Assembly: GCF_902506425.1 (NCBI RefSeq)
Contig: NZ_LR732469.1
Span: 2,031,285 to 2,095,284 of the forward strand
Length of the DNA: 64,000 nt
Direction of reading: 5' to 3'
DNA from: Novosphingobium sp. 9U
GTDB lineage: Bacteria; Pseudomonadota; Alphaproteobacteria; Sphingomonadales; Sphingomonadaceae
Shown here: positions 1 through 64,000 of the stretch, piece after piece
Numbering within the stretch: the stretch's first letter is position 1
Layout: the number at the start of each line of letters is the position of its first letter
Program-made: the position numbers and the translations under genes
The notes under the pieces: generated by a model
What the model saw: only the letters and a program-made list of their open reading frames with translations
Told to the model about the DNA's origin: nothing
Database searches by the model: none

Positions 1-17
1 GCGAGCGCTGTGCCAGC

Positions 18-39
18 GTGTCTCGACTTCGCTCGACAC
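18..39. repeat. Short imperfect inverted repeat upstream of ileS
   Basis: GTGTC and GACAC arms flank a CGA-cttcg-CTCG core, giving a small hairpin. It resembles the short dispersed palindromes found between genes elsewhere in the window. Positions 1-147 hold no convincing gene; any upstream neighbour lies outside the window. Confidence 0.4.
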
Positions 40-147
40 GAACGGAGATGGGTTTACTTTGGCCGCAGCGACAGCCTGCTCTCGGATCGGCCGCCACTCC
101 AACCATAAATTGCGCCGCGCCCCGCACGCCGCTAAGGCGCGTCGGTC

Positions 148-3009
148 ATGACCCAAGAGCGCGATTACCGATCCACCGTCTTCCTGCCCAAGACGGACTT
201 CCCGATGAAAGCCGGCCTTCCGCAGAAGGAACCGGCGATTCTGGCGCGCTGGCATGAACAGGACCTCTACGCCAAGACCCGCCAAGCCCGCGCCGGGGCC
301 GAGAAGTTCATCCTCCACGACGGCCCGCCGTATGCGAACGGCGACATGCACATCGGGCATGCGCTGAACCACATCCTCAAGGACATGGTGGTGCGCACCC
401 AGACTTTGCTGGGCAAGGACGCGCCCTACGTGCCCGGCTGGGACTGTCACGGCCTGCCGATCGAGTGGAAGGTCGAGGAGCAGTACCGCAAGAAGAAGCT
501 CGACAAGGACCAGGTCGACCGGGTCGAGTTCCGCGCCGAATGCCGCGCCTATGCCGCCGAGTGGGTCAACGTCCAGCGCGAGCAGTTGAAGCGCCTCGGC
601 ATCAACGGCGATTGGGACAAGCCCTACCTGACGATGGACCCGCAGGCCGAGGGCACGATCGTCGCCGAACTGCTAAAGTTCGCCGAGAGCGGCCAACTCT
701 ATCGCGGCGCCAAGCCGGTGATGTGGTCTCCGGTCGAGAAAACCGCCTTGGCCGAGGCCGAGGTCGAGTACGAGGACATCGTCTCGACCCAGATCGACGT
801 GGCGTTCGAGATCATCGAGAGCCCGGTGCCGGAGCTGGTCGGCGCACATGCGGTGATCTGGACTACGACGCCCTGGACGATTCCGGTGAACCAGGCGCTC
901 GCGTATGGGCCTGGCGTGGATTACGCGTTGACCGTGTTGCGGGATCATGACGGCCAGGTTCTAGGCCGATACCTAGTCGCCACCGATCTCGTTTCCGGAT
1001 TCCAGCGTCGCGCTGACGCGATCTTGCGCGGACAGGCGAGTTCTGAATTCCGCGGCGTGTGGAGCGTCGATAGCTTCCATCATGGCTCCGACCTCGCCGG
1101 CACGCTCGTCCGCCACCCGATGCACCACCTCAGCGGGTTCTTCGCCGAGCCGCGGCCGATGCTGCCCGGCGACTTCGTCACCACCGACAGCGGCACCGGC
1201 CTCGTCCACATGGCGCCCGACCATGGCGAGGACGACTTCGACTTGTGCAAGGCGCACGGCATCGGCCCCAAGTTCGTCGTCGAGGCGGACGGCAAATATC
1301 GCGCCGACTGGCCCTGGCTCGGCGGCCAGGGCTCGGTCATCAACCCCAAGTTCAACGCGCCCGACGGGCCGATCTGCTCCGCGCTTGCCGAGGCGGGCGG
1401 GCTGCTGGCGGCATCGGCGGACTACAAGCATTCGTACCCGCACTCGTGGCGCTCGAAGGCCAAGGTGATCTACCGCTGCACGCCGCAATGGTTCGTGCCG
1501 ATGGATCGCCCGGTCGATCGCCAGGCGCCGCTCTGCGCCGCCGAGGCCGAGATCCGCAGCGAACAAGGAGCAGGCGAGACTCTGCGCCAAACCGCGCTGC
1601 AAGCCATCGCCGACACGCGCTTCGTCCCCGAGAAGGGCCGCAACCGCATCGGCGCCATGGTCGAGGGCCGGCCCGACTGGGTGCTCAGCCGCCAACGCGC
1701 CTGGGGCGTGCCGATCACGCTGTTCGTGGACCGCAAGTCGGGCGACTACCTCGTCGATCCCGAGGTCAACGCCCGCATCATCGCCGCGGTCAAGCAGGAC
1801 GGCGTCGATGCTTGGAGCGATGCGCGCGCGCAGGAGTACCTCGGCAACGCGTATAACGCCGACGATTACGAGCGCGTCACCGACATTCTCGACGTCTGGT
1901 TCGACTCCGGCTCCACCCACGCCTTCGTGCTCGAAAGCGGCCGCTGGCCCGAGCTGTCGTGGCCGGCCGACCTCTACCTCGAAGGCTCCGACCAGCACCG
2001 CGGCTGGTTCCAGTCCTCGCTGCTAGAAGCTTGCGCCACCCGGGGCCGGGCGCCCTACAACGCAGTCCTGACCCACGGCTTCACCATGGATGCCAAGGGC
2101 CTCAAGATGTCGAAGTCGCTGGGCAACACAGTCAGCCCGCTGAAGGTCATGGAGACCAACGGCGCCGACATCATCCGCCTCTGGGCGCTCAGCGTCGACT
2201 ATACCGAGGACCACCGCATCGGCGACGAGATCCTCAAGGGCGTCGCCGACCAGTACCGCAAGCTGCGCAACACTTTCCGCTACATGCTGGGCGCGCTCGC
2301 CGACTACGACGCCGCCGAGGCACTGCCGGTCGAACAGATGCCCGAGCTGGAGCGCTACGTGCTGGCGCTGCTGGGGCGACTGGACGCGACGCTGAAAGCA
2401 GCGGTCGCCGACTTCGACTTCAACGCCTACGTCCGCGCGCTGATCGACTTCTGCAACGAGGACCTGTCGGCGTTCTTCTTCGATATCCGCAAGGACAGCC
2501 TCTACTGCGATGCCGCCACGGACCCGAAGCGCCGCGCTTACCGCACGGTGCTCGACACGCTGTTCCAGGCGCTGATCCGCTACGCCGCGCCGGTGCTGGT
2601 CTTCACCGCCGAGGAAGTGTGGCAGAGCCGCTACCCCGGCGCCGACAGCGTCCACTTGCTCGAATGGCCCGAAATTCCGGGTGCAGATGCCGACCTCGCC
2701 CGCTGGGAGAGCCTGCGCGCCCTGCGCCAGCAGGTCACCGAAGCGATCGAGCCGCTGCGCCGCGAGAAGATCGTCGGCTCCAGCCTCGCCGCCGAAGTCA
2801 CCGTGCCCGAGAGCGCCCCTCATGCCGATCTGGCCGAGCTGTTCATCACCGCGCAAGTCTCGCGCAGCCAAGGCGAGGCCGTGGCGGTCGCGCCCACCGA
2901 GATGAACAAATGCGGCCGTTGCTGGCGCCATCTCCCTGAGGTTCAGGACGATGGCGCCCTCTGCGCCCGCTGCGACGATGTCGTGAGCACGCTGGAACCT
3001 GCCGCATGA
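148..3009 (+). CDS. ileS: Isoleucyl-tRNA synthetase
   Basis: A 953-aa class I aminoacyl-tRNA synthetase that charges tRNA-Ile in the cytoplasm and edits mischarged valine. Visible signatures are the HIGH-type motif in GDMHIGHALNH near residue 65, the long CP1 editing region, KMSKS (in GLKMSKSLGN) near residue 655, and a C-terminal zinc finger with paired cysteines (MNKCGRCWRH and CARCDD). Length fits the bacterial zinc-containing type. The ATG at 148 gives the usual short N-terminus before the PMKAGLPQKEP block. The stop overlaps lspA by four bases (ATGA), so the two are translationally coupled, a common proteobacterial ileS-lspA arrangement. Confidence 0.98.
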   Translation: MTQERDYRSTVFLPKTDFPMKAGLPQKEPAILARWHEQDLYAKTRQARAGAEKFILHDGPPYANGDMHIGHALNHILKDMVVRTQTLLGKDAPYVPGWDCHGLPIEWKVEEQYRKKKLDKDQVDRVEFRAECRAYAAEWVNVQREQLKRLGINGDWDKPYLTMDPQAEGTIVAELLKFAESGQLYRGAKPVMWSPVEKTALAEAEVEYEDIVSTQIDVAFEIIESPVPELVGAHAVIWTTTPWTIPVNQALAYGPGVDYALTVLRDHDGQVLGRYLVATDLVSGFQRRADAILRGQASSEFRGVWSVDSFHHGSDLAGTLVRHPMHHLSGFFAEPRPMLPGDFVTTDSGTGLVHMAPDHGEDDFDLCKAHGIGPKFVVEADGKYRADWPWLGGQGSVINPKFNAPDGPICSALAEAGGLLAASADYKHSYPHSWRSKAKVIYRCTPQWFVPMDRPVDRQAPLCAAEAEIRSEQGAGETLRQTALQAIADTRFVPEKGRNRIGAMVEGRPDWVLSRQRAWGVPITLFVDRKSGDYLVDPEVNARIIAAVKQDGVDAWSDARAQEYLGNAYNADDYERVTDILDVWFDSGSTHAFVLESGRWPELSWPADLYLEGSDQHRGWFQSSLLEACATRGRAPYNAVLTHGFTMDAKGLKMSKSLGNTVSPLKVMETNGADIIRLWALSVDYTEDHRIGDEILKGVADQYRKLRNTFRYMLGALADYDAAEALPVEQMPELERYVLALLGRLDATLKAAVADFDFNAYVRALIDFCNEDLSAFFFDIRKDSLYCDAATDPKRRAYRTVLDTLFQALIRYAAPVLVFTAEEVWQSRYPGADSVHLLEWPEIPGADADLARWESLRALRQQVTEAIEPLRREKIVGSSLAAEVTVPESAPHADLAELFITAQVSRSQGEAVAVAPTEMNKCGRCWRHLPEVQDDGALCARCDDVVSTLEPAA

Positions 3010-3548
3010 CCGTCGACGACAAACGCGCCTGGCGCAACCGCGCGATCGGCCTCGTGCTGGCGTTGGCGGTGTTCGCGATCGACCAGGGCATCAAGATCTG
3101 GGTCGACAAGGGCCTGAACCTCTACAACGTGCGCGTTGTGGAGGTGCTGCCCTTCTTCGATTTCCGCTGGACCGAGAACTACGGCATCTCGCTGGGCCTG
3201 CTCACCGCAGGGTCGGTGGAAATGCGATTCCTGCTGATCGCGGCGACAGCGGCAATCGCGCTGTTCGTCACCGTGTGGATGCTGCGCGAGCGCCTGCTGG
3301 CCGACGTGCTGCCGCTCGCGCTGGTACTTGGCGGCGCGGCCGGCAACATCCGCGACCGGCACGAGCACGGCTTCGTGATCGACTATGCCGACTTGCACTT
3401 CGGCGAGATCCGGCCGTTCCTGATCTTCAATTTCGCCGACGCCGCCATCACCATCGGCGTCCTGATAATCCTTGCCCGCTCCCTGCTTTCGCGCGAAAAG
3501 CCCGAGCATGTAGCGCAGGCCGAGCCCGCCTCCGGAGAGTTGAACTGA
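3006..3548 (+). CDS. lspA: Lipoprotein signal peptidase (signal peptidase II)
   Basis: A 180-aa inner-membrane aspartyl protease that removes signal peptides from prolipoproteins after diacylglyceryl transfer. Four hydrophobic segments are evident. The two catalytic aspartates lie in the conserved blocks GNIRDR and FNFADAA, and NYGISLGLL matches the family NxGxxxG-type block. It overlaps ileS by four bases, and its stop overlaps the start of the downstream lipoprotein by one base, so the three genes form a compact operon. The peptidase is encoded directly before one of its likely substrates. Confidence 0.96.
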   Translation: MTVDDKRAWRNRAIGLVLALAVFAIDQGIKIWVDKGLNLYNVRVVEVLPFFDFRWTENYGISLGLLTAGSVEMRFLLIAATAAIALFVTVWMLRERLLADVLPLALVLGGAAGNIRDRHEHGFVIDYADLHFGEIRPFLIFNFADAAITIGVLIILARSLLSREKPEHVAQAEPASGELN

Positions 3549-3958
3549 TGAAGACCGTCTCGAAACTGGCCCTGGTTGTGCTGGGCGCAACTGCGCTCTC
3601 GGGCTGCGGCAGCACCGGCCTGTTCAACCGCGACCGTCCGGACGAGTTCGCGGTGCAGCGCCAGTCACCGCTGGTGGTCCCGCCCGACTTCGCGCTCAAG
3701 CCGCCGCAGCAGGGCGTGCCCCGCCCGACCGACGAGACGCTGCAGGGACAGACGCTCGACGCGCTGTTCGGCGGCCCCTCCGCGCGCAGCGACGTCGAGA
3801 CAAGTGCGCTCGGTCTTGCCGGCACGTCCGATCCGTCGATCCGCTCGACCGTCGGCGACAACGGCACGCACACCGTAGCCAAGGGCCGCGTGACCCAGCA
3901 GATCCTCGCCGCACCCGAAGGCGACGGCCAGAGCGCGCAGGCCGCTGTCGGGGCGTAA
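3548..3958 (+). CDS. DUF3035-type outer-membrane lipoprotein
   Basis: A 136-aa protein that starts at an ATG sharing one base with the lspA stop. A lipoprotein signal peptide ends in ALSGC, with the lipidated cysteine at residue 20. After it come RPDEFAVQRQSPLVVPPDF and LKPP, the hallmark of the DUF3035 family. That family sits after lspA in many alphaproteobacteria and has been linked to the BAM complex (BamF-type subunits). The rest is low-complexity and polar. A role in beta-barrel assembly is inference from family and position. Confidence 0.85.
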   Translation: MKTVSKLALVVLGATALSGCGSTGLFNRDRPDEFAVQRQSPLVVPPDFALKPPQQGVPRPTDETLQGQTLDALFGGPSARSDVETSALGLAGTSDPSIRSTVGDNGTHTVAKGRVTQQILAAPEGDGQSAQAAVGA

Positions 3959-3987
3959 GCCCGATCGAAACGGCTTGAGGCACGGTT

Positions 3988-4152
3988 GCCCTCTCCCCGG
4001 ACGGGGAGAGGATACGCAGGCTTGGCTCGTAGAGCCTAGACGAAGTTGGAGAGGGTTTGTGCCCTCTCGTGCGTCGGAAACCCCTCTCCGAGCTACGCTA
4101 GCTCTTAGCGGAGCAAGCTTCGCTATCCTCTCCCCTTAAGGGGAGAGGGCAA
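3988..4152. repeat. Composite palindromic intergenic repeat
   Basis: Two perfect or near-perfect hairpins, CTCTCCCCGG-acggggagag at 3991-4010 and CCTCTCCCC-ttaa-GGGGAGAGG at 4127-4148, bracket a segment with its own inverted arms (GGAGAGGGTTT / AAACCCCTCTCC). Related palindromes recur at 6751-6910, 17680-17790, 54837-54864 and 60386-60405. It lies between convergent genes and could act as a bidirectional transcription barrier. It fills almost the whole gap, and I see no gene in it. Confidence 0.8.
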
Positions 4153-4175
4153 GTGACGTCGACTAAGGCTCGGCC

Positions 4176-5507
4176 TCACTCGTCCCCGGCAACTCCGTCG
4201 CCATCGTCGTCGCCGCGTTCGCTCGACACCAGCAGCTTGTCGATGCGCAGGCCGTCCATGTCGACCACCTCGAACCGCCAGCCCTGCTCGATGAAGTGCT
4301 CGCCCTCGGTCGGCACTTGCTTGAGCACGGCAAGCACATAGCCCGCCGCCGTCGCGAACTCGCGGTCCTCCGGCAGCTCCAGACCGAGCCGATCCGCCAG
4401 AGTATCCGCCGGCATCGCGCCCGAGATCAGCAGCGAGCCGTCCTCGCGCTCGACCAGCATCGGGTGGTCGCCCTCGTCCTGGTGGCTGACGAAATCGCCC
4501 GCGATCGCCGCCAGCACGTCGCTCGGCGTCACCAGGCCTTCCAGGTGGCCGTATTCGTCGCGCACCATCGCCATCGGCACTTCGGCGCGCTGGAGCACCT
4601 TCAGCGCATCCATGGCGTCGATCTGGTCTGGGATGACCTCGGCGCGGCGCATCATGCCGGCGATGTCGGCAGGGCGCCCCTCGACGATGGCGGCGAGCAC
4701 CTCGCGCACCCGCAGCACACCCACGACATTGTCCGGCGAGCCTTCCGCCACCGGCAGCAGCGCGTGCGGCGTGTCGGCGATGCGGGCGAGCAACTGCTCC
4801 TGCGTGGCGGCGGCGTCGATCCAGTGCACTTCGGGCCGGGGCGTCATCAGCTCGCGGATCGGGCGGTCGGCAAGGCGCATGACGCCGGCCATCATCGCCC
4901 GCTCGCCCTCCTCGATCACGCCGGTGCGCGTGGCCTCGGCGAAGATCATGTGCAGTTCCTCGGCCGTCAGCTGGTCCTCGCCGCCGCGGCGTACCGAGAG
5001 CAGCCGCAGGATCAGCGCGGACGAGCGATCGAGCAGCCAGACGAACGGGCCCATCACGCGCGCCAGCAACGCCATAGGCAGTGCCATCAACAGCGCGACC
5101 GGCTCGGCGGTGCGCAGCGCCAGCTGCTTGGGCACGAGCTCACCGACGACGACGCTGGCGTAAGTGGTGGCGATGATCACCAACGTGAAGCCGGCCTCGG
5201 GGCCATACCGCGCCGGCAGACCCAGCGCCACGAGCCGCTCACCCACCGGACCACCCAGGCTGGAGCCCGAGTAGGCGCCCGCGACGATGCCGATCAGGGT
5301 GATGCCGATCTGCACGGTGGAGAGGAACCGGCCGGGATCCTCCGCCAGCGACATGGCGGTGGCGGCCGCCTTGCTCCCCTTGTCGGCGGCAGCGCGCAGA
5401 CGGGCCGGCTTGGCCGAGACGATCGCCAGCTCGGACATGGAGAAAAGGCCGTTCACCAGGATCAGTGCGGCGATGATGAGGAGATCGGTCCAGGGGAAGG
5501 GCGTCAC
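4176..5507 (-). CDS. CNNM/CorC-type (DUF21-CBS) membrane protein
   Basis: A 443-aa protein of the hemolysin C/CorC/CNNM family, implicated in Mg2+/Co2+ export or homeostasis. The N-terminal DUF21 domain (about residues 1-190) has hydrophobic helices and the conserved NGLFSMSELAIVS block. A pair of CBS domains follows (about 205-340), with PRPEVHWID and a DEYGHLEGLVTPSDVL segment. The C-terminus is the CorC_HlyC transporter-associated domain. Translation begins at GTG (5507). It converges with the lspA operon across the composite repeat. Ion specificity cannot be read from the sequence. Confidence 0.92.
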   Translation of the reverse strand: MTPFPWTDLLIIAALILVNGLFSMSELAIVSAKPARLRAAADKGSKAAATAMSLAEDPGRFLSTVQIGITLIGIVAGAYSGSSLGGPVGERLVALGLPARYGPEAGFTLVIIATTYASVVVGELVPKQLALRTAEPVALLMALPMALLARVMGPFVWLLDRSSALILRLLSVRRGGEDQLTAEELHMIFAEATRTGVIEEGERAMMAGVMRLADRPIRELMTPRPEVHWIDAAATQEQLLARIADTPHALLPVAEGSPDNVVGVLRVREVLAAIVEGRPADIAGMMRRAEVIPDQIDAMDALKVLQRAEVPMAMVRDEYGHLEGLVTPSDVLAAIAGDFVSHQDEGDHPMLVEREDGSLLISGAMPADTLADRLGLELPEDREFATAAGYVLAVLKQVPTEGEHFIEQGWRFEVVDMDGLRIDKLLVSSERGDDDGDGVAGDE

Positions 5508-5617
5508 AATGATCTCGCGCTAGCAGACAATAGCCGCGGCGCGAAGCGCGCTGGTGGCTCATGCGGAACAGAAAGCCCGGCAATCCGTTCCGCGCCTATC
5601 GTCCAGACGGCGTTAAC

Positions 5618-5631
5618 GTGCACAATTGCAC
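5618..5631. promoter_or_regulatory. Inverted repeat upstream of the OmpA-family gene
   Basis: GTGCA-CAAT-TGCAC, a 5-bp-arm inverted repeat next to a GTTAAC hexamer at 5612-5617, lies about 40 bases before the start codon of the OmpA-family lipoprotein. It could be an operator or a 5'-UTR hairpin; no regulator is implied by the sequence. Confidence 0.3.
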
Positions 5632-5672
5632 GGACCGAGGCGCACGCCGAAGATAAGGAAAGGGCCTGAACC

Positions 5673-6347
5673 ATGAAGACTACCCGCCTGCTCACCTCCG
5701 CCGCCGCGGTACTCTCCCTCATCACCGTTTCTGCCTGCGTCACCGACCCCAACACCGGCGAGCGAAAAGTTTCGCGTACCGCCATCGGCGGTGTCGGCGG
5801 CGCTGGCCTGGGTTACCTGCTGGGCAGCGTGATCGGCGGCAAGACCGCGCGCATCCTGGGCGCCGGCATCGGCGGCGTCGCCGGTGGCGCCATCGGCTAC
5901 CAGAAGGACAAGCAGATCCGCGAGCTGCGCGAATCCACCGCCGGCTCGGGCATCGACGTGTCCGACAATGGCGATGGCATCCTGCTCAACCTGCCTGACG
6001 TTACCTTTGCGGTCGATTCGACGGAGATCAGCCCCGCATTTCAGGCTTCGCTCGACAAGGTTGCGCAGAGCATGGTGCAGTATCCGGACAGCCTGATCGA
6101 CGTTTACGGCCACACCGATTCGACCGGATCGGACGCCTACAACCTCGACTTGTCGAAGCGCCGCGCCGATGCGGTCGCCCGCTACCTGATCAGCCGCGGC
6201 GTCTCCTCCGCGCGCATCCAAACGCAGGGCATGGGCGAAAGCTATCGAGTCGCCGACAACGCCACCGCTGAGGGCCGCGCCAAGAACCGCCGCGTGGAAG
6301 TGAAGATCACGCCGGTGAGCCAGGACGACGTCCAGCGGGCGCGGTAA
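5673..6347 (+). CDS. OmpA-family peptidoglycan-binding lipoprotein with glycine zipper
   Basis: A 224-aa envelope protein. The signal peptide ends in a lipobox (VSAC, Cys22), so it is probably anchored in the outer membrane. Residues about 40-85 are a glycine-zipper stretch (GGVGGAGLGYLLG, GAGIGGVAGGAIG). The C-terminal OmpA domain (about 110-220) carries VYGHTDSTGSDAYN and LSKRRADAV, and the NRRVEVKI end typical of peptidoglycan (diaminopimelate) binding. This is the YiaD/Pal-like layout. The ATG at 5673 has a purine-rich ribosome binding site (AAGGAAAGG) upstream. Confidence 0.93.
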   Translation: MKTTRLLTSAAAVLSLITVSACVTDPNTGERKVSRTAIGGVGGAGLGYLLGSVIGGKTARILGAGIGGVAGGAIGYQKDKQIRELRESTAGSGIDVSDNGDGILLNLPDVTFAVDSTEISPAFQASLDKVAQSMVQYPDSLIDVYGHTDSTGSDAYNLDLSKRRADAVARYLISRGVSSARIQTQGMGESYRVADNATAEGRAKNRRVEVKITPVSQDDVQRAR

Positions 6348-6387
6348 GAGGCGCCATCAGCCCGGGCCGGCACACGTCGACCCGGGC

Positions 6388-6416
6388 TTGACATTTAGAA
6401 CCATTTAGGTTACATG
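6388..6416 (+). promoter_or_regulatory. Strong sigma70-like promoter for a candidate RNA gene
   Basis: A perfect -35 box TTGACA (6388-6393) is followed by a 17-base spacer and a -10-like TACATG (6411-6416). Predicted transcription starts near 6423. The spacer contains a small inverted repeat (AACC-N5-GGTT). The promoter begins 40 bases after the OmpA-family stop and points into a region without a recognisable protein, at the edge of a set of nested complementary segments. Confidence 0.65.
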
Positions 6417-6420
6417 CCGC

Positions 6421-6720
6421 AGCAGCTTGAGCAGACTTCGGTCTGCGCCAGCATCACGGCGGGTGCGGAAGCGGCAGAGACGTTTGCCTCACCAGACCCC
6501 GCGCCAGCGGTCGGCCGTTCCGACGGGAACACCACCAATTTGCGAAGCCAAGCAGTCCGGCGGTCAGCTGCGAGCCCTAGCCGCCGGCGCTTCGCGAACC
6601 CAGGGCCGAGTTCGGCGTGCTCAGTTTCCTCCGCCGGCCGTTCGCAAGATGGAACCTCAGCCAAGCCTGTCGTGTCAGGCACCTCGCCGGCCGCAGCGCC
6701 GTGACTTCAATTCTGGCGTT
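6421..6720 (+). ncRNA. Candidate structured RNA of about 300 nt, family unknown
   Basis: Directly downstream of the promoter lies a GCAGAC-UUCG-GUCUGC hairpin (6431-6446). Three nested long-range complementary blocks follow: CGCCAG 6446-6451 with CUGGCG 6713-6718, CACGGCG 6455-6461 with CGCCGUG 6697-6703, and GCGG 6465-6468 with CCGC 6691-6694. Inside are further hairpins: CCGGCGG/CCGCCGG around 6550-6590, GCGAAC/GUUCGC around 6595-6645, and GCCUG-ucgugu-CAGGC at 6665-6680. Such ordered nesting suggests a compact multi-branched RNA. I could not match it to RNase P RNA, tmRNA, 6S or SRP RNA. The terminator is unclear, and high GC raises the chance of fortuitous pairing. The 3' end is approximate. 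Confidence 0.5.
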
Positions 6721-6750
6721 ATCCCGTGCTCGCCGGCGGGCGCAGGCGCT

Positions 6751-6910
6751 TGTCCTCCCCGGATCGGGGAGGGGGACCGCCAGCGTAGCTGGTGGTGGTG
6801 GGGACTCGCGTACTCAAGCTGCGCTTGCCGGAACCCGCCGCGAACCTAGCGTCATGCCGAGAGTCCCCTCCACCACCTGCGGTGGTCCCCCTCCCCGTGC
6901 CGGGGAGGAC
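6751..6910. repeat. Long imperfect inverted repeat element
   Basis: Left arm CCTCCCC-ggat-cGGGGAGGGGGACCgcc and right arm ggtGGTCCCCCTCCCC-gtgcc-GGGGAGG face each other across about 90 bases, with further arm matches (GGTGGTGGGGACTC / GAGTCCCCTCCACCACC). The whole element can fold into one long hairpin. It belongs to the same palindrome group as the elements near 4.1, 17.7, 54.8 and 60.4 kb. No gene is seen between 6720 and 6949. Confidence 0.75.
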
Positions 6911-6949
6911 AGCAGCACGCAACCTAGCGCCAGCAGCTGAACTCAAACA

Positions 6950-7744
6950 TTAAACCGACATCCGCCGCGCCCGCTCGGCCAGCCGCGCCACCGCGGCCTC
7001 GTGCATGGCCGGCGAACTCACCAGGACCCCGAATGCACGCGGATCGCGCTTGTTGTAGTTGAGCGGGTTACCAAAGGCATCGGTCACCGCCGCCCCCGCC
7101 TCGCGGGCGATCAGTCCGGCGGCGGCGATGTCCCATTCGAAACCCCACCGCAGCGTGGCGACAAGGTCCGCCTCGTCGGCTGCGACCATGGCGATGCGCA
7201 GCGCGATCGAGTTGGGCTGCTCCACCGTCACGAGGTCGGCATCTTCCTTCATCACCGCGTTCGCCGGCACTCGCGCACCCGGCAGGTCGACTCGCGTCGT
7301 CGCCACAAGCCGCTCGCCGTTGCGCCAGGCGCCCTGCCCTGCTTCTGCATGCCACAGCTCGCCACCGTCCTCGCGCCTGCGCACGGGGGCGTAGAGGCAC
7401 CCGAGCAAGGGGCGCCCCGCACTCACCAGCGCAACCGAGATCGCCCATCCGCGGCGGCCCCGCACGAAGTCGCGCGTGCCGTCGATCGGATCGACCAGCC
7501 AGATCAGCGATCCTGCGAGGCGCGCGGGATCGTCCGCGGTCTCCTCCGACAGCCATCCGGCGGAGGGCAACAGCGCCTTCAACTCGCGCTTGAGAAAGGT
7601 GTCGACCGCCAGGTCCGCGGCGGAAACCGGGCTGGTGTCGAGCTTGTCCCAGACCTCGCAGGCGTGGCCGTCGCCCGGCCACGCATCGAGCGCGATGCGC
7701 CCGGCTTCGCGCACGATCGCCTCCAGGCGCGCCCTATCGATCAT
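6950..7744 (-). CDS. cysQ: Inositol monophosphatase-family 3'(2'),5'-bisphosphate nucleotidase, CysQ-like
   Basis: A 264-aa metal-dependent phosphatase. It carries the family metal site: SEETADD near residue 65, [12 protein letters not shown] near residue 82, and the C-terminal [14 protein letters not shown] block. [12 protein letters not shown] followed by short loops favours the CysQ branch (PAP to AMP, relieving sulfate-assimilation by-product build-up) over inositol monophosphatase SuhB, but the two cannot be separated with certainty by eye. The ATG at 7744 gives a normal N-terminus. It is divergent from sucC. Confidence 0.85.
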
Positions 7745-7932
7745 GGGGGTCGATCATTGCCGGGCGATTATCGAGTTGCGTTTTGCGAAAACCACACTGT
7801 CCTAATCGGGAGGAGAGCAGCCCTTTTCAAGCGCGGCGGATGCCCTTATGCGGCATTGCACAAAGTTCCTCCCCTGCGCGCCCGCAGACTCGTGCCTGCC
7901 AGCCGCGCAACGCAAGCGAAAAGGCGACTTCG

Positions 7933-9132
<1,200 letters not shown>

Positions 9133-9158
9133 TCCGCTTTCCTTTTCGCTGAACAAGA

Positions 9159-9193
9159 GGGGCTCGCCGGCAACGGCGGGCCCTTTTCGTTTC
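9159..9193 (+). terminator. Intrinsic terminator after sucC
   Basis: A hairpin GGG-TCGCCG-gcaa-CGGCG-GCCC is followed by CCCTTTTCGTTT, 27 bases after the sucC stop. It separates sucC from etfBA. Confidence 0.85.
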
Positions 9194-9320
9194 TGGGGCG
9201 TCGTTATGCTCCTCTCCCCGTCGAGGCGAGGAAGGAAGGCGCTGCCTTGAAAGGCCGATGACCCGTAGGCAGGGGTTGACGCAAGCGCGAAGGGACGCAA
9301 TGGCATCCTCCGCGTACCAG

Positions 9321-9338
9321 TTTAATCGCGCGACTAAA
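9321..9338. promoter_or_regulatory. 18-bp near-perfect palindrome upstream of etfB
   Basis: TTTAATCGCGCGACTAAA is self-complementary except for one base pair and lies 32 bases before the etfB start codon. Size and placement are those of a dimeric repressor operator. Etf genes are often controlled by fatty-acid-responsive TetR-type regulators, but no regulator is encoded nearby. Confidence 0.45.
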
Positions 9339-9370
9339 TCCGAGCCGCGCCGCAGAGAGGACCGTAACGC

Positions 9371-10120
9371 ATGAAGATCCTCGTCCCCGTCAAGCGGGTG
9401 ATCGACTACAACGTGAAGCCGCGGGTCAAGGCCGACGGCACGGGTGTCGATCTGTCCAACGTCAAGATGAGCATGAACCCCTTCGACGAGATCGCCGTCG
9501 AAGAAGCCATCCGGCTGAAGGAAAAAGGCGCGGCGGAAGAGATCGTGGCGATCTCGGTCGGGCCGGCCAAGGCGCAGGAAACGCTGCGCACCGCGCTCGC
9601 GATGGGCGCCGACCGGGCGATCCTGGTCGAGACCGATGCCGAAGTCGAGCCGCTCGCGGTCGCCAAGATCCTCAAGGGCATCGTCGAGGCCGAGAACCCC
9701 GGCCTAGTGATCCTGGGCAAGCAGGCGATCGACGACGATTCGAACCAGACCGGCCAGATGCTCGCAGCCTTGCTCGGCCGCCCGCAGGGCACCTTCGCCA
9801 GCAAGGTCGAGGTCGAGGGCGACGCGGTCAGCGTCACCCGCGAGGTCGACGGCGGCCTGGAGACGGTGAAGCTTACCCTCCCCGCGATCGTCACGACCGA
9901 CCTGCGCCTCAACGAGCCGCGCTACGCTTCGCTGCCCAACATCATGAAGGCGAAGAAGAAGCCGCTCGATACCAAGACGGCCGCCGACTACGGCGTGGAC
10001 ATCGCCCCGCGCCTGAAGACCCTCAAGGTCACCGAGCCTGCGGTTCGCAGCGCCGGCATCAAGGTGCCCGACGTCGATACGCTGGTCGCCAAGCTCAAGG
10101 ACATGGGCGTCGCCAACTGA
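9371..10120 (+). CDS. etfB: Electron transfer flavoprotein beta subunit
   Basis: A 249-aa AMP-binding subunit of ETF, which carries electrons from acyl-CoA dehydrogenases to ETF:quinone oxidoreductase. Recognisable blocks are [14 protein letters not shown] at the N-terminus, [17 protein letters not shown], and [18 protein letters not shown], which is characteristic of EtfB and binds AMP. The C-terminus has IMKAKKKPL and a helical tail. Length is typical. It is followed by etfA after 27 bases, as in most proteobacteria. Preceded by GAGAGG, a good ribosome binding site. Confidence 0.97.
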
Positions 10121-10147
10121 GGCGCTGGCCTGAAAGGAAATTGTGAG

Positions 10148-11077
10148 ATGAAGACGCTAGTCTGGGTCGAACACGACAACGCTTCCGTCAAGGACGCCAC
10201 CCTCTCGGCGGTCACCGCCGCCGGCAAGCTGGGTGACGTCGACCTCCTCGTCGCCGGCCAGGGTGCGCAAGCTGCAGCCGATGCCGCCGCGCAGATCGCC
10301 GGCGTAGGCAAGGTGCTGCTCGCCGACGATGCCGCTTACGCCAACGCGCTGGCCGAGAACGTCGCGCCGCTGATCGTCGGCCTAGCCGACGGCTACGACG
10401 CGGTGCTGTTCCCCGCCACCACCACCGGCAAGAACGTCGCGCCGCGCGTCGCCGCGCTGCTCGACGTGGCGCAGATCTCGGACATCCTTTCGGTCGAGGG
10501 TCCCAAGACCTTCACCCGTCCGATCTACGCCGGCAACGCCATCGCCACCGTCGAGAGCAGCGACGCCAAGCTCGTCATCACCGTGCGCGGCACCGCGTTC
10601 GAGAAGGCGGCGACCAGCGGCGGCTCAGGCACGGTCAAGGCAGTGTCCGGCACCGGTGATTCCGGCCTCTCAAGCTTCGTAGGCGCCGAACTCGCCAAGA
10701 ACGAGCGGCCCGAGCTCACCAGCGCCAAGATCATCGTCTCCGGCGGCCGCGCGCTGAAAGACCCCGAGACCTTCCAGGCAACCATCTTCCCGCTGGCCGA
10801 CAAGCTGCACGCCGCCGTCGGCGCGAGCCGCGCCGCAGTGGACGCGGGCTACGTGCCCAACGACTACCAGGTCGGCCAGACCGGCAAGATCGTGGCCCCG
10901 GAAGTCTACATCGCCGTCGGCATCTCGGGCGCGATCCAGCACCTCGCCGGCATGAAGGACTCCAAGACCATCATCGCCATCAACAAGGACGAGGACGCCC
11001 CGATCTTCCAGGTCGCCGACATCGGCCTGGTCGGCGACCTGTTCACGCTGGTGCCGGAGCTGACGAGCAAGCTGTAA
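10148..11077 (+). CDS. etfA: Electron transfer flavoprotein alpha subunit
   Basis: A 309-aa FAD-binding subunit that pairs with EtfB. The N-terminal domain starts with KTLVWVEHD. The C-terminal FAD domain (about residues 190-309) contains [34 protein letters not shown] split across the FAD pocket, and [17 protein letters not shown] followed by [10 protein letters not shown], all diagnostic. A strong terminator follows, so etfBA forms a two-gene unit. No dehydrogenase or ETF-QO gene is seen nearby. Confidence 0.97.
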
Positions 11078-11102
11078 GGCCGCTCTTCAGCAGAGAATGA
11101 CG

Positions 11103-11133
11103 AAAGCCCGGTCAGCGATGGCCGGGCTTTTTC
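11103..11133 (+). terminator. Intrinsic terminator after etfA
   Basis: AAAGCCCGG-tcagcgatgg-CCGGGCTTTTT, a G+C-rich stem flanked by an A-run and a T-run, 25 bases after the etfA stop. It could work in both directions. Confidence 0.9.
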
Positions 11134-11234
11134 GTCTGCCTGGCTCATGCTGATCAGCCGCTTCTACACCTTCCTGTCGGCACCTACTGATGATATCAAA
11201 TCATTGGCGGTGGGTGACTGAAGGACGATGCACC

Positions 11235-11585
11235 ATGAAGGCAATTCTTGCGATCGCGCTTTGTCTGCTGAGTTTCCCCGCCATGGCCCAGACGAATGTT
11301 GGTGGTGAGGGCATGAACTCACCCAATTACAGCACGTATCAAACCTCGGTGTTCGGTTGGAGTGGTGGCTTCGCGGAGATCCCGATGGACACTCCCTCCA
11401 TGCGAGCCGACAAGCTGCGACGTGCTGTTGCCCTGCGTCAGGAGGCCGATGTGCTTCTGGAGCAGGATGGCGGTACCTTCACGCCTGCCCATGAGGCTTA
11501 CGTACGGCGAAAGGTCTGTGCGATCCTTGGCACCTCGCGCACCAACATCGGCAATCTCGCGCCAACCGATCGTTGCCGACGGTAG
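11235..11585 (+). CDS. Small secreted protein, unknown function
   Basis: A 116-aa protein that begins at the ATG of MKAILAIALCLLSFPAMA, a clear Sec signal peptide with a cleavage site after AMA. An in-frame upstream ATG at 11190 would bury this signal, so 11235 is preferred. The mature part starts QTNVGGEGMNSP and has a short helical region (MRADKLRRAVALRQEADVLL) and two cysteines near the C-terminus (VCAIL and DRCRR) that could form a disulfide. I recognise no family. It is followed about 100 bases later by another exported protein on the same strand. Confidence 0.7.
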   Translation: MKAILAIALCLLSFPAMAQTNVGGEGMNSPNYSTYQTSVFGWSGGFAEIPMDTPSMRADKLRRAVALRQEADVLLEQDGGTFTPAHEAYVRRKVCAILGTSRTNIGNLAPTDRCRR

Positions 11586-11691
11586 GTGCGTACAACACGC
11601 CTGCGCGATCTACGCAAGGCGTGTCGCGCTGAGCCGGTTCCACTCTGCACCGCCATGCGATAGTCTCCTCCGCACGCATGCGGGTGCATCG

Positions 11692-12567
11692 ATGATGTGG
11701 GGCAAATACTTTCGAACTGCCGTCACTGCTGCGACGTTGCTCGGCTTAGCGACGCCGGCAATGGCGGCCAAGACCGTGACTTTGGATCCGATCTCGCCCT
11801 GGAACGTCAACTGGTCGGAGACGACCTGCACCTTGCGGCGGATGTTCGGCACCAAGGAGCACCCGAGCATGATCATGATGGAACGGTTTGGACCGTACGA
11901 TCACTTTCAGCTCGTCGTGTCGGGTCCGGACTTCAAGGGCGTTCAGCAAGGAACTACCCCCGTGAACCTGCGCTTCGGCGATGCGGAGCCCAAGCCGCTG
12001 AAGCAGGTCACTCCCGGTAAGGCGGTGAACGGCACGCCCGCACTGTTCCTTGGCAACCTGTCTCTCTCAGCGCAATTTCGCGACGAACTCGAGACATGGT
12101 CGCCCCGGGTAACCCACGCGACCGAAGCGGCAACCAAGTCCATTGCAGTTTTGTACGGCGGCAAGGAACGGATCTTCGCCACCGGCCCCTTGGACAAGGC
12201 TTTCGACGCCATGCGCACGTGTACGGACAATCTTGTCGCACATTGGGGCTTCGATCCGAAGCAGCAGGCATCGCTGACCAAGCGAGCCGAGCCCCTCACG
12301 AGTCCCGCACGCTGGCTGAACCCGGACGATTATCCCGGTGCCATGCGACAGGTGGGCAAACAGGCGCTCGTCGCTTTCCGGCTGTCCGTCGATGCGCAGG
12401 GCAAGCCCACGGCATGTGAAATCCAGCGGTCGTATAACGACAAGACCTTCGATGAGGTAACCTGCGCCATCATCATGCGACGTGCCCGCTTCTCGCCAGC
12501 GCAAGACGCCAAAGGCGAGCCGATTGCCTCATATTACCTCAACACGGTGCGTTGGATCATGCAGTAA
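11692..12567 (+). CDS. Exported protein with C-terminal TonB-like domain
   Basis: A 291-aa protein starting at adjacent ATGs (11692/11695) before a signal peptide (TAATLLGLATPAMA). The middle 200 residues match nothing I know. The last 85 residues (from YPGAMRQVGKQALVAFRLSVD) look like the TonB C-terminal fold found in energy-transducer-type proteins: a YP start, VDAQGKPTACEIQ, and a final ARFSPAQDAKG. There is no N-terminal membrane anchor or proline-rich span, so it is probably a free periplasmic protein rather than a real TonB. The frame is open further upstream, but the signal peptide fixes the start. Confidence 0.75.
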   Translation: MMWGKYFRTAVTAATLLGLATPAMAAKTVTLDPISPWNVNWSETTCTLRRMFGTKEHPSMIMMERFGPYDHFQLVVSGPDFKGVQQGTTPVNLRFGDAEPKPLKQVTPGKAVNGTPALFLGNLSLSAQFRDELETWSPRVTHATEAATKSIAVLYGGKERIFATGPLDKAFDAMRTCTDNLVAHWGFDPKQQASLTKRAEPLTSPARWLNPDDYPGAMRQVGKQALVAFRLSVDAQGKPTACEIQRSYNDKTFDEVTCAIIMRRARFSPAQDAKGEPIASYYLNTVRWIMQ

Positions 12568-12570
12568 TCG

Positions 12571-14295
12571 TCAGCAACCGCCCTCACCCGCGCAGCTCTT
12601 GTCGCGCACGGCCCTGAACTCGTCCCCCGCGCGCCAGTTCGGCCAAGTGGACCCATCCGCCAGCTCGCGGCCGAGGCTGTAGTACAGCTCGACATCCTGC
12701 TGGATGCCCGACCAGTCCCAGCTTTCCGAGTACTCGTCGCTGGGCTGGTGGTAGCGGTTGGTGGTGTAGTCGTCGTTCGCCGCCTGGCCCACGGCCTTGC
12801 CGCCGACCACCAGGTCGATGCCGCGATCGATCGCGAACATCGGCACGCCGCGCTTGGCCATGCTGAAGTGGTCGGAGCGGTAGTAGCCGCCCTTCTCCGG
12901 ATCGTTTTCGGACGCCTCGACCAAGCTGCGGGTCTTGAGCGCGGTGCGGAACATATCGGTGAGGTCGGACTTGTCGCCGCCGGTCATCGCATAGTCACGC
13001 ACGCGGCCGCCGGGCGCCAGCGCGTCCATGTTGACGCCGCCCACCGTCTTGGCGAGCGGGTAGATCGGTTTCTGCGCGTAGTACTCCGAGCCGAGCAGCC
13101 CCGATTCCTCCAGCGTCACGGCCAGGAACACCTGCGACCGCGCGGCAGGCCCTGCCTGCACGTTGGCCTTGGCGAGCGCGGTCAGCGCGGCGACTCCATC
13201 GGCATTGTCGACCGCGCCGTTGCAGATGTCGTCGCCGGTCTTGTCGGGCGTGCAGCGGCCCAGGTGATCCCAGTGTGCCGAGTAGAGCACGTACTCGTCC
13301 GGCCTGTTCTTGCCGGGCAAGATGCCGACGACGTTGTGCGATGTTGACTTGCGGATCGCGTTGTCGAACGAGACGTTCGCCTTGAGGTTCAGCGGCACCG
13401 GCTTGAAGCCTTTGGTCTGCGCTGCCCTGGTCAAGGTGGCGAGGTCCTTGCCGGCGGCGGCGAGGATCTTTTCGGCGACATCCTTCTGCACCCAGGCATT
13501 GACCTGGGTCTGGTCCATCGCGTCGTTCTTGGTCTGGACGTAGTACTGCGCGCCGGTCCAGCTGGAGTTGACGACGTTCCATCCGTATGCGGCCGGGAAC
13601 GTGTCGTGGACGATGATCGCTCCGGCTGCGCCCTGACGAGCGGCTTCCTCGAACTTGTAGGTCCAGCGGCCGTAGTAGGTCATCCGCCGGCCCTTGAAGA
13701 GGCCTTGCTCGCCGTCCGTCGCGTAGTCGGGGTCGTTGACCAGGATGACCGCGGTCTTGCCCTTCATGTCCACGCCGGCGTAGTCGTTCCAGCCCAGCTC
13801 GGGCGCAACCACGCCGTAGCCGACGAAGACCAATGGGCTGTCTTTCAGCTTGGTCTTGGGCGTCACGCGATAGCTGGCGCCGACCCACTGGTCGCCGAAG
13901 CTGAAGCTGAGCGGCGTCTTACTTCCGGTGATCGTCAGCGGGCTTTGGTTCTTGCCCTCGATCTCTACCGTAGGCACGTCCTGCAGCCACTGGCCCTTGT
14001 TGCCGGGCTGCAGGCCTGCCGCCTTGAACTGGCTGACGATGTAGTCGAGCACCTTGGGCTCGGTCGCGGTGCTGGGCGCGCGGCCTTCGAAGTCGTCGGC
14101 GGACAGGCGCTTGGTAATCTGCTTCATCAGGTCGAGCGAGATCGGCGTCGGCGCGGCAGCGGCCTCTAGTGTGTCTGCCGGTGGCGGCAACGCAGTGCCG
14201 GCCTTGAAGAGCGGCTTGGCTGACAGCGGCGCTGCCAGAGCCAGCAGGACCACACAGGAAAGCAGCGGCTTTTTCGCGAGTTGTGAGCTGTTCAT
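12571..14295 (-). CDS. Secreted M28-family zinc aminopeptidase
   Basis: A 574-aa exported metallopeptidase. The start at 14295 begins MNSSQLAKKPLL followed by a hydrophobic signal ending in PLSAKP. A PA-type insert domain precedes the catalytic domain. Its zinc ligands are visible in order: SAHWDHLG, NGAVDNADGVAAL, TLEESGLLGSE, VNMDALAPGG and RSDHFSMAKRG. The family releases amino acids from peptides in the periplasm or outside the cell. It ends three bases from the convergent upstream gene and is divergent from glnE. Confidence 0.92.
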   Translation of the reverse strand: MNSSQLAKKPLLSCVVLLALAAPLSAKPLFKAGTALPPPADTLEAAAAPTPISLDLMKQITKRLSADDFEGRAPSTATEPKVLDYIVSQFKAAGLQPGNKGQWLQDVPTVEIEGKNQSPLTITGSKTPLSFSFGDQWVGASYRVTPKTKLKDSPLVFVGYGVVAPELGWNDYAGVDMKGKTAVILVNDPDYATDGEQGLFKGRRMTYYGRWTYKFEEAARQGAAGAIIVHDTFPAAYGWNVVNSSWTGAQYYVQTKNDAMDQTQVNAWVQKDVAEKILAAAGKDLATLTRAAQTKGFKPVPLNLKANVSFDNAIRKSTSHNVVGILPGKNRPDEYVLYSAHWDHLGRCTPDKTGDDICNGAVDNADGVAALTALAKANVQAGPAARSQVFLAVTLEESGLLGSEYYAQKPIYPLAKTVGGVNMDALAPGGRVRDYAMTGGDKSDLTDMFRTALKTRSLVEASENDPEKGGYYRSDHFSMAKRGVPMFAIDRGIDLVVGGKAVGQAANDDYTTNRYHQPSDEYSESWDWSGIQQDVELYYSLGRELADGSTWPNWRAGDEFRAVRDKSCAGEGGC

Positions 14296-14351
14296 GCGAC
14301 GAGTGGTGCCAGAGGTCTCCTTCTCACACAAGCTGCGGCCGTCCCCGAACT

Positions 14352-14381
14352 TCGTCATTCTCGTGAAGGCGGAAATGACGA
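14352..14381. repeat. REP-like palindrome between the M28 peptidase and glnE
   Basis: TCGTCATT-ctcgtgaaggcgga-AATGACGA, an inverted repeat of the REP type. It lies in the divergent gap, where promoters for both genes must sit. Confidence 0.65.
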
Positions 14382-14449
14382 GGCGGGGGGTTGGCTTGGT
14401 GCGTGACCCTGCAAAGCGCTGACACTTGCCCCCGCAAAGCCAAGCCCCC

Positions 14450-17188
14450 ATGCACGCGAGCATGAGTCAGCTCTCCAGCTTCGACTGGCCCGGCGCCATC
14501 GCGCGGGCTCATGCCCACGCCCCGTATCTGTCGCGCGGGCTCGATCGCTTGCCGGAGCTGAGCGAACTGCTCGCCCAAGGTCGGGGTGAGGAGGCACTCG
14601 CCTGGGCGCGCCGGGCGGGTGAGGGCGCACCGGACACAGGCGTTGCGCTCAGGCGCGAGAAGCAGGCGCTCGCGCTGGCGCTCGCCATCGGCGACCTGGC
14701 CGGTGCCTTTCCGCTGCTCCAGGTCACCGGCACGCTCTCGGATTTTGCCGACCGGGCGCTCGATGCCGCGATCGTGGCAGGCATCCGCCGCCGTGCGCCC
14801 GACTTCGATCCCACGGAGCAGAGCCCCGGCTTCTTCGCGCTGACCTTGGGCAAGCACGGCGCGCGCGAGTTGAACTACAGCTCCGACATCGACCCGATCC
14901 TGCTCTACGACCCGGCGCTGCTGCCCCGTCGCGAGCGCGACGAACCAGGTGAGGCGGCCCAGCGCGTGGCGCGCAGCGTGGTGGAGATCCTCTCCAACGT
15001 CACCGCCGAGGGATATGTCTTCCGCGTCGACTTGCGGCTGCGGCCCGCCTCCGAGGTCAGCCCGCTGGCGATTTCGGCCGACGCGGCGCTGACGCATTAC
15101 GAGACCTCCGCGCTCGCCTGGGAGCGCGCCGCGTTCATCCGTGCCCGGGCGTGCGCCGGCGACCTGGAGGCCGGACGCCAGTTCCTCACCGCAATCCGCC
15201 CGTTCGTGTGGCGCCGCAGCCTCGATTTCGGCGCCATCGACGAGATCGGCCGCCTCACGGCACAGATCCGCGCCAGCACGCGCGGGAAAGCGGAGGCGGG
15301 CCCCGGCTTCGACCTCAAGAAAGGCCGCGGCGGCATCCGGGAGGTCGAGTTCTACGCCCAAGTCCACCAGCTGATCCACGGCGGCCGCAACCCCGCGCTG
15401 CGCCTGCGCGGCACGCGCGAGACGCTCGATGCGCTGGCCGCTGCCGGGCTGATCGGCGCCGACGAAGCCACGTTGCTGGGCGAGAGCTACGACCGGCTGC
15501 GCGTGATCGAGCACCGCCTGCAGATGGTGCAGGACCAGCAGACCCATGCCTTGCCGGCCACGCCCGAAGCGCTGGACAACGTCGCCCGTCTCGATGGCGT
15601 GCCGAGCGGCGAGGCGCTGGTCGCCGAAGTGGCTGCGATCACCGCGCGGGTCGGTGATCTCTACGACGGCCTCATCCCAACGCAGCCTGCCGGATCGCGC
15701 GGGTCGAGCACGCCGGTCGAAGCCCTGCCCGACATGCTGGAGCGACTGGGCTTCGCCGATCCCGCCGCGACTGCCGAGCGTATCGACAGCTGGACCAGCG
15801 GCCGCATGCGCGCGCTGCGGTCCGACGCTGCGCGCGCCGCCTTCGAGGCGATCCGCGCCGACTTGCTCGCTGCCCTTGCCGCCTCACCTGAGCCGGCTAG
15901 CGCGCTCGCCCGGTGGGAGCGCCTGCTGGAGAACCTGCCCAGCGCGATCAACCTGTTCCGCCTGCTGGAGGCGCGGCCGGGCCTCACCGTGCGGCTGGCG
16001 CGCATCCTCGGGCTCGCGCCGCCGCTCGCCGATGCGCTGGCGCGGCGGGCGGACTTGCTCGACCCACTGATCGACGCCAGCGCGCTCGACTTGCCGGGCG
16101 ATGTTCCGGCACTGATCGACGAATTCTCCCGCTTCGAGGCGGACGACGATTATCAGCGCATCCTCGATGCGGTGCGCCGGCGCGTGGGCGAGTGGCGGTT
16201 CGCTCTGGGCGTCCAGTTGATCGAGGGGACGCGCGATCCGATCGCCATCGGCGCCGCGCTCTCGCGTGTAGCCGAGGCTGCCTGCCATGTCCTGACCGAC
16301 GCAGCGATCGCCGATTTCCGCCGCGTGCATGGCGTGATCCCGGACAGCGAGTTCCTGATCCTGGCGCTCGGCCGCTTCGGCGGCGGGGTCCTCACCCACG
16401 CGTCCGACCTCGACGTCGTGTTCCTGTTCACCGGCGACTTCGCGCGCGAATCCGATGGTCCGAGGCCGATCGGCGGCACGCTCTACTATAATCGTCTGTG
16501 CCAGCGGGTGATCGCCGCGCTCTCCGCGCCCACCGCGCAAGGGGCCTTGTTCGAGGTCGACACCCGGCTGCGGCCGTCAGGATCGCAAGGTCCGCCAGCC
16601 GCCAGCGTCGACAGCTTCGAGCGCTACCAGCGCGAGCAGGCTTGGACCTGGGAGCACATGGCGCTGGTGCGGGCGCGCCCGGTCTATGGCTCTCCGGCCG
16701 CGCGCGATGAGCTGGATCATGCGGTCCGCACCGTGCTCGCCATGCCGCGCGACCCCGAGCAGCTGCGCCGCGACGTGCTGGAGATGCGGGCGACCATGGC
16801 GAGCCACAAGCCACCCCGGGGCCCGCTCGACATCAAGCTGGCGCGCGGCGGGCTCGTGGATCTGGAGTTTACCGTGCATTTCCTGCAGCTGCGCGACCAC
16901 GTCGGCCTCGACCCGGACCTGGGCCGCGCCGTGGCCGCCCTGGTCGATGCGGGCCTGGTATCGGCAGAACTCGCCGCCGCGCAAGTGACGCTCACCGGCT
17001 TCCTGGTCGCGGCACGATTGCTGGCGCCCGATTCGCAGCTTCCGCCCGAGGCGGGGCGCGAGGCTCTTGCGCGCAGCTGCGGTTGCGACGATTGGAACGC
17101 GGTCATGGCCGGACTGGCCCAGGCTCGCGGCGTGGTCGCACAAGCCTGGCGGGCCGCGTTCGGCGAGGAATTGGAGATCGCATCATGA
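14450..17188 (+). CDS. glnE: Bifunctional glutamine synthetase adenylyltransferase / adenylyl-removing enzyme
   Basis: A protein of about 912 aa that adenylylates and deadenylylates glutamine synthetase in response to PII and glutamine. Two nucleotidyltransferase domains are present. The N-terminal one has SSDIDPILLYDP near residue 145 (removing activity). The C-terminal one has ASDLDVVFLF near residue 650 (transfer activity). Each is followed by a helical GlnD-UR_UTase-type domain with KLARGGLVDLEF and KKGRGGIREVEF. Start is the ATG at 14450 or 14462; a TTG at 14426 is also in frame. It overlaps the peroxiredoxin gene by four bases. Confidence 0.95.
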   Translation: MHASMSQLSSFDWPGAIARAHAHAPYLSRGLDRLPELSELLAQGRGEEALAWARRAGEGAPDTGVALRREKQALALALAIGDLAGAFPLLQVTGTLSDFADRALDAAIVAGIRRRAPDFDPTEQSPGFFALTLGKHGARELNYSSDIDPILLYDPALLPRRERDEPGEAAQRVARSVVEILSNVTAEGYVFRVDLRLRPASEVSPLAISADAALTHYETSALAWERAAFIRARACAGDLEAGRQFLTAIRPFVWRRSLDFGAIDEIGRLTAQIRASTRGKAEAGPGFDLKKGRGGIREVEFYAQVHQLIHGGRNPALRLRGTRETLDALAAAGLIGADEATLLGESYDRLRVIEHRLQMVQDQQTHALPATPEALDNVARLDGVPSGEALVAEVAAITARVGDLYDGLIPTQPAGSRGSSTPVEALPDMLERLGFADPAATAERIDSWTSGRMRALRSDAARAAFEAIRADLLAALAASPEPASALARWERLLENLPSAINLFRLLEARPGLTVRLARILGLAPPLADALARRADLLDPLIDASALDLPGDVPALIDEFSRFEADDDYQRILDAVRRRVGEWRFALGVQLIEGTRDPIAIGAALSRVAEAACHVLTDAAIADFRRVHGVIPDSEFLILALGRFGGGVLTHASDLDVVFLFTGDFARESDGPRPIGGTLYYNRLCQRVIAALSAPTAQGALFEVDTRLRPSGSQGPPAASVDSFERYQREQAWTWEHMALVRARPVYGSPAARDELDHAVRTVLAMPRDPEQLRRDVLEMRATMASHKPPRGPLDIKLARGGLVDLEFTVHFLQLRDHVGLDPDLGRAVAALVDAGLVSAELAAAQVTLTGFLVAARLLAPDSQLPPEAGREALARSCGCDDWNAVMAGLAQARGVVAQAWRAAFGEELEIAS

Positions 17189-17661
17189 GCAAGCCCGGCA
17201 TCGGCGACGCCTTCCCCGACATCGCCTTGGAGACGCCCGAAGGCGGGACGGTGAAACCGTCCCAGTTCGCCGGCAAGCCGCTGGTGGTGTTTTTCTACCC
17301 GAAGGACGACACGCCCGGCTGCACCACCGAGAACATCGACTTCACCGCCTTGAAGCCCGAGTTCGACAAGGCCGGGGTGGCGCTGCTGGGCGTCAGCAAG
17401 GACCCGCCCGCCAAGCACGCCAAGTTCATCGCCAAGCACGAGCTGGCAGTGGCGCTGGCCAGCGACGCGGCCGAGAACGGCCTCTCCGATACGCTGGGCA
17501 TCTGGACCGAGAAGCAGAACTACGGGCGCACCTATATGGGGATGGTGCGCACGACCTACCTCCTCGATGCGCAGGGCAGGATCGCCAAGGTGTGGGACAA
17601 GGTGAAGGTGAAGGGCCACGCGCAGGCCGTGCTGGAGGCGGCGCGAGAGCTCGGCGCTTGA
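17185..17661 (+). CDS. bcp: Thioredoxin-dependent peroxiredoxin, Bcp/PrxQ type with a single cysteine
   Basis: A 158-aa thiol peroxidase that reduces H2O2 and organic hydroperoxides. FYPKDDTPGCTTE holds the peroxidatic Cys46 with the conserved Thr43. Many Bcp proteins have a resolving Cys five residues later; here the sequence reads CTTENID and no other cysteine exists in the protein, so it must use a 1-Cys mechanism with an external thiol. The start ATG overlaps the glnE stop (ATGA). Function outside peroxide defence is not indicated. Confidence 0.94.
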   Translation: MSKPGIGDAFPDIALETPEGGTVKPSQFAGKPLVVFFYPKDDTPGCTTENIDFTALKPEFDKAGVALLGVSKDPPAKHAKFIAKHELAVALASDAAENGLSDTLGIWTEKQNYGRTYMGMVRTTYLLDAQGRIAKVWDKVKVKGHAQAVLEAARELGA

Positions 17662-17679
17662 AGGATCAAGCCATCTTCC

Positions 17680-17790
17680 CCTCCCCCCTTCAGGGGGGAG
17701 GCCGGGAGGGGGATGTACCCACGCCAGCGCCGACGCGAGAACTGGCGGCCTCGCTCCCCTACCGCCAACCCCTCCCCGCCGGGGAAGGGG
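17680..17790. repeat. Palindromic repeat forming the 5' leader of the DUF455 gene
   Basis: CTCCCCCC-ttca-GGGGGGAG (from 17680) and CCCCTCCCC-gcc-GGGGAAGGGG (to 17790) flank about 70 bases. The 3' arm GGGGAAGGGG lies just before the likely GTG start of the next gene, so the element appears to supply its ribosome binding site. Confidence 0.7.
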
Positions 17791-17798
17791 GCACAAGC

Positions 17799-18644
17799 GT
17801 GTCCGCCGCGATCCGCGCTGCGCTGCTGACCTTTGAGCCGCGCGCGAAGGTCATGGCCGCGCGCAAGGTCGCTCGCGAATGGCGACTGGGGCGGCTGGCG
17901 TTCGACTTCGACGTCGCCATGCCGCACGAGCCGGCGCGGCCCCTCGCCCCAGAACTGCTGCCGCCCAACTGCATGCCTAAGCGCGGCAAGGCCGGCTCCG
18001 AGCGGGGACGCGTCGCGCTCTGGCACGCGGTGGCGCACATCGAATTCGTCGCGATCGACTTGGCGCTCGACATGGCGGGCCGCTTCGGGGCCGAGATGGG
18101 CGCCGAGTTCGTCTCCGACTTCCTGGCGGTTGCCGCCGAAGAAGCGATGCACTTCGCCCTGATCGATCGGCACTTGGCGAGCATGGGCAGCTTCTACGGC
18201 GCGCTGCCGGCGCATGCGGGACTTTGGGAAGCGGCCGACGAGACCCGCCACGATGTGGCCGCCAGGCTAGCCGTCGTGCCGATGGTGCTGGAGGCGCGCG
18301 GGCTGGATGTGACCCCCGCCATGCTGGACAGGGTTAAGGCCAGCGGCGATAAGATCGGCGCAAGATTGCTGAACCGGATCCTTGACGATGAAATTCGCCA
18401 CGTCCGAACGGGTGTAAAGCACTTCGTCACATGCGCCGAGAACAGCGGTCACGCTCCTGATTCCCTCTGGAAATCCTTGGTTCAGCGGCACTTCCACGGG
18501 CAAATCAAAAAACCGTTCAACGACTCGGCGCGGCGATCAGCCGGTTTACCGCTCGAATGGGTCTCCGGTCTTGTTCCATTAAGAACTTCGGTCATAACCC
18601 AACCTCGTGAGGCGGCGGGGGGTATCCGACCATCTCCAACATAA
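17799..18644 (+). CDS. DUF455 ferritin-like protein
   Basis: A 281-aa protein of the DUF455 family, an uncharacterised ferritin-like four-helix group. Conserved family pieces are HAVAHIEFVAIDLALD near residue 85, FVSDFLAVAAEEAMHF with carboxylate/His residues suited to metal binding, HLASMGSFYG, and the late DDEIRHVRTGVKHF. The frame is open back into the repeat; GTG at 17799 is the most likely start because it begins the family homology and follows GGGGAAGGGGG. The C-terminal 30 residues are an unconserved tail. It lies downstream of bcp, consistent with redox or metal biology, which is inference. Confidence 0.85.
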   Translation: MSAAIRAALLTFEPRAKVMAARKVAREWRLGRLAFDFDVAMPHEPARPLAPELLPPNCMPKRGKAGSERGRVALWHAVAHIEFVAIDLALDMAGRFGAEMGAEFVSDFLAVAAEEAMHFALIDRHLASMGSFYGALPAHAGLWEAADETRHDVAARLAVVPMVLEARGLDVTPAMLDRVKASGDKIGARLLNRILDDEIRHVRTGVKHFVTCAENSGHAPDSLWKSLVQRHFHGQIKKPFNDSARRSAGLPLEWVSGLVPLRTSVITQPREAAGGIRPSPT

Positions 18645-18718
18645 GGCCGGTAGCATTCGTGCTGTGCGGACAAGTGAAACACGCCAAGCCGTAATAACGG
18701 CATGGCGGAAATAAGGTA

Positions 18719-19450
18719 ATGCGAGTGGTCGTGACGCATTCTTTCGCCGGGTTCCGCATCGTTTCTGGTGTCCTGGCTGCAGCTTCTCTTTTCGTTTCCG
18801 GGCAGTCGGCTTTCGCCAATGCCGCCAACACCGACATCTCTGCTCCACTGCGTGCTGCCCAAGGCGCCGAGAAGAGCGTGAGCGGTGGCGAGGACGAACA
18901 GTTCCGCAAGCTGTTCAGCTCGTGGCAGAATTTCGAGAGCACCGGCAACGCCGGACTCGCCGCTTCGGTCGGCAAGTCGCCCCTCTCGGCTTCGGCGCGC
19001 GCCGCCGCCGGCATCAGCGGCCCGGTCTCGATCCCTTCGCGCACCCCGCTGAACGGCCTGACCCTGACCAGCAGCTACGGCATGCGCGTTCACCCGGTGC
19101 TCGGCGGCATGCGCGCCCACAAGGGCGTCGATCTTTCGGCTCCGGTCGGCACGCCGATCTACGCGACCGCTGATGGCGTTGTCGGCAAGGCATCGTGGTT
19201 CGGCGGCTACGGCCTCTACGTCCAACTCGAGCATGGCAACAACCTCGAGACCCGCTACGGCCACATGTCGCGGCTGAACGTCGCCGAGGGCCAGCACATC
19301 CACAAGGGTGATGTCGTCGGCTATGTCGGCACCACCGGCCGTTCGACCGGCCCGCACCTCCACTACGAAGTCCGCGTCGATGGCGTGGCCGTGAACCCCA
19401 TTCCCTACATGCAGTCCGACCGCGTTTCGCTCGCTGCCGCGGGCAAGTAG
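18719..19450 (+). CDS. M23-family murein endopeptidase
   Basis: A 243-aa exported peptidoglycan hydrolase. A signal peptide spans about residues 1-34. The LytM/M23 domain covers about 110-225: SSYGMRVHPVLGG, HKGVDLSAPVGTPIYA (first His/Asp zinc ligands), TRYGHMSRL, and GPHLHYEVRVDG with the HxH ligand. All zinc and catalytic residues are present, so it should be active against peptide cross-links, unlike degenerate EnvC/NlpD proteins. It stands alone between the DUF455 gene and a terminator. Confidence 0.94.
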   Translation: MRVVVTHSFAGFRIVSGVLAAASLFVSGQSAFANAANTDISAPLRAAQGAEKSVSGGEDEQFRKLFSSWQNFESTGNAGLAASVGKSPLSASARAAAGISGPVSIPSRTPLNGLTLTSSYGMRVHPVLGGMRAHKGVDLSAPVGTPIYATADGVVGKASWFGGYGLYVQLEHGNNLETRYGHMSRLNVAEGQHIHKGDVVGYVGTTGRSTGPHLHYEVRVDGVAVNPIPYMQSDRVSLAAAGK

Positions 19451-19503
19451 GCGCTGCACTGCCGAGCCGGTTCCCCCCGGCTCCTGATCGGTTGGAGAGG
19501 AGG

Positions 19504-19530
19504 AAAAGGCGGCTGCAAGGCCGCCTTTTC
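19504..19530 (+). terminator. Intrinsic terminator after the M23 peptidase gene
   Basis: AAAAGGCGGC-tgcaa-GGCCGCCTTTTC, located 54 bases after the stop codon. The A-run and T-run make it potentially bidirectional. Confidence 0.9.
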
Positions 19531-19653
19531 TGATTCGGGGAAGCGGCTCACCCCTCGCTTTCGCTCGACATCGCCCGTGATTGTCGCTCATGCTGATCGG
19601 CGACGATGTATACACGCCGAGAATGGCGGGACTTTCGACGGGCGGGAGAGCCG

Positions 19654-20886
19654 ATGACCGAACGCAAGGGCGCCTTTGCTGCCGCGGAGTGGCGAGATCA
19701 TGGCGCGATGATGCCCGCCTGCTTCATCGGCATCATGCTGATCGCTGTGCCCTCCTATGTCTTAGGCGCGATGATCCATCCGTTGGAGCAGCAGTTCGGC
19801 TGGTCGCGCGCGCAGATCACGGCCGGGCCGATGATCCCGGCGCTCACCGCGATCTTCGTGGCCCCGCTTGTCGGCATGGAGATCGATCGCCGTGGCCCGC
19901 GGCGCATCGCCCTTGTTGGCGTGCCGCTGTTCAGCGCCGCCCTCGCGCTGATGGCGCTGGCCGGCCCCGGTATCGCCGGCTGGTGGGCGCTCTACGGACT
20001 GCTCGGTCTTGCCAGCATGCTGATCTTCCCGATGGTCTGGACCGCGGGCATCAACCGCAACTTCGTGCGCAACCGCGGCCTGGCGCTTGCCATCGCGCTG
20101 TCGGGTACGGGTGCGACGGCAGCGGTGTTCCCTGCGATCACCACGGCGCTGCTGGAGAGCTACGGCTGGCGCAGTGCCTACCTCGGCATCGGGCTGCTCT
20201 GCTTTGCCCTCGCCTTCCCTCTCACGTGGTTTCTGTTCAAGCCGGGCGGCTCTCGAGGCGCAGATGCTGAGGCGGCGACCACCGCCGAGCGCGCCGAACG
20301 GCGGGCGCAACTGCGATCGGGCGGCTTCCTGCGCCTTGCCGCCGCCGCGATCGTCTACTCGATGGCACTGGCGTCGCTCACCAGCAACTCGGTGCCGATA
20401 CTGCTGGCCGAAGGCTTCGACGCGATGACGGCGGCGACGACCGCCGGCACCATGGGCCTGGGCACGATCACCGGCCGGCTTGCGGGCGGCTGGCTGCTGG
20501 ACCGCTTCGACGGCCGCTACGTCGCCGCGGGAAGCGTAATCGCGCCTTGCATCAGCGCGCTGATCTTCCTCGCCACGCAAGGATCGCATCCCGGCGCAAT
20601 GGCGGCATGCCTGGTGCTGGGGCTTGCCGCCGGCGCGGAATACGACGCCTGCGCCTATCTCACCGCGCGCTACTTCGGAGTGCGCAACTTCGGCACCCTG
20701 TTCGGCATGATCGCTGCGCTTACCGTGCTTGCCGCCACCACGGGGCCGCTGCTGGCGAACCTCGTGTTCGACAGCGCGCGCAGCTACGATCCGGTGTTCT
20801 GGGGGCTGCTGCCCTGCTTCGGGCTTTCGGCCGTGCTGTTCCTGGCGCTGGGGCCTTACCCGGACGAGAGCGCGACCCCAACCTGA
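19654..20886 (+). CDS. Major facilitator superfamily transporter
   Basis: A 410-aa protein with about twelve hydrophobic segments. It shows the MFS pattern of a loop-2 motif after TM2 (MEIDRRGPRRIALVG) and a glycine-rich TM5 (ALSGTGATAAVF). A hydrophilic central loop (GGSRGADAEAATTAERAERR) separates the halves. The ATG at 19654 (MTERKG) has a good GGGAGAG ribosome binding site, better than the ATG at 19606. Layout resembles the OFA/monocarboxylate-type MFS group, but the substrate cannot be inferred. It converges with bcsZ with a six-base gap. Confidence 0.88.
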   Translation: MTERKGAFAAAEWRDHGAMMPACFIGIMLIAVPSYVLGAMIHPLEQQFGWSRAQITAGPMIPALTAIFVAPLVGMEIDRRGPRRIALVGVPLFSAALALMALAGPGIAGWWALYGLLGLASMLIFPMVWTAGINRNFVRNRGLALAIALSGTGATAAVFPAITTALLESYGWRSAYLGIGLLCFALAFPLTWFLFKPGGSRGADAEAATTAERAERRAQLRSGGFLRLAAAAIVYSMALASLTSNSVPILLAEGFDAMTAATTAGTMGLGTITGRLAGGWLLDRFDGRYVAAGSVIAPCISALIFLATQGSHPGAMAACLVLGLAAGAEYDACAYLTARYFGVRNFGTLFGMIAALTVLAATTGPLLANLVFDSARSYDPVFWGLLPCFGLSAVLFLALGPYPDESATPT

Positions 20887-20892
20887 TCTCCG

Positions 20893-21897
20893 TTACAGCC
20901 GCGCGCCCGCCAGCATCTGCAGCGAGGCGGAGAAGTAGTCCGAATCGAGCTGCACCGGCGGCGGTGAGCCGGTTAGGCGGGCAACGATCGCGGCGCCTCC
21001 GCTCGACAGCGCATAAGGCGCCTCTTCGCCGGTGACGACGTCGATCCAGGCCGGCACCGGTCGGCGCTGGCTCAGGACCGCGCCCCACCACGCCGCGACA
21101 TCGCTCGTCAGCGCCTTGCGTCCGCCCATCAGCGCATAGAGCGGCACGCGGATGGCGTCGTATCCAAAGCGCGCCGGCTTGTCGCGCGCGGGTGCCACCG
21201 CAGCGGGACCGGTCACGGCCACCCAGTCGCACGGCAGGTGTAGCGGCCCGAAGCGAGCCTGGCGCAGCAGCGCCTCGCCGCTGGAGATCACGCCGCTCCA
21301 AGTCGCCGTGCCGTCGAGCCGGGCGAAGGTGTCGAGCGCGGGCCACACGTAGTACGAAGGGTTGACCGTGACCTCCGCAGCGCTCGCGAAACCCGCTCGT
21401 CCCGGCAGGAGCAGCTGGCGACCGAACCGTTCGGCCACGCAGTCGCGCCGGATCGCGGCGCGGATGGCCGCGGAGCGTTCGAGATAAGCACTGGTCTTCC
21501 ACCGCTCGCCCGCCAGCGCCAGGGCCCAGGCGATCAGCATGTCACCATCGGTGGCGTTGTTGGGATCGCCCACCGGCTTCGCCTGCCGTGGATCGTAGCG
21601 CCACGCGTAGAGATCGTCGCCGCCCAGCGTCGCTTCGGTCCAGCGCAGCATGGCGGCAAAAGCCTCGCGGTCCTCGGACAGCGCGGCCAGGATCATGCCG
21701 TAGCCCTGCCCTTCGGAGTGGCTGATGCCGCCATTGCCGGTGTCGACGATGCGACCCGAGCGATCGAGGAAGCGCTGGCGATAGATCCGCCACCAGCCAC
21801 CGGCCGGCTCGGCATAGCTCTGCACGCCGGTGCTGCAGGCGGCCGCGGTCAGCGCGACCACCAGGCCGAGCGAGAACTTGCGCCGATCAACGACCAT
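20893..21897 (-). CDS. bcsZ: Glycoside hydrolase family 8 endoglucanase of the cellulose operon
   Basis: A 334-aa beta-1,4-glucanase that trims nascent cellulose in the periplasm. Family 8 signatures are NGGISHSEGQGYGM with the catalytic Glu62, then LYAWRYDP, and NNATDGDMLIAWAL. The N-terminus combines a twin-arginine-like DRRKFSLGL with a lipobox-like LTAAAC (Cys21), so it may be lipid-anchored. As last gene of the locus it overlaps bcsD by 11 bases. Its presence with bcsABCD is standard for cellulose producers. Confidence 0.93.
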   Translation of the reverse strand: MVVDRRKFSLGLVVALTAAACSTGVQSYAEPAGGWWRIYRQRFLDRSGRIVDTGNGGISHSEGQGYGMILAALSEDREAFAAMLRWTEATLGGDDLYAWRYDPRQAKPVGDPNNATDGDMLIAWALALAGERWKTSAYLERSAAIRAAIRRDCVAERFGRQLLLPGRAGFASAAEVTVNPSYYVWPALDTFARLDGTATWSGVISSGEALLRQARFGPLHLPCDWVAVTGPAAVAPARDKPARFGYDAIRVPLYALMGGRKALTSDVAAWWGAVLSQRRPVPAWIDVVTGEEAPYALSSGGAAIVARLTGSPPPVQLDSDYFSASLQMLAGARL

Positions 21898-22357
21898 GTC
21901 GCAGCTCTACCGTATCGCCCTTCCACTCTGCGCGCGTGTGCAGCGTCGGCCCGCTGCCGAGCTTGCGGAACCAAGTGTCGTAGGCACCCTCCAGGACGGC
22001 GAGCAGCATGCCCAGCCACGGCCCGCTCGGCACGTGTTCGGGCGCAGGCGGCGCATCGCGGTGGTGGACGACGATGGCGTCACGCTCGATGGCGACTTCC
22101 GCCTCGCCCCAGCCCATCGCGCTCCAGAACGCATTGACCCGCCAAGCAAGCTGCGACGCGTCCTCGACCCCCTCGAGCGTCTCTGCCGCGGCGATGCGGC
22201 GGCCGATCGCGAGATAGAATCCGCGACGCTGGGGGGCAGGCACGGTCTCGGCCAGCTCCGCCGCGAGCGCCGCCACTAGCGGTGCGAACGAGGCGCGCGG
22301 CGTCGCCGGCGCAGCCGTGGAGGAGCCGAACATCTGGTGCAATGGATCGAACTTCAT
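21887..22357 (-). CDS. bcsD: Cellulose synthase subunit D
   Basis: A 156-aa protein with the same length and pattern as Komagataeibacter BcsD/AcsD. It has an N-terminal helical part and the central block WSAMGWGEAEVAIERDAIVV followed by HHRD, where AcsD has a WG..V/L..IVHE..P pattern. PSGPWLGMLLAVLEGAYDTW then corresponds to the AcsD G.WLAPVLEGLYGRW block. BcsD forms a periplasmic octameric ring that guides glucan chains and raises crystallinity; it marks type I cellulose operons. The start overlaps the bcsC stop by four bases. Identification is by pattern memory, not alignment. Confidence 0.82.
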   Translation of the reverse strand: MKFDPLHQMFGSSTAAPATPRASFAPLVAALAAELAETVPAPQRRGFYLAIGRRIAAAETLEGVEDASQLAWRVNAFWSAMGWGEAEVAIERDAIVVHHRDAPPAPEHVPSGPWLGMLLAVLEGAYDTWFRKLGSGPTLHTRAEWKGDTVELRHGR

Positions 22358-25300
22358 GGCGTCGTCCCAAAGGTCTGGCGCACGCCGAGCGTCGAGCGAA
22401 ACTCGTCGTAGCTGCCGAAGGTGTTGTAGCTGGCCTCGCCGCCGACGCGGGTGTTCGGGCCGACGCGGTAATAGAGCGAGGCATCGGCCGCGACCGCGAA
22501 GCCGGTCTTGCTGATGCTGTCGTAGGTGGCGCGCACGTCGCGATTCAGCACTTTCAAGCGGTCGAGCTCTGCCTGGGCAGCGGCGTCGGTCGGGTAGAGC
22601 GGCACCTCGTCCTGGCTGTAGCTCTGATAGCCGGGCGTGACCGAGGCCTTCAGCTCCAGCGACTGCGTGTTCATCGCGTAGCTGATCGGGAAGCTGACGC
22701 TGAGGAAGTCCTGCGGGCTGAAGTAACCGCCGTGACCGTAAGTGAAGTAGTTCTGGCTGTTGTCGTACTTCTGGTAATTGACGTTGAGGCCCGCGGTCAG
22801 GCGCGACTGTGCGGTCTGCAGCAGCCGCAGGTAGCCGCCGACATTCGCTTCGATCCCGTCGTTCTTGCGCACGTTCTCACCGCGATAGCGGTTGTAGCGG
22901 CCTTCCGCGTAGAAGCCGTTGCCGTTGCTGTCGTACGAGAAGCCGGCGCCACCGCCGGTGCGCATGACCTGTCCCCAGCGTTCGCCCGTCACCGGGTCGC
23001 GAGTGCCGGCGTATGAGACCACGCTGTCGGTCACCGGCTTGCGCTCCACCCAGGCGCGGATGCGCGAGCTCTCGCCGAGCTTGGGCGAGACTTCGGCGCG
23101 GCCGGTGAGCTTGGTCTTGCCCATGCCGATCGGGGTGGTGCCGACCTCTGCCTTCACCGCATTGCTCTCGTAGCCGATCGCAGGCGCTAGGCCTGATTCG
23201 TGCTGCGTGGCGGCTTCGACCAGGGGCGAAGGCAGTTCATCGACGATCGCCTGCGCTTCGGGTGTGCCGTTGCGGCCGAAGCGGGCGAGACCGGAGCCGG
23301 TCGGACGGCCGGCGTCGATCACCACCGCTTCCCCACTGATGTAAGCGCGACCGCTGAGCACGTTGGTCGAGAGCTTGGCGTTGCCCTTGATCTCGCTCAA
23401 TTTGCTGAGGCCCTTCTCCCCCGAGCGCGCGCGGAACGAAGTGCTGACATCGGCGCGGGGGCCCGCACCTTCGGAAAGCTGCGAGATGTCGGACTGGATC
23501 TGCGCGAGCACCGGGTCGGCGGGATACCCGCTCGCGGGCACGCCCGAGCCGGCCTGCGTGTCGTAAGCTTGGGCGGGATAGCCCTGCGGCGCGGGATAGC
23601 CTTGCTGCGGGTACGCCTGCTGAGGATATTGAGGCTGGGGATAGCTGGGCGCCGGATAGGCCTGCTGCGGATAGCTCTGCTGCGGGTAGCCTTGGACCGG
23701 ATAGTTCTGGGCCGGGTAAATCTGGGTCGGGTAATTTTGGACCGGAGCGGAATAGGCGGGCGCCTGGTAACTCTGCGCCACGTAAGTGTCGGCCGGGTAA
23801 GCGGCGGGCATGATCTGACCTCCATCGGGCGCGTAGGATGCGGGCGTGAACTGACCCGGTGCGTTTTGGCCGGGCGCTATGGCCGCGCCGCCCGCATAGC
23901 TCTGTGGCTGGTAGCTCGGCTGCGGATAGCTCGATTGCGGGTTGGGCTGCTGCGGCAGACGCGAACCGCCACCCAGCGCGAACGGGTTGATCGGGGTCGG
24001 AGCCATTGGCGCCGCCTGGTTGCGGAACGGGTTGGCGCCGGCAGCACCCGCGGGCGCTCCGCCCATGCCGGCGAACGGATTGCCGCCCGCGGCCAGCCCC
24101 GCACCCGAGTAGAGCGAGCGCGCGTCCTTCAGCAGGCGCACCGCGCCACGCTCGTCGCCGCGAGCGCGTTCGACCTGCGCCAGCGAGAGCCGGACCTGGT
24201 AGTCCTGCGGGTAGAGCTTCAGCACATCGTTCTGCGCGCGCTCCGACAGCGCATTGTCGCCCGCTGCCTGCGCAGATGCGGCGAGACCGAGCAGCGCATC
24301 CTTGTCGCGCGGGTTGCGGCCCAGCACCAGCTGGTAGGTCTGCGCTGCGCGCGCCGCCATGCCGCCCGCTTGGTAGAGCCGGCCGAGCGCCGAAAGGATC
24401 TGCGGATTGTCCGGCGCGGCATTGTACGCCGATTGGAGCATGTCGAAGGCCGTCGCGTATTGCCCTGCCAGGCGCGCGCGGTCAGCCTGCGCGACCGAGA
24501 GCGTCGCACCCATGCGAGCATAGGCGCGCTGGCCTTCGGGACCGTTGCCGACGACTTGGCTGGCGCGCTGCAGCGCCATTTGCGCCAGGTCCTCGCGCCC
24601 GGTGCGGGTCAGCACGCCGATGACACCGGCGTAGCCGTCCATGTCTAGCCGGCCTGAATCAATGGCGGTCTGCGCCAGCGACACCGCCGCGCCCTGGTCG
24701 CCCATGTCGATAAGCGCGTCGGCGATCGCCGGCAGCTTGGCGGAGGGCACCGCCTCCATCTGGCCGAGCTGGCGCAGCACGTTGACGGCCTGCCCCTGCT
24801 GGCCGGCCGCCGCCAGTTGCTTGGTGCGCGCGATCGCGGCATCGACCTTCACGCCGATTGCAAAGCTGCGCATCGGCGCGGTGCGCTGCGTATCGGGGAT
24901 CATGCCCATCAGCCGGTCGGCCTCGGCCGTGCGGCCAAGATCGTTGTTGAGGAGCGCTGCGGCATAAGTCGTGTCGGAGCTGCCGGTGCTGGCCAGGGCG
25001 CGCAGCAAGCCCTCCGCATCCGACATGCGCCCCCGCTTCACCAGATAGCGGGCGAACTCATAGCGAATCCAGGGATCGTTGCGGTCGAGCAGCAGGCCGT
25101 TCTGGAACTCGCGCTCCGCGTTGAAGTCGTCGCCACGCTCGGCCGCCGCGAGTGCCCGGCCGCGCGCGGCGCGCGATTGCAGGCGTGCATCGTCCTGCGC
25201 GCCGCCTTGCAGTGCCTGACGATAGAAGTCCGCCGAATCGGCGTAGCGGCCCTGCTTGTCGTAGATGTCGCCCAGCAGCTCAAGCGCTGGGGCGGGCTCT

Positions 25301-26022
25301 GGGTAGCCCGAGCGCACGAGCTGTTCGGCTTGGGCCTGTGCATCGTCGAGGCGGCCTTGCGCAAGCAACTCACGGGCCTGGCCGATGCCGGCGAAGAACC
25401 GAGCGGCGGCAAGGCCGCTTGCCCACTGCGACGCCTTGCCCAAGCCCGAGGCCTGCTGGAGGAGATCCGCGGCTTCGGCGAAGCGCTGCTGGCGCAGCCG
25501 GACGAGACCGAGACCGCCCAGTGCCTCGGGATCGCGGCGGTTGGCGGCAAGCGCCTTGTTGAACTGCGCGGCGGCCGCAACCAGGCTACCGCTGTTGAGC
25601 GCACCATAGCCGGCGACCCGAGCCTGCCCGGCCCGCACAGATGCAGGCGGTGTCGGAGTGGGAGCCGGCTTGGCGGCTGCGGTCTTCACCGGCGGCTTGG
25701 CGGCAGGTTTTGCCTCTACACGCGCGGGAGCGGGCGCCGGCTTGGCCGCAGGCGTCGCGCGCGGCTTCGCAGCAGCTTGGGGCTTCGGGGCCGGCTGCGC
25801 CTTCGCCGGAGCAGCAGCGGCAGCAGCCTTGGCGCCTGGATCGAGCGCACGTGCGCGGCGCATCGCCTGCTCGGCCAGGTCCTCGCGCCCCTTGGAGCGC
25901 CAGTACTGCGCCTGCTTCACCAGCGCGTCGACGGCGGGGCTCGCCGCTAGCACAGGTCCGGCGCCGGCGGTGGAGACGAGCAGCGCTGCTATCGCCAAGC
26001 GCAAGCTGGAATGCCGAGCCAT
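22354..26022 (-). CDS. bcsC: Cellulose export outer-membrane protein BcsC
   Basis: A 1222-aa protein. A signal peptide (residues 1-28, ending VLAASP) is followed by an alanine/proline/lysine-rich stretch (about 60-125). A long array of TPR repeats comes next (about 135-640, e.g. ALGGLGLVRLRQQRFAEAAD), then a Q/Y/P-rich low-complexity linker (about 640-840), and the C-terminal BCSC_C beta-barrel (about 870-1222) ending in LGVRQTFGTTP. BcsC carries cellulose across the outer membrane; the TPR part contacts peptidoglycan and periplasmic partners. The start at 26022 shares one base with the bcsAB stop (TGATG). The frame is open upstream, but signal peptide and overlap set the start. The YPxQ-rich linker is unusual. 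Confidence 0.95.
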   Translation of the reverse strand: MARHSSLRLAIAALLVSTAGAGPVLAASPAVDALVKQAQYWRSKGREDLAEQAMRRARALDPGAKAAAAAAPAKAQPAPKPQAAAKPRATPAAKPAPAPARVEAKPAAKPPVKTAAAKPAPTPTPPASVRAGQARVAGYGALNSGSLVAAAAQFNKALAANRRDPEALGGLGLVRLRQQRFAEAADLLQQASGLGKASQWASGLAAARFFAGIGQARELLAQGRLDDAQAQAEQLVRSGYPEPAPALELLGDIYDKQGRYADSADFYRQALQGGAQDDARLQSRAARGRALAAAERGDDFNAEREFQNGLLLDRNDPWIRYEFARYLVKRGRMSDAEGLLRALASTGSSDTTYAAALLNNDLGRTAEADRLMGMIPDTQRTAPMRSFAIGVKVDAAIARTKQLAAAGQQGQAVNVLRQLGQMEAVPSAKLPAIADALIDMGDQGAAVSLAQTAIDSGRLDMDGYAGVIGVLTRTGREDLAQMALQRASQVVGNGPEGQRAYARMGATLSVAQADRARLAGQYATAFDMLQSAYNAAPDNPQILSALGRLYQAGGMAARAAQTYQLVLGRNPRDKDALLGLAASAQAAGDNALSERAQNDVLKLYPQDYQVRLSLAQVERARGDERGAVRLLKDARSLYSGAGLAAGGNPFAGMGGAPAGAAGANPFRNQAAPMAPTPINPFALGGGSRLPQQPNPQSSYPQPSYQPQSYAGGAAIAPGQNAPGQFTPASYAPDGGQIMPAAYPADTYVAQSYQAPAYSAPVQNYPTQIYPAQNYPVQGYPQQSYPQQAYPAPSYPQPQYPQQAYPQQGYPAPQGYPAQAYDTQAGSGVPASGYPADPVLAQIQSDISQLSEGAGPRADVSTSFRARSGEKGLSKLSEIKGNAKLSTNVLSGRAYISGEAVVIDAGRPTGSGLARFGRNGTPEAQAIVDELPSPLVEAATQHESGLAPAIGYESNAVKAEVGTTPIGMGKTKLTGRAEVSPKLGESSRIRAWVERKPVTDSVVSYAGTRDPVTGERWGQVMRTGGGAGFSYDSNGNGFYAEGRYNRYRGENVRKNDGIEANVGGYLRLLQTAQSRLTAGLNVNYQKYDNSQNYFTYGHGGYFSPQDFLSVSFPISYAMNTQSLELKASVTPGYQSYSQDEVPLYPTDAAAQAELDRLKVLNRDVRATYDSISKTGFAVAADASLYYRVGPNTRVGGEASYNTFGSYDEFRSTLGVRQTFGTTP
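23510..23990 (-). repeat. In-frame repeat encoding a YP-x-Q-rich linker in bcsC
   Basis: Degenerate 12- to 18-base units (reverse complement of ggatag/gggtag-type words) encode repeated YPQQ, YPAQ, YPVQ, YPAP and SYPQP motifs. They lie between the TPR array and the barrel. The unit length varies and there are no spacers, so it is a coding low-complexity region prone to slippage. Confidence 0.8.
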
Positions 26023-29000
26023 CAGTGCAGGTCCTTTTCGCCCAGGCGGCGCGCGGCGTGGTTGCGGAAGTAGAAGTAGGCCGGGCTGGCGAGGATCGCG
26101 GCGAGCAGCACCGTGAACAGACCCATGAGGAACGGCCGCTGGCTGAACCAGTAGGCCGCCTTCATCCACAACGGCAGCGTGCCCACCCAATAGGTCTGGC
26201 CCACCGCGAAGCTGGTCATGCCCTCGCCCGAGGTGACCGAGAGATCGCCCTGGATGGAGGCGTTGATCTTCTCGTCCGCCATGCCGTCGACCAGCATCGG
26301 CAAGTTCGCACCGTTGTCCGCCAGCAGCGCAACGACGGTGCGCTTCGATGCGAAGGGAGAGCGAAAGCTGACGATGCCGGAGAAGTCGCGCGAACCGTAG
26401 ACCACCGGCTCCGCATCCGACGGATTGTCGGACTTCATGCCGCCGAACAGCGCCTCGACGTATTGAAGCGGCGAGCGTTCGGCGACGTGGAGGACGCCAT
26501 CGTTGTAAGTCAGCGGTGCGTTCTCGAACAGCGTCGAGGCGCCCGCCATGGCGCTGCTGCCGATCACCAGGACATCACGGTCCGCCAGTTCGGCCGGGAC
26601 GATCTCCGACGACACGGTGACGCCGGTTGCCGGCACGCCGGTCGCATCGCCGAAGCGGCCCATCAGCATCAGGAACGCGCTGACGGAGGCCGGCGACGGG
26701 TCCTTGGCCATCAGCACCGTGGTCTCGGACAAGTCGGGCCGCACCGTGAACGGGAAGCCGGCGCCGGCGAAGGTCGCCAGGTCGGGCATCGTGATGCCGT
26801 GATAGGCGCTGGTGAGGTCGATGGTGCTGTTGGGATCGAGGGAGACGCGCACATTGTCGGGCAGCGTGCCCGTGCACTTCTTCTTGTCGGCGATGATCAG
26901 GTTGTAGTCGAAGGTCAGCTCGTTGGAACCGAACAGGTTGTAGCGCGGCAGCACGACGCCTGCGTCCGAGTCCGAGCTGCGCGCAGCCGAGCCGGAGAAC
27001 CAGTCCCGCCACCACGAACCCGCAATCGGCAGCGTCTTCAGGTACTGGCCGTTCAGCGAGACATCGAGCCGCGAGGCCCGCTTGTCGAGCCACTGCGCCA
27101 CCGGATAACGGTAGCCCAGGTTCAGCTTGCCGCCCTGGCGTGGCCAGAAGAACAAGTCAGGCGCCACGCGGAAGCGCGCGGTCAGCGGTCCCGGCGGCAG
27201 GCCCAGGCCTTGCAGCTCGTACGGCTGCATGATGTCACCCAGCTTCACCGCATGATCGGTCGGAATCCAGCGCGGCGCACCGTAAGCCGGGTAAGTCGGG
27301 ATGCGCACGCCATCGAAGTTCATGCGCGCGCCGCCGAACACGCCGCGCCCGGTCGAAACCGCGGCCGCAGCCAGGCTCAGCTCGCGCGGGTCGCGGCCCA
27401 TGATCACGAGCAGCATGCCCAGCGGATCGCGCGGGTTCTGCACCACGGCCGCGGAAGGCCCGTCGGGGTTGAGGTCGAGCCCGGGGATCTGCGCGCCCTG
27501 GGTCAGGAACACGATTGCATTGCCGGTCGGCAGCGAGCCGTTGTAGCGCGGCGGGAACGCGAAGCCGCGATAGCTCGACAGGCTGCCCATCCACGAGGCC
27601 ACGCTCGCGGCGGCTTCCAGCTCACGCCCGTGCGGCTGGCCGGCGAAGACGAACGGCAGGTTCAGCGGCTTGTTGTCGCCCTTCTCGAAGAACGGTCCGG
27701 GCAGACGCGCGAGGTCGGGCTTGAAGGGCAGGCGCTGGAGTCGAAGGTCCATCCAGGTGCGGGTGTTGCTGACATTGGCCCAGAGCGAGGAATGGAACGG
27801 ATCCTCGCAATCACGCGCATAGTGGCCGATCAGGCGCAAGTTCAGCTGGTTGTCGCCCGGCAGGAACAGCGCCGGATTGATCGGCACGGTGAAGGTCATG
27901 CCGCCCGCATTGGCGCGGGTCAGCGGGATCGTCTGCACCACCTCGCCGTTGAGGATGACGACCAGTTGGCTTAGGTCATCCAGCATCGCCGGGGACCACG
28001 CCGTCTGAATCGTGATCGAGGCACTGGTGACCACGCGGTCCTGGCGCAGGCCGAAGGGGATGCCGATCTCGCCATGCGTGCCCTGCAGGCGCACCGGCTG
28101 CTTGATCCTCAGATCTTTCAGGCTCAGGCGCCGCACCACGTCGGCCCCGGCCGCGGGCGGCGCATCCAGGACGGTCGCTGCGAGCAGCTGCGATGCGGAG
28201 CCCAGGCCGACGAGCCCGACCAGCAGCGCCGCCGCGATCGCCGCCGCCTTCGACAGTGCCCCAGCCTTGTCGTCACCCTTACCCGGCTTGGGCCCCTCGT
28301 ACTTGCGGATCTTCTTTAGCTCGGCGCGGTTGAGCCGAAGCATGCGCTTCAAGGTGACGAGGTCGACCACGATGATGTCCTTGATGGAGCTGATGCCGCT
28401 GACGGTCGCGTGCTGACCGACCGGCTGCCAGGCGTCGGCACGGCCCATGACTGCGCGCACCAGGTGGCGGCCGGCCATGACGTCGAGCTTGAGAAAGCGC
28501 ACAAAGGAGTCCTCGCCGGCAGTGCGCACGGTCTCGACCGGGATCGCCAGCGTCTCGTCGCCCATGGCCATGGTCAGGTGAACCACGTCGCGCTCGCGCA
28601 CGGGCAGTTCCTTGGGCAGCTCCAGCGCGGCGCCGCCCATCGAGATGTCGATGGTGTGCGCAGGCACGACATGGCCCGAGGCGAGATGCGCGGTGACCGG
28701 CAGGCGCACCGGGATGCGGATGTCCTGGCGAGTCTGGCGCGTCTCGCGCGCGACCGAGACGGCGGCGATAAGGATGATCAGGCTGAAGGTCGCCCAGGCG
28801 ACGTTCAGCACCAACGTGTCGGTCTGAATGTTGAACAAGTGGGGGAAGAACACGCGCTTGACCACCGCCAGGCCAATGCCGAACGCCATCAGGCCGATGC
28901 AGATGAGGTGCGGGCGCACAACCGCCCAGTCGAAGTAAGTGCGGTCGAGCAGGTCGCCCTTGTCGGTGACGTTGAACTTGCCCTTGCGCGGCTGGAACCA

Positions 29001-30410
29001 GGTCATGACCGTCGGCTTCACGAGGTGGAAGGCCAGAATCGTCTCGTAGACCTCACCCCAGAACGGGCGGCGATCACCGCCTTGCGTGCGCTCGTTGGCA
29101 ACAGAGGAGCAGAACAAGTGCGGCGCGGCGTAGGCGAAGATCAGCCCGGCGCTCGCCTGGATGATGTTCTGGCCGAAGATCAGGTAGGCGAGCGGGCTGG
29201 TCAGGAAGACGATGCGCGGCAGCGGATACTGGAAGTGCAGCATCGCGTTCAGGTAACAAAGCCGCTGCTGCCAGGTCAGGCCCTTGCCCTTCAGCGGATT
29301 GTCGATGCGCATGATCTGCGTCATTCCGCGCGCCCAGCGGATGCGCTGGCCGACGTGGAGCACCAGGCGCTCTGTCGCGAGCCCGGCGGACAAGCGCGCG
29401 CTGATATAGGCGGTGTTCCAGCCCATGCGCTGCAGCTTCAAGGCGGTGTGCGCGTCCTCAGTCACCGTCTCGCCGGCGAAGCCGTTGGTCATCGCCAGCG
29501 CATCGCGGCGGATGATTGCGCACGAACCGCAGAAGAAGGTGGCGTTCCAAAGATCGTTGCCGCCCTGGACGGCGCCGTAGAACAAGTCGCCCTCGCCCGG
29601 CATCTCGCCCATGGTGCTGGCGAGGTTCCGCTGCACCGGATCGGGCGAATACATATGGTGCGGCGTCTGCACCAAGGCGAGCTTCTGGTCCTTCTGAAAC
29701 CAGGCGATGGTCAGCTGAAGGAAGGCGCGGGTCGGCACGTGGTCGCAGTCGAAGATGGCGATCAGCTCGCCCTCGGTCTTCTTCATCGCCGCGTTGAGGT
29801 TGCCCGCCTTGGCGTGCAGGTTGTTGTCGCGGGTAATGTAGCCGCAGCCCGCTTCCTTGGCGAAGGCGCGGAACTCCGGCCGCTTGCCGTCGTCCAGGAT
29901 GAAGACCTGGTACTTGTCGGCAGGATAGTCGAGATCCATTGCCGCGAAGACCGTGTTGCGCACGATCTCCAGGCTCTCGTTGTAAGTCGGAATATAGATA
30001 TCGACCGTGGGCCAGGTGTCCGGATCGCCCACGGGCTCGATCACCGGGCGGTTCAGCGGCCAGCTGGTCTGGAGAAAGCCCAGGATCAGGATGACCCAGG
30101 CATAAAGCTCCGCCAGGTACAGGCCGGTGCCGAACGCGAACTCGGGCAAGGTACCAAACGACAGCGTCTGGGTGGTGCGCCAGAAGATGTACCGGGTGGA
30201 GACCAGTACCGCGAGCAGGCCCAGCGCCATCGAGCCCTTCCGGCCCTTCCAGCGCTTGAGCACGGCAGCGCCGGCCATGACCATCAGCGCGAACATCCAC
30301 TGCTCGAAGTTGCCGAGCGGCACGCTGATGACCAGCACCGCGATCAGGGCGATCGGCAGCACTGTCAGCGAGCGGGCGGTGAGCCAGGAGGGGCGCCGAA
30401 GAAGCTTCAT
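26022..30410 (-). CDS. bcsAB: Fused cellulose synthase BcsA-BcsB
   Basis: One uninterrupted frame of 1462 aa joins the catalytic and periplasmic subunits of cellulose synthase. BcsA half (about 1-715): TM helices, GT2 domain with ILDDGKRPEF, IFDCDHVPT, TEDAHTALKLQRMGW and QRIRWARG, more TMs, then a C-terminal PilZ domain with the RQDIR arginines and DISMGG for c-di-GMP. Around 720-750 a hydrophobic segment (AAAIAAALLVGLVGLG) leads into BcsB (to 1462), with repeated jelly-roll/flavodoxin-like domains and a C-terminal TM anchor (FLMGLFTVLLAAILASP). It uses UDP-glucose. The ATG at 30410 overlaps the bcsQ stop (ATGA). Fused AcsAB is known in Komagataeibacter; most bacteria keep the genes apart. 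Confidence 0.96.
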   Translation of the reverse strand: MKLLRRPSWLTARSLTVLPIALIAVLVISVPLGNFEQWMFALMVMAGAAVLKRWKGRKGSMALGLLAVLVSTRYIFWRTTQTLSFGTLPEFAFGTGLYLAELYAWVILILGFLQTSWPLNRPVIEPVGDPDTWPTVDIYIPTYNESLEIVRNTVFAAMDLDYPADKYQVFILDDGKRPEFRAFAKEAGCGYITRDNNLHAKAGNLNAAMKKTEGELIAIFDCDHVPTRAFLQLTIAWFQKDQKLALVQTPHHMYSPDPVQRNLASTMGEMPGEGDLFYGAVQGGNDLWNATFFCGSCAIIRRDALAMTNGFAGETVTEDAHTALKLQRMGWNTAYISARLSAGLATERLVLHVGQRIRWARGMTQIMRIDNPLKGKGLTWQQRLCYLNAMLHFQYPLPRIVFLTSPLAYLIFGQNIIQASAGLIFAYAAPHLFCSSVANERTQGGDRRPFWGEVYETILAFHLVKPTVMTWFQPRKGKFNVTDKGDLLDRTYFDWAVVRPHLICIGLMAFGIGLAVVKRVFFPHLFNIQTDTLVLNVAWATFSLIILIAAVSVARETRQTRQDIRIPVRLPVTAHLASGHVVPAHTIDISMGGAALELPKELPVRERDVVHLTMAMGDETLAIPVETVRTAGEDSFVRFLKLDVMAGRHLVRAVMGRADAWQPVGQHATVSGISSIKDIIVVDLVTLKRMLRLNRAELKKIRKYEGPKPGKGDDKAGALSKAAAIAAALLVGLVGLGSASQLLAATVLDAPPAAGADVVRRLSLKDLRIKQPVRLQGTHGEIGIPFGLRQDRVVTSASITIQTAWSPAMLDDLSQLVVILNGEVVQTIPLTRANAGGMTFTVPINPALFLPGDNQLNLRLIGHYARDCEDPFHSSLWANVSNTRTWMDLRLQRLPFKPDLARLPGPFFEKGDNKPLNLPFVFAGQPHGRELEAAASVASWMGSLSSYRGFAFPPRYNGSLPTGNAIVFLTQGAQIPGLDLNPDGPSAAVVQNPRDPLGMLLVIMGRDPRELSLAAAAVSTGRGVFGGARMNFDGVRIPTYPAYGAPRWIPTDHAVKLGDIMQPYELQGLGLPPGPLTARFRVAPDLFFWPRQGGKLNLGYRYPVAQWLDKRASRLDVSLNGQYLKTLPIAGSWWRDWFSGSAARSSDSDAGVVLPRYNLFGSNELTFDYNLIIADKKKCTGTLPDNVRVSLDPNSTIDLTSAYHGITMPDLATFAGAGFPFTVRPDLSETTVLMAKDPSPASVSAFLMLMGRFGDATGVPATGVTVSSEIVPAELADRDVLVIGSSAMAGASTLFENAPLTYNDGVLHVAERSPLQYVEALFGGMKSDNPSDAEPVVYGSRDFSGIVSFRSPFASKRTVVALLADNGANLPMLVDGMADEKINASIQGDLSVTSGEGMTSFAVGQTYWVGTLPLWMKAAYWFSQRPFLMGLFTVLLAAILASPAYFYFRNHAARRLGEKDLH

Positions 30411-31216
30411 GCCGCGCGGCTCGCACCAGGCTTGCCGATCGGAGCCGCGTCGGCAGCGGCAGCATCCTGCTCGGCCGTAGTAGCAGCGAGCCGCTCTTCG
30501 GCCAGGATCTTGCCGACCGCCTCGGCCGTCACGCGCGCATCGGCCAACGCGGCGCTGGCAGGTGCATAGCGCGACAGCAGCTGGAGCATGGCGAGCGCTT
30601 CGGGCACGGCCTGGTCGTTGCGGATCTTGCCGATCAGCCTCTCGCCCAACACCTCGCGCGCGAAGGCGGCGACATGGCGGGCGAGCTTGCGGGTCTCGTC
30701 CAGCTTGCCGATGACGTAGGTGTTGCGCAGCGCGCCCCAATCGCCTGCCTCGTCCAGCAGCTGCGGCAGCAATGCCAGGCAGTCGGGAGAGGCGGTCAGC
30801 GGGCACACGTGGACGGAGGCGTGTGCCATCAGCCGCCGCGCCAGCATGCGCTCGCCGGCCGGCACGTCGATCACCAGCGTGCGGTTGCTCGCCGGGCTGA
30901 GGAAGCCGGCGTCTTCCAGCCGTGGCAGGAAGTCGGCATCGTTCAGTGCGCGGGGCTCGCAGGTGAGGCTGATCCCGTTCACCAGCACCGACGCCTCGGC
31001 GAGCGAACCCATGGAAGGCAGGCGCTGCGCCGGTGGCAGTCCGAAGTGCAGCGGCGTCAGGTCGCTGGTGGACGTCGTCATCAGCGCGACATCGCCGCCG
31101 CCGACGCCAGCGACCCCGTCGGTGCCCTCCAGCTGCGACAGCCCCATGGCCAGGTGCGCGGCCAGGAACGTCGCGCCGACGCCGCCCTTGGGCGAATGAC
31201 ACAGCACCAGCGCCAT
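30407..31216 (-). CDS. bcsQ: Cellulose biosynthesis ParA/MinD-like protein BcsQ
   Basis: A 269-aa SIMIBI-class ATPase-like protein that localises or stimulates cellulose secretion at the inner membrane. The deviant Walker A is HSPKGGVGATFLAAHLA (residues about 7-23): the usual KGGVGKT has Ala in place of the second Lys. A DVPAGE block follows near residue 116. BcsQ proteins often depart from the MinD consensus here, so nucleotide use is uncertain. The start at 31216 shares one base with the stop of the upstream gene. The frame is open further upstream, where the sequence is arginine-rich shadow. Confidence 0.88.
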   Translation of the reverse strand: MALVLCHSPKGGVGATFLAAHLAMGLSQLEGTDGVAGVGGGDVALMTTSTSDLTPLHFGLPPAQRLPSMGSLAEASVLVNGISLTCEPRALNDADFLPRLEDAGFLSPASNRTLVIDVPAGERMLARRLMAHASVHVCPLTASPDCLALLPQLLDEAGDWGALRNTYVIGKLDETRKLARHVAAFAREVLGERLIGKIRNDQAVPEALAMLQLLSRYAPASAALADARVTAEAVGKILAEERLAATTAEQDAAAADAAPIGKPGASRAA

Positions 31217-31599
31217 CAGAGCTCTCCGCGCTCGTCGAGGTCGGACAGGCGGCGCAGCATCGCGCGCACGTCCTGACCCTGGCGCACTTGCTGCGGGGCG
31301 GATGCGCCCGCTTCGTAGCGATTGAACAGGTCGGCCAGCGATTCGCCCACAGCCAGGCTGCCCCCGCGGTCGCCCGACCCCGCCGGACGCGCCGCAGCGA
31401 TCCCGGGTGCGCTGACCGGCTCGGCCGGACGCGGGTCCACCGCCTCGGCGACGGTTTCCTGCTGGAACACACGAGGATCCTTCAGCAGCGCCTCGAACAG
31501 CGGCCAAAGCTCCAGATCGCTGAACCTGTCAGCGAATTCTCTATAGGCGAAGTCACCGCGCCCCAGGCGGTCGAGCAAATTGCGGGCATCGGCTCGCAT
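31216..31599 (-). CDS. BcsR/BcsP-like first gene of the cellulose operon
   Basis: A 127-aa protein. Its N-terminal 50 residues (DFAYREFADRFSDLELWPLF, then EALLKDP) follow the short BcsR pattern of DY.D.S...L..WPLL. The middle is Pro/Ala-rich, and the end has SLADLFNRYE and DVRAMLRRLSDL, reminiscent of the LF-R motifs of BcsO/BcsP-type accessory proteins. In enterobacteria BcsR binds BcsQ and helps assemble the synthase. Position directly before bcsQ agrees. A strong GGAGG ribosome binding site precedes the ATG. The exact family name is uncertain. Confidence 0.7.
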   Translation of the reverse strand: MRADARNLLDRLGRGDFAYREFADRFSDLELWPLFEALLKDPRVFQQETVAEAVDPRPAEPVSAPGIAAARPAGSGDRGGSLAVGESLADLFNRYEAGASAPQQVRQGQDVRAMLRRLSDLDERGEL

Positions 31600-31637
31600 G
31601 ATAGAACCTCCGTAATTCCCCGTATGTCTTGCAGGTA

Positions 31638-31645
31638 ATGGTTAA
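31638..31645 (-). promoter_or_regulatory. CtrA-like half-site upstream of the bcs operon
   Basis: On the minus strand TTAACCAT lies 38 bases before the first bcs start codon, within the 274-base gap that follows the cyclase gene. This octamer resembles CtrA binding half-sites in alphaproteobacteria. An 8-base match alone is weak evidence. The rest of 31600-31873 shows no gene; it should contain the operon promoter. Confidence 0.3.
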
Positions 31646-31873
31646 GATCCGGTTCCCGACAGAGCCTAACGCCAGGGTCGGGTGAACTCCGGGACGTGCG
31701 CGAAGCGCGCTACGCTTTGGCTTGGAACCGCTAATCGCCGCGGTTCGCCGAGCTCATGACGGCAGGCCCGGCGCGACGTTGGTTAATCCATTCGGCCGGA
31801 TTGAAGCTAAAGGGGGACGGCCGCGTGGATCGAGGCGCGCAGTATCCTGCCGGTGACCGAGATGGCCCGGGCG

Positions 31874-33646
31874 TCAAGCCGCGACGCGAACTCCGTCACG
31901 CCCGGCACGCTTGACCTCGTAGAGGGCGTTGTCCGCGGCATCGAACAAGTGGCTCCGCGTCATGCCGGGCTGCAGTTGCGCCACCCCGCAACTGATCGAA
32001 GCACGGGCCTTGATGGCGCCTTCGTTTACCATGGGCACCCCGCGCAAGGCGGCAGCGATCCGCTCGCACGCGATACGGGCGGTGTCGACATCGCACCCGA
32101 ACAGGATCGCGAACTCGTCGCCGCCCAGCCGGCCTACAAAGTCGGTTGTGCGCGTCCCGGCCTGCAACCGCTCGGCCACGGCTTCCAGCACCCGATCGCC
32201 GACAGCATGACCGAAGGTGTCGTTGATCGTCTTGAATCGATCGACGTCGATCAGGGCGAGCGTCAGCGGGCCGTGTCCATGCTCGATCGCGGTGGTGATG
32301 CGATGGCGGAAGCCCTTGCGATTGAGCACGCCGGTCAAGTCGTCGGTCTCGGCCATGATGGAGATCGCCACCTCGCGCGATTTGCGGATCGAGATGTCAC
32401 GCAAGGTGATGACCATGCCGCTGCGGCGGTCGCCTTGGCTGACGATGCCGACCGATGCCTCCAGGGTGCGTTCGGGCATCCGGTCTGGGCTGAAATCGCA
32501 GGTGATCGCGTCATGTGTACCATGCGCGGCCGCGTCGGCGAACTGCAGCAAGGCCTGGCTCGTCAGCGATGCGACTTCATCTAGCGTGGAGCCGACGAAT
32601 GCCTCGGGCTCGACACCGGTGAACTCCTTCAAGCGACCATCGGCCCAGCGGCAGGTCCCCGTCTCGTCGAAGCTGAGGATGCCCTCGGGCGCATTCGCAA
32701 GGATCTGCTGCAGCGCCTTGCGATGCTCGGCAAGCTCGGCAAGCGCATCCGCACGGGAGGCGACCGTCGCGGCCACCGGCAGCGCGGTGCACAAGATGAC
32801 AGCGATGTAGATCTGGAAGTACAAGGACTGGAACACGGGTCCGTCCGTGATCAGCGCGATCGGGCCGACGCCGAAATACGTTGCGATCGCTCCTGCCCAA
32901 GCGACGATTGCCACGCCGGCGAACGTCCCCAGCCGGCCCAGCCGAAAAGCAACCAGCAGCAGTGAGGAGAGCGGCAGGAACAACAGGGGGTAACGCGTCT
33001 GGCTGAACACCGCGATCGTCAGCAGCGCGTGCGCGGCCATCAAGGCCATGGTCTCGGCGCGCTCGAGCCCGGTCTTCGCCCCAAAGCAGCGGCGATAGCT
33101 GCCGTCCAGAAGCGCCAGCATCACCGGCGTGCCGATCAGCAGTCCAATGGCATTGCTGGCGAACCAGCGCAAAAACGAGTCTTCGAACGGCACGCCATAG
33201 GCCAGCAACGAGACAAGCGAGCCCGCTATTGCTCCCATTCCGGGTGCGAGCAGGCCGGCGTATAAAAGGAATTCGCCGCTGGCCTTGGTGTCGCTCAGGA
33301 AGTCACGCCGGCCGGCAAACTTGCGTTCAATCAGGTAAGCCGCGAACAAGGCCTGCGCCATGTTGATGGCGCCGTAGAAAACAATGCCGACAGAAGCGCC
33401 TCTGCCGATCATGTTGGCCAGCAGATTGCCAATCCAGCCGCACAGCAGGACAGTGGGCCACATCGATCGCGGCGACTTGAGCAACAGCGCCAGGATCAGC
33501 GCATCGGCCGGCCAGACGGTGGCATGGTCATGACCACTGCTCGTCATCTCGATGGTGACGGTCGCCAGCACGCAGTACCCTACACCTGCTGCCAGACCGG
33601 CGCGGATGCCTGCTTCACTCGTCCTTGCGTCTACCATTCCGCTCAT
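31874..33646 (-). CDS. Membrane diguanylate cyclase, MASE1-PAS-GGDEF
   Basis: A 590-aa protein. Residues about 10-300 hold eight or more hydrophobic helices of the MASE1 sensor type (VWPADALILALLL, GWIGNLLANM). A PAS domain follows (about 315-430: LANAPEGILSFDETGTC), then a GGDEF domain (about 435-590). The active site reads RLGGDEFAIL with all signature residues, preceded by RTTD at the correct distance for the RxxD inhibitory site. It should make c-di-GMP from GTP under product feedback. It lies immediately upstream of, and on the same strand as, the bcs operon whose BcsA half has a PilZ domain, so it probably signals to cellulose synthesis. The ligand of MASE1 is unknown. Confidence 0.94.
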   Translation of the reverse strand: MSGMVDARTSEAGIRAGLAAGVGYCVLATVTIEMTSSGHDHATVWPADALILALLLKSPRSMWPTVLLCGWIGNLLANMIGRGASVGIVFYGAINMAQALFAAYLIERKFAGRRDFLSDTKASGEFLLYAGLLAPGMGAIAGSLVSLLAYGVPFEDSFLRWFASNAIGLLIGTPVMLALLDGSYRRCFGAKTGLERAETMALMAAHALLTIAVFSQTRYPLLFLPLSSLLLVAFRLGRLGTFAGVAIVAWAGAIATYFGVGPIALITDGPVFQSLYFQIYIAVILCTALPVAATVASRADALAELAEHRKALQQILANAPEGILSFDETGTCRWADGRLKEFTGVEPEAFVGSTLDEVASLTSQALLQFADAAAHGTHDAITCDFSPDRMPERTLEASVGIVSQGDRRSGMVITLRDISIRKSREVAISIMAETDDLTGVLNRKGFRHRITTAIEHGHGPLTLALIDVDRFKTINDTFGHAVGDRVLEAVAERLQAGTRTTDFVGRLGGDEFAILFGCDVDTARIACERIAAALRGVPMVNEGAIKARASISCGVAQLQPGMTRSHLFDAADNALYEVKRAGRDGVRVAA

Positions 33647-33734
33647 CGCGCTGGTGTTGGCACCGAGTGCTTAATTTTCCGCTTACCTTGTTAACATTCG
33701 TTGCTGGTCCGAAGGGCAATCACGCGGCGGCCAC

Positions 33735-33768
33735 AAAGAAAAAGGGCCCGCGGTCACCCGCGAGCCCT
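33735..33768 (-). terminator. Intrinsic terminator after rpsI
   Basis: On the minus strand GGGCTCGCGG-gtga-CCGCGGGCCC is followed by TTTTTCTTT. It starts about 27 bases beyond the rpsI stop. Confidence 0.9.
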
Positions 33769-33794
33769 CTTCGTAACGGTAGTTCTGGCGAAGC

Positions 33795-34322
33795 TTAGCG
33801 CTTCGAGAACTGGAAGCTGCGGCGTGCCTTGGCGCGGCCGTACTTCTTACGCTCGACGACGCGCGGGTCGCGGGTGAGGAAGCCGGCGGCCTTCACCGTG
33901 CTGCGCAGGGTCGGCTCGAACTTGCTGAGTGCCTGGGCGATGCCGTGCTTCACGGCGCCGGCCTGGCCCGACAGACCACCACCCTTGACGGTGGCGACGA
34001 TGTCGTACTGGTCGACGCGATCGGTGATCTGGAAGGTCTGGGCGATCACCAGACGCAGAGTCGGACGCGCGAAGTACACGGCCTGGTCACGGCCGTTGAC
34101 GGTGATCTTGCCGCTGCCGGGCTTCAGCCACACGCGAGCGACGGCATCCTTGCGGCGGCCGGTGGCGTAGGCACGGCCCTGCGCGTCGATCTCCTGCGGG
34201 CGGATCGGAGCGGCCGGGCCGGTGCGAACCTTGGGCGCTTCGGCTTCGGTGCCCTCAGGCACGGCGCCGGAGGTGAGGTCCGCGAGGTCGGACAAGCTCT
34301 GGACGGTATCGGTGTCGGACAT
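33795..34322 (-). CDS. rpsI: 30S ribosomal protein S9
   Basis: A 175-aa protein, longer than E. coli S9 because of an acidic N-terminal extension of about 45 residues, common in alphaproteobacteria. The S9 core begins at [19 protein letters not shown] and ends [18 protein letters not shown], the C-terminal tail that reaches the P-site tRNA. The ATG shares one base with the rplM stop (TAATG), the conserved rplM-rpsI pair. A terminator follows. Confidence 0.97.
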
Positions 34323-34801
34323 TACGCGCCCACCTTGTTCTTGCGGTTCATGGAAGCGACGTCGAGCGGCTGCGGCTGGGTGCCGGCATGCGGGTGCTCG
34401 GAGCCGCCATAGACGTGCAGCGCGCGCATCTGGTCACGGCCGAGCGGACCACGCGGGATCATGCGCTCAACAGCCTTTTCCAGCACGCGTTCGGGGAAGC
34501 GACCGGCCAGGACCTTGTCCGCGGTGACTTCCTTGATGCCGCCGGCATAACCGGTGTGCTTGTAGTAGGTCTGCTGCTTCAGCTTGTTGCCGGTGAAGCG
34601 GACCTTCTCGGCGTTGATCACGACCACGTGATCGCCGCAATCGACGTGCGGAGTGTAGCTCGGCTTGGTCTTGCCGCGCAGCAGGTCGGCGATGATGACG
34701 GCCAGACGGCCAACCACCAGGCCTTCGGCATCGATCAGATGCCAGTTCTTCTCCACCTCGGCCGGCTTGATCGACCGGGTGACCTTCGTGAGCGCCTTCA
34801 T
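34322..34801 (-). CDS. rplM: 50S ribosomal protein L13
   Basis: A 159-aa protein with the L13 blocks [41 protein letters not shown]-type ([11 protein letters not shown]), YKHTGYAGG and [18 protein letters not shown]. It is the first gene of the rplM-rpsI operon. Upstream on the minus strand a TTGACT hexamer (34890-34895) could be a -35 box, but no good -10 follows at 16-18 bases. Nothing else is seen in the 174-base gap to the hydroxylase gene. Confidence 0.98.
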
Positions 34802-34975
34802 GGCTGGTCTATCCCTATGAACTGTGTCTGCGCGAATCCGGGAGCCGGGCCGCGCGAGAAGGCGGCCGTTTGGTTCGGATCAGCTTCCAAGTCAAGCAAA
34901 GCGCGGGTTTACAGAGAGGTAAAATAATACCATTGACGCTAACGCCTGATCCACTGCCGCCGGTGCGTCGCCGGA

Positions 34976-35761
34976 TCAAGCCTCTGCCGGAGCCGGCCCC
35001 TTGTTGTGGCTCGCCTTCTCGATCGCCTTGGTGATGTCCTTGACGAAGCGGGAATGGCGCACGCCGAACAGGAACAGGTTCTGGATCAGGTTACCGACAA
35101 AGCGGCACGGCCGCTTGATCTGGATGAGGAGGACATAGCGGTCCTCGTCCGTCTCGTTCCACACTTCGTGGTTGAACATGTCGTCGAACAGGAACGATTC
35201 GCCCGCCGTCCAGGTCAGCACCTCCAGCTTGTCCGGCCCTTCCAGGTGCATGCGGCACTTGTCGCGCTCGGCCGGCGCCTTGAGCGCGAGGTGATAAGTC
35301 AGCATGCCCTTGGTCATGCCCCAGTGCCGGGCGATATGGCCGCCGGCCTCCAGGACCGAGAAGTTGGCGGTGACGAGGCCGGGCACCTTCTCGATCGCGG
35401 CGGAGGTGAACGGCGCACGGGCCGCGTTCGCCTTCAAGCGGTAGCCATAGCCCTTGAGGAAGAACGCGCGCCAGCGCCGGTCGGCGGCGATGCGGCCGTG
35501 GTCGAACGAGAGGTCGCCCAGCGAGGGAATGTCCTCGGCGCGGATCCGCACGGCCTCGTCGCGGATCGTCTCCCAGTTCTTCTCCAGCTTGGCGATCCAG
35601 GGGAAGAACGACTTGTCGTGGACCGCGGCGTCCGGAATGCGCGAATTGCGCATGATCACGGCATCGATCTTGGGGCGCAGGTCCTTGCCGATCTGGAACA
35701 GGGATTTGTTGAGGAACGGGACTTTCCAGCCGCGCGAGTTCAGGGTCTGCTGCCAGTTCAC
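34976..35761 (-). CDS. Aspartyl/asparaginyl beta-hydroxylase family (LpxO-like) dioxygenase
   Basis: A 261-aa non-heme Fe(II)/2-oxoglutarate dioxygenase. Iron-binding histidines are in HIARHWGMTKG (His146) and DDMFNHEVWNETD (His198), and the 2-oxoglutarate-binding arginine is probably in DEDRYVLLIQIKRP. A conserved YHLAL joins them. A hydrophobic C-terminal stretch (RFVGNLIQNLFLFGV) suggests membrane contact, as in LpxO, which 2-hydroxylates lipid A myristate. Sphingomonads lack lipid A but have 2-hydroxymyristate in their glycosphingolipids, so a lipid substrate is plausible but unproven. GTG start with a clear CGGAGG site. Confidence 0.85.
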   Translation of the reverse strand: MNWQQTLNSRGWKVPFLNKSLFQIGKDLRPKIDAVIMRNSRIPDAAVHDKSFFPWIAKLEKNWETIRDEAVRIRAEDIPSLGDLSFDHGRIAADRRWRAFFLKGYGYRLKANAARAPFTSAAIEKVPGLVTANFSVLEAGGHIARHWGMTKGMLTYHLALKAPAERDKCRMHLEGPDKLEVLTWTAGESFLFDDMFNHEVWNETDEDRYVLLIQIKRPCRFVGNLIQNLFLFGVRHSRFVKDITKAIEKASHNKGPAPAEA

Positions 35762-35833
35762 GAGCTGCCTCCGGTTGCGCGGCTTAGCTACAAGGAACCG
35801 CGCCTGCCGCCAAGTGCCAGCCTGGCGCTGCCT

Positions 35834-36898
35834 TCATCGCGGCGTCGTTGCCGCGCGCCGTCCGAGCGCGTGCGCCCCCCACACCGTGGCACACAGCACC
35901 AGTGCGCCGACCAGCTGGTGCGCGACCGCGATCCACAAAGTGACGCCAGACCAGACCGTGAAGATGCCGAGCAGGATCTGCGTGCCGAACGCCGCGTGAA
36001 TGGCAACGGAGACCCGGCGGTGCTTGGCCTTGATCCGTCGCGCCAGCCCGATCAGCACAGCGACGACCGCCCAGGCCCACCAGCGATGAAACCAGTGAAC
36101 GAAATACGGGTCGCTGAACGGCACCAGGTTCGCCTCGACGCCTTCGGGAAAGACGCTACCCTGCATCAAGGGCCAGGCGCCCCAGTCGCCCCAGCCTGCT
36201 CCGGCCACCGCGCCGGCGCGCAAGCCGGCGAGCAGCGCACCGAAGAACAGCTGCACCATGACCATCGCCAGCGCCGCAATGCCGAGGCCGGGCAGACGGG
36301 CGCGAGGCTCGCCACGCTTCAATGCCAGCAAGTCGAGCGCGGTCCACACCAGCCCCGCCAGCGTGGTCAGCGCCACCAGCAAGTGCGCGGCAAGGCGGAA
36401 GTGGCTGACCTTGACGTCGTTGACGATGCCGGACGAGACCATCCACCAGCCCACCGCACCTTGCAGCCCGCCCAGCGCCAGCAGCGCCAGCAGCCGTGGC
36501 TTGTAGCCGCCCGGGATCGTGCCCTTGAGCCAGAACCAGGTGAGCGGTGCTGCAAAGGCAAGGCCGATCACGCGCGCGATCAGGCGGTGCACCCACTCCC
36601 AGAAGTAGATGAACTTGTACGCCGCCAGCGTCATGCCCGCCGGGCCGTTGATCTGCGTATACTGCGGCGTCTGCTGGTAGGCCGCGAACTCGGCCTGCCA
36701 TTGCGCCTGCGTCAGCGGCGGGATGGCGCCGGTGACCGGCTTCCACTCGACGATCGACACGCCCGATTCGGTCAGGCGGGTGATGCCGCCGACCACCACG
36801 ATGGCCAGCACCAGCGCGGCGACAATGAGCAACCAGCGAACCATAGGGAGGATATCGTCGCTGGTGCCGATGATCGGCTTTGCAGGGGGTAGTCTCAT
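35834..36898 (-). CDS. ctaA: Heme A synthase (COX15 type)
   Basis: A 354-aa inner-membrane enzyme that oxidises heme O to heme A for cytochrome c oxidase. Eight TM helices are apparent. Heme-ligand histidines occur in FWEWVHRLIAR, VSHFRLAAHL, VHWFHRWWAW and IAVAHQLVGAL. The conserved EFAAYQQTPQY-type loop follows TM1 (GGITRLTESGVSIVEW). Length matches the alphaproteobacterial class. The start at 36898 is preferred over an upstream in-frame ATG that would add a cysteine-rich leader. It is divergent from the MerC-domain gene. Confidence 0.95.
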   Translation of the reverse strand: MRLPPAKPIIGTSDDILPMVRWLLIVAALVLAIVVVGGITRLTESGVSIVEWKPVTGAIPPLTQAQWQAEFAAYQQTPQYTQINGPAGMTLAAYKFIYFWEWVHRLIARVIGLAFAAPLTWFWLKGTIPGGYKPRLLALLALGGLQGAVGWWMVSSGIVNDVKVSHFRLAAHLLVALTTLAGLVWTALDLLALKRGEPRARLPGLGIAALAMVMVQLFFGALLAGLRAGAVAGAGWGDWGAWPLMQGSVFPEGVEANLVPFSDPYFVHWFHRWWAWAVVAVLIGLARRIKAKHRRVSVAIHAAFGTQILLGIFTVWSGVTLWIAVAHQLVGALVLCATVWGAHALGRRAATTPR

Positions 36899-36992
36899 GA
36901 GGGCCGTCCCTGCGCTTGGGGGCGCCGCAGTGCAAGGGGCTGCAATCTTGCAAAAACATCGCGCCGCGCAGGAACACAATTTCATCCGCCGG

Positions 36993-37010
36993 GTTGCAAC
37001 ATGTTACAAC
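36993..37010. promoter_or_regulatory. 18-bp palindromic operator candidate before the MerC-domain gene
   Basis: GTTGCAACATGTTACAAC is a perfect palindrome except for one base pair, ending 19 bases before the ATG. Length and symmetry suit a Fur-family dimer site (Zur, for instance). The downstream gene encodes a MerC-domain membrane protein with a metal-type CxxxC motif, which supports a metal-responsive role. It lies between divergent genes and could affect ctaA too. Confidence 0.5.
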
Positions 37011-37029
37011 GTCACATATCTGGATCTCC

Positions 37030-37401
37030 ATGCCCCGCGCCCTTTCCTCGATTCGCGACCGCTTGGACAGCGCCGGCGTCCTGCTCTCCGGGCTGTGCGC
37101 GGTGCATTGCATCCTGGGCGTCGTGCTCGTCGGCGTGCTGGGCCTGGGCGGCCAGGTGCTGCTGGCGCCGGAGATCCACCGCATCGGGCTGGGATTTGCC
37201 GTCGTGATCGGCTTCGTGTCGCTCGGCTTCGGCGTGCGGCGGCATGGCCGGATCGAGCCGCTGGTGCTCGGCGCCGCTGGCTTGTCGCTGATGACCGCGG
37301 GGCTGTTCGTCGGCCACGGCGTGCCCGAGGCGGTGCTGACCATCGGCGGCGTCACGCTGGTGGCGCTTGCCCATATCCGGAACTTGCACAAGCCATCCTG
37401 A
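37030..37401 (+). CDS. MerC-domain small membrane protein
   Basis: A 123-aa protein with four hydrophobic segments and the paired-cysteine motif CAVHC in TM1 that marks MerC-type mercury/metal transporters. No mer operon is present, so mercury resistance is unlikely. Stand-alone MerC-domain proteins in alphaproteobacteria tend to be metal-regulated, and the palindrome directly upstream fits. The ATG at 37030 is chosen because it begins the conserved region just after the operator. Confidence 0.8.
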   Translation: MPRALSSIRDRLDSAGVLLSGLCAVHCILGVVLVGVLGLGGQVLLAPEIHRIGLGFAVVIGFVSLGFGVRRHGRIEPLVLGAAGLSLMTAGLFVGHGVPEAVLTIGGVTLVALAHIRNLHKPS

Positions 37402-37419
37402 GCGCTATGCGCTGAGCGC

Positions 37420-38430
37420 ATGACCGCTCAACTGCAGCTCCCCCCGCTCAACCTCGTCGTCAATGGCGAGCCGCGCCGCATCGCGCCAGGTGCCTCGATC
37501 GCCGACCTCGTCGCCAGCCTCGATCTCGATCCCAGGAAAGTCGCCGTCGAGCGCAATGCGGTGATCGTGCCCCGCTCGACGCTGGCCGAAGTGACGCTGG
37601 CCGACGGCGACACGCTGGAAATCGTTCACTTCGTCGGCGGCGGAGATGCTGTCGCAGCGCCCGAAGACACCTGGTCCGTGGCGGGCCGCACCTTCCGCTC
37701 ACGGCTGATCGTCGGCACCGGCAAGTACAAGGACTTTGCCCAGAACGCTGCCGCGCTGGAAGCGAGCGGGGCCGAGATCGTCACGGTCGCGGTGCGCCGG
37801 GTCAACGTGTCGGACCCGAAGGCGCCGATGCTGACCGACTTCATCGACCCCAAGAAGGTCACCTACCTGCCCAATACCGCCGGCTGCTTCAACGCCGAGG
37901 ACGCCATCCGCACCTTGCGCCTGGCGCGTGAGGCGGGCGGTTGGGACCTGGTAAAACTGGAAGTGCTGGGCGAGGCGCGCACGCTCTATCCGAACATGCG
38001 CGAGACGCTGGCCGCCACGGAAGTGCTGGCCAAGGACGGCTTCCTGCCAATGGTGTACTGCGTCGACGATCCGATCGCCGCCAAGCAGCTGGAGGACGCG
38101 GGTGCCGTTGCCGTCATGCCCTTGGGCGCGCCGATCGGCTCGGGACTCGGAATCCAGAACCGGGTGACGATCCGCCTGATCGTCGAAGGTGCCAAGGTTC
38201 CGGTGCTGGTCGACGCTGGCGTCGGTACTGCGTCCGACGCGGCCGTGGCGATGGAGCTGGGTTGCGACGGCGTGTTGATGAACACCGCGATCGCCGAGGC
38301 CAAGGACCCGATTCGCATGGCGCGCGCCATGCGCCTGGCAGTGGAGGGCGGGCGCGAAGCCTACCGTGCGGGCCGGATGGCGACTCGCAAGTACGCCGAT
38401 CCCTCCAGTCCGCTCGCCGGCCTGATCTGA
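37420..38430 (+). CDS. thiG: Fused sulfur carrier ThiS and thiazole synthase ThiG
   Basis: A 336-aa fusion. Residues about 10-75 are ThiS-like ([20 protein letters not shown]) and end in VHFVGGG, the Gly-Gly tail normally thiocarboxylated at its free C-terminus. Residues about 83-336 are complete Thi[12 protein letters not shown] with the Schiff-base lysine, [31 protein letters not shown] and [14 protein letters not shown]. ThiG forms the thiazole phosphate of thiamin from DXP, dehydroglycine and ThiS-COSH. Fused ThiS-ThiG entries occur in other alphaproteobacteria; how an internal Gly-Gly serves as sulfur donor is unclear. No other thi gene is near. Confidence 0.93.
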
Positions 38431-38434
38431 CCGG

Positions 38435-38463
38435 GCGGGCCTTCAGACCGGAAGGCCCGCTTT
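38435..38463 (+). terminator. Intrinsic terminator after thiSG
   Basis: A perfect 10-bp stem GCGGGCCTTC-agaccg-GAAGGCCCGC followed by TTT, starting four bases after the stop. The T-run is short. It also lies at the 3' end of the convergent small gene. Confidence 0.75.
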
Positions 38464-38641
38464 AGCGCATCACGTGACGTTCCTCGTCACGACGGATATC
38501 CTCGCGCACTTGGCGGGCGCTGTCTTGCGAGAGCTGGTCGAGGTGCCTGCCGCGCTTGCGGTACTGAAGCGTGGCGTAAAGGATCGCCAGACCCAGGATG
38601 ATCGGACCGCCGATCACCACGAATGCCCAAAGTAATTCCAT
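38462..38641 (-). CDS. Small single-pass membrane protein, 59 aa
   Basis: A reading frame too short for usual gene-length cut-offs but well supported. The ATG at 38641 follows GGAGAG at good spacing. The N-terminus is hydrophobic (LLWAFVVIGGPIILGLAILY, residues 3-22), and a highly charged cytoplasmic tail follows (QYRKRGRHLDQLSQ, REDIRRDEERH). Stop TAA at 38462-38464. It converges on the thiSG terminator. No family is recognised; the layout is that of a small regulatory or complex-associated membrane protein. Confidence 0.7.
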   Translation of the reverse strand: MELLWAFVVIGGPIILGLAILYATLQYRKRGRHLDQLSQDSARQVREDIRRDEERHVMR

Positions 38642-38831
38642 GTTCTCTCTCCACTTACGGGTGGCGGTTCACAAAGGAGAACTCTTGCGTGGACTGAAGC
38701 GTTCCGGGCGTCATCGGCCCCCAAGTGCATGGTTAACGCAATCGCAAGCCTGTTGTGGTGATCTTTGGACGACGGGAAAGGACAGGCAGGTCCTTCCTCG
38801 TCAGCAACACCCGACAGGGGGAACCAGCGAC

Positions 38832-39359
38832 ATGAGCCGAACCGGAACCGCGAGCCTGACCATCAGCGAACTGCGCGAGTTCGCCGAGTTCACCCCTTGC
38901 GAGCAGCGCTACATCAAGCGCAGCCTCGACGTCGGGCTTGGCCGTCGGGACGCGTTCAAGCTGTGGGCGCGCAGCGATGACGAGGCTGCTTCGATCCGCC
39001 GCCAGTACATCGCCTACCAGGACCTGAGGCCCATGCGCGCGATGCTGCATGACGGCGACGGACTCGACGGATCGGGCGATTTCTTCGCCAAGCTGGTGCG
39101 GGTGACGACCTTCGACTTGGCGCAGGGACGGCTTGCGAGCTTTCCCGCCTATCGGTTCCTCTACGAACGGCTGCTCGGTGCGTGGTCGCGGCCCTGGCTT
39201 CCGGGTGCATTCTGCGGCGCCGCGGCGCTGCCCCAGATTGCGCCACCACGGCGCAAGCTGCTGCTGCACTCGATCAGCGAAGCCGCTGCGACCGCCCCAG
39301 GCTGGTCCGACCGCGAGCCGAGCTTTTATCCCGAGTGGATCGAGAAGGAAGCCGCCTGA
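38832..39359 (+). CDS. Conserved-looking protein of unknown function
   Basis: A 175-aa soluble protein starting MSRTGTASLTISEL. It is rich in Arg and aromatic residues, with helical segments (LREFAEFTPCEQRYIKRSLD) and no signal peptide or membrane segment. Codon usage and GC at third positions match the neighbours, and the opposite frames look like shadows. The in-frame extension to 38598 is less likely. I recognise no domain. The 190-base gap before it holds no clear element. Confidence 0.6.
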   Translation: MSRTGTASLTISELREFAEFTPCEQRYIKRSLDVGLGRRDAFKLWARSDDEAASIRRQYIAYQDLRPMRAMLHDGDGLDGSGDFFAKLVRVTTFDLAQGRLASFPAYRFLYERLLGAWSRPWLPGAFCGAAALPQIAPPRRKLLLHSISEAAATAPGWSDREPSFYPEWIEKEAA

Positions 39360-39450
39360 GCGCCACGCCGTCTTCCCATCGTCACGATTGCGCGCGACAC
39401 TCCCAGTAAAGCGAGGCTTCGCCCTCGCGCGATGAGGGAAGGCAGGCCGT

Positions 39451-40437
39451 ATGTTCCGTTCCATCCTGATGCTCGCTGCTGCGGGTATGTCGCTCCTTTC
39501 AGGCAGCCTATCGGCGCGCGAGATCGTGCTGACCAACGACGATGGCCTGACCAGCAACGTCGTCGCCGTCTACAAGGCTCTGAAGGCCGCCGGGCACGAC
39601 GTCGTCGTCGCGGTGCCCTGCACCAACCAGAGCGGCATGAGCGCGGCGATCCGCTTCTCGCGCCCGATTGGGGCCTTGACCGCCGATTGCCGCAACGGCG
39701 CCGCCAAGGCTGGCGCTCCCGGAGCGGGCGCGATGACCCGCGAAGGTCTGGGCCCAGACTTCTTCTATGTCGACGGCACGCCGGCAATGGCCATGCTCTA
39801 CGGCGTCGACGTCGTCGGCGCGCGGCGCTGGGGGCATGATCCCGACCTCGTGCTGTCCGGGCCAAACGAAGGACAGAACCTGGGCGCGATTGTGATCGCC
39901 TCCGGCACCGTCGGTAACGCCGAGACCGCGGTGCTGCGCGGCATCCCCGCCGTAGCGCTGAGCGCCGGGGCGGGTACCACCGGCACGCCCACGGACCCGC
40001 TGGGCAACCCGGCTTCCGCGCCGATCGGCGCGCTGACCGCCAAGCTCGTCGCCGCGCTAGATGCGAGCGCCAAAGGTAGGCCGCTGCTGCCGGCCGGGCT
40101 CGCCCTCAACGTCAACTATCCCGATAAGCCTGAGGGCGCTCGCTGGCGGCTGACACGCGTCGGCACCTGGAATGCGCACAAGGTGCGCTTTGTCGAGAGC
40201 CTGTCCAAGGATGCGACGCCGCTGATGCGCCAGGCGGCGCAGGCACGCGGGGTGAGCTTGCCCGATCAGCCAGGCGTTGCGTTGTCGGCCAACGAGGTGG
40301 CACCGACGCCGGAGCAGCGGGACGACGAGGCGGTCGCGAACAAGTCCGATATCACCGTGAGCCCGCTACAGGCAGGGTATGGCGCGGCAGACGGTCAGCA
40401 GGTGGCGGCAAGGTTGGCGGGCTTGTTCAAGAAGTGA
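39451..40437 (+). CDS. Exported SurE-family 5'/3'-nucleotidase
   Basis: A 328-aa protein. A signal peptide (residues 1-22, LSGSLSAREIV) is followed by a SurE domain: IVLTNDDGLTSN with the metal-binding Asp pair (30/31), VPCTNQSGMSAAI, FYVDGTPAMAM, and LVLSGPNEGQNLGAIVIASGTVGNAE. SurE is usually cytoplasmic and dephosphorylates nucleoside monophosphates. The exported form, with extra loops and a longer C-terminus, is likely a periplasmic phosphatase scavenging phosphate or nucleosides. The ATG at 39451 is preceded by a GAGGGAAGG site. Confidence 0.88.
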   Translation: MFRSILMLAAAGMSLLSGSLSAREIVLTNDDGLTSNVVAVYKALKAAGHDVVVAVPCTNQSGMSAAIRFSRPIGALTADCRNGAAKAGAPGAGAMTREGLGPDFFYVDGTPAMAMLYGVDVVGARRWGHDPDLVLSGPNEGQNLGAIVIASGTVGNAETAVLRGIPAVALSAGAGTTGTPTDPLGNPASAPIGALTAKLVAALDASAKGRPLLPAGLALNVNYPDKPEGARWRLTRVGTWNAHKVRFVESLSKDATPLMRQAAQARGVSLPDQPGVALSANEVAPTPEQRDDEAVANKSDITVSPLQAGYGAADGQQVAARLAGLFKK

Positions 40438-40457
40438 GCCGAGAGGGCCGCGGGTGG

Positions 40458-40551
40458 CCTTCGACAGACTCAGGCCGGGCGATGTCGGGGTACACGGCGC
40501 CGACACAGTCGAAGGCGTTTTACTTCCACACCGCCTGGGCTGAGCTTGTCG
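40458..40551. repeat. Inverted repeat of the ccttcgacagactcag type
   Basis: Left arm CCTTCGACAGACTCAGG (40458-40474) and right arm CCTGGGCTGAGCTTGTCG (40534-40551) are inexact inverse copies. They fill the gap between the SurE-type gene and the convergent acyl-CoA ligase gene. The family differs from the CTCTCCCC palindromes. Confidence 0.6.
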
Positions 40552-40589
40552 TACGTCGCCAGCCTCTGGTGCGGCCAAGCCAGCCCCGC

Positions 40590-42395
40590 TCACCGATACA
40601 GCGCATCCAGCCGCTCGCCATAGCGTGCCTTGATCTTGTGACGGCGGATCTTCAGGCTCGGCGTCATTTCTTCGTTCTCGATCCCGAACGCCTCGTCGGC
40701 AAAGGCGAAGCGGCGGACCTTCTCGATCACCGAGAGGTCGGTGTTCACCCGGTCCACTGCAGCGCGCACGGCGGCGGCGAATGCGGGGTTGTCCTGGACG
40801 GTCGCAAGATCGGCACCGTGCTCCTTCGCCCAGCCCTCGGCCCATTCGCGATCGGGCACGATCAGGCCGACGACGTAGGGGCGCTGGTCGCCCGTCACCA
40901 TGGCCTGGCCGATCTCGGGCTGGAGCGTCAGCATCGATTCGACCTTCTGGGGCGAGACGTTGTCGCCCTTGTCGTTGACGATCATGTCCTTCTTGCGGTC
41001 GGTGATGCGGATGCGGCCCTTGGCATCGAACTCGCCGATGTCGCCGGTGTGCAGCCAGCCGTCGTGCAGCACCGCTTCGCTCGCGCCGGGGTTGTCCCAG
41101 TAGCCGTGCATGACCAATTCGCCGCCCACCAGGATCTCGCCATCTTCGGCAATGCGCACCTGGACGCCGGGCAACGGCGGACCGACGGTGTCCATGGCGA
41201 TGCCGGCGGCGGGCCGGTTGCAGCTGATCACCGGCCCCGATTCGGTCTGGCCATACCCCTGCAGCAGCATGACGCCGATCGTCTCGAAGAAGGTGCCGAT
41301 CTCGGGATTGAGCGGAGCGCCGCCGGAGACCAGCGCCTTCAACCGCCCGCCGAACTTGGCGCGGATCTTGGGCCGCAGCGTCGGTGCGAGCAGCAGGTCC
41401 ATCGCCCGGTCGCCCAGCCCGCTCTTGCCCGTGGCGGAGCGGCTGGCGATGCCCACCGCCTTGCCCATCAGCCACGCCGCGGCGCCACCCTGCTTCTCCG
41501 CCTGCTTGATGATGCGCATCCGGAGAACCTCGAACAGGCGAGGCACCACGACCATCAGCGTGGGGCGCGTCTCCTCGATATTGGCGGCGAGCTTCTCCAG
41601 GCTTTCGGCGTAGAAGATCTGGCCACCCAGGCCGATCGGGACGAACTGGCCGGCGGTATGCTCGTAGGCATGGCTGAGCGGCAGGAACGAGAGCATCGCC
41701 TCGTCGTCGCTCCAACCGAAATCCTCGTCGATCACCTGCGCGACGCCGCACAAGTTGGTCAGGATCATGCCATGGTGCTGGCGCACCCCACGCGGTGCGC
41801 CGCCGGTGCCGCTGGTGTAGATGATGCAGGCGAGGTCTTCGCGGTGGACCCCAGCCATCCGCGCCTCGACTGCTGCGAGGGCGGCCGTGGCGTCGCCCTG
41901 AACGAGCGCGGACCAGTCATGAACGGCGAACCGCCCCTGCCCTGCACGCAGTGGCTCGAGCCCGATCACGTGGTCGCAGCAGTCGCTCTTGATCACCGCC
42001 GGCAGGAGCGGGCCAGCCAGCTTGGCGCTGGATACGATCACCGCGCGCGCACCCGAGTTCTGCAGGACGTGCAGGTGATCGCGCGTGGTGTTGGTGGTGT
42101 AAGCTGGCACGGTGACGCAGCCCGCCGCCATGATCGCCAGATCCGCGATGCACCACTCGGGGCGGTTCTCCGAGACGATCGCCACGCGCTCGCCGGGCTT
42201 GAGGCCCAGGGCCAGCAGGTGCTCCGCCACCAGGCAGACACGGCGGGCGGTCTCCTCCCAGCTGATAGCCTGCCACACACCGTCGCGCTTCGTGCGCAGG
42301 AACGGCTTGGGGCCAAGCGCGTCGGCGCGGCGCAGGAACAGGCTGACGAGGTTGCGCGCCTCGGCGAAGTCGCTCAGCTGCATGCCGGCCGGCAT
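40590..42395 (-). CDS. AMP-forming long-chain acyl-CoA synthetase
   Basis: A 601-aa member of the ANL superfamily that activates fatty acids through acyl-AMP to acyl-CoA. Motifs: IIYTSGTGGAPRGV (P-loop, with Gly/Arg replacing the usual Thr/Lys of SGTTGxPKG), LPLSHAYEHTAGQ, LLQGYGQTESGP, DGWLHTGDIGEFD, and ITDRKKDMIVNDKGDNVSPQ with SLKIRRHKI near the C-terminus. The layout matches FadD15/long-chain FACS rather than acetyl-CoA synthetase. The ATG at 42395 follows AGAGGAG. It lies 17 bases after ggt on the same strand. Confidence 0.9.
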   Translation of the reverse strand: MPAGMQLSDFAEARNLVSLFLRRADALGPKPFLRTKRDGVWQAISWEETARRVCLVAEHLLALGLKPGERVAIVSENRPEWCIADLAIMAAGCVTVPAYTTNTTRDHLHVLQNSGARAVIVSSAKLAGPLLPAVIKSDCCDHVIGLEPLRAGQGRFAVHDWSALVQGDATAALAAVEARMAGVHREDLACIIYTSGTGGAPRGVRQHHGMILTNLCGVAQVIDEDFGWSDDEAMLSFLPLSHAYEHTAGQFVPIGLGGQIFYAESLEKLAANIEETRPTLMVVVPRLFEVLRMRIIKQAEKQGGAAAWLMGKAVGIASRSATGKSGLGDRAMDLLLAPTLRPKIRAKFGGRLKALVSGGAPLNPEIGTFFETIGVMLLQGYGQTESGPVISCNRPAAGIAMDTVGPPLPGVQVRIAEDGEILVGGELVMHGYWDNPGASEAVLHDGWLHTGDIGEFDAKGRIRITDRKKDMIVNDKGDNVSPQKVESMLTLQPEIGQAMVTGDQRPYVVGLIVPDREWAEGWAKEHGADLATVQDNPAFAAAVRAAVDRVNTDLSVIEKVRRFAFADEAFGIENEEMTPSLKIRRHKIKARYGERLDALYR

Positions 42396-42412
42396 TGGCA
42401 CTCCTCTCGATC

Positions 42413-44212
42413 TTATTCGTGGGCGCCGTTCAGTTCGTTGACGCGCCGGTTGATTACCGTGACGTGGCCGCCCGTGTCCATCGCCACGCCTTCGCTGCGT
42501 GGATCGGCGGCACCGACCCAGCGCCCGTCGACGTACTCGATCGCGTTCGCCTTGAGGCCGAGCGGCGCCACCTTCAGCGTCTCGCCAAGCGCTGCAAGCT
42601 GCGGCAGCATGGCGGCAAGCTCAGTCCCTTCCTCGATCACGCCGCCCTTGCTGCCGGGCGCGAAGACCAGGCCCATGGCGATCGCGTCCTGCGCGCTCAT
42701 GTTCCAGTCGAGGACGCCGATCAGCGCCTTGGCGACCTGGCAGATGATCGTCGACCCGCCCGCCGCGCCGATCGCGAGGCGGACCTTGCCGTCGGGGCCA
42801 TAGACGATCGTCGGCGCCATCGAGCTGCGCGGGCGCTTGCCGCGCTCGACCCGGTTGGCGACCAGATAGCCGTCCTTCGCTGGCGCCGCATCGAAGTCCG
42901 GCAGCTCGTTGTTGAGCATGTACCCGTCGACGGCGATGCCCGAGCCGAAGTAGCCGTTGATCGTGGTCGTGACCGTCACGACCTCCCCCCGGGCGTCCGC
43001 GACGCTGAGGTGCGTGGTGCCGGGATCGTCCTTGAAGGCTACTCGCTTGCGCTCCAGCGCGCCCTGAGGCTTGCCAGGTTCGATATTCGCCAGGCTGTGG
43101 CCTTCGCTGATCAGCGCGGAACGGCTCGCCAGGTAGGTCGGGTCGAGCAGGCCCGATACGGGGACCTGCACGAAGTCGGGATCGCCGATGTACATGTCGC
43201 GATCGGCATAGGCGAGGCGCTCCGACTCGGCGAGCAGGTGCCAGGCGACCGGCGAATTGCGCCCGAGCTTGGCCATGTCGAAGCGTTCGAGCTGCTTCAG
43301 GATCATCAGCACGGTAATCCCCCCGGACGAGGGCGGGCCCATGCCGCAGATCTTGTAGACGCGGTACATGGCGCAGATCGGCGCGCGATCCCTGGCGCGG
43401 TAGCTGCCCACATCCTGCGCAGTGATCGGCGAGGGACGTGGCGTAGTGCCGGAGAGCGCGCCGGCAATCCTGGCGGCCGAGTCGCCGCGATAGAACGGCT
43501 CCGCGCCTTCCTTGGCGATCCGCTCCAGCGTTTGCGCGAACAGGGGCACGCGCATCGTGCTGCCCGCTGCCACGGGTTGCGCGCCATTGGGGAAGTAGGT
43601 CTGTCGGGCCCAACCGGTGACGTGCCGGCCGTACAGGTCCAATCCGTTGTGCATCCGCGCCGACACCGCGAAGCCGTCGCGAGCCAGGCGGATGGCAGGC
43701 GCAAACAAGTCCGCCCAAGGCAACTTGCCGAAACGAACATGCGCACTCGCCATCGTCGCCAGAGCGCCGGGCACGCCCGCGCTGCGTGCGCCCGTCTGCA
43801 ACTCGCGCGAGGGCAGCGGCTTGCCGTCTGGTCCCAGGAACCAGTCGGGCGTGGCCGCCGCGGGCGCAGCCTCGCGACCGTCCAGCGTGGTGAGTGCTCC
43901 CGACGCATCGGTCCGCACGTAGAACATGCCGCCGCCGATGCCCGAGTTCTGCGGCTCGACCACGTTCAGCACCAGCATCGTCGCGATCGCCGCATCGGTA
44001 GCGCTGCCGCCCTTGCGCAGGATCTCGACGCCGGCCGCCGCCGCCCGCGGATCGGCAGCGCTGACGATGCCCTCGCCAGGGCGCGAGGGCGCCTCGACGC
44101 CGACACGCGACGGAGCGGTCGTGGCACAGGCAGGTAGCAGGAGCGCGCCGGCAAGGGCGAGCAGGCGGTGCGATAAAGGTGTCGGAGCCATCGCGCCCGA
44201 CGCTATTCGCAT
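42413..44212 (-). CDS. ggt: Gamma-glutamyltransferase
   Basis: A 599-aa N-terminal-nucleophile hydrolase that cleaves glutathione and gamma-glutamyl compounds in the periplasm. The N-terminus has a lipobox-like ALLLPACA (Cys29). The autoprocessing site is in DPGTTHLSVADARG near residue 397, whose Thr becomes the N-terminal nucleophile of the small subunit. GYMLNNELPDF and the SSMAPTIVYGPDG oxyanion region follow. The start at 44212 has a GAGG site and overlaps pyrD by ten bases; 44191 is an alternative. Confidence 0.94.
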   Translation of the reverse strand: MRIASGAMAPTPLSHRLLALAGALLLPACATTAPSRVGVEAPSRPGEGIVSAADPRAAAAGVEILRKGGSATDAAIATMLVLNVVEPQNSGIGGGMFYVRTDASGALTTLDGREAAPAAATPDWFLGPDGKPLPSRELQTGARSAGVPGALATMASAHVRFGKLPWADLFAPAIRLARDGFAVSARMHNGLDLYGRHVTGWARQTYFPNGAQPVAAGSTMRVPLFAQTLERIAKEGAEPFYRGDSAARIAGALSGTTPRPSPITAQDVGSYRARDRAPICAMYRVYKICGMGPPSSGGITVLMILKQLERFDMAKLGRNSPVAWHLLAESERLAYADRDMYIGDPDFVQVPVSGLLDPTYLASRSALISEGHSLANIEPGKPQGALERKRVAFKDDPGTTHLSVADARGEVVTVTTTINGYFGSGIAVDGYMLNNELPDFDAAPAKDGYLVANRVERGKRPRSSMAPTIVYGPDGKVRLAIGAAGGSTIICQVAKALIGVLDWNMSAQDAIAMGLVFAPGSKGGVIEEGTELAAMLPQLAALGETLKVAPLGLKANAIEYVDGRWVGAADPRSEGVAMDTGGHVTVINRRVNELNGAHE

Positions 44213-45240
44213 CCCACCGCCTCGGCAATGGAGCCGAACCCGTCGCGCCGCATAAGCCGCTCCAATCCCTCGCAGATGCGCCGGGCGATGCCGGGCCCTT
44301 CGTAGACCATGGCGGAGTAGAGCTGCACCAGGCTGGCGCCGGCGAGGATGCGCTGCCAGGCGTCCTCGGCCGTGGCGATGCCGCCGACACCGACGAGCGG
44401 GACCGCGCCGCCGGTCGCCTTGCGGAAATCGCGCAATCGTTGCAGTGCCGTGGCCTTCAGCGGCGCTCCCGAGAGCCCCCCAGCCTCACCGGCATGGACC
44501 GACCGGAGCGGTGGACGCGCGATCGTCGTGTTGGACACGATCAGCGCGTCCAGCTGCCGGTCGAGCGCAACGCCCGCGATGTCGTCGATGTCGGCCGCTT
44601 CCAGATCAGGCGCGACCTTCAAGAACACCGGCACATTGCAGCCAGGCTCCGAGCGTTCGGCGAGGACGGCGTCGAGCAGCGCTTCGAGCGCGCCCTTGTC
44701 CTGCAGCGCCCGCAGCCCCGGAGTGTTGGGCGAGGATATGTTGATCGTCACATAGTCCGCCAGCGGCGCCACCTGGCGGAACGCCGTGCGGTAGTCTGCG
44801 ACACGGTCGTCCGAGTCCTTGTTGGCGCCGATGTTGATGCCGACGACGCCGGCCTTCCGGTCGCGCCCGGCCAGCCGATCCACCGCTGCGCCGACCCCGC
44901 CGTTGTTGAAGCCCATGCGATTGATAACGGCGCGATCCTCGACCAGCCGGAACAGCCGCGGCTTCGGATTGCCGGCTTGTGGCCGCGGCGTCAGCGTGCC
45001 GACCTCCACCGAGCCGAACCCCAGCCGCAGCAGCGCGGCCGCAGCAACCGCGTCCTTGTCGAAGCCCGCGGCCATCCCCACCGGATTGGAGAAGTGCAGG
45101 CCGGCCACACGCATCGCCAGTCTGCCGGGCGCTGCGGGAATGGCGCGCTGCGGCATGAACGAGAGCGAACGCAACGCAAGTCCATGCGCACGTTCCGGAT
45201 CGAGTTGGAACAGCAGCGGGCGCAGGACGGAATAGGACAT
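44203..45240 (-). CDS. pyrD: Dihydroorotate dehydrogenase (quinone), class 2
   Basis: A 345-aa FMN enzyme of pyrimidine synthesis that passes electrons to membrane quinone. The N-terminal helices (LRPLLFQLDPERAHGLALR) are the class 2 quinone tunnel. FMN and substrate blocks: NPVGMAAGFDKD, GFGSVEVGTLTPRPQ, INRMGFNNGG, VTINISSPNTPGLR, VSNTTIARP and LVQLYSAMVYEGP. The catalytic Ser lies in NISSPNT. It is followed by ggt with a ten-base overlap. Confidence 0.97.
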   Translation of the reverse strand: MSYSVLRPLLFQLDPERAHGLALRSLSFMPQRAIPAAPGRLAMRVAGLHFSNPVGMAAGFDKDAVAAAALLRLGFGSVEVGTLTPRPQAGNPKPRLFRLVEDRAVINRMGFNNGGVGAAVDRLAGRDRKAGVVGINIGANKDSDDRVADYRTAFRQVAPLADYVTINISSPNTPGLRALQDKGALEALLDAVLAERSEPGCNVPVFLKVAPDLEAADIDDIAGVALDRQLDALIVSNTTIARPPLRSVHAGEAGGLSGAPLKATALQRLRDFRKATGGAVPLVGVGGIATAEDAWQRILAGASLVQLYSAMVYEGPGIARRICEGLERLMRRDGFGSIAEAVGCE

Positions 45241-45346
45241 ATCAGCCGCTTACCCGCAAAGCGCGCTCCGGCTCAATGGTGTGGCTTGGGGAACACTGTT
45301 CCACCCATGCTTTCAGGGGATTGATCCAAAAAGGACCGCATGTCCC

Positions 45347-45363
45347 CATTTCGTGCCGAAATG
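45347..45363. promoter_or_regulatory. Inverted repeat over the -35 region of the SUF leader promoter
   Basis: CATTTCG-TGC-CGAAATG, 7-bp perfect arms with a 3-base spacer. It covers the -35 position of the promoter whose -10 is at 45373-45378. This is classic operator placement. The bound regulator is unknown; an Fe-S or peroxide responder would suit the operon. Confidence 0.5.
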
Positions 45364-45378
45364 TCGCGTTTCTACAAT
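45350..45378 (+). promoter_or_regulatory. Candidate promoter for the SUF leader/small RNA
   Basis: The -10 TACAAT (45373-45378) is close to consensus. A 17-base spacer puts TTCGTG (45350-45355) at -35, a poor match overlapped by the inverted repeat, suggesting activator or repressor control. Transcription would start near 45385. Confidence 0.5.
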
Positions 45379-45384
45379 TAATGG

Positions 45385-45494
45385 CCTGAACCGGCGCATA
45401 GAGAGAGCCCGCGACCCGAAGGGCTCGTAGCGCATGGCGTTCGAGTTCTTTCATACTTAGCGGTTCCCCGCCACGCGCGGGGAACCGCTTTTTT
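45385..45494 (+). ncRNA. Candidate small RNA or attenuated leader upstream of the SUF operon
   Basis: The stretch between the TACAAT promoter and a strong terminator would give an RNA of about 110 nt. It has a GAGCCC-N10-GGGCUC hairpin (45405-45426), a single-stranded U/A-rich section (UUCUUUCAUACUU, around 45446-45458), then the terminator stem. This is the usual shape of a trans-acting small RNA. Because the SUF regulator gene starts 136 bases later on the same strand, readthrough would also make it a 5' leader. A minus-strand frame exists here but lacks a ribosome binding site. Confidence 0.5.
45459..45494 (+). terminator. Strong intrinsic terminator ahead of the SUF operon
   Basis: AGCGGTTCCCC-gccacgcgc-GGGGAACCGCT followed by TTTTTT. 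This is the best terminator in the window, and it sits before rather than after an operon. It ends no coding gene on the plus strand. Confidence 0.9.
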
Positions 45495-45630
45495 GTGCGC
45501 CTGCAACAAAAGGTTCGTGTGCGGAGCGACTTCGCCCGCTCAGCCCCATTGAAACCGCGGTCACCTTGCACTAGGTGAAACCGGAGAAGATCGCTCCGAT
45601 TTACGAGAGCGCTCATCGGGTAGCTTTCAC

Positions 45631-46082
45631 ATGCGCTTGTCCAGCATGGCCGACTATGCCGTCGTCGTGATGGCCGCCGCCGCGCGGCATTGCGGTGGTG
45701 CGCGCGTTTCAGCGGTGCAGCTGGCCCAAGAGACGGGCCTGCCCGCGCCCACGGTGCAGAAGCTGGTGAGCTGCCTCGCCAACGCGGGCCTGCTGCGCTC
45801 CTCGCGTGGCGTGGGCGGCGGGTTGAAGCTGGCGCGTCCGGCCGCCGCGATTACCGTCGCCGACATCGTCGAAGCCGTCGAAGGCCCGATCGCCCTTACG
45901 GCCTGCGTCGAGAAGGGCAAGCACGAGTGCACGCTCGAAGGCGCCTGCACCGTGCGCCCGCATTGGCCTTTGGTGAACGAGGCGCTGCGCGGGGCTCTGG
46001 CCGGCGTCTCGCTGATCCAGTTGGCGCAAGTGGCGCCGGCTCCGTCCCTGGCGCCCCAACTCCTCTCGTCCGAGTACGCTGC

Positions 46083-46086
<4 letters not shown>
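45631..46086 (+). CDS. Rrf2-family SUF operon regulator (IscR/SufR-like)
   Basis: A 151-aa winged-helix regulator. The N-terminal HTH is typical of Rrf2 ([14 protein letters not shown], then [19 protein letters not shown] and a wing with [12 protein letters not shown]). Fe-S ligands correspond to IscR: Cys92, Cys100, Cys106 and His111 ([22 protein letters not shown] split at the cluster). It probably senses cluster status and controls this operon. Its stop overlaps the sufB start by four bases. Spacing C-x7-C-x5-C differs slightly from E. coli IscR. Confidence 0.92.
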
Positions 46087-47575
<1,489 letters not shown>

Positions 47576-47576
<1 letters not shown>

Positions 47577-48064
47577 TGACGGCGGAACGCAAGACCCTCG
47601 GCATCAGCGCCGCCACTTCTACCAGGCCGGCCAAGGCGAACTTCGCGCTCACTGGCGCGCGGCTGGAAAAGTTGAAGGAGCGCGCGCGTGACCAGCGGCG
47701 CAGTCCGACACTGGCACAGGCCGCGCTCTGGGCACAGCTCTCGGGCTCGAAGCTGGGCGGTGTGAAGTTCACGCGCCAGTTCGTGCTCGGCTCGGTGCTG
47801 GTCGATTTCGCCTGTCCATCGCGCTGGATCGCGGTGCTGATCTCACCCGAAGGCGCGAACGCCGAAGTCGACGCGCTGCAGGACAAGAAGCTGACCGATG
47901 TCGGTGTGCGCGTGCTGCGCTTTGCCGAAGAGCAGGTGCTGAACGCCATCGGCACCGTCGTGAAGGCGATCACGGTCGAGGTGAACAAGCCCTTCGACAA
48001 GCGCACTGCGCGCCGCAACGCTGGTCAGCTGTTCGCCAATGACGAGGACGGCGGGGAGCGATGA
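47576..48064 (+). CDS. DUF559-family protein with degenerate nuclease site, in the SUF operon
   Basis: A 162-aa protein. The DUF559/Vsr-like endonuclease outline is clear: RRSPTLAQAALWAQLSGSKLGG, VKFTRQFVLGSVLVDFACP, DKKLTDVGVRVLRFAEEQVL. Active DUF559 proteins usually have Glu in the T-x-x-E-x-x-LW motif and an acidic residue in the strand after VDF. Here these read TLAQAALW and IAVLISPEG, so catalysis looks lost. Its start shares one base with the sufB stop and its end overlaps the next gene by four. It may have been recruited as a structural or regulatory part of SUF assembly (inference). Confidence 0.8.
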
Positions 48065-48522
48065 TCGCAGCGCTGCTTCTCGCCGTCGCCACCTTGCCGT
48101 CGACTCCCGCCGACATCGCGGCTTGGGACGGCGTGCCGGTGCCTGACGAGGCCGCAACGCCTTACGTCAAGTACATGGGTTGCGTCAGCGATCCCGTGCT
48201 CGACGGCATGGAGGCTGGCCATCAACAGACTGTCGCCGAGCGCAAGGCGATGATGACCCGGACACTTGCCGCTTGCCGACCGCTGCGCGTCGCTACGGCC
48301 CGCGCCATGGATGCCACCCTCGCGCACAAGCCCGATTGGACCGATGCAGTGATCCGCCGTGCCAGGATCGAGCGCATTCTTGATGCCATGGAACAGCGCG
48401 TCGGGTTCACGGCGCACGATCCGGAAGGTTTTCAGGCCATGGTCGAGTCGTTGCGCCAGTGCATGAGCACTGGACGCAAGGACTGTGAACCCGCGCCTCC
48501 CACCCGATCCCAGTTGAATTGA
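48061..48522 (+). CDS. Unknown protein with N-terminal hydrophobic signal, in the SUF operon
   Basis: A 153-aa protein that starts MIAALLLAVATLPSTPADIAA, a short signal-like segment. The remainder is helical with four cysteines (MGCVSD, AACRPL, RQCMST, KDCEPA), a pattern that could give two disulfides in the periplasm. No family is recognised. It overlaps the DUF559 gene by four bases and ends five bases before sufC, so it is co-transcribed with Fe-S genes, though a role there is not evident. Confidence 0.65.
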   Translation: MIAALLLAVATLPSTPADIAAWDGVPVPDEAATPYVKYMGCVSDPVLDGMEAGHQQTVAERKAMMTRTLAACRPLRVATARAMDATLAHKPDWTDAVIRRARIERILDAMEQRVGFTAHDPEGFQAMVESLRQCMSTGRKDCEPAPPTRSQLN

Positions 48523-48527
48523 GACCC

Positions 48528-49267
<740 letters not shown>

Positions 49268-49271
<4 letters not shown>

Positions 49272-50002
49272 CCACGCTCGAACTTCCGACCCGGAGGCAC
49301 GAGGCTTACCGCTATTCCGACATCGACGCGCTGGTTGGCGTTTGGCCGGTCGCGCGCGAGGAGATCGTGGTCGCGGCGGGTGAGAGCGGTTCGCTCGATG
49401 TCGTCGAGACCGGCAGCGGCACGGTCGCGCGGCACTTGGTCGTGACGCTCGAGGCTGGCGCGCAGTTCGACTTGCGCGTGCTGCTGTCCGGGCCGAGCTT
49501 CGGCCGCATCGCCGTCGACGTGCGGCTGGGTGAGAAGGCGGACTTCACGCTGGGCGCCGCACAGCTGGCGACGGGCACCGAGACGGTGGAGATCGTCACC
49601 GAAGTCACCCATGCGGAGCCCGACGCCACTTCGGCGCAGATCGTGCGCACGGTGCTGGCAGGCCAGGCGACGGGCACGTACCTGGGCCGTATCGCGGTGG
49701 AGCGCGGCGCCGACGGCACCGATGCCGAGCAGTCGGTCCGCGCCATGCTGCTTGACCGCAGTGCAACGGCGAATGCCCGTCCCGAGCTGGAAATCTACGC
49801 CGACGACGTCAAGGCGGCGCACGGCTGCGCGGTCGGAGAGCTCGATGCGAACGGCTTGTTCTACCTCATGTCGCGCGGCCTGCCCCCGTCGCAAGCCAAG
49901 CAGCTGATGCTGCAGGCGTTCATCGCCGAGGCCTTTGCCGGCGCGGCAAACGAGCCGACACTCAGCGAAGCTGCGCTCGCCCGGCTGGAGACGATCCTGT
50001 GA
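49268..50002 (+). CDS. sufD: SufD-type Fe-S scaffold subunit, short form
   Basis: A 244-aa protein, much shorter than E. coli SufD (about 420 aa). The beta-helix core and C-terminal domain are retained: RSATANARPELEIYADDVKAAH with CAVGELDANGLFYLMSRGL. The C-terminal ALARLETIL is typical. The N-terminal helical domain is reduced to about 30 residues (RRHEAYRYSDIDALVGVW). Short SufD proteins seem regular in this group. GTG start at 49268 within the sufC stop region; its stop overlaps the GTG of sufS. Confidence 0.92.
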
Positions 50003-51270
50003 GCGACACGCAGGACCGCATCGTCGGCGACGCCATGCTGGACGAGGCCCTCCGCCCAGCCCAGCCCGGTCAGGACTTGCGCGTGCAATTCCCCGGCATG
50101 TGGAACCTCGACGGCTCGCCTTGGCGCTATCTGGACACGGCCGCGACGGCGCAGAAGCCGCAGGCGGTGATCGACGCCACCGTGCAGGCGATGGGTGTGA
50201 ACTACGCCACCGTCCACCGCGGCGTCTACGCCCGTTCCGCCGAGATGACGCTCGGCTTCGAGGCGGCGCGGCGGCGGGTCGCGGCCTTCATCGGCGGAAG
50301 CGAGGATGAGGTGGTGTTCACCCGCGGCGCGACCGAGGCGATCAACCTCGTCGCCAGCACCTGGGGCGAGGCGAACCTGCGTGCGGGCGACCGCATCCTG
50401 ATCTCGATGCTCGAGCACCACTCCAACATCGTGCCCTGGCAGCTCCTGCGCGAGCGGACCGGCGTGGCAATCGACGTATGCCCGCTGACGCAGGACGGGC
50501 GCATCGACCTCGATGCCGCGGCCGCCATGCTGACGCCTGCGCACAAGCTCGTCGCCCTGGCCCATGTCTCCAACGTGCTGGGCTCGGTGCTCGACGTGCG
50601 CCGCGCGGCCGACCTGGCGCACGGCGTGGGGGCCAAGCTGCTGATCGACGGATGCCAGGCGGCGCCCCGCATCAAGCTCGACATGGCCGCGCTCGATTGC
50701 GACTTCTACGTCTTCTCCGCGCACAAGCTCTATGGCCCCACCGGGATCGGCGCGCTGTGGGCGCGGGCCGAGATCCTCGACGCCATGCCGCCGTGGCACG
50801 GCGGCGGCGCGATGATCGACACCGTCACCTTCGAGAAGACCACCTTCGCCTCTGCACCGCAGCGGTTCGAGGCGGGCACGCCGATGATCATCGAGGCGAT
50901 CGGGCTGGCGGCTGCGATCGAGTGGCTCGAAGCAATCGGTCTCGACGTCGCCTACGAGCACGAGCGCAGCCTTGCGGCCAAGCTGCGCGACGCCTTGGGC
51001 GAGCGCAACGATGTGACGCTGTTCGGGCCAGCCGACGCAATCGGCATCACCAGTTTCGCGCTGGACGGGGTGCATCCGCACGACCTCGGCACTATCTTGG
51101 ACGAGGAAGGCGTGGCGATCCGCGCCGGGCATCATTGCGCTCAACCCTTGATGGAGCACCTGGGGGTGCCGGCGACGGCACGGGCCAGCTTCGGGCTCTA
51201 CAACGACGAGACGGACATCGAGGCGCTCCTGAAAGGGTTCGAGCGCACGCGGAGGATTTTCGCCCAATGA
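49999..51270 (+). CDS. sufS: Cysteine desulfurase SufS
   Basis: A 423-aa PLP enzyme that takes sulfur from cysteine for cluster assembly. The PLP lysine is in FSAHKLYGPTGIG (about residue 242), HVSNVLGS and DGCQAAPRIKLD bind the cofactor, and the persulfide cysteine is in IRAGHHCAQPLM (about residue 379), class II (SufS) context. Group II enzymes usually need SufE or SufU; neither is in the operon. GTG start; its stop overlaps the next gene by four bases (ATGA). Confidence 0.96.
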   Translation: MSDTQDRIVGDAMLDEALRPAQPGQDLRVQFPGMWNLDGSPWRYLDTAATAQKPQAVIDATVQAMGVNYATVHRGVYARSAEMTLGFEAARRRVAAFIGGSEDEVVFTRGATEAINLVASTWGEANLRAGDRILISMLEHHSNIVPWQLLRERTGVAIDVCPLTQDGRIDLDAAAAMLTPAHKLVALAHVSNVLGSVLDVRRAADLAHGVGAKLLIDGCQAAPRIKLDMAALDCDFYVFSAHKLYGPTGIGALWARAEILDAMPPWHGGGAMIDTVTFEKTTFASAPQRFEAGTPMIIEAIGLAAAIEWLEAIGLDVAYEHERSLAAKLRDALGERNDVTLFGPADAIGITSFALDGVHPHDLGTILDEEGVAIRAGHHCAQPLMEHLGVPATARASFGLYNDETDIEALLKGFERTRRIFAQ

Positions 51271-51794
51271 CTGAAGATACTCGTGACGACACCCGCAAAT
51301 TCGCGGTCGAGGAAGTCGCGGCAGGGAGCCCGCCACCGCGCGCCCGTGTCGAGGACGCGCCGATGGACGAAGCCGGTGTCGAGGCGCCGCATGGCGACGA
51401 GACGCCGAGCCAGAAGCTCGCCCGCAAGCGCGACTACCTGGAAGGGTTCCTGGCCCAGCAGCCCGAGGGTGAAGATCCTGCGGCTCCCGGCGGCGCGATC
51501 TACGAGGGCGTGATCGCCGCACTCAAGGAGATCTACGACCCCGAGATTCCGGTGAACATCTACGAGCTGGGGCTGATCTACGGCGTCGATGTCTCGCCCG
51601 AGGGCGGCGTTGCCGTCACCATGACCCTGACGACGCCGCATTGCCCCGTCGCGGAATCGATGCCGGGCGAGATCGAGCTGCGCGTCGCCGCAGTGCCCGG
51701 CGTACGCGACTGCGAGGTCAATCTCGTCTGGGATCCGCCGTGGGACATGGCCAAGATGAGCGATGAGGCCAAGCTCGAGCTGGGGATGCTGTGA
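51267..51794 (+). CDS. sufT: DUF59/MIP18-family Fe-S assembly protein (SufT-like)
   Basis: A 175-aa protein. The N-terminal 70 residues are polar and disordered. The C-terminal DUF59 domain has EIYDPEIPVNIYELGLIYGV, TMTLTTPHCPVAESMPGEIE with the conserved reactive cysteine, and VNLVWDPPWDMAKMSDEAK. SufT/MIP18 proteins aid Fe-S maturation of target enzymes. It overlaps sufS by four bases and the GNAT gene by four. Confidence 0.9.
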   Translation: MTEDTRDDTRKFAVEEVAAGSPPPRARVEDAPMDEAGVEAPHGDETPSQKLARKRDYLEGFLAQQPEGEDPAAPGGAIYEGVIAALKEIYDPEIPVNIYELGLIYGVDVSPEGGVAVTMTLTTPHCPVAESMPGEIELRVAAVPGVRDCEVNLVWDPPWDMAKMSDEAKLELGML

Positions 51795-52300
51795 AGCAGG
51801 CCGCGACCCTCGACCTGGCGCTGACGATCGATCCGGTCGGCTTCCGCAACCCGGATGATGCTGCGGCGCTGGTGCACGTGCTCGATGGCTATGCGCGCGA
51901 TCCGATGGGTGGCGGCGAGCCACTGGCGGATGATGTGCGCGAGCGCTTGCCAGCCGGGCTCGCCGGCACTCCTGGGGCCTTCGCCTTCCTCGCACGGCTT
52001 GGCGGCAGGCCGGTCGGCGTGGCGGTATGCTTCACCGGATTTTCCACCTTCGCGGCCGCGCCGCTGGTCAACATCCATGACGTCTGCGTGCTCGCCCCGC
52101 ACCGCGGTCACGGCATCGCCAGTGCCTTGTTCCAGCGGATCGAGAGCGAGGCGCGTGCGCGCAACGCCTGCAAGATCACGCTTGAAGTGCTGAGCGGCAA
52201 CCACAACGCTAAGCGGCTCTACAAGTCGCTGGGCTATGGCGACTACACGCTCGATCCCGAGGCCGGACACGCGCTGTTCTGGCAGAAGAGGCTGACATGA
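51791..52300 (+). CDS. GNAT-family N-acetyltransferase
   Basis: A 169-aa acetyltransferase. The acetyl-CoA binding motif A is VLAPHRGHGIASALFQRIE, followed by ITLEVLSGNHNAKRLYKSLGY, as in GNAT fold proteins. GTG start within the stop region of the DUF59 gene; its stop overlaps the sufA start by four bases. Its substrate is unknown. Being embedded in the SUF operon suggests modification of a SUF component or just co-transcription. Confidence 0.88.
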   Translation: MKQAATLDLALTIDPVGFRNPDDAAALVHVLDGYARDPMGGGEPLADDVRERLPAGLAGTPGAFAFLARLGGRPVGVAVCFTGFSTFAAAPLVNIHDVCVLAPHRGHGIASALFQRIESEARARNACKITLEVLSGNHNAKRLYKSLGYGDYTLDPEAGHALFWQKRLT

Positions 52301-52665
52301 CCACCGAAATGACTGGCACCAAAGTCCGCGCCCGCCCCGCCGCCGTCGTGCTGACGCCGGGCGCCGAAGCCCGCATTGCCGAACTGATGAGCAAGGCTCC
52401 TGACGATGCGATCGGCGTCAAGCTCTCCACCCCGCGGCGCGGTTGCTCGGGCCTGGCGTACTCGGTCGATTACGTGGGCGAGGCGAATGCCTTCGACGAG
52501 CGCATCGAGACGCCGGGCGGCCTGTTCTTCATCGATGGTGGCTCGGTGCTCTACCTGGTTGGCAGCACCATGGACTGGGTGGAGGACGATTTCTCGGCCG
52601 GGTTCGTCTTCAACAACCCCAACGCCAAGGGCTCGTGCGGTTGCGGTGAGAGCTTCACGGTCTGA
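52297..52665 (+). CDS. sufA: A-type Fe-S carrier protein SufA
   Basis: A 122-aa HesB/IscA protein that accepts clusters from SufBCD and passes them to apoproteins. The three ligand cysteines are present: Cys50 in RRGCSGLAY, and Cys114 and Cys116 in KGSCGCGESF. IDGGSVLYLVGSTMDW matches the conserved core. It is the last gene of the operon; no clear terminator is visible in the 25 bases before the convergent lipoprotein gene. Confidence 0.96.
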   Translation: MTTEMTGTKVRARPAAVVLTPGAEARIAELMSKAPDDAIGVKLSTPRRGCSGLAYSVDYVGEANAFDERIETPGGLFFIDGGSVLYLVGSTMDWVEDDFSAGFVFNNPNAKGSCGCGESFTV

Positions 52666-52690
52666 AGCGAGGGGCCGCCAACGCCCGAAC

Positions 52691-53143
52691 CTACCGCCCC
52701 TTCAGCGCCGCTACGCACGCAGCCCGGTCGACATCCTGCCCATCCGATGATCGCCGCGCATCGACGTAGGAGGCCAGCGGCTCCTTCGATTGGGCCGTGG
52801 GATAGAGGAACACGTCGAGCACGCAGGCCTTGCCGGTGAACTGCAGCTTGCGCGCGTCGCCTTCCCACACGTTCAGCCGCGCGGCGCCGAACTGGCGCAC
52901 CAGCTGGCTTTCGCTCGCGCCGATCACGCCCTGAAGACCTGGGATCGTCTGGAAGGTGGGATCGCGGGGCGTTGCACGCACGGGCTCGCGAATGGTGGCG
53001 CCTTTGCCGGGGCGCGGAGTGCTGGCCGGTCCGGTTGAGGCACAGGCCGCCAGGAACGGCACCAGCAAGGCCAAGCCGGCGAGAGCGCGAACCCGGGCCA
53101 GGCCGGCTGCTGATGGGCTGGAATGTAATCGCGCTATGGACAT
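52691..53143 (-). CDS. Lipoprotein of unknown function
   Basis: A 150-aa protein if begun at 53143 (MSIARLHSS); ATGs at 53158 and 53182 are also in frame. A hydrophobic signal ends in PFLAAC (Cys34), a good lipobox. The mature part contains GLQGVIGASESQLVRQFGAA and LQFTGKACVLDVFLYP, resembling SmpA/OmlA-type small lipoproteins in feel, but I cannot assign a family. Convergent with sufA, divergent from the PfkB-type kinase. Confidence 0.75.
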   Translation of the reverse strand: MSIARLHSSPSAAGLARVRALAGLALLVPFLAACASTGPASTPRPGKGATIREPVRATPRDPTFQTIPGLQGVIGASESQLVRQFGAARLNVWEGDARKLQFTGKACVLDVFLYPTAQSKEPLASYVDARRSSDGQDVDRAACVAALKGR

Positions 53144-53278
53144 GGTCGCTGCCCGCATCGCGCGCGCCTTGCCTGGTGTCAACGCCGCGCACGGTTGCCG
53201 CGGGTCGACCCGCAGGCTACTCGCGGCATGAGGCCGATTGGCGGCACCTGTGAATATGCCAGAGGAATGTCAGCAAGC

Positions 53279-54286
53279 ATGAGCGATACCCAGCCCGAAC
53301 TGCGATACGACGTAATCGCGATCGGCAACGCCCTGGTCGACGTGCTGGCGCACAGCTCGGACAAGGTGATCGAGGACCTTGGCCTGACCCGCGGCGGCAT
53401 GACGCTGATCGATACCGCGCGCGCCGAGGAACTCTACGCGCACATGGGCCCGACGGCGCAGATCTCCGGCGGCTCGGCGGCGAACACCTTGGCCGGCATG
53501 GCTGCGCTCGGCGCGCGTTGCGCCTTCATCGGCCAGGTTGCCGACGATCAGCTGGGCGAGGTCTTCGCGCATGATATCCGCGCGGCGGATATCGCCTTCG
53601 GCACGCCTGCGCGCGCGGGCGATCCGCCGACGGGGCGCTGCCTGATCTTCGTGACCTCGGACGCGCAGCGCACGATGAACACATTCCTCGGCGCCTCGCA
53701 GTTCCTGCCGGCCGAGGCGCTGGACCTCGATGCGATCGCGGCATCGGCAGTGCTCTATCTCGAAGGATACTTGTGGGATCCTGCCGAACCGCGCGCTGCC
53801 ATGCGCAAGGCGATCGACACCGCCAAGGCGGCAGGACGCAAGGTCGCCTTCACCATGTCCGACGCCTTCGTCATCGATCGACATGGCGGTGACTTCCGCG
53901 AACTGATCGCGCAAGGGCAGATCGATATCCTGTTTGCCAATGCAACGGAGCTTGCGGCGCTGACGGGCCTTGAAGACTTCGACGCCGGCCTCGCATCCCT
54001 GGTCGACCATGTCCCCGTCATCGTCGTGACGCGCGGCGAGCACGGTGCCGTGGCCATCAGCGGCGGTGAGCGGGTGGAAGTGCCTGCCGAGCCGATCGCG
54101 CGCGTGGTCGACACCACCGGCGCCGGCGACTTGTTCGCAGCCGGGTTCCTGTTCGGCCATGTCCGCGAGCGTCCGGCCGCCGAGTGCCTGCGGCTCGGCG
54201 CGATCTGCGCAAGCGAGGTCATTTCGCACTTCGGCGCCAGGCCGGAAGTCAACCTGGCCGAACTCGTCGCCGAGCGAGTGGGCTGA
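53279..54286 (+). CDS. PfkB-family kinase, adenosine-kinase-like
   Basis: A 335-aa ribokinase-family sugar/nucleoside kinase. The N-terminus has AIGNALVDVLA, then GGSAANTLAGMAALG (PfkB signature 1 region), ILFANATELAALTG, and the catalytic DTTGAGDLFAAGFLFG (signature 2, with the base Asp). Sphingomonad proteins of this type are commonly annotated as adenosine kinase; other nucleosides or sugars remain possible. ATG 53279 (MSDTQPEL) is the preferred start, with AGAGGA 12 bases upstream. Confidence 0.85.
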   Translation: MSDTQPELRYDVIAIGNALVDVLAHSSDKVIEDLGLTRGGMTLIDTARAEELYAHMGPTAQISGGSAANTLAGMAALGARCAFIGQVADDQLGEVFAHDIRAADIAFGTPARAGDPPTGRCLIFVTSDAQRTMNTFLGASQFLPAEALDLDAIAASAVLYLEGYLWDPAEPRAAMRKAIDTAKAAGRKVAFTMSDAFVIDRHGGDFRELIAQGQIDILFANATELAALTGLEDFDAGLASLVDHVPVIVVTRGEHGAVAISGGERVEVPAEPIARVVDTTGAGDLFAAGFLFGHVRERPAAECLRLGAICASEVISHFGARPEVNLAELVAERVG

Positions 54287-54316
54287 GGCGATGCGCAGCC
54301 GCCGGGGAGGAACGCG

Positions 54317-54823
54317 ATGACCTGCCCGGCGCTGATCGATTTCGAAGCGAGCTGCCTGCCAGAATACGGCCACTCCTACCCGATCGAAGTGGCGATCGCG
54401 AAAGTGGACGGATCCAGCCGCACCTGGCTCATCCACCCTGCGGAAGCCTGGCGGTTCTGGGACTGGTCGCCCGAGGCCGAAGCGTTGCACGGGATCAGCC
54501 GCGAGCTGATCCAGCGTGAGGGCCTCCCGTGCGACCAGGTCCTGGACGAGATGACGGCGTTCGCAGGCGATTGCCCGGTCTACGCCGATGCCGACCTCGA
54601 CGCCTACTGGCTGGAGATCCTGGCGCACGCCGCCGGAGCGAAGCCGCCGTTCGCCGTGCACTTCCTGGGCGAGTACTTCGTGGAGCGCGGCTACACCCGC
54701 CCGCAAGTGGTCGAAGCGCTCGCCGCAGCGCGCCAGCGGCTGCCGACGGAGCACATCGCCCGCGACGATGCGAGCCGGTTGGCGCTCACCGTCAAGCTCC
54801 TGATGGATGGCGAGACGGCCTGA
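54317..54823 (+). CDS. DnaQ-like DEDDh 3'-5' exonuclease domain protein
   Basis: A 168-aa single-domain protein. Catalytic acidic residues are placed as in DEDDh exonucleases: Asp8 and Glu10 (LIDFEASC), Asp91/Asp95 (YADADLDAYW), His146 and Asp151 (EHIARDDA). The HGISRELIQREG segment is also typical of the fold. It may trim RNA or DNA ends; substrate is not evident. Starts 30 bases after the kinase gene, with which it is probably co-transcribed. Confidence 0.82.
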   Translation: MTCPALIDFEASCLPEYGHSYPIEVAIAKVDGSSRTWLIHPAEAWRFWDWSPEAEALHGISRELIQREGLPCDQVLDEMTAFAGDCPVYADADLDAYWLEILAHAAGAKPPFAVHFLGEYFVERGYTRPQVVEALAAARQRLPTEHIARDDASRLALTVKLLMDGETA

Positions 54824-54836
54824 CGGACATGCGCTT

Positions 54837-54864
54837 TATCCTCTCTCCTTCAGGGGAGAGGATA
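54837..54864. repeat. CTCTCTCC-type palindrome
   Basis: TATCCTCTC-tccttcag-GGGAGAGGATA, a single hairpin between the exonuclease-like gene and the convergent unknown gene. Related to the elements at 3988-4152 and 60386-60405; it may terminate transcription from both sides. Confidence 0.7.
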
Positions 54865-54887
54865 ATCCAGAAGACATGTGCGCCGAC

Positions 54888-55412
54888 CTAACCGGCTGCA
54901 GCGCCCCAAGTCTCGCCATCATCCGGGACCGCACCACCCTGCATCTCGCCCAGGCACTGCGAGCGAGCCGCATCGCGATCCGACACCAGGCGGTTGCTGA
55001 TCGACAAAGGCAATGCGCAGCCATGCTCGGGTTCGACCGGGTACTTGCGCGCGCAGCCCTCGCGCGTGCTGAACAGGTCGTCGGCACAATCCTCATAGGC
55101 CGCCTCCTGCCGGTCGTGCTGCGCCCGGCACGCTGCCGTCCAGCGCGCGCTGTAAGTCGTCTGCGCGGCACCGACACAGGCTTGGTAGCGCTCGCGAGCG
55201 GCCTCGCGCTGTTGCTGCTCGGCCCGGCGCGCACGTTCGATGTCGGCGGAGCGGTCGATCGCCGCTGCCTGGCGCTGCGTTCCGCTTTCGACTGTTTCAT
55301 GGATCGCCTGCGCCGGCAGGAACACGCCGAAGTAGTAGCCGACGCCTCCGCCTGCCAGCAATGCGCCGGCCGCAAGGCTGAGCTTCAGGACGGTGTCGAC
55401 CGACGCCGCCAT
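54888..55412 (-). CDS. Membrane-anchored cysteine-rich protein, unknown function
   Basis: A 174-aa protein that begins MAASVDTVLKL. One N-terminal TM segment (LSLAAGALLAGGGVGYYFGV) is followed by a charged helical stretch rich in Arg, Gln and Glu (about 45-75, likely coiled coil) and then six cysteines (QACVG, AACRA, EDCAD, EGCAR, HGCAL, SQCLG), which suggests disulfides outside the cytoplasm. No family is recognised. It starts five bases after purD on the same strand. Confidence 0.65.
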   Translation of the reverse strand: MAASVDTVLKLSLAAGALLAGGGVGYYFGVFLPAQAIHETVESGTQRQAAAIDRSADIERARRAEQQQREAARERYQACVGAAQTTYSARWTAACRAQHDRQEAAYEDCADDLFSTREGCARKYPVEPEHGCALPLSISNRLVSDRDAARSQCLGEMQGGAVPDDGETWGAAAG

Positions 55413-55417
55413 GGCGC

Positions 55418-56698
55418 TCAGGCCTGCTCGCGCGCGACTTCGCGCCAGCCGATGTCGCGGCGGCAGAAGCCGGTCGGGAACGAGATGGCGTCGACCGCAG
55501 CGTAAGCCTTCTCCTGCGCATCCCCGACACTCGAGCCTGTGGCAGTGACGTTGAGCACACGCCCGCCGGTCGCGGTCAGCACGCCGTCGATGCCAAGGGC
55601 CGTGCCCGCGTGGAAGACCTTGGCGCCACCCGCCTGGGCTGCCGGGATGCCGTCGATGCGGCCGCCCTTCTCGGGCGTGCCCGGATAGCCGTTCGCGGCC
55701 ATGACCACGGTCAGCGCGGCCTGCGAGGAGAAGCGCGGCGGCTCGATCGCTCCCAGCCGGTTCTGCGCACAGGCGAGCAGCAGTTCGACCAGGTCGCTCT
55801 CCAGCCGCATCATCAGCACCTGGCATTCGGGATCGCCGAAGCGGCAGTTGTACTCGATCAGCTTGGGCCCTTCGCGCGTCAGCATCAGCCCGGCGTAGAG
55901 CACGCCGGAGTAGGGCGAGCCTTCATTCGCCATCGCGCGCACCGTCGGTGTCAGGATGCGGGCCATAGCCTCGCCCTCCAGCGCAGCGGTGAGCACCGGC
56001 GCCGGGCTGTAGGCGCCCATGCCGCCGGTGTTGGGGCCGGTGTCTCCCTCGCCAACCCGCTTGTGATCCTGTGCCGAGCCGAACGGCACGATGGTGCTGC
56101 CGTCGGTCAGCGCGAAGAAGCTTGCCTCCTCGCCGGTCAGGAACTCCTCAATCACCGCCTCGGCGCCCGCTTCGCCGAAGCGGCCCGAGAAGATCTCGCG
56201 CACGGCCTCCTGCGCTTCTTCCATCGACATGGCCACGGTGACGCCCTTGCCCGCGGCGAGGCCATCGGCCTTGATGACGACGGGAGCGCCGAAACCATCG
56301 AGCGCTGACAATCCATCTGCCTCGTTCGACACGCGCACATAGGCGGCCGTTGGAATGCCGGCGCGCTCGCACAAGTCCTTGGTGAAGCCCTTGGAGCCTT
56401 CCAGCCTCGCTGCGCCGCGGCTGGGACCGAAGACGGACAGACCAGCGCCGCGCAGCGAATCAGCCAAGCCATCGACCAAAGGCGCTTCCGGCCCGATCAC
56501 CACCAACCCGATCGCCTGCGCCTCGCAGAACGCGATGACGGCGGGGTGATCCGTAGCGTCGAGCGCGACGCAGGTCGCATGCTCGCCAATGCCGGGATTG
56601 CCGGGCGCGGCGTAGAGCGTGCCGCAAAGCGGGGATTGCGCCAGCTTCCAGGCGAGCGCATGCTCACGGCCCCCCGATCCCAGCAACAGGATGTTCAT
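55418..56698 (-). CDS. purD: Phosphoribosylamine-glycine ligase
   Basis: A 426-aa ATP-grasp enzyme of purine synthesis (GAR synthetase). Blocks: [18 protein letters not shown] at the N-terminus, [52 protein letters not shown] and [13 protein letters not shown]. The start is fixed by conservation, and its ATG (56698-56696) overlaps the xseA ATG (56697-56699) on the other strand, so each gene's 5' signals lie within the other's coding sequence. Confidence 0.98.
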
Positions 56699-58157
56699 GG
56701 CTCTGCCTTTCGATGACGACGATTATGGAGACGAACGGAAAGCGCCGCTCGTAGCCAAGGCGATGCCCGGCGACAACGCCGAGCCGCTGTCGATCAGCGA
56801 ACTTTCCGCACGGCTCAAGCGAACGGTGGAGGATCGCTTCGGCTTCGTGCGCCTGCGCGGCGAATTGTCGGGCGTGAAGCGCGCCGCTTCGGGCCACCTC
56901 TACTGCTGCCTCAAGGACGACAAGGCGGTGATCGATGGCGTGATGTGGAAGGGCGGCGCGCAGCGGCTCGCGTTCCGCCCGGAGGACGGCGTCGAGGTGA
57001 TCGCCACCGGCAAGCTGACCACCTATCCCGGACGCTCCAAGTACCAGATCGTCGTCGAGAGCATGGAGATCGCCGGCGAAGGCGCGTTGCTGGCGCTGCT
57101 GGAAAAGCTGCGGACGCGGCTGGCAGCCGAGGGTCTATTCTCCGAAGCCAACAAGAAGCCGCTGCCGTTCCTGCCCGCAACCATCGGCGTGGTGACCTCG
57201 CCTACGGGCGCGGTGATCCGCGATATCCTGCACCGACTGGCCGATCGCTTCCCCAGCCGCGTGCTGGTCTGGCCGGTGCTGGTGCAAGGCGACGGCGCCG
57301 CGAGCCAGGTGGCCGCCGCCGTGCGCGGTTTCTCCGCCATGCCTGCGGATGGAGCGGTGCCGCGGCCTGACCTGGTCATCGTCGCCCGCGGTGGCGGTTC
57401 GATCGAGGACTTGTGGTCGTTCAACGAAGAAATCGTCGTGCGCGCGGTGGCCGAGTGCACGATCCCGACCATTTCCGCCGTCGGGCACGAAACCGACACC
57501 ACCTTGTGCGACTATGCCGCCGACCGGCGCGCTCCCACGCCGACCGCTGCAGCCGAGATGGCCGTGCCGGTGCGCGCAGAACTGGGCTCGCAACTGGCCG
57601 AACTGGCACTGCGCAAGCGCCGCTGCGCACTTCGTCCGGTCGCGCTCGGCCGGGAGCGGTTAGAGGCACGCGCGCGCCACTTGCCCCGGCCCGAGGCACT
57701 GCTGGCAGTCAAGGCACAGCGCCTCGACGAGGCGAGCGAGCGCCTGCGTCGCGCCTTGCGTGAGCGTGCTGCCGGCGCCGGTGCCCGCCTCGATGCGCAA
57801 GGCGCGCGGCTATCGCTTCCGCTGCTGCGCCATCGGGTCGAGCGTGCGGAGGAACGCTTGGCTCGTGCCGGCCTGACGCCGGCCCTGCTGCAGCGGCAAT
57901 TCGATATCGCTTGCAAGCACTTCGCGCCCGTCGCGCGAGTCTTACCTCAACTAAACCCAGACAAGCCGCTGGCCCGCGGTTTCGCGCGCGTGATCGACGC
58001 TTCTGGTCACACCCTAACCGATAAGACTCAGGCTGAGCGCGAGCCGACACTGACGTTGAGGTTCCGCGATGGCGACCTCACCGTGGTACCCAATGCCACA
58101 CCCCGCCGCGCGGCCCGCCCGAAAGAGCCGGGCGTCCAGCAGGGCGATTTGTTCTGA
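56697..58157 (+). CDS. xseA: Exodeoxyribonuclease VII large subunit
   Basis: A 486-aa catalytic subunit of ExoVII, which degrades single-stranded DNA. N-terminal OB-fold (about 30-125: [26 protein letters not shown]). The catalytic domain has [39 protein letters not shown] and [24 protein letters not shown] long helical coiled-coil region follows, and [10 protein letters not shown] near the end. The start ATG at 56697 (AGGA upstream) overlaps the purD start on the opposite strand; 56691 and 56763 are in-frame alternatives. Confidence 0.95.
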
Positions 58158-58178
58158 CCGAGACCATCTGCTAGATCG

Positions 58179-58388
58179 ATGCCCATGTTGATGTCTTCTG
58201 CCGACCGTCCTGCCACCTTGCGCTATGGCCCCAACGGCTTTCGCGTGCTGAGCCCGGGCAACCACGTCCTGTGCGCCGTCTCGGGCGAGAAGATCCCGCT
58301 CGAAGTGCTCCGCTACTGGAGCGCGGAGCGGCAGGAGCCTTACGCGACGGCCGAGATCGCGACCCGGCGGCTGCTCGGAGCGGCGTGA
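58179..58388 (+). CDS. DUF2093-family protein
   Basis: A 69-aa protein with the DUF2093 pattern: ATLRYGPNGFRVLSPGNHVL, CAVSGEKIPLEVLRYWS and ERQEPYATAE. The family is small, uncharacterised and common behind xseA in alphaproteobacteria. ATG at 58179 or 58185. Its stop overlaps a GTG codon upstream of the M23 lipoprotein gene. Confidence 0.85.
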   Translation: MPMLMSSADRPATLRYGPNGFRVLSPGNHVLCAVSGEKIPLEVLRYWSAERQEPYATAEIATRRLLGAA

Positions 58389-58399
58389 GGAGCAGTCGC

Positions 58400-59326
58400 G
58401 TGGCCGAGAGAGTGCCTGCCGTTTCGGCCCCTGCGTGGGTTAGCGCGATCTGTGTGGCAGCCAGCATCGCGCTGCTCGCCGGCTGCGCGCCATCGCCTGT
58501 GCCGCAAATGCCCCAGGGTGCGGTTGCTGGCGATGCTCCGCCGCCGGTCACCTTCGTGCCCGCGCGTCCGTCGACCTTCGCCTTTGCCGGAGAGCTAACG
58601 CAGGGCGGCTGGATCAAGGGCACCGTGCCCGCAGGTACGCGCACTCTAGCGCTGGCCGGTCAGCCGATCGCCTTTGCGCCCGACGGCAGCTTCTTCGCCG
58701 CCTTCGATCGCGACGCGCCGGCGACATCCGCTCTGGTCGCGACGCTGCGCTCCGGTGAGCAGGTCGTGCGCCAGCTCTCCATTGCGCCGCGCGCATGGCA
58801 GATCGAGCGCGTCAACATCGCGCGCCGTGAGAATGGGCCGACCGAGGCGTTCCTTGCGCTGCGCCGCCCCGAACTCGCGCGGATCGAGGCGGCTCGCACC
58901 CGCGTGACCGATGCTGCAGGCTGGCGGCAGGACTTCGTCTATCCGGTAAAGGCACGCATCTCCGGCCGCTTCGGCTCACAGCGCGTCTATCGGGGCGAGC
59001 CGGGTGCCTACCACTCGGGCCTCGACCTTGCAGGCGGCGCGGGCACGACCTTCGTGGCGCCCGCCGACGGTGTGGTCGTGCTGGCCGCACAGTCGCCCTT
59101 CACGCTGGAGGGCAACTTGCTGATGATCGACCACGGCATGGGCCTCAACAGCGCGTTCCTGCATTGCTCGCAGATCCTGGTGCGCGAGGGCGAGCATGTG
59201 CGCCAGGGTCAGCCGATCGGGCGGATCGGCGCGACCGGACGCGCCACGGGCCCGCATCTGCACTGGTCGGTGAAGTGGAACGACGCCCGCATCGACCCGA
59301 TCCTGCTCACCGGTCCGATGAAGTAA
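58400..59326 (+). CDS. M23-family peptidase lipoprotein
   Basis: A 308-aa protein. The GTG at 58400 follows GAGGAG at good spacing and leads into a signal with lipobox ALLAGC (Cys29). The C-terminal M23 domain has SGRFGSQRVYRGEP, YHSGLDLAGGAGTTFVAPADG (His/Asp ligands), LNSAFLHCSQILV and TGPHLHWSVKWN. Zinc ligands are complete, so activity on peptidoglycan is likely. The middle region is beta-rich. An in-frame GTG at 58385 is the alternative start. Confidence 0.92.
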   Translation: MAERVPAVSAPAWVSAICVAASIALLAGCAPSPVPQMPQGAVAGDAPPPVTFVPARPSTFAFAGELTQGGWIKGTVPAGTRTLALAGQPIAFAPDGSFFAAFDRDAPATSALVATLRSGEQVVRQLSIAPRAWQIERVNIARRENGPTEAFLALRRPELARIEAARTRVTDAAGWRQDFVYPVKARISGRFGSQRVYRGEPGAYHSGLDLAGGAGTTFVAPADGVVVLAAQSPFTLEGNLLMIDHGMGLNSAFLHCSQILVREGEHVRQGQPIGRIGATGRATGPHLHWSVKWNDARIDPILLTGPMK

Positions 59327-59381
59327 GGGGAGCGCGCCCTCTCCGGGTTGCGCAGCGCAGCCACAAGCCTATCAGGCCATT

Positions 59382-60377
59382 GTGCGGCGCAACATCGCTC
59401 TTGTCCTGCTGATCGTCGGCGTCGCGCTGACCACCTGGCTGCGTTCCGAGCGCTGGCTAGTGGTGCCCAACGACACCCTGCATTTCACCGCCCTCAAGCT
59501 GCCGCCCCGGGCGGTCCTGAAAGCGCATCTGGGCGCCTTCGAACTCGAGGGCGCCTGGCACATGACCTTGGGCAACTACAAATTCGGCGGCTACTCGGCG
59601 TTGCTGGCGCTGCCCGATGGACGGCTGCTGGCGATATCGGACTTCGGCCGCTTTCTGGCTTTCACCCCGCCAGGGGGCCGCCAGCGTCCGGCCCGCCACG
59701 GAAACCTTATCAGCGATCCGCGCAACGACAAGCGCAAGGTCGACAGCGAATCGGCCACGCGCGATCCTCGCAACGGCCAGATCTGGCTGGGTTTGGAATT
59801 CCTGAACGGCTTCGTGCGCCTGGGGCCGAACTGGGCCGAGAACGGACGCGCGCAGCCTGCGAGCATGGCCTCTTGGGGCGAAAACTCTGGGCCAGAGGCC
59901 ATGATCCGCCTGGCTGACGGGCGCTTCGTGGCGATGTCCGAAGGCGCGCGCGAGTGGCTCTGGCCCCGCCATCACGACGGCGTGGTCTTCCCCGGCGACC
60001 CCGTCGTGCTTCCGGATGCGGGCAAGCACTTCACCTTCGATGGCCCCTCCGCCTTCGATCCCGTCGACATGGCGCAGATGCCCGACGGCCGCGTGCTGGT
60101 GCTGATGCGGACGCTGATCTGGCCCTTGCCGGAGCGATTCGCCGGCCGCATCGCGATCGGCGATCCCTCCCGGATCCGCGCAGGGGCCACCTGGCACGTC
60201 ACCGAAGTCGCGCGGCTTGCCTCGACGCTGCCGGTCGACAACTTCGAGGGCATGGCCGTGGTGCCGCGTGCGGACGGCAAGGTGATCGTGTGGCTGATCT
60301 CAGACGACAACCAGACCCGCATCCAGCGCACGCTGTTGTGGAAGCTGGTCGTCGATCCTGCCAAGCTGCCTCGGTAG
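59382..60377 (+). CDS. Exported esterase-like phytase-fold protein
   Basis: A 331-aa protein with an N-terminal membrane or signal segment (NIALVLLIVGVALTTWL). The body matches the pattern of the 'esterase-like activity of phytase' beta-propeller family: FGGYSALLALPDGRLLAISD near residue 70, GLEFLNG, GENSGPEAMIRLADGRF, then VDNFEGMAVVPRADG and LISDDN near the end. Function in bacteria is not established; a periplasmic hydrolase is the usual guess. GTG start at 59382. Confidence 0.82.
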   Translation: MRRNIALVLLIVGVALTTWLRSERWLVVPNDTLHFTALKLPPRAVLKAHLGAFELEGAWHMTLGNYKFGGYSALLALPDGRLLAISDFGRFLAFTPPGGRQRPARHGNLISDPRNDKRKVDSESATRDPRNGQIWLGLEFLNGFVRLGPNWAENGRAQPASMASWGENSGPEAMIRLADGRFVAMSEGAREWLWPRHHDGVVFPGDPVVLPDAGKHFTFDGPSAFDPVDMAQMPDGRVLVLMRTLIWPLPERFAGRIAIGDPSRIRAGATWHVTEVARLASTLPVDNFEGMAVVPRADGKVIVWLISDDNQTRIQRTLLWKLVVDPAKLPR

Positions 60378-60385
60378 AGGCGCCC

Positions 60386-60405
60386 CTCTTCCCGGACGGG
60401 GAGAG
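60386..60405. repeat. CTCTTCCC-GG-ACGGGGAGAG palindrome
   Basis: A single hairpin between the phytase-like gene and rpmB; a further member of the CTCTCCCC palindrome group. It may serve as terminator for the plus-strand gene. Confidence 0.65.
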
Positions 60406-60472
60406 CGCAGGAACGGGAGAAGCTCGGGCCAGCTATTGCAGCCCGCTAGTCGCCCTAGGGCTTCCCACACGC

Positions 60473-60501
60473 AAAAAGGCGCGCGGATCGCTCCGCACGC
60501 C
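60473..60501 (-). terminator. Intrinsic terminator after rpmB
   Basis: On the minus strand GGCGTGCGG-agcgat-CCGCGCGCC is followed by TTTTT. It lies about 45 bases past the rpmB stop. Confidence 0.85.
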
Positions 60502-60544
60502 CCATGTTCGAATCGAAGCGCCCCGCGTTAGCGGAGCGGCTCGA

Positions 60545-60829
60545 TCAGGCTGCCTGCTTCTTCTTCAGCTCGCGCTTCACCTTCAGGGCGCGCGTGCTGA
60601 GCTTCTCGTCCGAAGCCTTGAGCAGCCAGCTATCCAGGCCGCCGTTGTGCTCGACCGAGCGCAGGCCGTGGGTCGAGACGCGGAACTTGAAGCTGCGGTC
60701 CAGACCGTCCGACAGCAGCGTCACGTTCTGCAGGTTGGGCAGGTAGACGCGCTTGGTCTTGTTGTTGGCGTGGCTGACGTTGTGGCCGACTTGGCGGCTC
60801 TTGCCGGTCAGTTCGCAAATACGGGACAT
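60545..60829 (-). CDS. rpmB: 50S ribosomal protein L28
   Basis: A 94-aa basic protein. [20 protein letters not shown] is the L28 N-terminus, followed by [13 protein letters not shown] and [15 protein letters not shown]. The lysine-rich end ([12 protein letters not shown]) binds RNA. It is a single-gene unit, divergent from tadA, with its own terminator. Confidence 0.97.
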
Positions 60830-60943
60830 GGGTCTTCTCGCTAGATGGATGCTGTGCCGTTTAAACGGGAAGGCGCGCCCTTAGCGAGTCACCCCGCCAA
60901 GGTCAAGTTGTGCACAGGCCTGTCGCACGGTAGCGGTGCGTGC

Positions 60944-61399
60944 ATGACCCGCTGGCCCCTGCCCCGACCAATGACGCTCGCTCTGGAGCAAGCCCGGCTG
61001 GCGGCAGCCGAAGGCGAGGTGCCGATCGGCGCAGTGCTGGTCAAGGACGGCGTGGTGATCGCTACCGGACGCAACGCGCCACGCGCACGCCACGACCCTA
61101 CCTCGCATGCCGAGATCGAGGCGATTCGCGCAGGTGCCCAGGTGCTGGCGAACGAGCGGCTGGACGGGTGCGAGCTGTGGGTGACGCTGGAACCTTGCGC
61201 CATGTGCGCCGGCGCCATCGTCCATGCGCGGATCGCCAGGCTATACTACGGCGCTTCCGATCCCAAGGGCGGCGCGGTGGAGCATGGCGCGCGGGTGTTC
61301 GAGCAGCCGCAGTGCCTGCATCGACCGGAGGTTTACGCCGGCATCGGCGAATCGCAAGCGGCCGAGCTGTTGCGAGGCTTTTTCCGAGAGCGGCGTTGA
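60944..61399 (+). CDS. tadA: tRNA-specific adenosine deaminase
   Basis: A 151-aa zinc deaminase that converts A34 to inosine in tRNA-Arg(ACG). Zinc site: His55 and catalytic Glu57 (TSHAEIEAI), Cys85 and Cys88 (LEPCAMCAGAI). ARIARLYYGASDPKGGA and a C-terminal LLRGFFRERR match TadA rather than cytosine or guanine deaminases. ATG at 60944 (MTRWPLPRPM) is preferred over the in-frame extension. Confidence 0.95.
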   Translation: MTRWPLPRPMTLALEQARLAAAEGEVPIGAVLVKDGVVIATGRNAPRARHDPTSHAEIEAIRAGAQVLANERLDGCELWVTLEPCAMCAGAIVHARIARLYYGASDPKGGAVEHGARVFEQPQCLHRPEVYAGIGESQAAELLRGFFRERR

Positions 61400-61473
61400 G
61401 AGTCACGTCGTCCTAAGCCCGATCCGCAGCCAGCTTCGTCAGCAATGACCTCGAGTGTGGGCGCAGCTACAAA

Positions 61474-62166
61474 CTACAGCCCGCGCCAGATCTTCAGCGG
61501 TGCCGCATCCGATGCACCCGTGTGCCGCCGGTCGCACTTTGCTGGGAGGAAGCGCCTCGAGTAACACAGCTGCACCTCGCGTAGCCAACCGGTCCGGCTC
61601 AGCTGCACGCCGACTTGCTCGGGCTTCCAGGCCGGATTGAGCCGCACGAAAGCAGCACGCAAGTCGCCTGCGGTCAGCGCATCCTGTCGCGACAAGCGGT
61701 CGGCATCGGGCCAGCGGATTGACCGCCACAGGATGGCCGCGACTCGGAAGTACTGCGCCGGAGTCTTCGCCATGCAGGTGCCGTGCTTGGCCCACTCGTG
61801 CGCCAGCAACCGGGCCGACGGAGTCATGCACAGATTGCCGCGCAGCTCCTGCGGGGAAGGAGCCGGCCCTGTGCGGCACCATTGCGGAGACAGGCCGCGC
61901 CTGGCCTCGGGCCAGAGCCCGTGGAGGACAAAACCGAAACGTCCATTTCGCCCTGAACATTGCATCGAGCCGGTATCGCCGCTGGTCTTGCAATAGTCCG
62001 GCGACCAGCTCGCCGCGAGCGTGTAGCCCGCCACTGCCGTTCGCCGCGGCGGACCGTCGGGTGCAACCGAACCGACAGGATCGATGCGAGTCGGCGGCGT
62101 GCACTGATAGGCCTGCGCGAGAGCCGGCGCAGGCAGCAACGCGAGCAGCAGTGCCAGCCGCCTCAC
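61474..62166 (-). CDS. Periplasmic ribonuclease T2
   Basis: A 230-aa exported RNase. GTG start at 62166 leads into a signal peptide (RRLALLLALLPAPALAQ). Both catalytic segments are intact: CAS I FVLHGLWP (His82) and CAS II HEWAKHGTC (His123, Glu124, Lys127, His128). Several cysteines (QCTPP, DYCKT, QCSG, WCRTG, LCMTP, TCMA, LCYS, KCDRR) can form disulfides. It degrades RNA to 2',3'-cyclic nucleotides. The GTG overlaps the nadC stop, so it is translated with nadC. Confidence 0.93.
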   Translation of the reverse strand: MRRLALLLALLPAPALAQAYQCTPPTRIDPVGSVAPDGPPRRTAVAGYTLAASWSPDYCKTSGDTGSMQCSGRNGRFGFVLHGLWPEARRGLSPQWCRTGPAPSPQELRGNLCMTPSARLLAHEWAKHGTCMAKTPAQYFRVAAILWRSIRWPDADRLSRQDALTAGDLRAAFVRLNPAWKPEQVGVQLSRTGWLREVQLCYSRRFLPAKCDRRHTGASDAAPLKIWRGL

Positions 62167-63020
62167 AGCGGCGTGAAGTCCAGCCCGATGTCCGCCGCAG
62201 GCGCGCTCTGGGTCAGGCGGCCGACTGAGACGTAGGTCACGCCGGTGGCCGCGATCGCGCCGATGGTCGAGAGGTTCACGCCCCCCGACGCCTCGGTCGG
62301 GACACGTCCGGCGACCAGGCCGACCGCCTCGCGCAAGGTCGGCGGGTCCATGTTGTCGAGCAGGAGGTGGTCGGCTCCGGCAGCCAGGGCCGGCTCGATC
62401 TGGTCCAGGTTGTCGACCTCGCAGATGACCTGCGCGACACCCGCCGCCTTTGCGCGCGCCACGGCAGGGCCGACACCGCCCGCCACGAGGACGTGGTTGT
62501 CCTTGATCATCGCGGCATCCCACAGCCCCATGCGGTGGTTCTGCGCGCCGCCCATGCGGGTCGCGTACTTCTCGATGTGACGCAGGCCGGGAATCGTCTT
62601 GCGGGTATCCAGCAAAGTCGCATGGCCCTGCATCGCCGCCACGTACTGCGCCGTCATGGTGGCGATGCCTGACAAGTGCTGCACTGTGTTGAGTGCCGAA
62701 CGCTCTGCCGTCAGCATCGCGCGCGCCTTGCCGGACAGCCGCATGAGCTGAGAGCCGGGTTCCACTTGCGCGCCCTCCTCGACCAGGATCTCGACCTGCA
62801 TGTCTGGGTCAAGCCTGCGAAAGAAGGCCGCGGCGATAGGCAGGCCGGCGACGGTGATCGCATCGCGCGAGTCCATCACGCCCGAGAATCGTGCATCGGC
62901 GTCGATCACGCTCTCGGAGGTGACATCGTGGCCGCCACCGGGAAGGCCGACGCCAAGATCCTCGTCGAGCGTGGCGGTGACGAATGCGTCGAGGTCGAAG
63001 CCGTTGATGGAGAAGCTCAT
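62163..63020 (-). CDS. nadC: Nicotinate-nucleotide pyrophosphorylase (carboxylating)
   Basis: A 285-aa quinolinate phosphoribosyltransferase of de novo NAD synthesis. Key blocks: DEDLGVGLPGGGHDVTS, ERSALNTVQHLSGIAT, LLDTRKTIPGLRHIEKYA, GGAQNHRMGLWDAAMIKDNH split over the active site, and EASGGVNLSTIGAIA. Its stop overlaps the RNase T2 GTG start by three bases. nadA and nadB are not in the window. Confidence 0.97.
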   Translation of the reverse strand: MSFSINGFDLDAFVTATLDEDLGVGLPGGGHDVTSESVIDADARFSGVMDSRDAITVAGLPIAAAFFRRLDPDMQVEILVEEGAQVEPGSQLMRLSGKARAMLTAERSALNTVQHLSGIATMTAQYVAAMQGHATLLDTRKTIPGLRHIEKYATRMGGAQNHRMGLWDAAMIKDNHVLVAGGVGPAVARAKAAGVAQVICEVDNLDQIEPALAAGADHLLLDNMDPPTLREAVGLVAGRVPTEASGGVNLSTIGAIAATGVTYVSVGRLTQSAPAADIGLDFTPL

Positions 63021-63083
63021 GGCCGCGTCTTTCGCCCGTGCGGAACATTCGCGCAAGCGCCAGCATGATGCTAGCACCGTGAC

Positions 63084-64000
63084 ATGATCCCCGCGCCTCC
63101 TGACGCCGCTGCCCCGACCTCGATCCACGGCCCGGGCCGCTGGTACACGCTGACTTACGTCCAGGTCCTGATCGCCATCGCGCTCGGCGCAACGCTGGGG
63201 TACCTGGCGCCGCAGACGGGCGAGGCGATGAAGCCACTGGGCGATGCCTTCATCGCGCTGGTCAAGATGATCATCTCTCCGGTGATCTTCCTGACGATCG
63301 TCACCGGCATCGCCGGCATGCGCGATCTGGCATCCGTCGGCCGAGTAGCGGCCAAGGCGTTCGCCTATTTCCTGTTCTTCTCGACCTTGGCGCTGTTCGT
63401 TGGATTGATCATCGCCAACGTGGTGCAGCCGGGCGCCGGGCTGAACATCGATCCGGCCTCGCTCGACGCCGGCAAGGTCGCGCAATATGCCGCCAAGGCG
63501 CACGAGAACAGCCTGACCGGCTTCCTGCTCGGCATGATCCCGACCAGCCTGGTTTCGCCACTGGTGGGTGAGAACATCCTGCAGACGCTGCTGGTCGCAA
63601 TCCTGTTCGGAGTGGCGCTTCCGCTGGTCGGACCACGCGGCGAACGCATCCTCTCGGTGCTGGAGGATGTCGCGCTGGTGGTGTTCAAGATCGTCGGCAT
63701 CCTGATGAAGGCCGCGCCGATCGGGGCGTTCGGCGCGATGGCCTTCACCATCGGCAGCTACGGCATCGGCGCGCTGGCCAAGCTCGCGTTCCTGGTGGGC
63801 ACGTTCTACGCGACCTCGATCCTGTTCGTCGTCGTGGTGCTGGGCGCGGTGGGTCTGTGGGCGGGGTTCTCGATCCTGCGGCTGATCGCCTACCTCAAGG
63901 CCGAGCTGCTGCTGGTGCTGGGGACTTCCTCGTCCGAGAGCGCGCTGCCCTTGCTGATCGAGAAGATGGAGCATGCCGGCTGCCCGCGCGAGGTGGTGGG
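63084..64000 (+). CDS. Dicarboxylate/amino acid:cation symporter (DctA/GltP family), 3' end cut by the window
   Basis: The first 305 residues of an estimated 430. ATG at 63084 begins [13 protein letters not shown]; the frame is open to the last base. Hydrophobic helices fit the DAACS fold. [19 protein letters not shown] is the conserved TM3 region, [17 protein letters not shown] lies in TM6-7, and [16 protein letters not shown] is the serine-rich HP1 loop that shapes the substrate site. This branch includes C4-dicarboxylate (DctA) and glutamate/aspartate carriers; the distinguishing C-terminal part is missing. Confidence 0.9.

What the first reader, a model, noticed from the sequence alone, without database searches (positions are those of the whole stretch)
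6388..6720. Possible undescribed structured RNA of about 300 nt behind a near-consensus promoter
Seen: TTGACA-N17-TACATG, then a UUCG hairpin, then three nested complementary blocks (6/6, 7/7 and 4/4 bases, all perfect) that pair positions 6446-6468 with 6691-6718, and at least three internal hairpins. No protein-like frame explains this. Known RNAs of this size (RNase P, tmRNA) have sequence signatures I do not find. Inference: a multi-branched housekeeping or regulatory RNA. High GC makes chance pairing possible, but ordered nesting directly behind a promoter is less likely by chance.
Basis: partly seen in the sequence, partly recalled or inferred. Interest (0 to 1): 0.75.

Follow-up and report, generated by a model that had tools for sequence, protein, structure and literature searches.

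The report
Multi-copy structured RNA genes in sphingomonads
The stretch looks like one copy of a family of large folded RNA genes, not catalogued in Rfam, that some sphingomonad bacteria carry in several scattered copies, each with nearly the same promoter; what the RNA does is still unknown.

Summary
Window 6387-6755 is one of 7 dispersed copies in its own genome of a promoter-driven, pseudoknotted RNA of about 315-515 nt. A covariance model of the 3' domain matches 70 of 195 genomes of the genus (Novosphingobium, inferred), 16 of 199 drawn from the family and 2 of 385 drawn from the class, both in the same family. Seven genomes reach the 14-copy scoring cap. Rfam has no gathering-level match in the window or in 20 related loci. 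On 23 full-length copies 35 of 62 pairs change on both sides (17.6 in shuffles). A promoter CTTGACA-N5-AACC-N5-GGTTATA with an embedded palindrome lies upstream of 57 of 66 model hits. No reading frame is conserved. The window site lacks the RNA in 17 of 17 same-genus relatives, while some other positions are shared between species or genera. Most likely: a regulated, trans-acting scaffold RNA evolving by birth and death. Transcription and function are untested. An RNA-carrying mobile unit is the most novel reading not excluded.

The parts
6387..6755 (+). whole unit: promoter plus structured noncoding RNA gene (one of 7 copies in this genome)
   Evidence: own-genome DNA search and model R1; in 56 copies (near-identical ones included) information content is at background just before CTTGACA and from the second base after the 3' end
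6388..6416 (+). promoter: -35 TTGACA 6388-6393, 17-base spacer, -10 TACATG 6411-6416
   Evidence: 57 of 66 model hits with upstream sequence score 21-32 of 32 consensus matches, downstream control 13-17; this copy scores 29
6399..6412 (+). palindrome AACC-N5-GGTTA between -35 and -10, operator-like
   Evidence: exact in 6 of 7 own copies; same or slightly varied in the promoter-bearing relatives
6431..6446 (+). first hairpin with UUCG loop; region variable among copies, missing in some (e.g. L015, L019)
6456..6461 (+). P1 5' strand, pairs with 6697-6702 (in this copy extendable to 6454-6461 with 6697-6704)
6697..6702 (+). P1 3' strand
6464..6503 (+). P2 hairpin (6464-6468 with 6499-6503)
6507..6515 (+). 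P3 5' strand, closes the multibranch core; pairs with 6686-6694
   Evidence: 7 of 11 pairs of this helix change on both sides in relatives
6686..6694 (+). P3 3' strand
6541..6596 (+). internal arm: 6541-6544 with 6593-6596, then 6559-6562 with 6582-6585
6613..6636 (+). helix a: CGGCG 6613-6617 with CGCCG 6632-6636 (read from the sequence; the A3 alignment puts this copy in a poorer register)
   Evidence: covariation of this helix in relatives
6626..6654 (+). internal pseudoknot b: TTCC 6626-6629 with GGAA 6651-6654 (read from the sequence, weak in this copy, stronger in relatives)
   Evidence: own-partner mean energy better than any of 5000 partner permutations over 37 diverged copies
6665..6680 (+). 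hairpin c: GCCTG 6665-6669 with CAGGC 6676-6680, in the conserved AGCCAAGCCTGTCG region
6715..6755 (+). 3' terminal domain: hairpin 6723-6727 with 6736-6740; GGCG 6715-6718 complementary to loop CGCC 6731-6734 (pseudoknot or alternative pairing); outer stem to about 6755

Best explanation
The locus is one member of a family of dedicated noncoding RNA genes of Sphingomonadaceae. A sigma-70-type promoter with a built-in palindromic operator makes a transcript of about 315-515 nt (about 330 nt here, from about 6423 to about 6755). It folds into a closed multibranch core (P1, P3) with an internal pseudoknot and a conserved 3' terminal hairpin. Shown by comparison: conserved promoter sequence, covarying structure, no conserved reading frame, several dispersed copies per genome, decay and replacement of copies, and in three orthologous pairs change no faster than the flanks. 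Inferred: it is transcribed; the palindrome binds one regulator that controls all copies together; the RNA works in trans as a structured scaffold (RNA-protein or RNA-only complex) whose dose is set by copy number, with copies gained and lost by birth and death. The confidence refers to the statement that this is a functional RNA gene family; the trans-acting scaffold role alone I put at about 0.45.
For: Seven copies in the own genome. Model R1: 70 of 195 genus genomes, 16 of 199 drawn from the family, 12 of 96 genera, 11 of 296 from the order, all in the same family, 2 of 385 from the class, both in the same family. Covariation on A2 (67 distinct rows): 18 of 23 pairs with double changes, 12.6 in shuffles; score 0.358 against 0.160 shuffled and 0.06-0.10 slid. 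On A3 (23 full-length copies): 35 of 62 pairs against 17.6 shuffled and 11-17 slid. Pseudoknot b: 0 of 5000 permutations reach the own-partner mean over 37 copies. Promoter: 57 of 66 hits with upstream sequence score 21-32 of 32, control 13-17; of the 9 misses 5 (L062, L071, L074, L087, L088) have under 200 bases of upstream sequence. Scanning public genomes for the promoter pattern alone gave loci of which 32 of the 80 listed hold an R1 match, 31 of these on the same strand within 400 nt downstream; some of these loci are copies that R1 was built from, so the test is only partly independent. Orthologous pairs: RNA 92.9% against 87.7-88.8% in flanks, 96.6% against 93.4-95.2%, 99.5% against 98.1-99.0%. 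ATG near the -10 in 20 of 57 copies, frames of 2 to 182 codons.
Against: No transcript data. No U-run terminator found. Patchy presence and near-identical copies at unrelated sites fit a selfish element as well as a beneficial gene. No specific partner gene found next to the copies. A2 was fitted to R1, and the A3 structure was drawn by me from these sequences; the slid and shuffled controls fall far below, but related rows inflate such counts. In A3 the outermost P1 columns 48/374 and 49/373 pair in 3 of 22 and 3 of 23 copies. In the permutation test the own partner ranks at the median 7th (b) and 9th (P1/P3 strand) of 37, not first. The G-U to A-C ratio on this strand (126:60 and 72:37) is barely above what column make-up predicts (180:101 and 123:83), so it does not settle the strand. 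48 of the 80 promoter-pattern loci have no R1 match, including sphingomonad records such as Hankyongella and Glacieibacterium. In the own genome the palindrome is not enriched overall: 16 sites against 17 for the reversed pattern.
Confidence: 0.8

Rival explanations
1. A non-autonomous mobile DNA element (MITE or PATE-like) whose conserved ends (TTGAC plus palindrome, terminal hairpin) are transposase recognition sites and whose inner hairpins serve transposition as single-stranded DNA, not as RNA.
For: Units of about 340-460 bp with sharp ends and up to 99.6% identity at unrelated sites; the window site lacks the RNA in relatives; TTGAC directly at the left end would fit a fixed target of an IS200/IS605-type enzyme (recalled). 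The G-U/A-C count does not exclude it.
Against: No terminal inverted repeats or target duplications seen by eye at the 12 copies printed, apart from a 3-base ATC at L084. The Y1 transposase family (PF01797) gives no match in the own genome at E 1e-6 and is not significantly linked to the RNA: 24 of 70 carriers against 31 of 125 non-carriers, Fisher p = 0.19. The -10 box and 17-base spacing are conserved. The structure includes a long-range covarying multibranch and a pseudoknot. Some positions are shared between species or genera.
Confidence: 0.12
2. A mobile or selfish RNA gene: the RNA itself promotes its spread (by guiding or recruiting an enzyme supplied in trans), so RNA structure is selected for mobility, not host benefit. 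This overlaps with the best explanation, which leaves open whom the RNA serves.
Against: The promoter is inside the spreading unit, so plain RNA retroposition cannot explain it; no linked enzyme found; single detected copies at a shared position in two other genera.
Confidence: 0.22
3. A cis element of the neighbouring gene (long 3' UTR, attenuator or terminator of ompA or cysQ).
For: It lies in the 3' intergenic space between two convergent genes.
Against: The own copies lie beside different genes (read by eye; cluster analysis); the promoter is part of the unit; 0 of 17 same-genus cysQ loci have the RNA, 12 of the 17 with ompA in the fetched locus.
Confidence: 0.02
4. A small protein gene whose ATG lies in the -10 box (6414-6704, 96 codons).
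For: An open frame of 96-97 codons exists in this copy and in L004.
Against: Only 20 of 57 copies have an ATG near the -10 and the frames run from 2 to 182 codons; no Pfam match; a one-base indel between near-identical copies L005 and L006.
Confidence: 0.01
5. A divergent form of a known RNA (RNase P, tmRNA, 6S, SRP, HEARO, GOLLD, ROOL or another Rfam family).
For: Size and complexity are similar to several of these (recalled).
Against: No match at gathering thresholds in the whole window or 20 family loci; no convincing sub-threshold match inside the RNA in the window or 6 loci; multi-copy and patchy, unlike RNase P, tmRNA, SRP or 6S (the single, universal state of those is recalled).
Confidence: 0.03

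Closest known systems
Large ornate bacterial RNAs: OLE, GOLLD, ROOL (abstract and section 8 of PMC12286853 read)
   Same: Large bacterial RNAs with an intricate fold supported by covariation and modest sequence conservation
   Different: No Rfam match; about 315-515 nt; matches only within Sphingomonadaceae in the draws made here; several to at least 14 gene copies per genome with a shared promoter and palindrome; oligomerisation untested
HEARO RNA of IsrB (343 nt, named in PMC12286853 section 8)
   Same: Size; dispersal like that of a mobile-element RNA (recalled)
   Different: No Rfam match, no nuclease gene among recurring neighbours seen here, carries its own conserved promoter with a palindrome
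IS200/IS605-derived MITEs (PATEs) and REP/RAYT repeats (recalled)
   Same: Short intergenic dispersed units without target duplication, hairpins near the ends
   Different: Long-range covarying multibranch and pseudoknot, sigma-70 promoter geometry, no significant link to Y1 transposases
Multicopy bacterial sRNAs such as Listeria LhrC (title and start of abstract of PMC4132741 in the listing)
   Same: Several paralogous regulatory RNA genes per genome
   Different: Here large, pseudoknotted and scattered over many sites that change between species

Membership tests
Structured noncoding RNA gene | compensatory base changes beyond shuffled and slid controls | tested here: met
Structured noncoding RNA gene | own conserved promoter sequence | tested here: met
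   (57 of 66); partly independent support (32 of 80). Promoter activity was not tested
Structured noncoding RNA gene | no conserved reading frame | tested here: met
Structured noncoding RNA gene | discrete transcript | not testable with these tools
   no expression data available
Any Rfam 15 family (incl. RNase P, tmRNA, 6S, SRP, HEARO, GOLLD, ROOL, OLE) | score at or above the family's gathering threshold | tested here: not met
   (window and 20 loci); relaxed scans
OLE/GOLLD/ROOL-type RNA-only oligomer | homo-oligomeric assembly | not testable with these tools
   needs mass photometry or cryo-EM
IS200/IS605-type MITE (PATE) | a Y1 transposase able to mobilise it, associated with it | tested here: not met
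   no PF01797 match in own genome; 24 of 70 carriers vs 31 of 125, p = 0.19
IS200/IS605-type MITE (PATE) | insertion at a fixed short target kept in the empty site | tested here: inconclusive
   the two G161 sites compared look like decayed RNA remnants, not clean empty sites
Classical MITE | terminal inverted repeats and target-site duplication | tested here: not met
   none visible by eye at the 12 copy ends printed, apart from a 3-base ATC at L084; no systematic search was made
Protein-coding gene | conserved open frame | tested here: not met

The most novel reading that the evidence does not exclude
An RNA-only mobile unit of bacteria: a promoter-operator plus a pseudoknotted RNA, with no protein gene of its own, that multiplies and is homogenised across the chromosome through a host or trans-encoded enzyme recognising the RNA or its terminal structure, with one regulator silencing all copies through the shared palindrome. 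It would be a bacterial counterpart of SINE-like elements.
Probability: 0.2. Interest if true: 0.85.

Novelty: new variant of a known kind. Interest (0 to 1): 0.74.

Why it matters
Few bacterial noncoding RNAs of this size and complexity are known, and the best-known ones are single-copy (recalled). A family with a conserved promoter and palindrome, covarying pseudoknots, up to at least 14 paralogues per genome and no Rfam entry is an open target: it may be an RNP scaffold, an RNA-only assembly or an RNA-based mobile element. Novosphingobium and its kin include easily grown soil and water strains (recalled), so expression, partner and deletion tests are feasible.

Tried and rejected
Folding energy alone hardly separated the RNA from shuffles. 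Rfam at gathering and relaxed thresholds: searches gave no match; one search gave weak hits, mostly to microRNA models, on the neighbouring palindromic repeat and one weak CRISPR-repeat hit on the reverse strand across the 3' end (14.2 bits, E 8.1); one search gave 8 sub-threshold hits, none inside the RNA. The family-wide pattern scan was mis-specified (gap 5-9 instead of 3-9; 0 of 119, even the own genome) and says nothing. Viral contigs: 34 with the promoter pattern, 0 with the RNA. Plasmid records (distant mode): 12 records, all Sphingomonas, best places at query 414-570, in the flanking palindromic repeat. Neighbour genes: (about 3-kb loci) found shared ORFs mainly where loci are orthologous or inside the RNA, plus TonB-receptor-like ORFs beside 4 loci (L004, L007, L036, L051), a very common family in these bacteria (recalled); (15 windows of 19 kb) found shared genes only in three pairs of windows (L327/L329 at one locus, L328/L336, L333/L335). 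Y1 transposase co-occurrence: not significant. Empty sites in a close relative: of two sites tested, one clearly and one more weakly shows a decayed 3' domain, judged by eye, which argues for decay but leaves the insertion junction undefined. Weak R1 hits at the order-level cysQ loci (L117 17.6 bits E 0.004, L119 14.8 bits) were not followed up. Some genomes counted at E 0.001 have only weak hits (for example G031, G357, G389) that were not checked for a promoter.

Rows dropped before counts: alignment A1 left out L006, L014, L027 and L033 of 28; A3 used 23 of 57 promoter-bearing copies (main subtypes; L003 and L004 were among 25 considered and left out). Of 69 model hits in A2, 3 had no usable upstream sequence and 9 had no recognisable promoter. 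The permutation test used 37 representatives of 57. Copy numbers are lower bounds where 14 candidates were scored. Literature: 8 searches listed no paper that by title and abstract start describes such an RNA; of the listed papers I read only an outline, abstract and section 8 of PMC12286853 and a term search of PMC2864571 (2010 survey of 104 candidate RNAs: no occurrence of sphingomonad, novosphingobium, erythrobacter or alphaproteobacteria; other spellings were not tried).

Full report
What was checked. On a single sequence this is not convincing: fold z-score -1.65, 5 of 100 shuffles fold as well, and the simple scanner reports no promoter-like or terminator-like site. Rfam 15 has no match in the window at gathering thresholds; relaxed, the hits fall on the palindromic repeat at about 6762-6900, apart from one 14-bit CRISPR-repeat hit on the reverse strand. 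ARAGORN finds no tRNA or tmRNA gene in the window.

A family appears. A DNA search of the own genome with 6350-6735 finds a second long match (71%) and further partial ones, which resolve into seven copies. They lie beside different genes: here an OmpA-like lipoprotein; elsewhere, as read by eye from the sequence ends, groEL, a TonB-dependent receptor and a GGDEF protein. Copies L005 and L006 share 343 bases at 98%, the block beginning at TTGACA and ending in the 3' hairpin. In another genus (G263) copy L068 shares about 460 aligned bases with L084 (99.6%) and L092 (96.5%) at unrelated sites, beginning exactly at TTGACA and ending at the 3' stem. Over 56 copies, near-identical ones included, information content is at background just before CTTGACA and from the second base after the 3' end. 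In some genomes the shared block is longer: about 130 bases further at the 3' side in G051.

Distribution. A covariance model of the 3' domain (R1, 165 positions) matches 70 of 195 genomes of the genus, 16 of 199 drawn from the family, in 12 of 96 genera, 11 of 296 from the order, all in the same family, and 2 of 385 from the class, both in the same family, all at E 0.001; a few counted genomes have only weak hits. Viral contigs with the promoter pattern carry no copy (0 of 34).

Promoter. Upstream of the model hits the string CTTGACATTTATAACCATATAGGTTATATGCC recurs at 21-32 of 32 matches in 57 of 66 hits that had upstream sequence; the best match in downstream controls is 13-17. Of the 9 misses, 5 have under 200 bases upstream; L014, L094, the second L024 hit and L078 are real misses. 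Scanning public genomes for TTGACANNNNNAACCNNNNNGGTTATA gave 80 listed loci of 120 fetched; 32 of the 80 contain an R1 match, 31 of them on the same strand within 400 nt downstream, L190 being the exception. The other 48 include unrelated bacteria, as chance predicts, and some sphingomonads. The palindrome AACC-N5-GGTTA sits between -35 and -10. In the own genome 16 sites match it, against 17 for the reversed pattern, so it is not enriched overall; but the 6 with TTGAC[AG] at the right distance are all RNA copies. A regulator of the whole family is a natural inference; it is not shown.

Structure. On A2 (67 distinct sequences, 3' domain) 18 of 23 pairs change on both sides (12.6 in shuffles) and the covariation score is 0.358 (0.160 shuffled; 0.06-0.10 when strands are slid). 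A2 was fitted to R1. On A3, a plain MAFFT alignment of 23 full-length copies with a structure I drew from these sequences, 35 of 62 pairs change on both sides (17.6 in shuffles, 11-17 slid) and 85.3% of cells pair (38-49% slid); the two outermost P1 columns pair in only 3 of 22 and 3 of 23. An internal pseudoknot was not part of the R1 structure: own-partner energies average -8.46 kcal/mol, cross-partner -5.90, and no permutation of 5000 reaches the own mean over 37 diverged copies; the 5' half against the P1/P3 3' strand behaves likewise. The own partner ranks at the median 7th and 9th of 37, so single copies are noisy. The 3' end carries GGCG complementary to the loop of the terminal hairpin; L063 has GACG and CGTC instead, a change on both strands. 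In this window P1 is 6456-6461 with 6697-6702 and P3 6507-6515 with 6686-6694. G-U cells outnumber A-C cells about 2:1 (126 to 60 in A2, 72 to 37 in A3), but column make-up alone predicts 1.8:1 and 1.5:1, so this hardly bears on the strand. No reading frame is conserved: 20 of 57 copies have an ATG near the -10, with frames of 2 to 182 codons.

Evolution. The window site is an insertion in this lineage or a loss elsewhere: of 17 other same-genus cysQ loci none has a significant R1 match (best 9.8 bits, inside cysQ). In 12 of the 17 the ompA-like gene is in the fetched locus. Between the compared ends the spacing is 70-112 bases in L098, L099, L100 and L103, 138 in L114 and 287 in L108, against 609 here; in L104, L106, L109, L110, L111 and L113 it exceeds 1.1 kb, in several with an extra gene visible by eye. 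Other positions are older: five genomes share a psp-like locus and three a glutamate-dehydrogenase locus (gene names read by eye from the ORFs), and two other genera with a single detected copy each share a locus with a DUF4136 protein and an M14 peptidase. Of 8 copies compared in G060, 4 have orthologues among the 5 copies looked at in G161; at two of the other sites G161 shows what looks like a decayed 3' domain, one clear, one weaker. In three orthologous pairs the RNA changes no faster, or more slowly, than the flanks: 92.9% against 88.8 and 87.7%; 96.6% against 95.2 and 93.4%; 99.5% against 98.1 and 99.0%. At the psp-like locus one flank agrees at 86.5% between L020 and L059 while the RNA is of another subtype (53.5%). 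So copies appear to be gained, lost, homogenised and swapped.

Mechanism. Committed view: a regulated, trans-acting structured RNA, acting as scaffold of an RNA-protein or RNA-only assembly, with dose set by copy number. Shown by comparison: promoter sequence, structure, copy dynamics. Inferred: transcription, a common repressor, trans action. The main rival is a selfish RNA unit; a pure DNA element recognised by a Y1 transposase is less likely (no PF01797 match in the own genome; 24 of 70 carriers against 31 of 125 non-carriers, p = 0.19).

Known relatives. OLE, GOLLD, ROOL and HEARO are the closest in kind (PMC12286853, abstract and section 8 read), not by Rfam membership. Eight literature searches listed no account of this RNA by title and abstract start; surveys outside the library were not seen. 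Novelty: a new family of large bacterial RNA, unusual in being multi-copy with a shared promoter and palindrome.

Noticed in passing
window 6756-6935: Long palindromic repeat (arms of the CCTCCCCGG...CCGGGGAGG type) directly behind the RNA; similar repeats follow at least 5 of the 7 own-genome copies by eye and cause spurious microRNA-model hits.
   Followed up: partly
L128, L135, L136 near 1500; L137 near 1110 (own genome): Four own-genome sites share a different motif, CTTTCCTACA followed by AACC-N5-GGTTA, possibly another promoter or regulator family.
   Followed up: partly
L020 versus L059 (psp-like locus): Same genomic position with one flank 86.5% identical, but RNA of a different subtype (53.5%): the RNA appears to have been swapped in place.
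   Followed up: partly
G161:C16 98020-98154 and G161:C22 56173-56401: Apparent decayed remnants of the RNA's 3' domain without promoter (first clear, second weaker) at sites occupied by intact copies in the close relative G060.
   Followed up: yes
L069, L085, L093 (G292): Copies lie in 835-891 bases of shared sequence with many short repeats around the RNA.
   Followed up: no
L036 and L304-L312 (G051): The block shared among copies extends about 130 bases beyond the 3' end in most pairs, so the repeated unit is longer in this species.
   Followed up: no
L117 2311-2487 and L119 2006-2208: Weak R1 hits (17.6 and 14.8 bits) in other families of the order, possibly chance.
   Followed up: no
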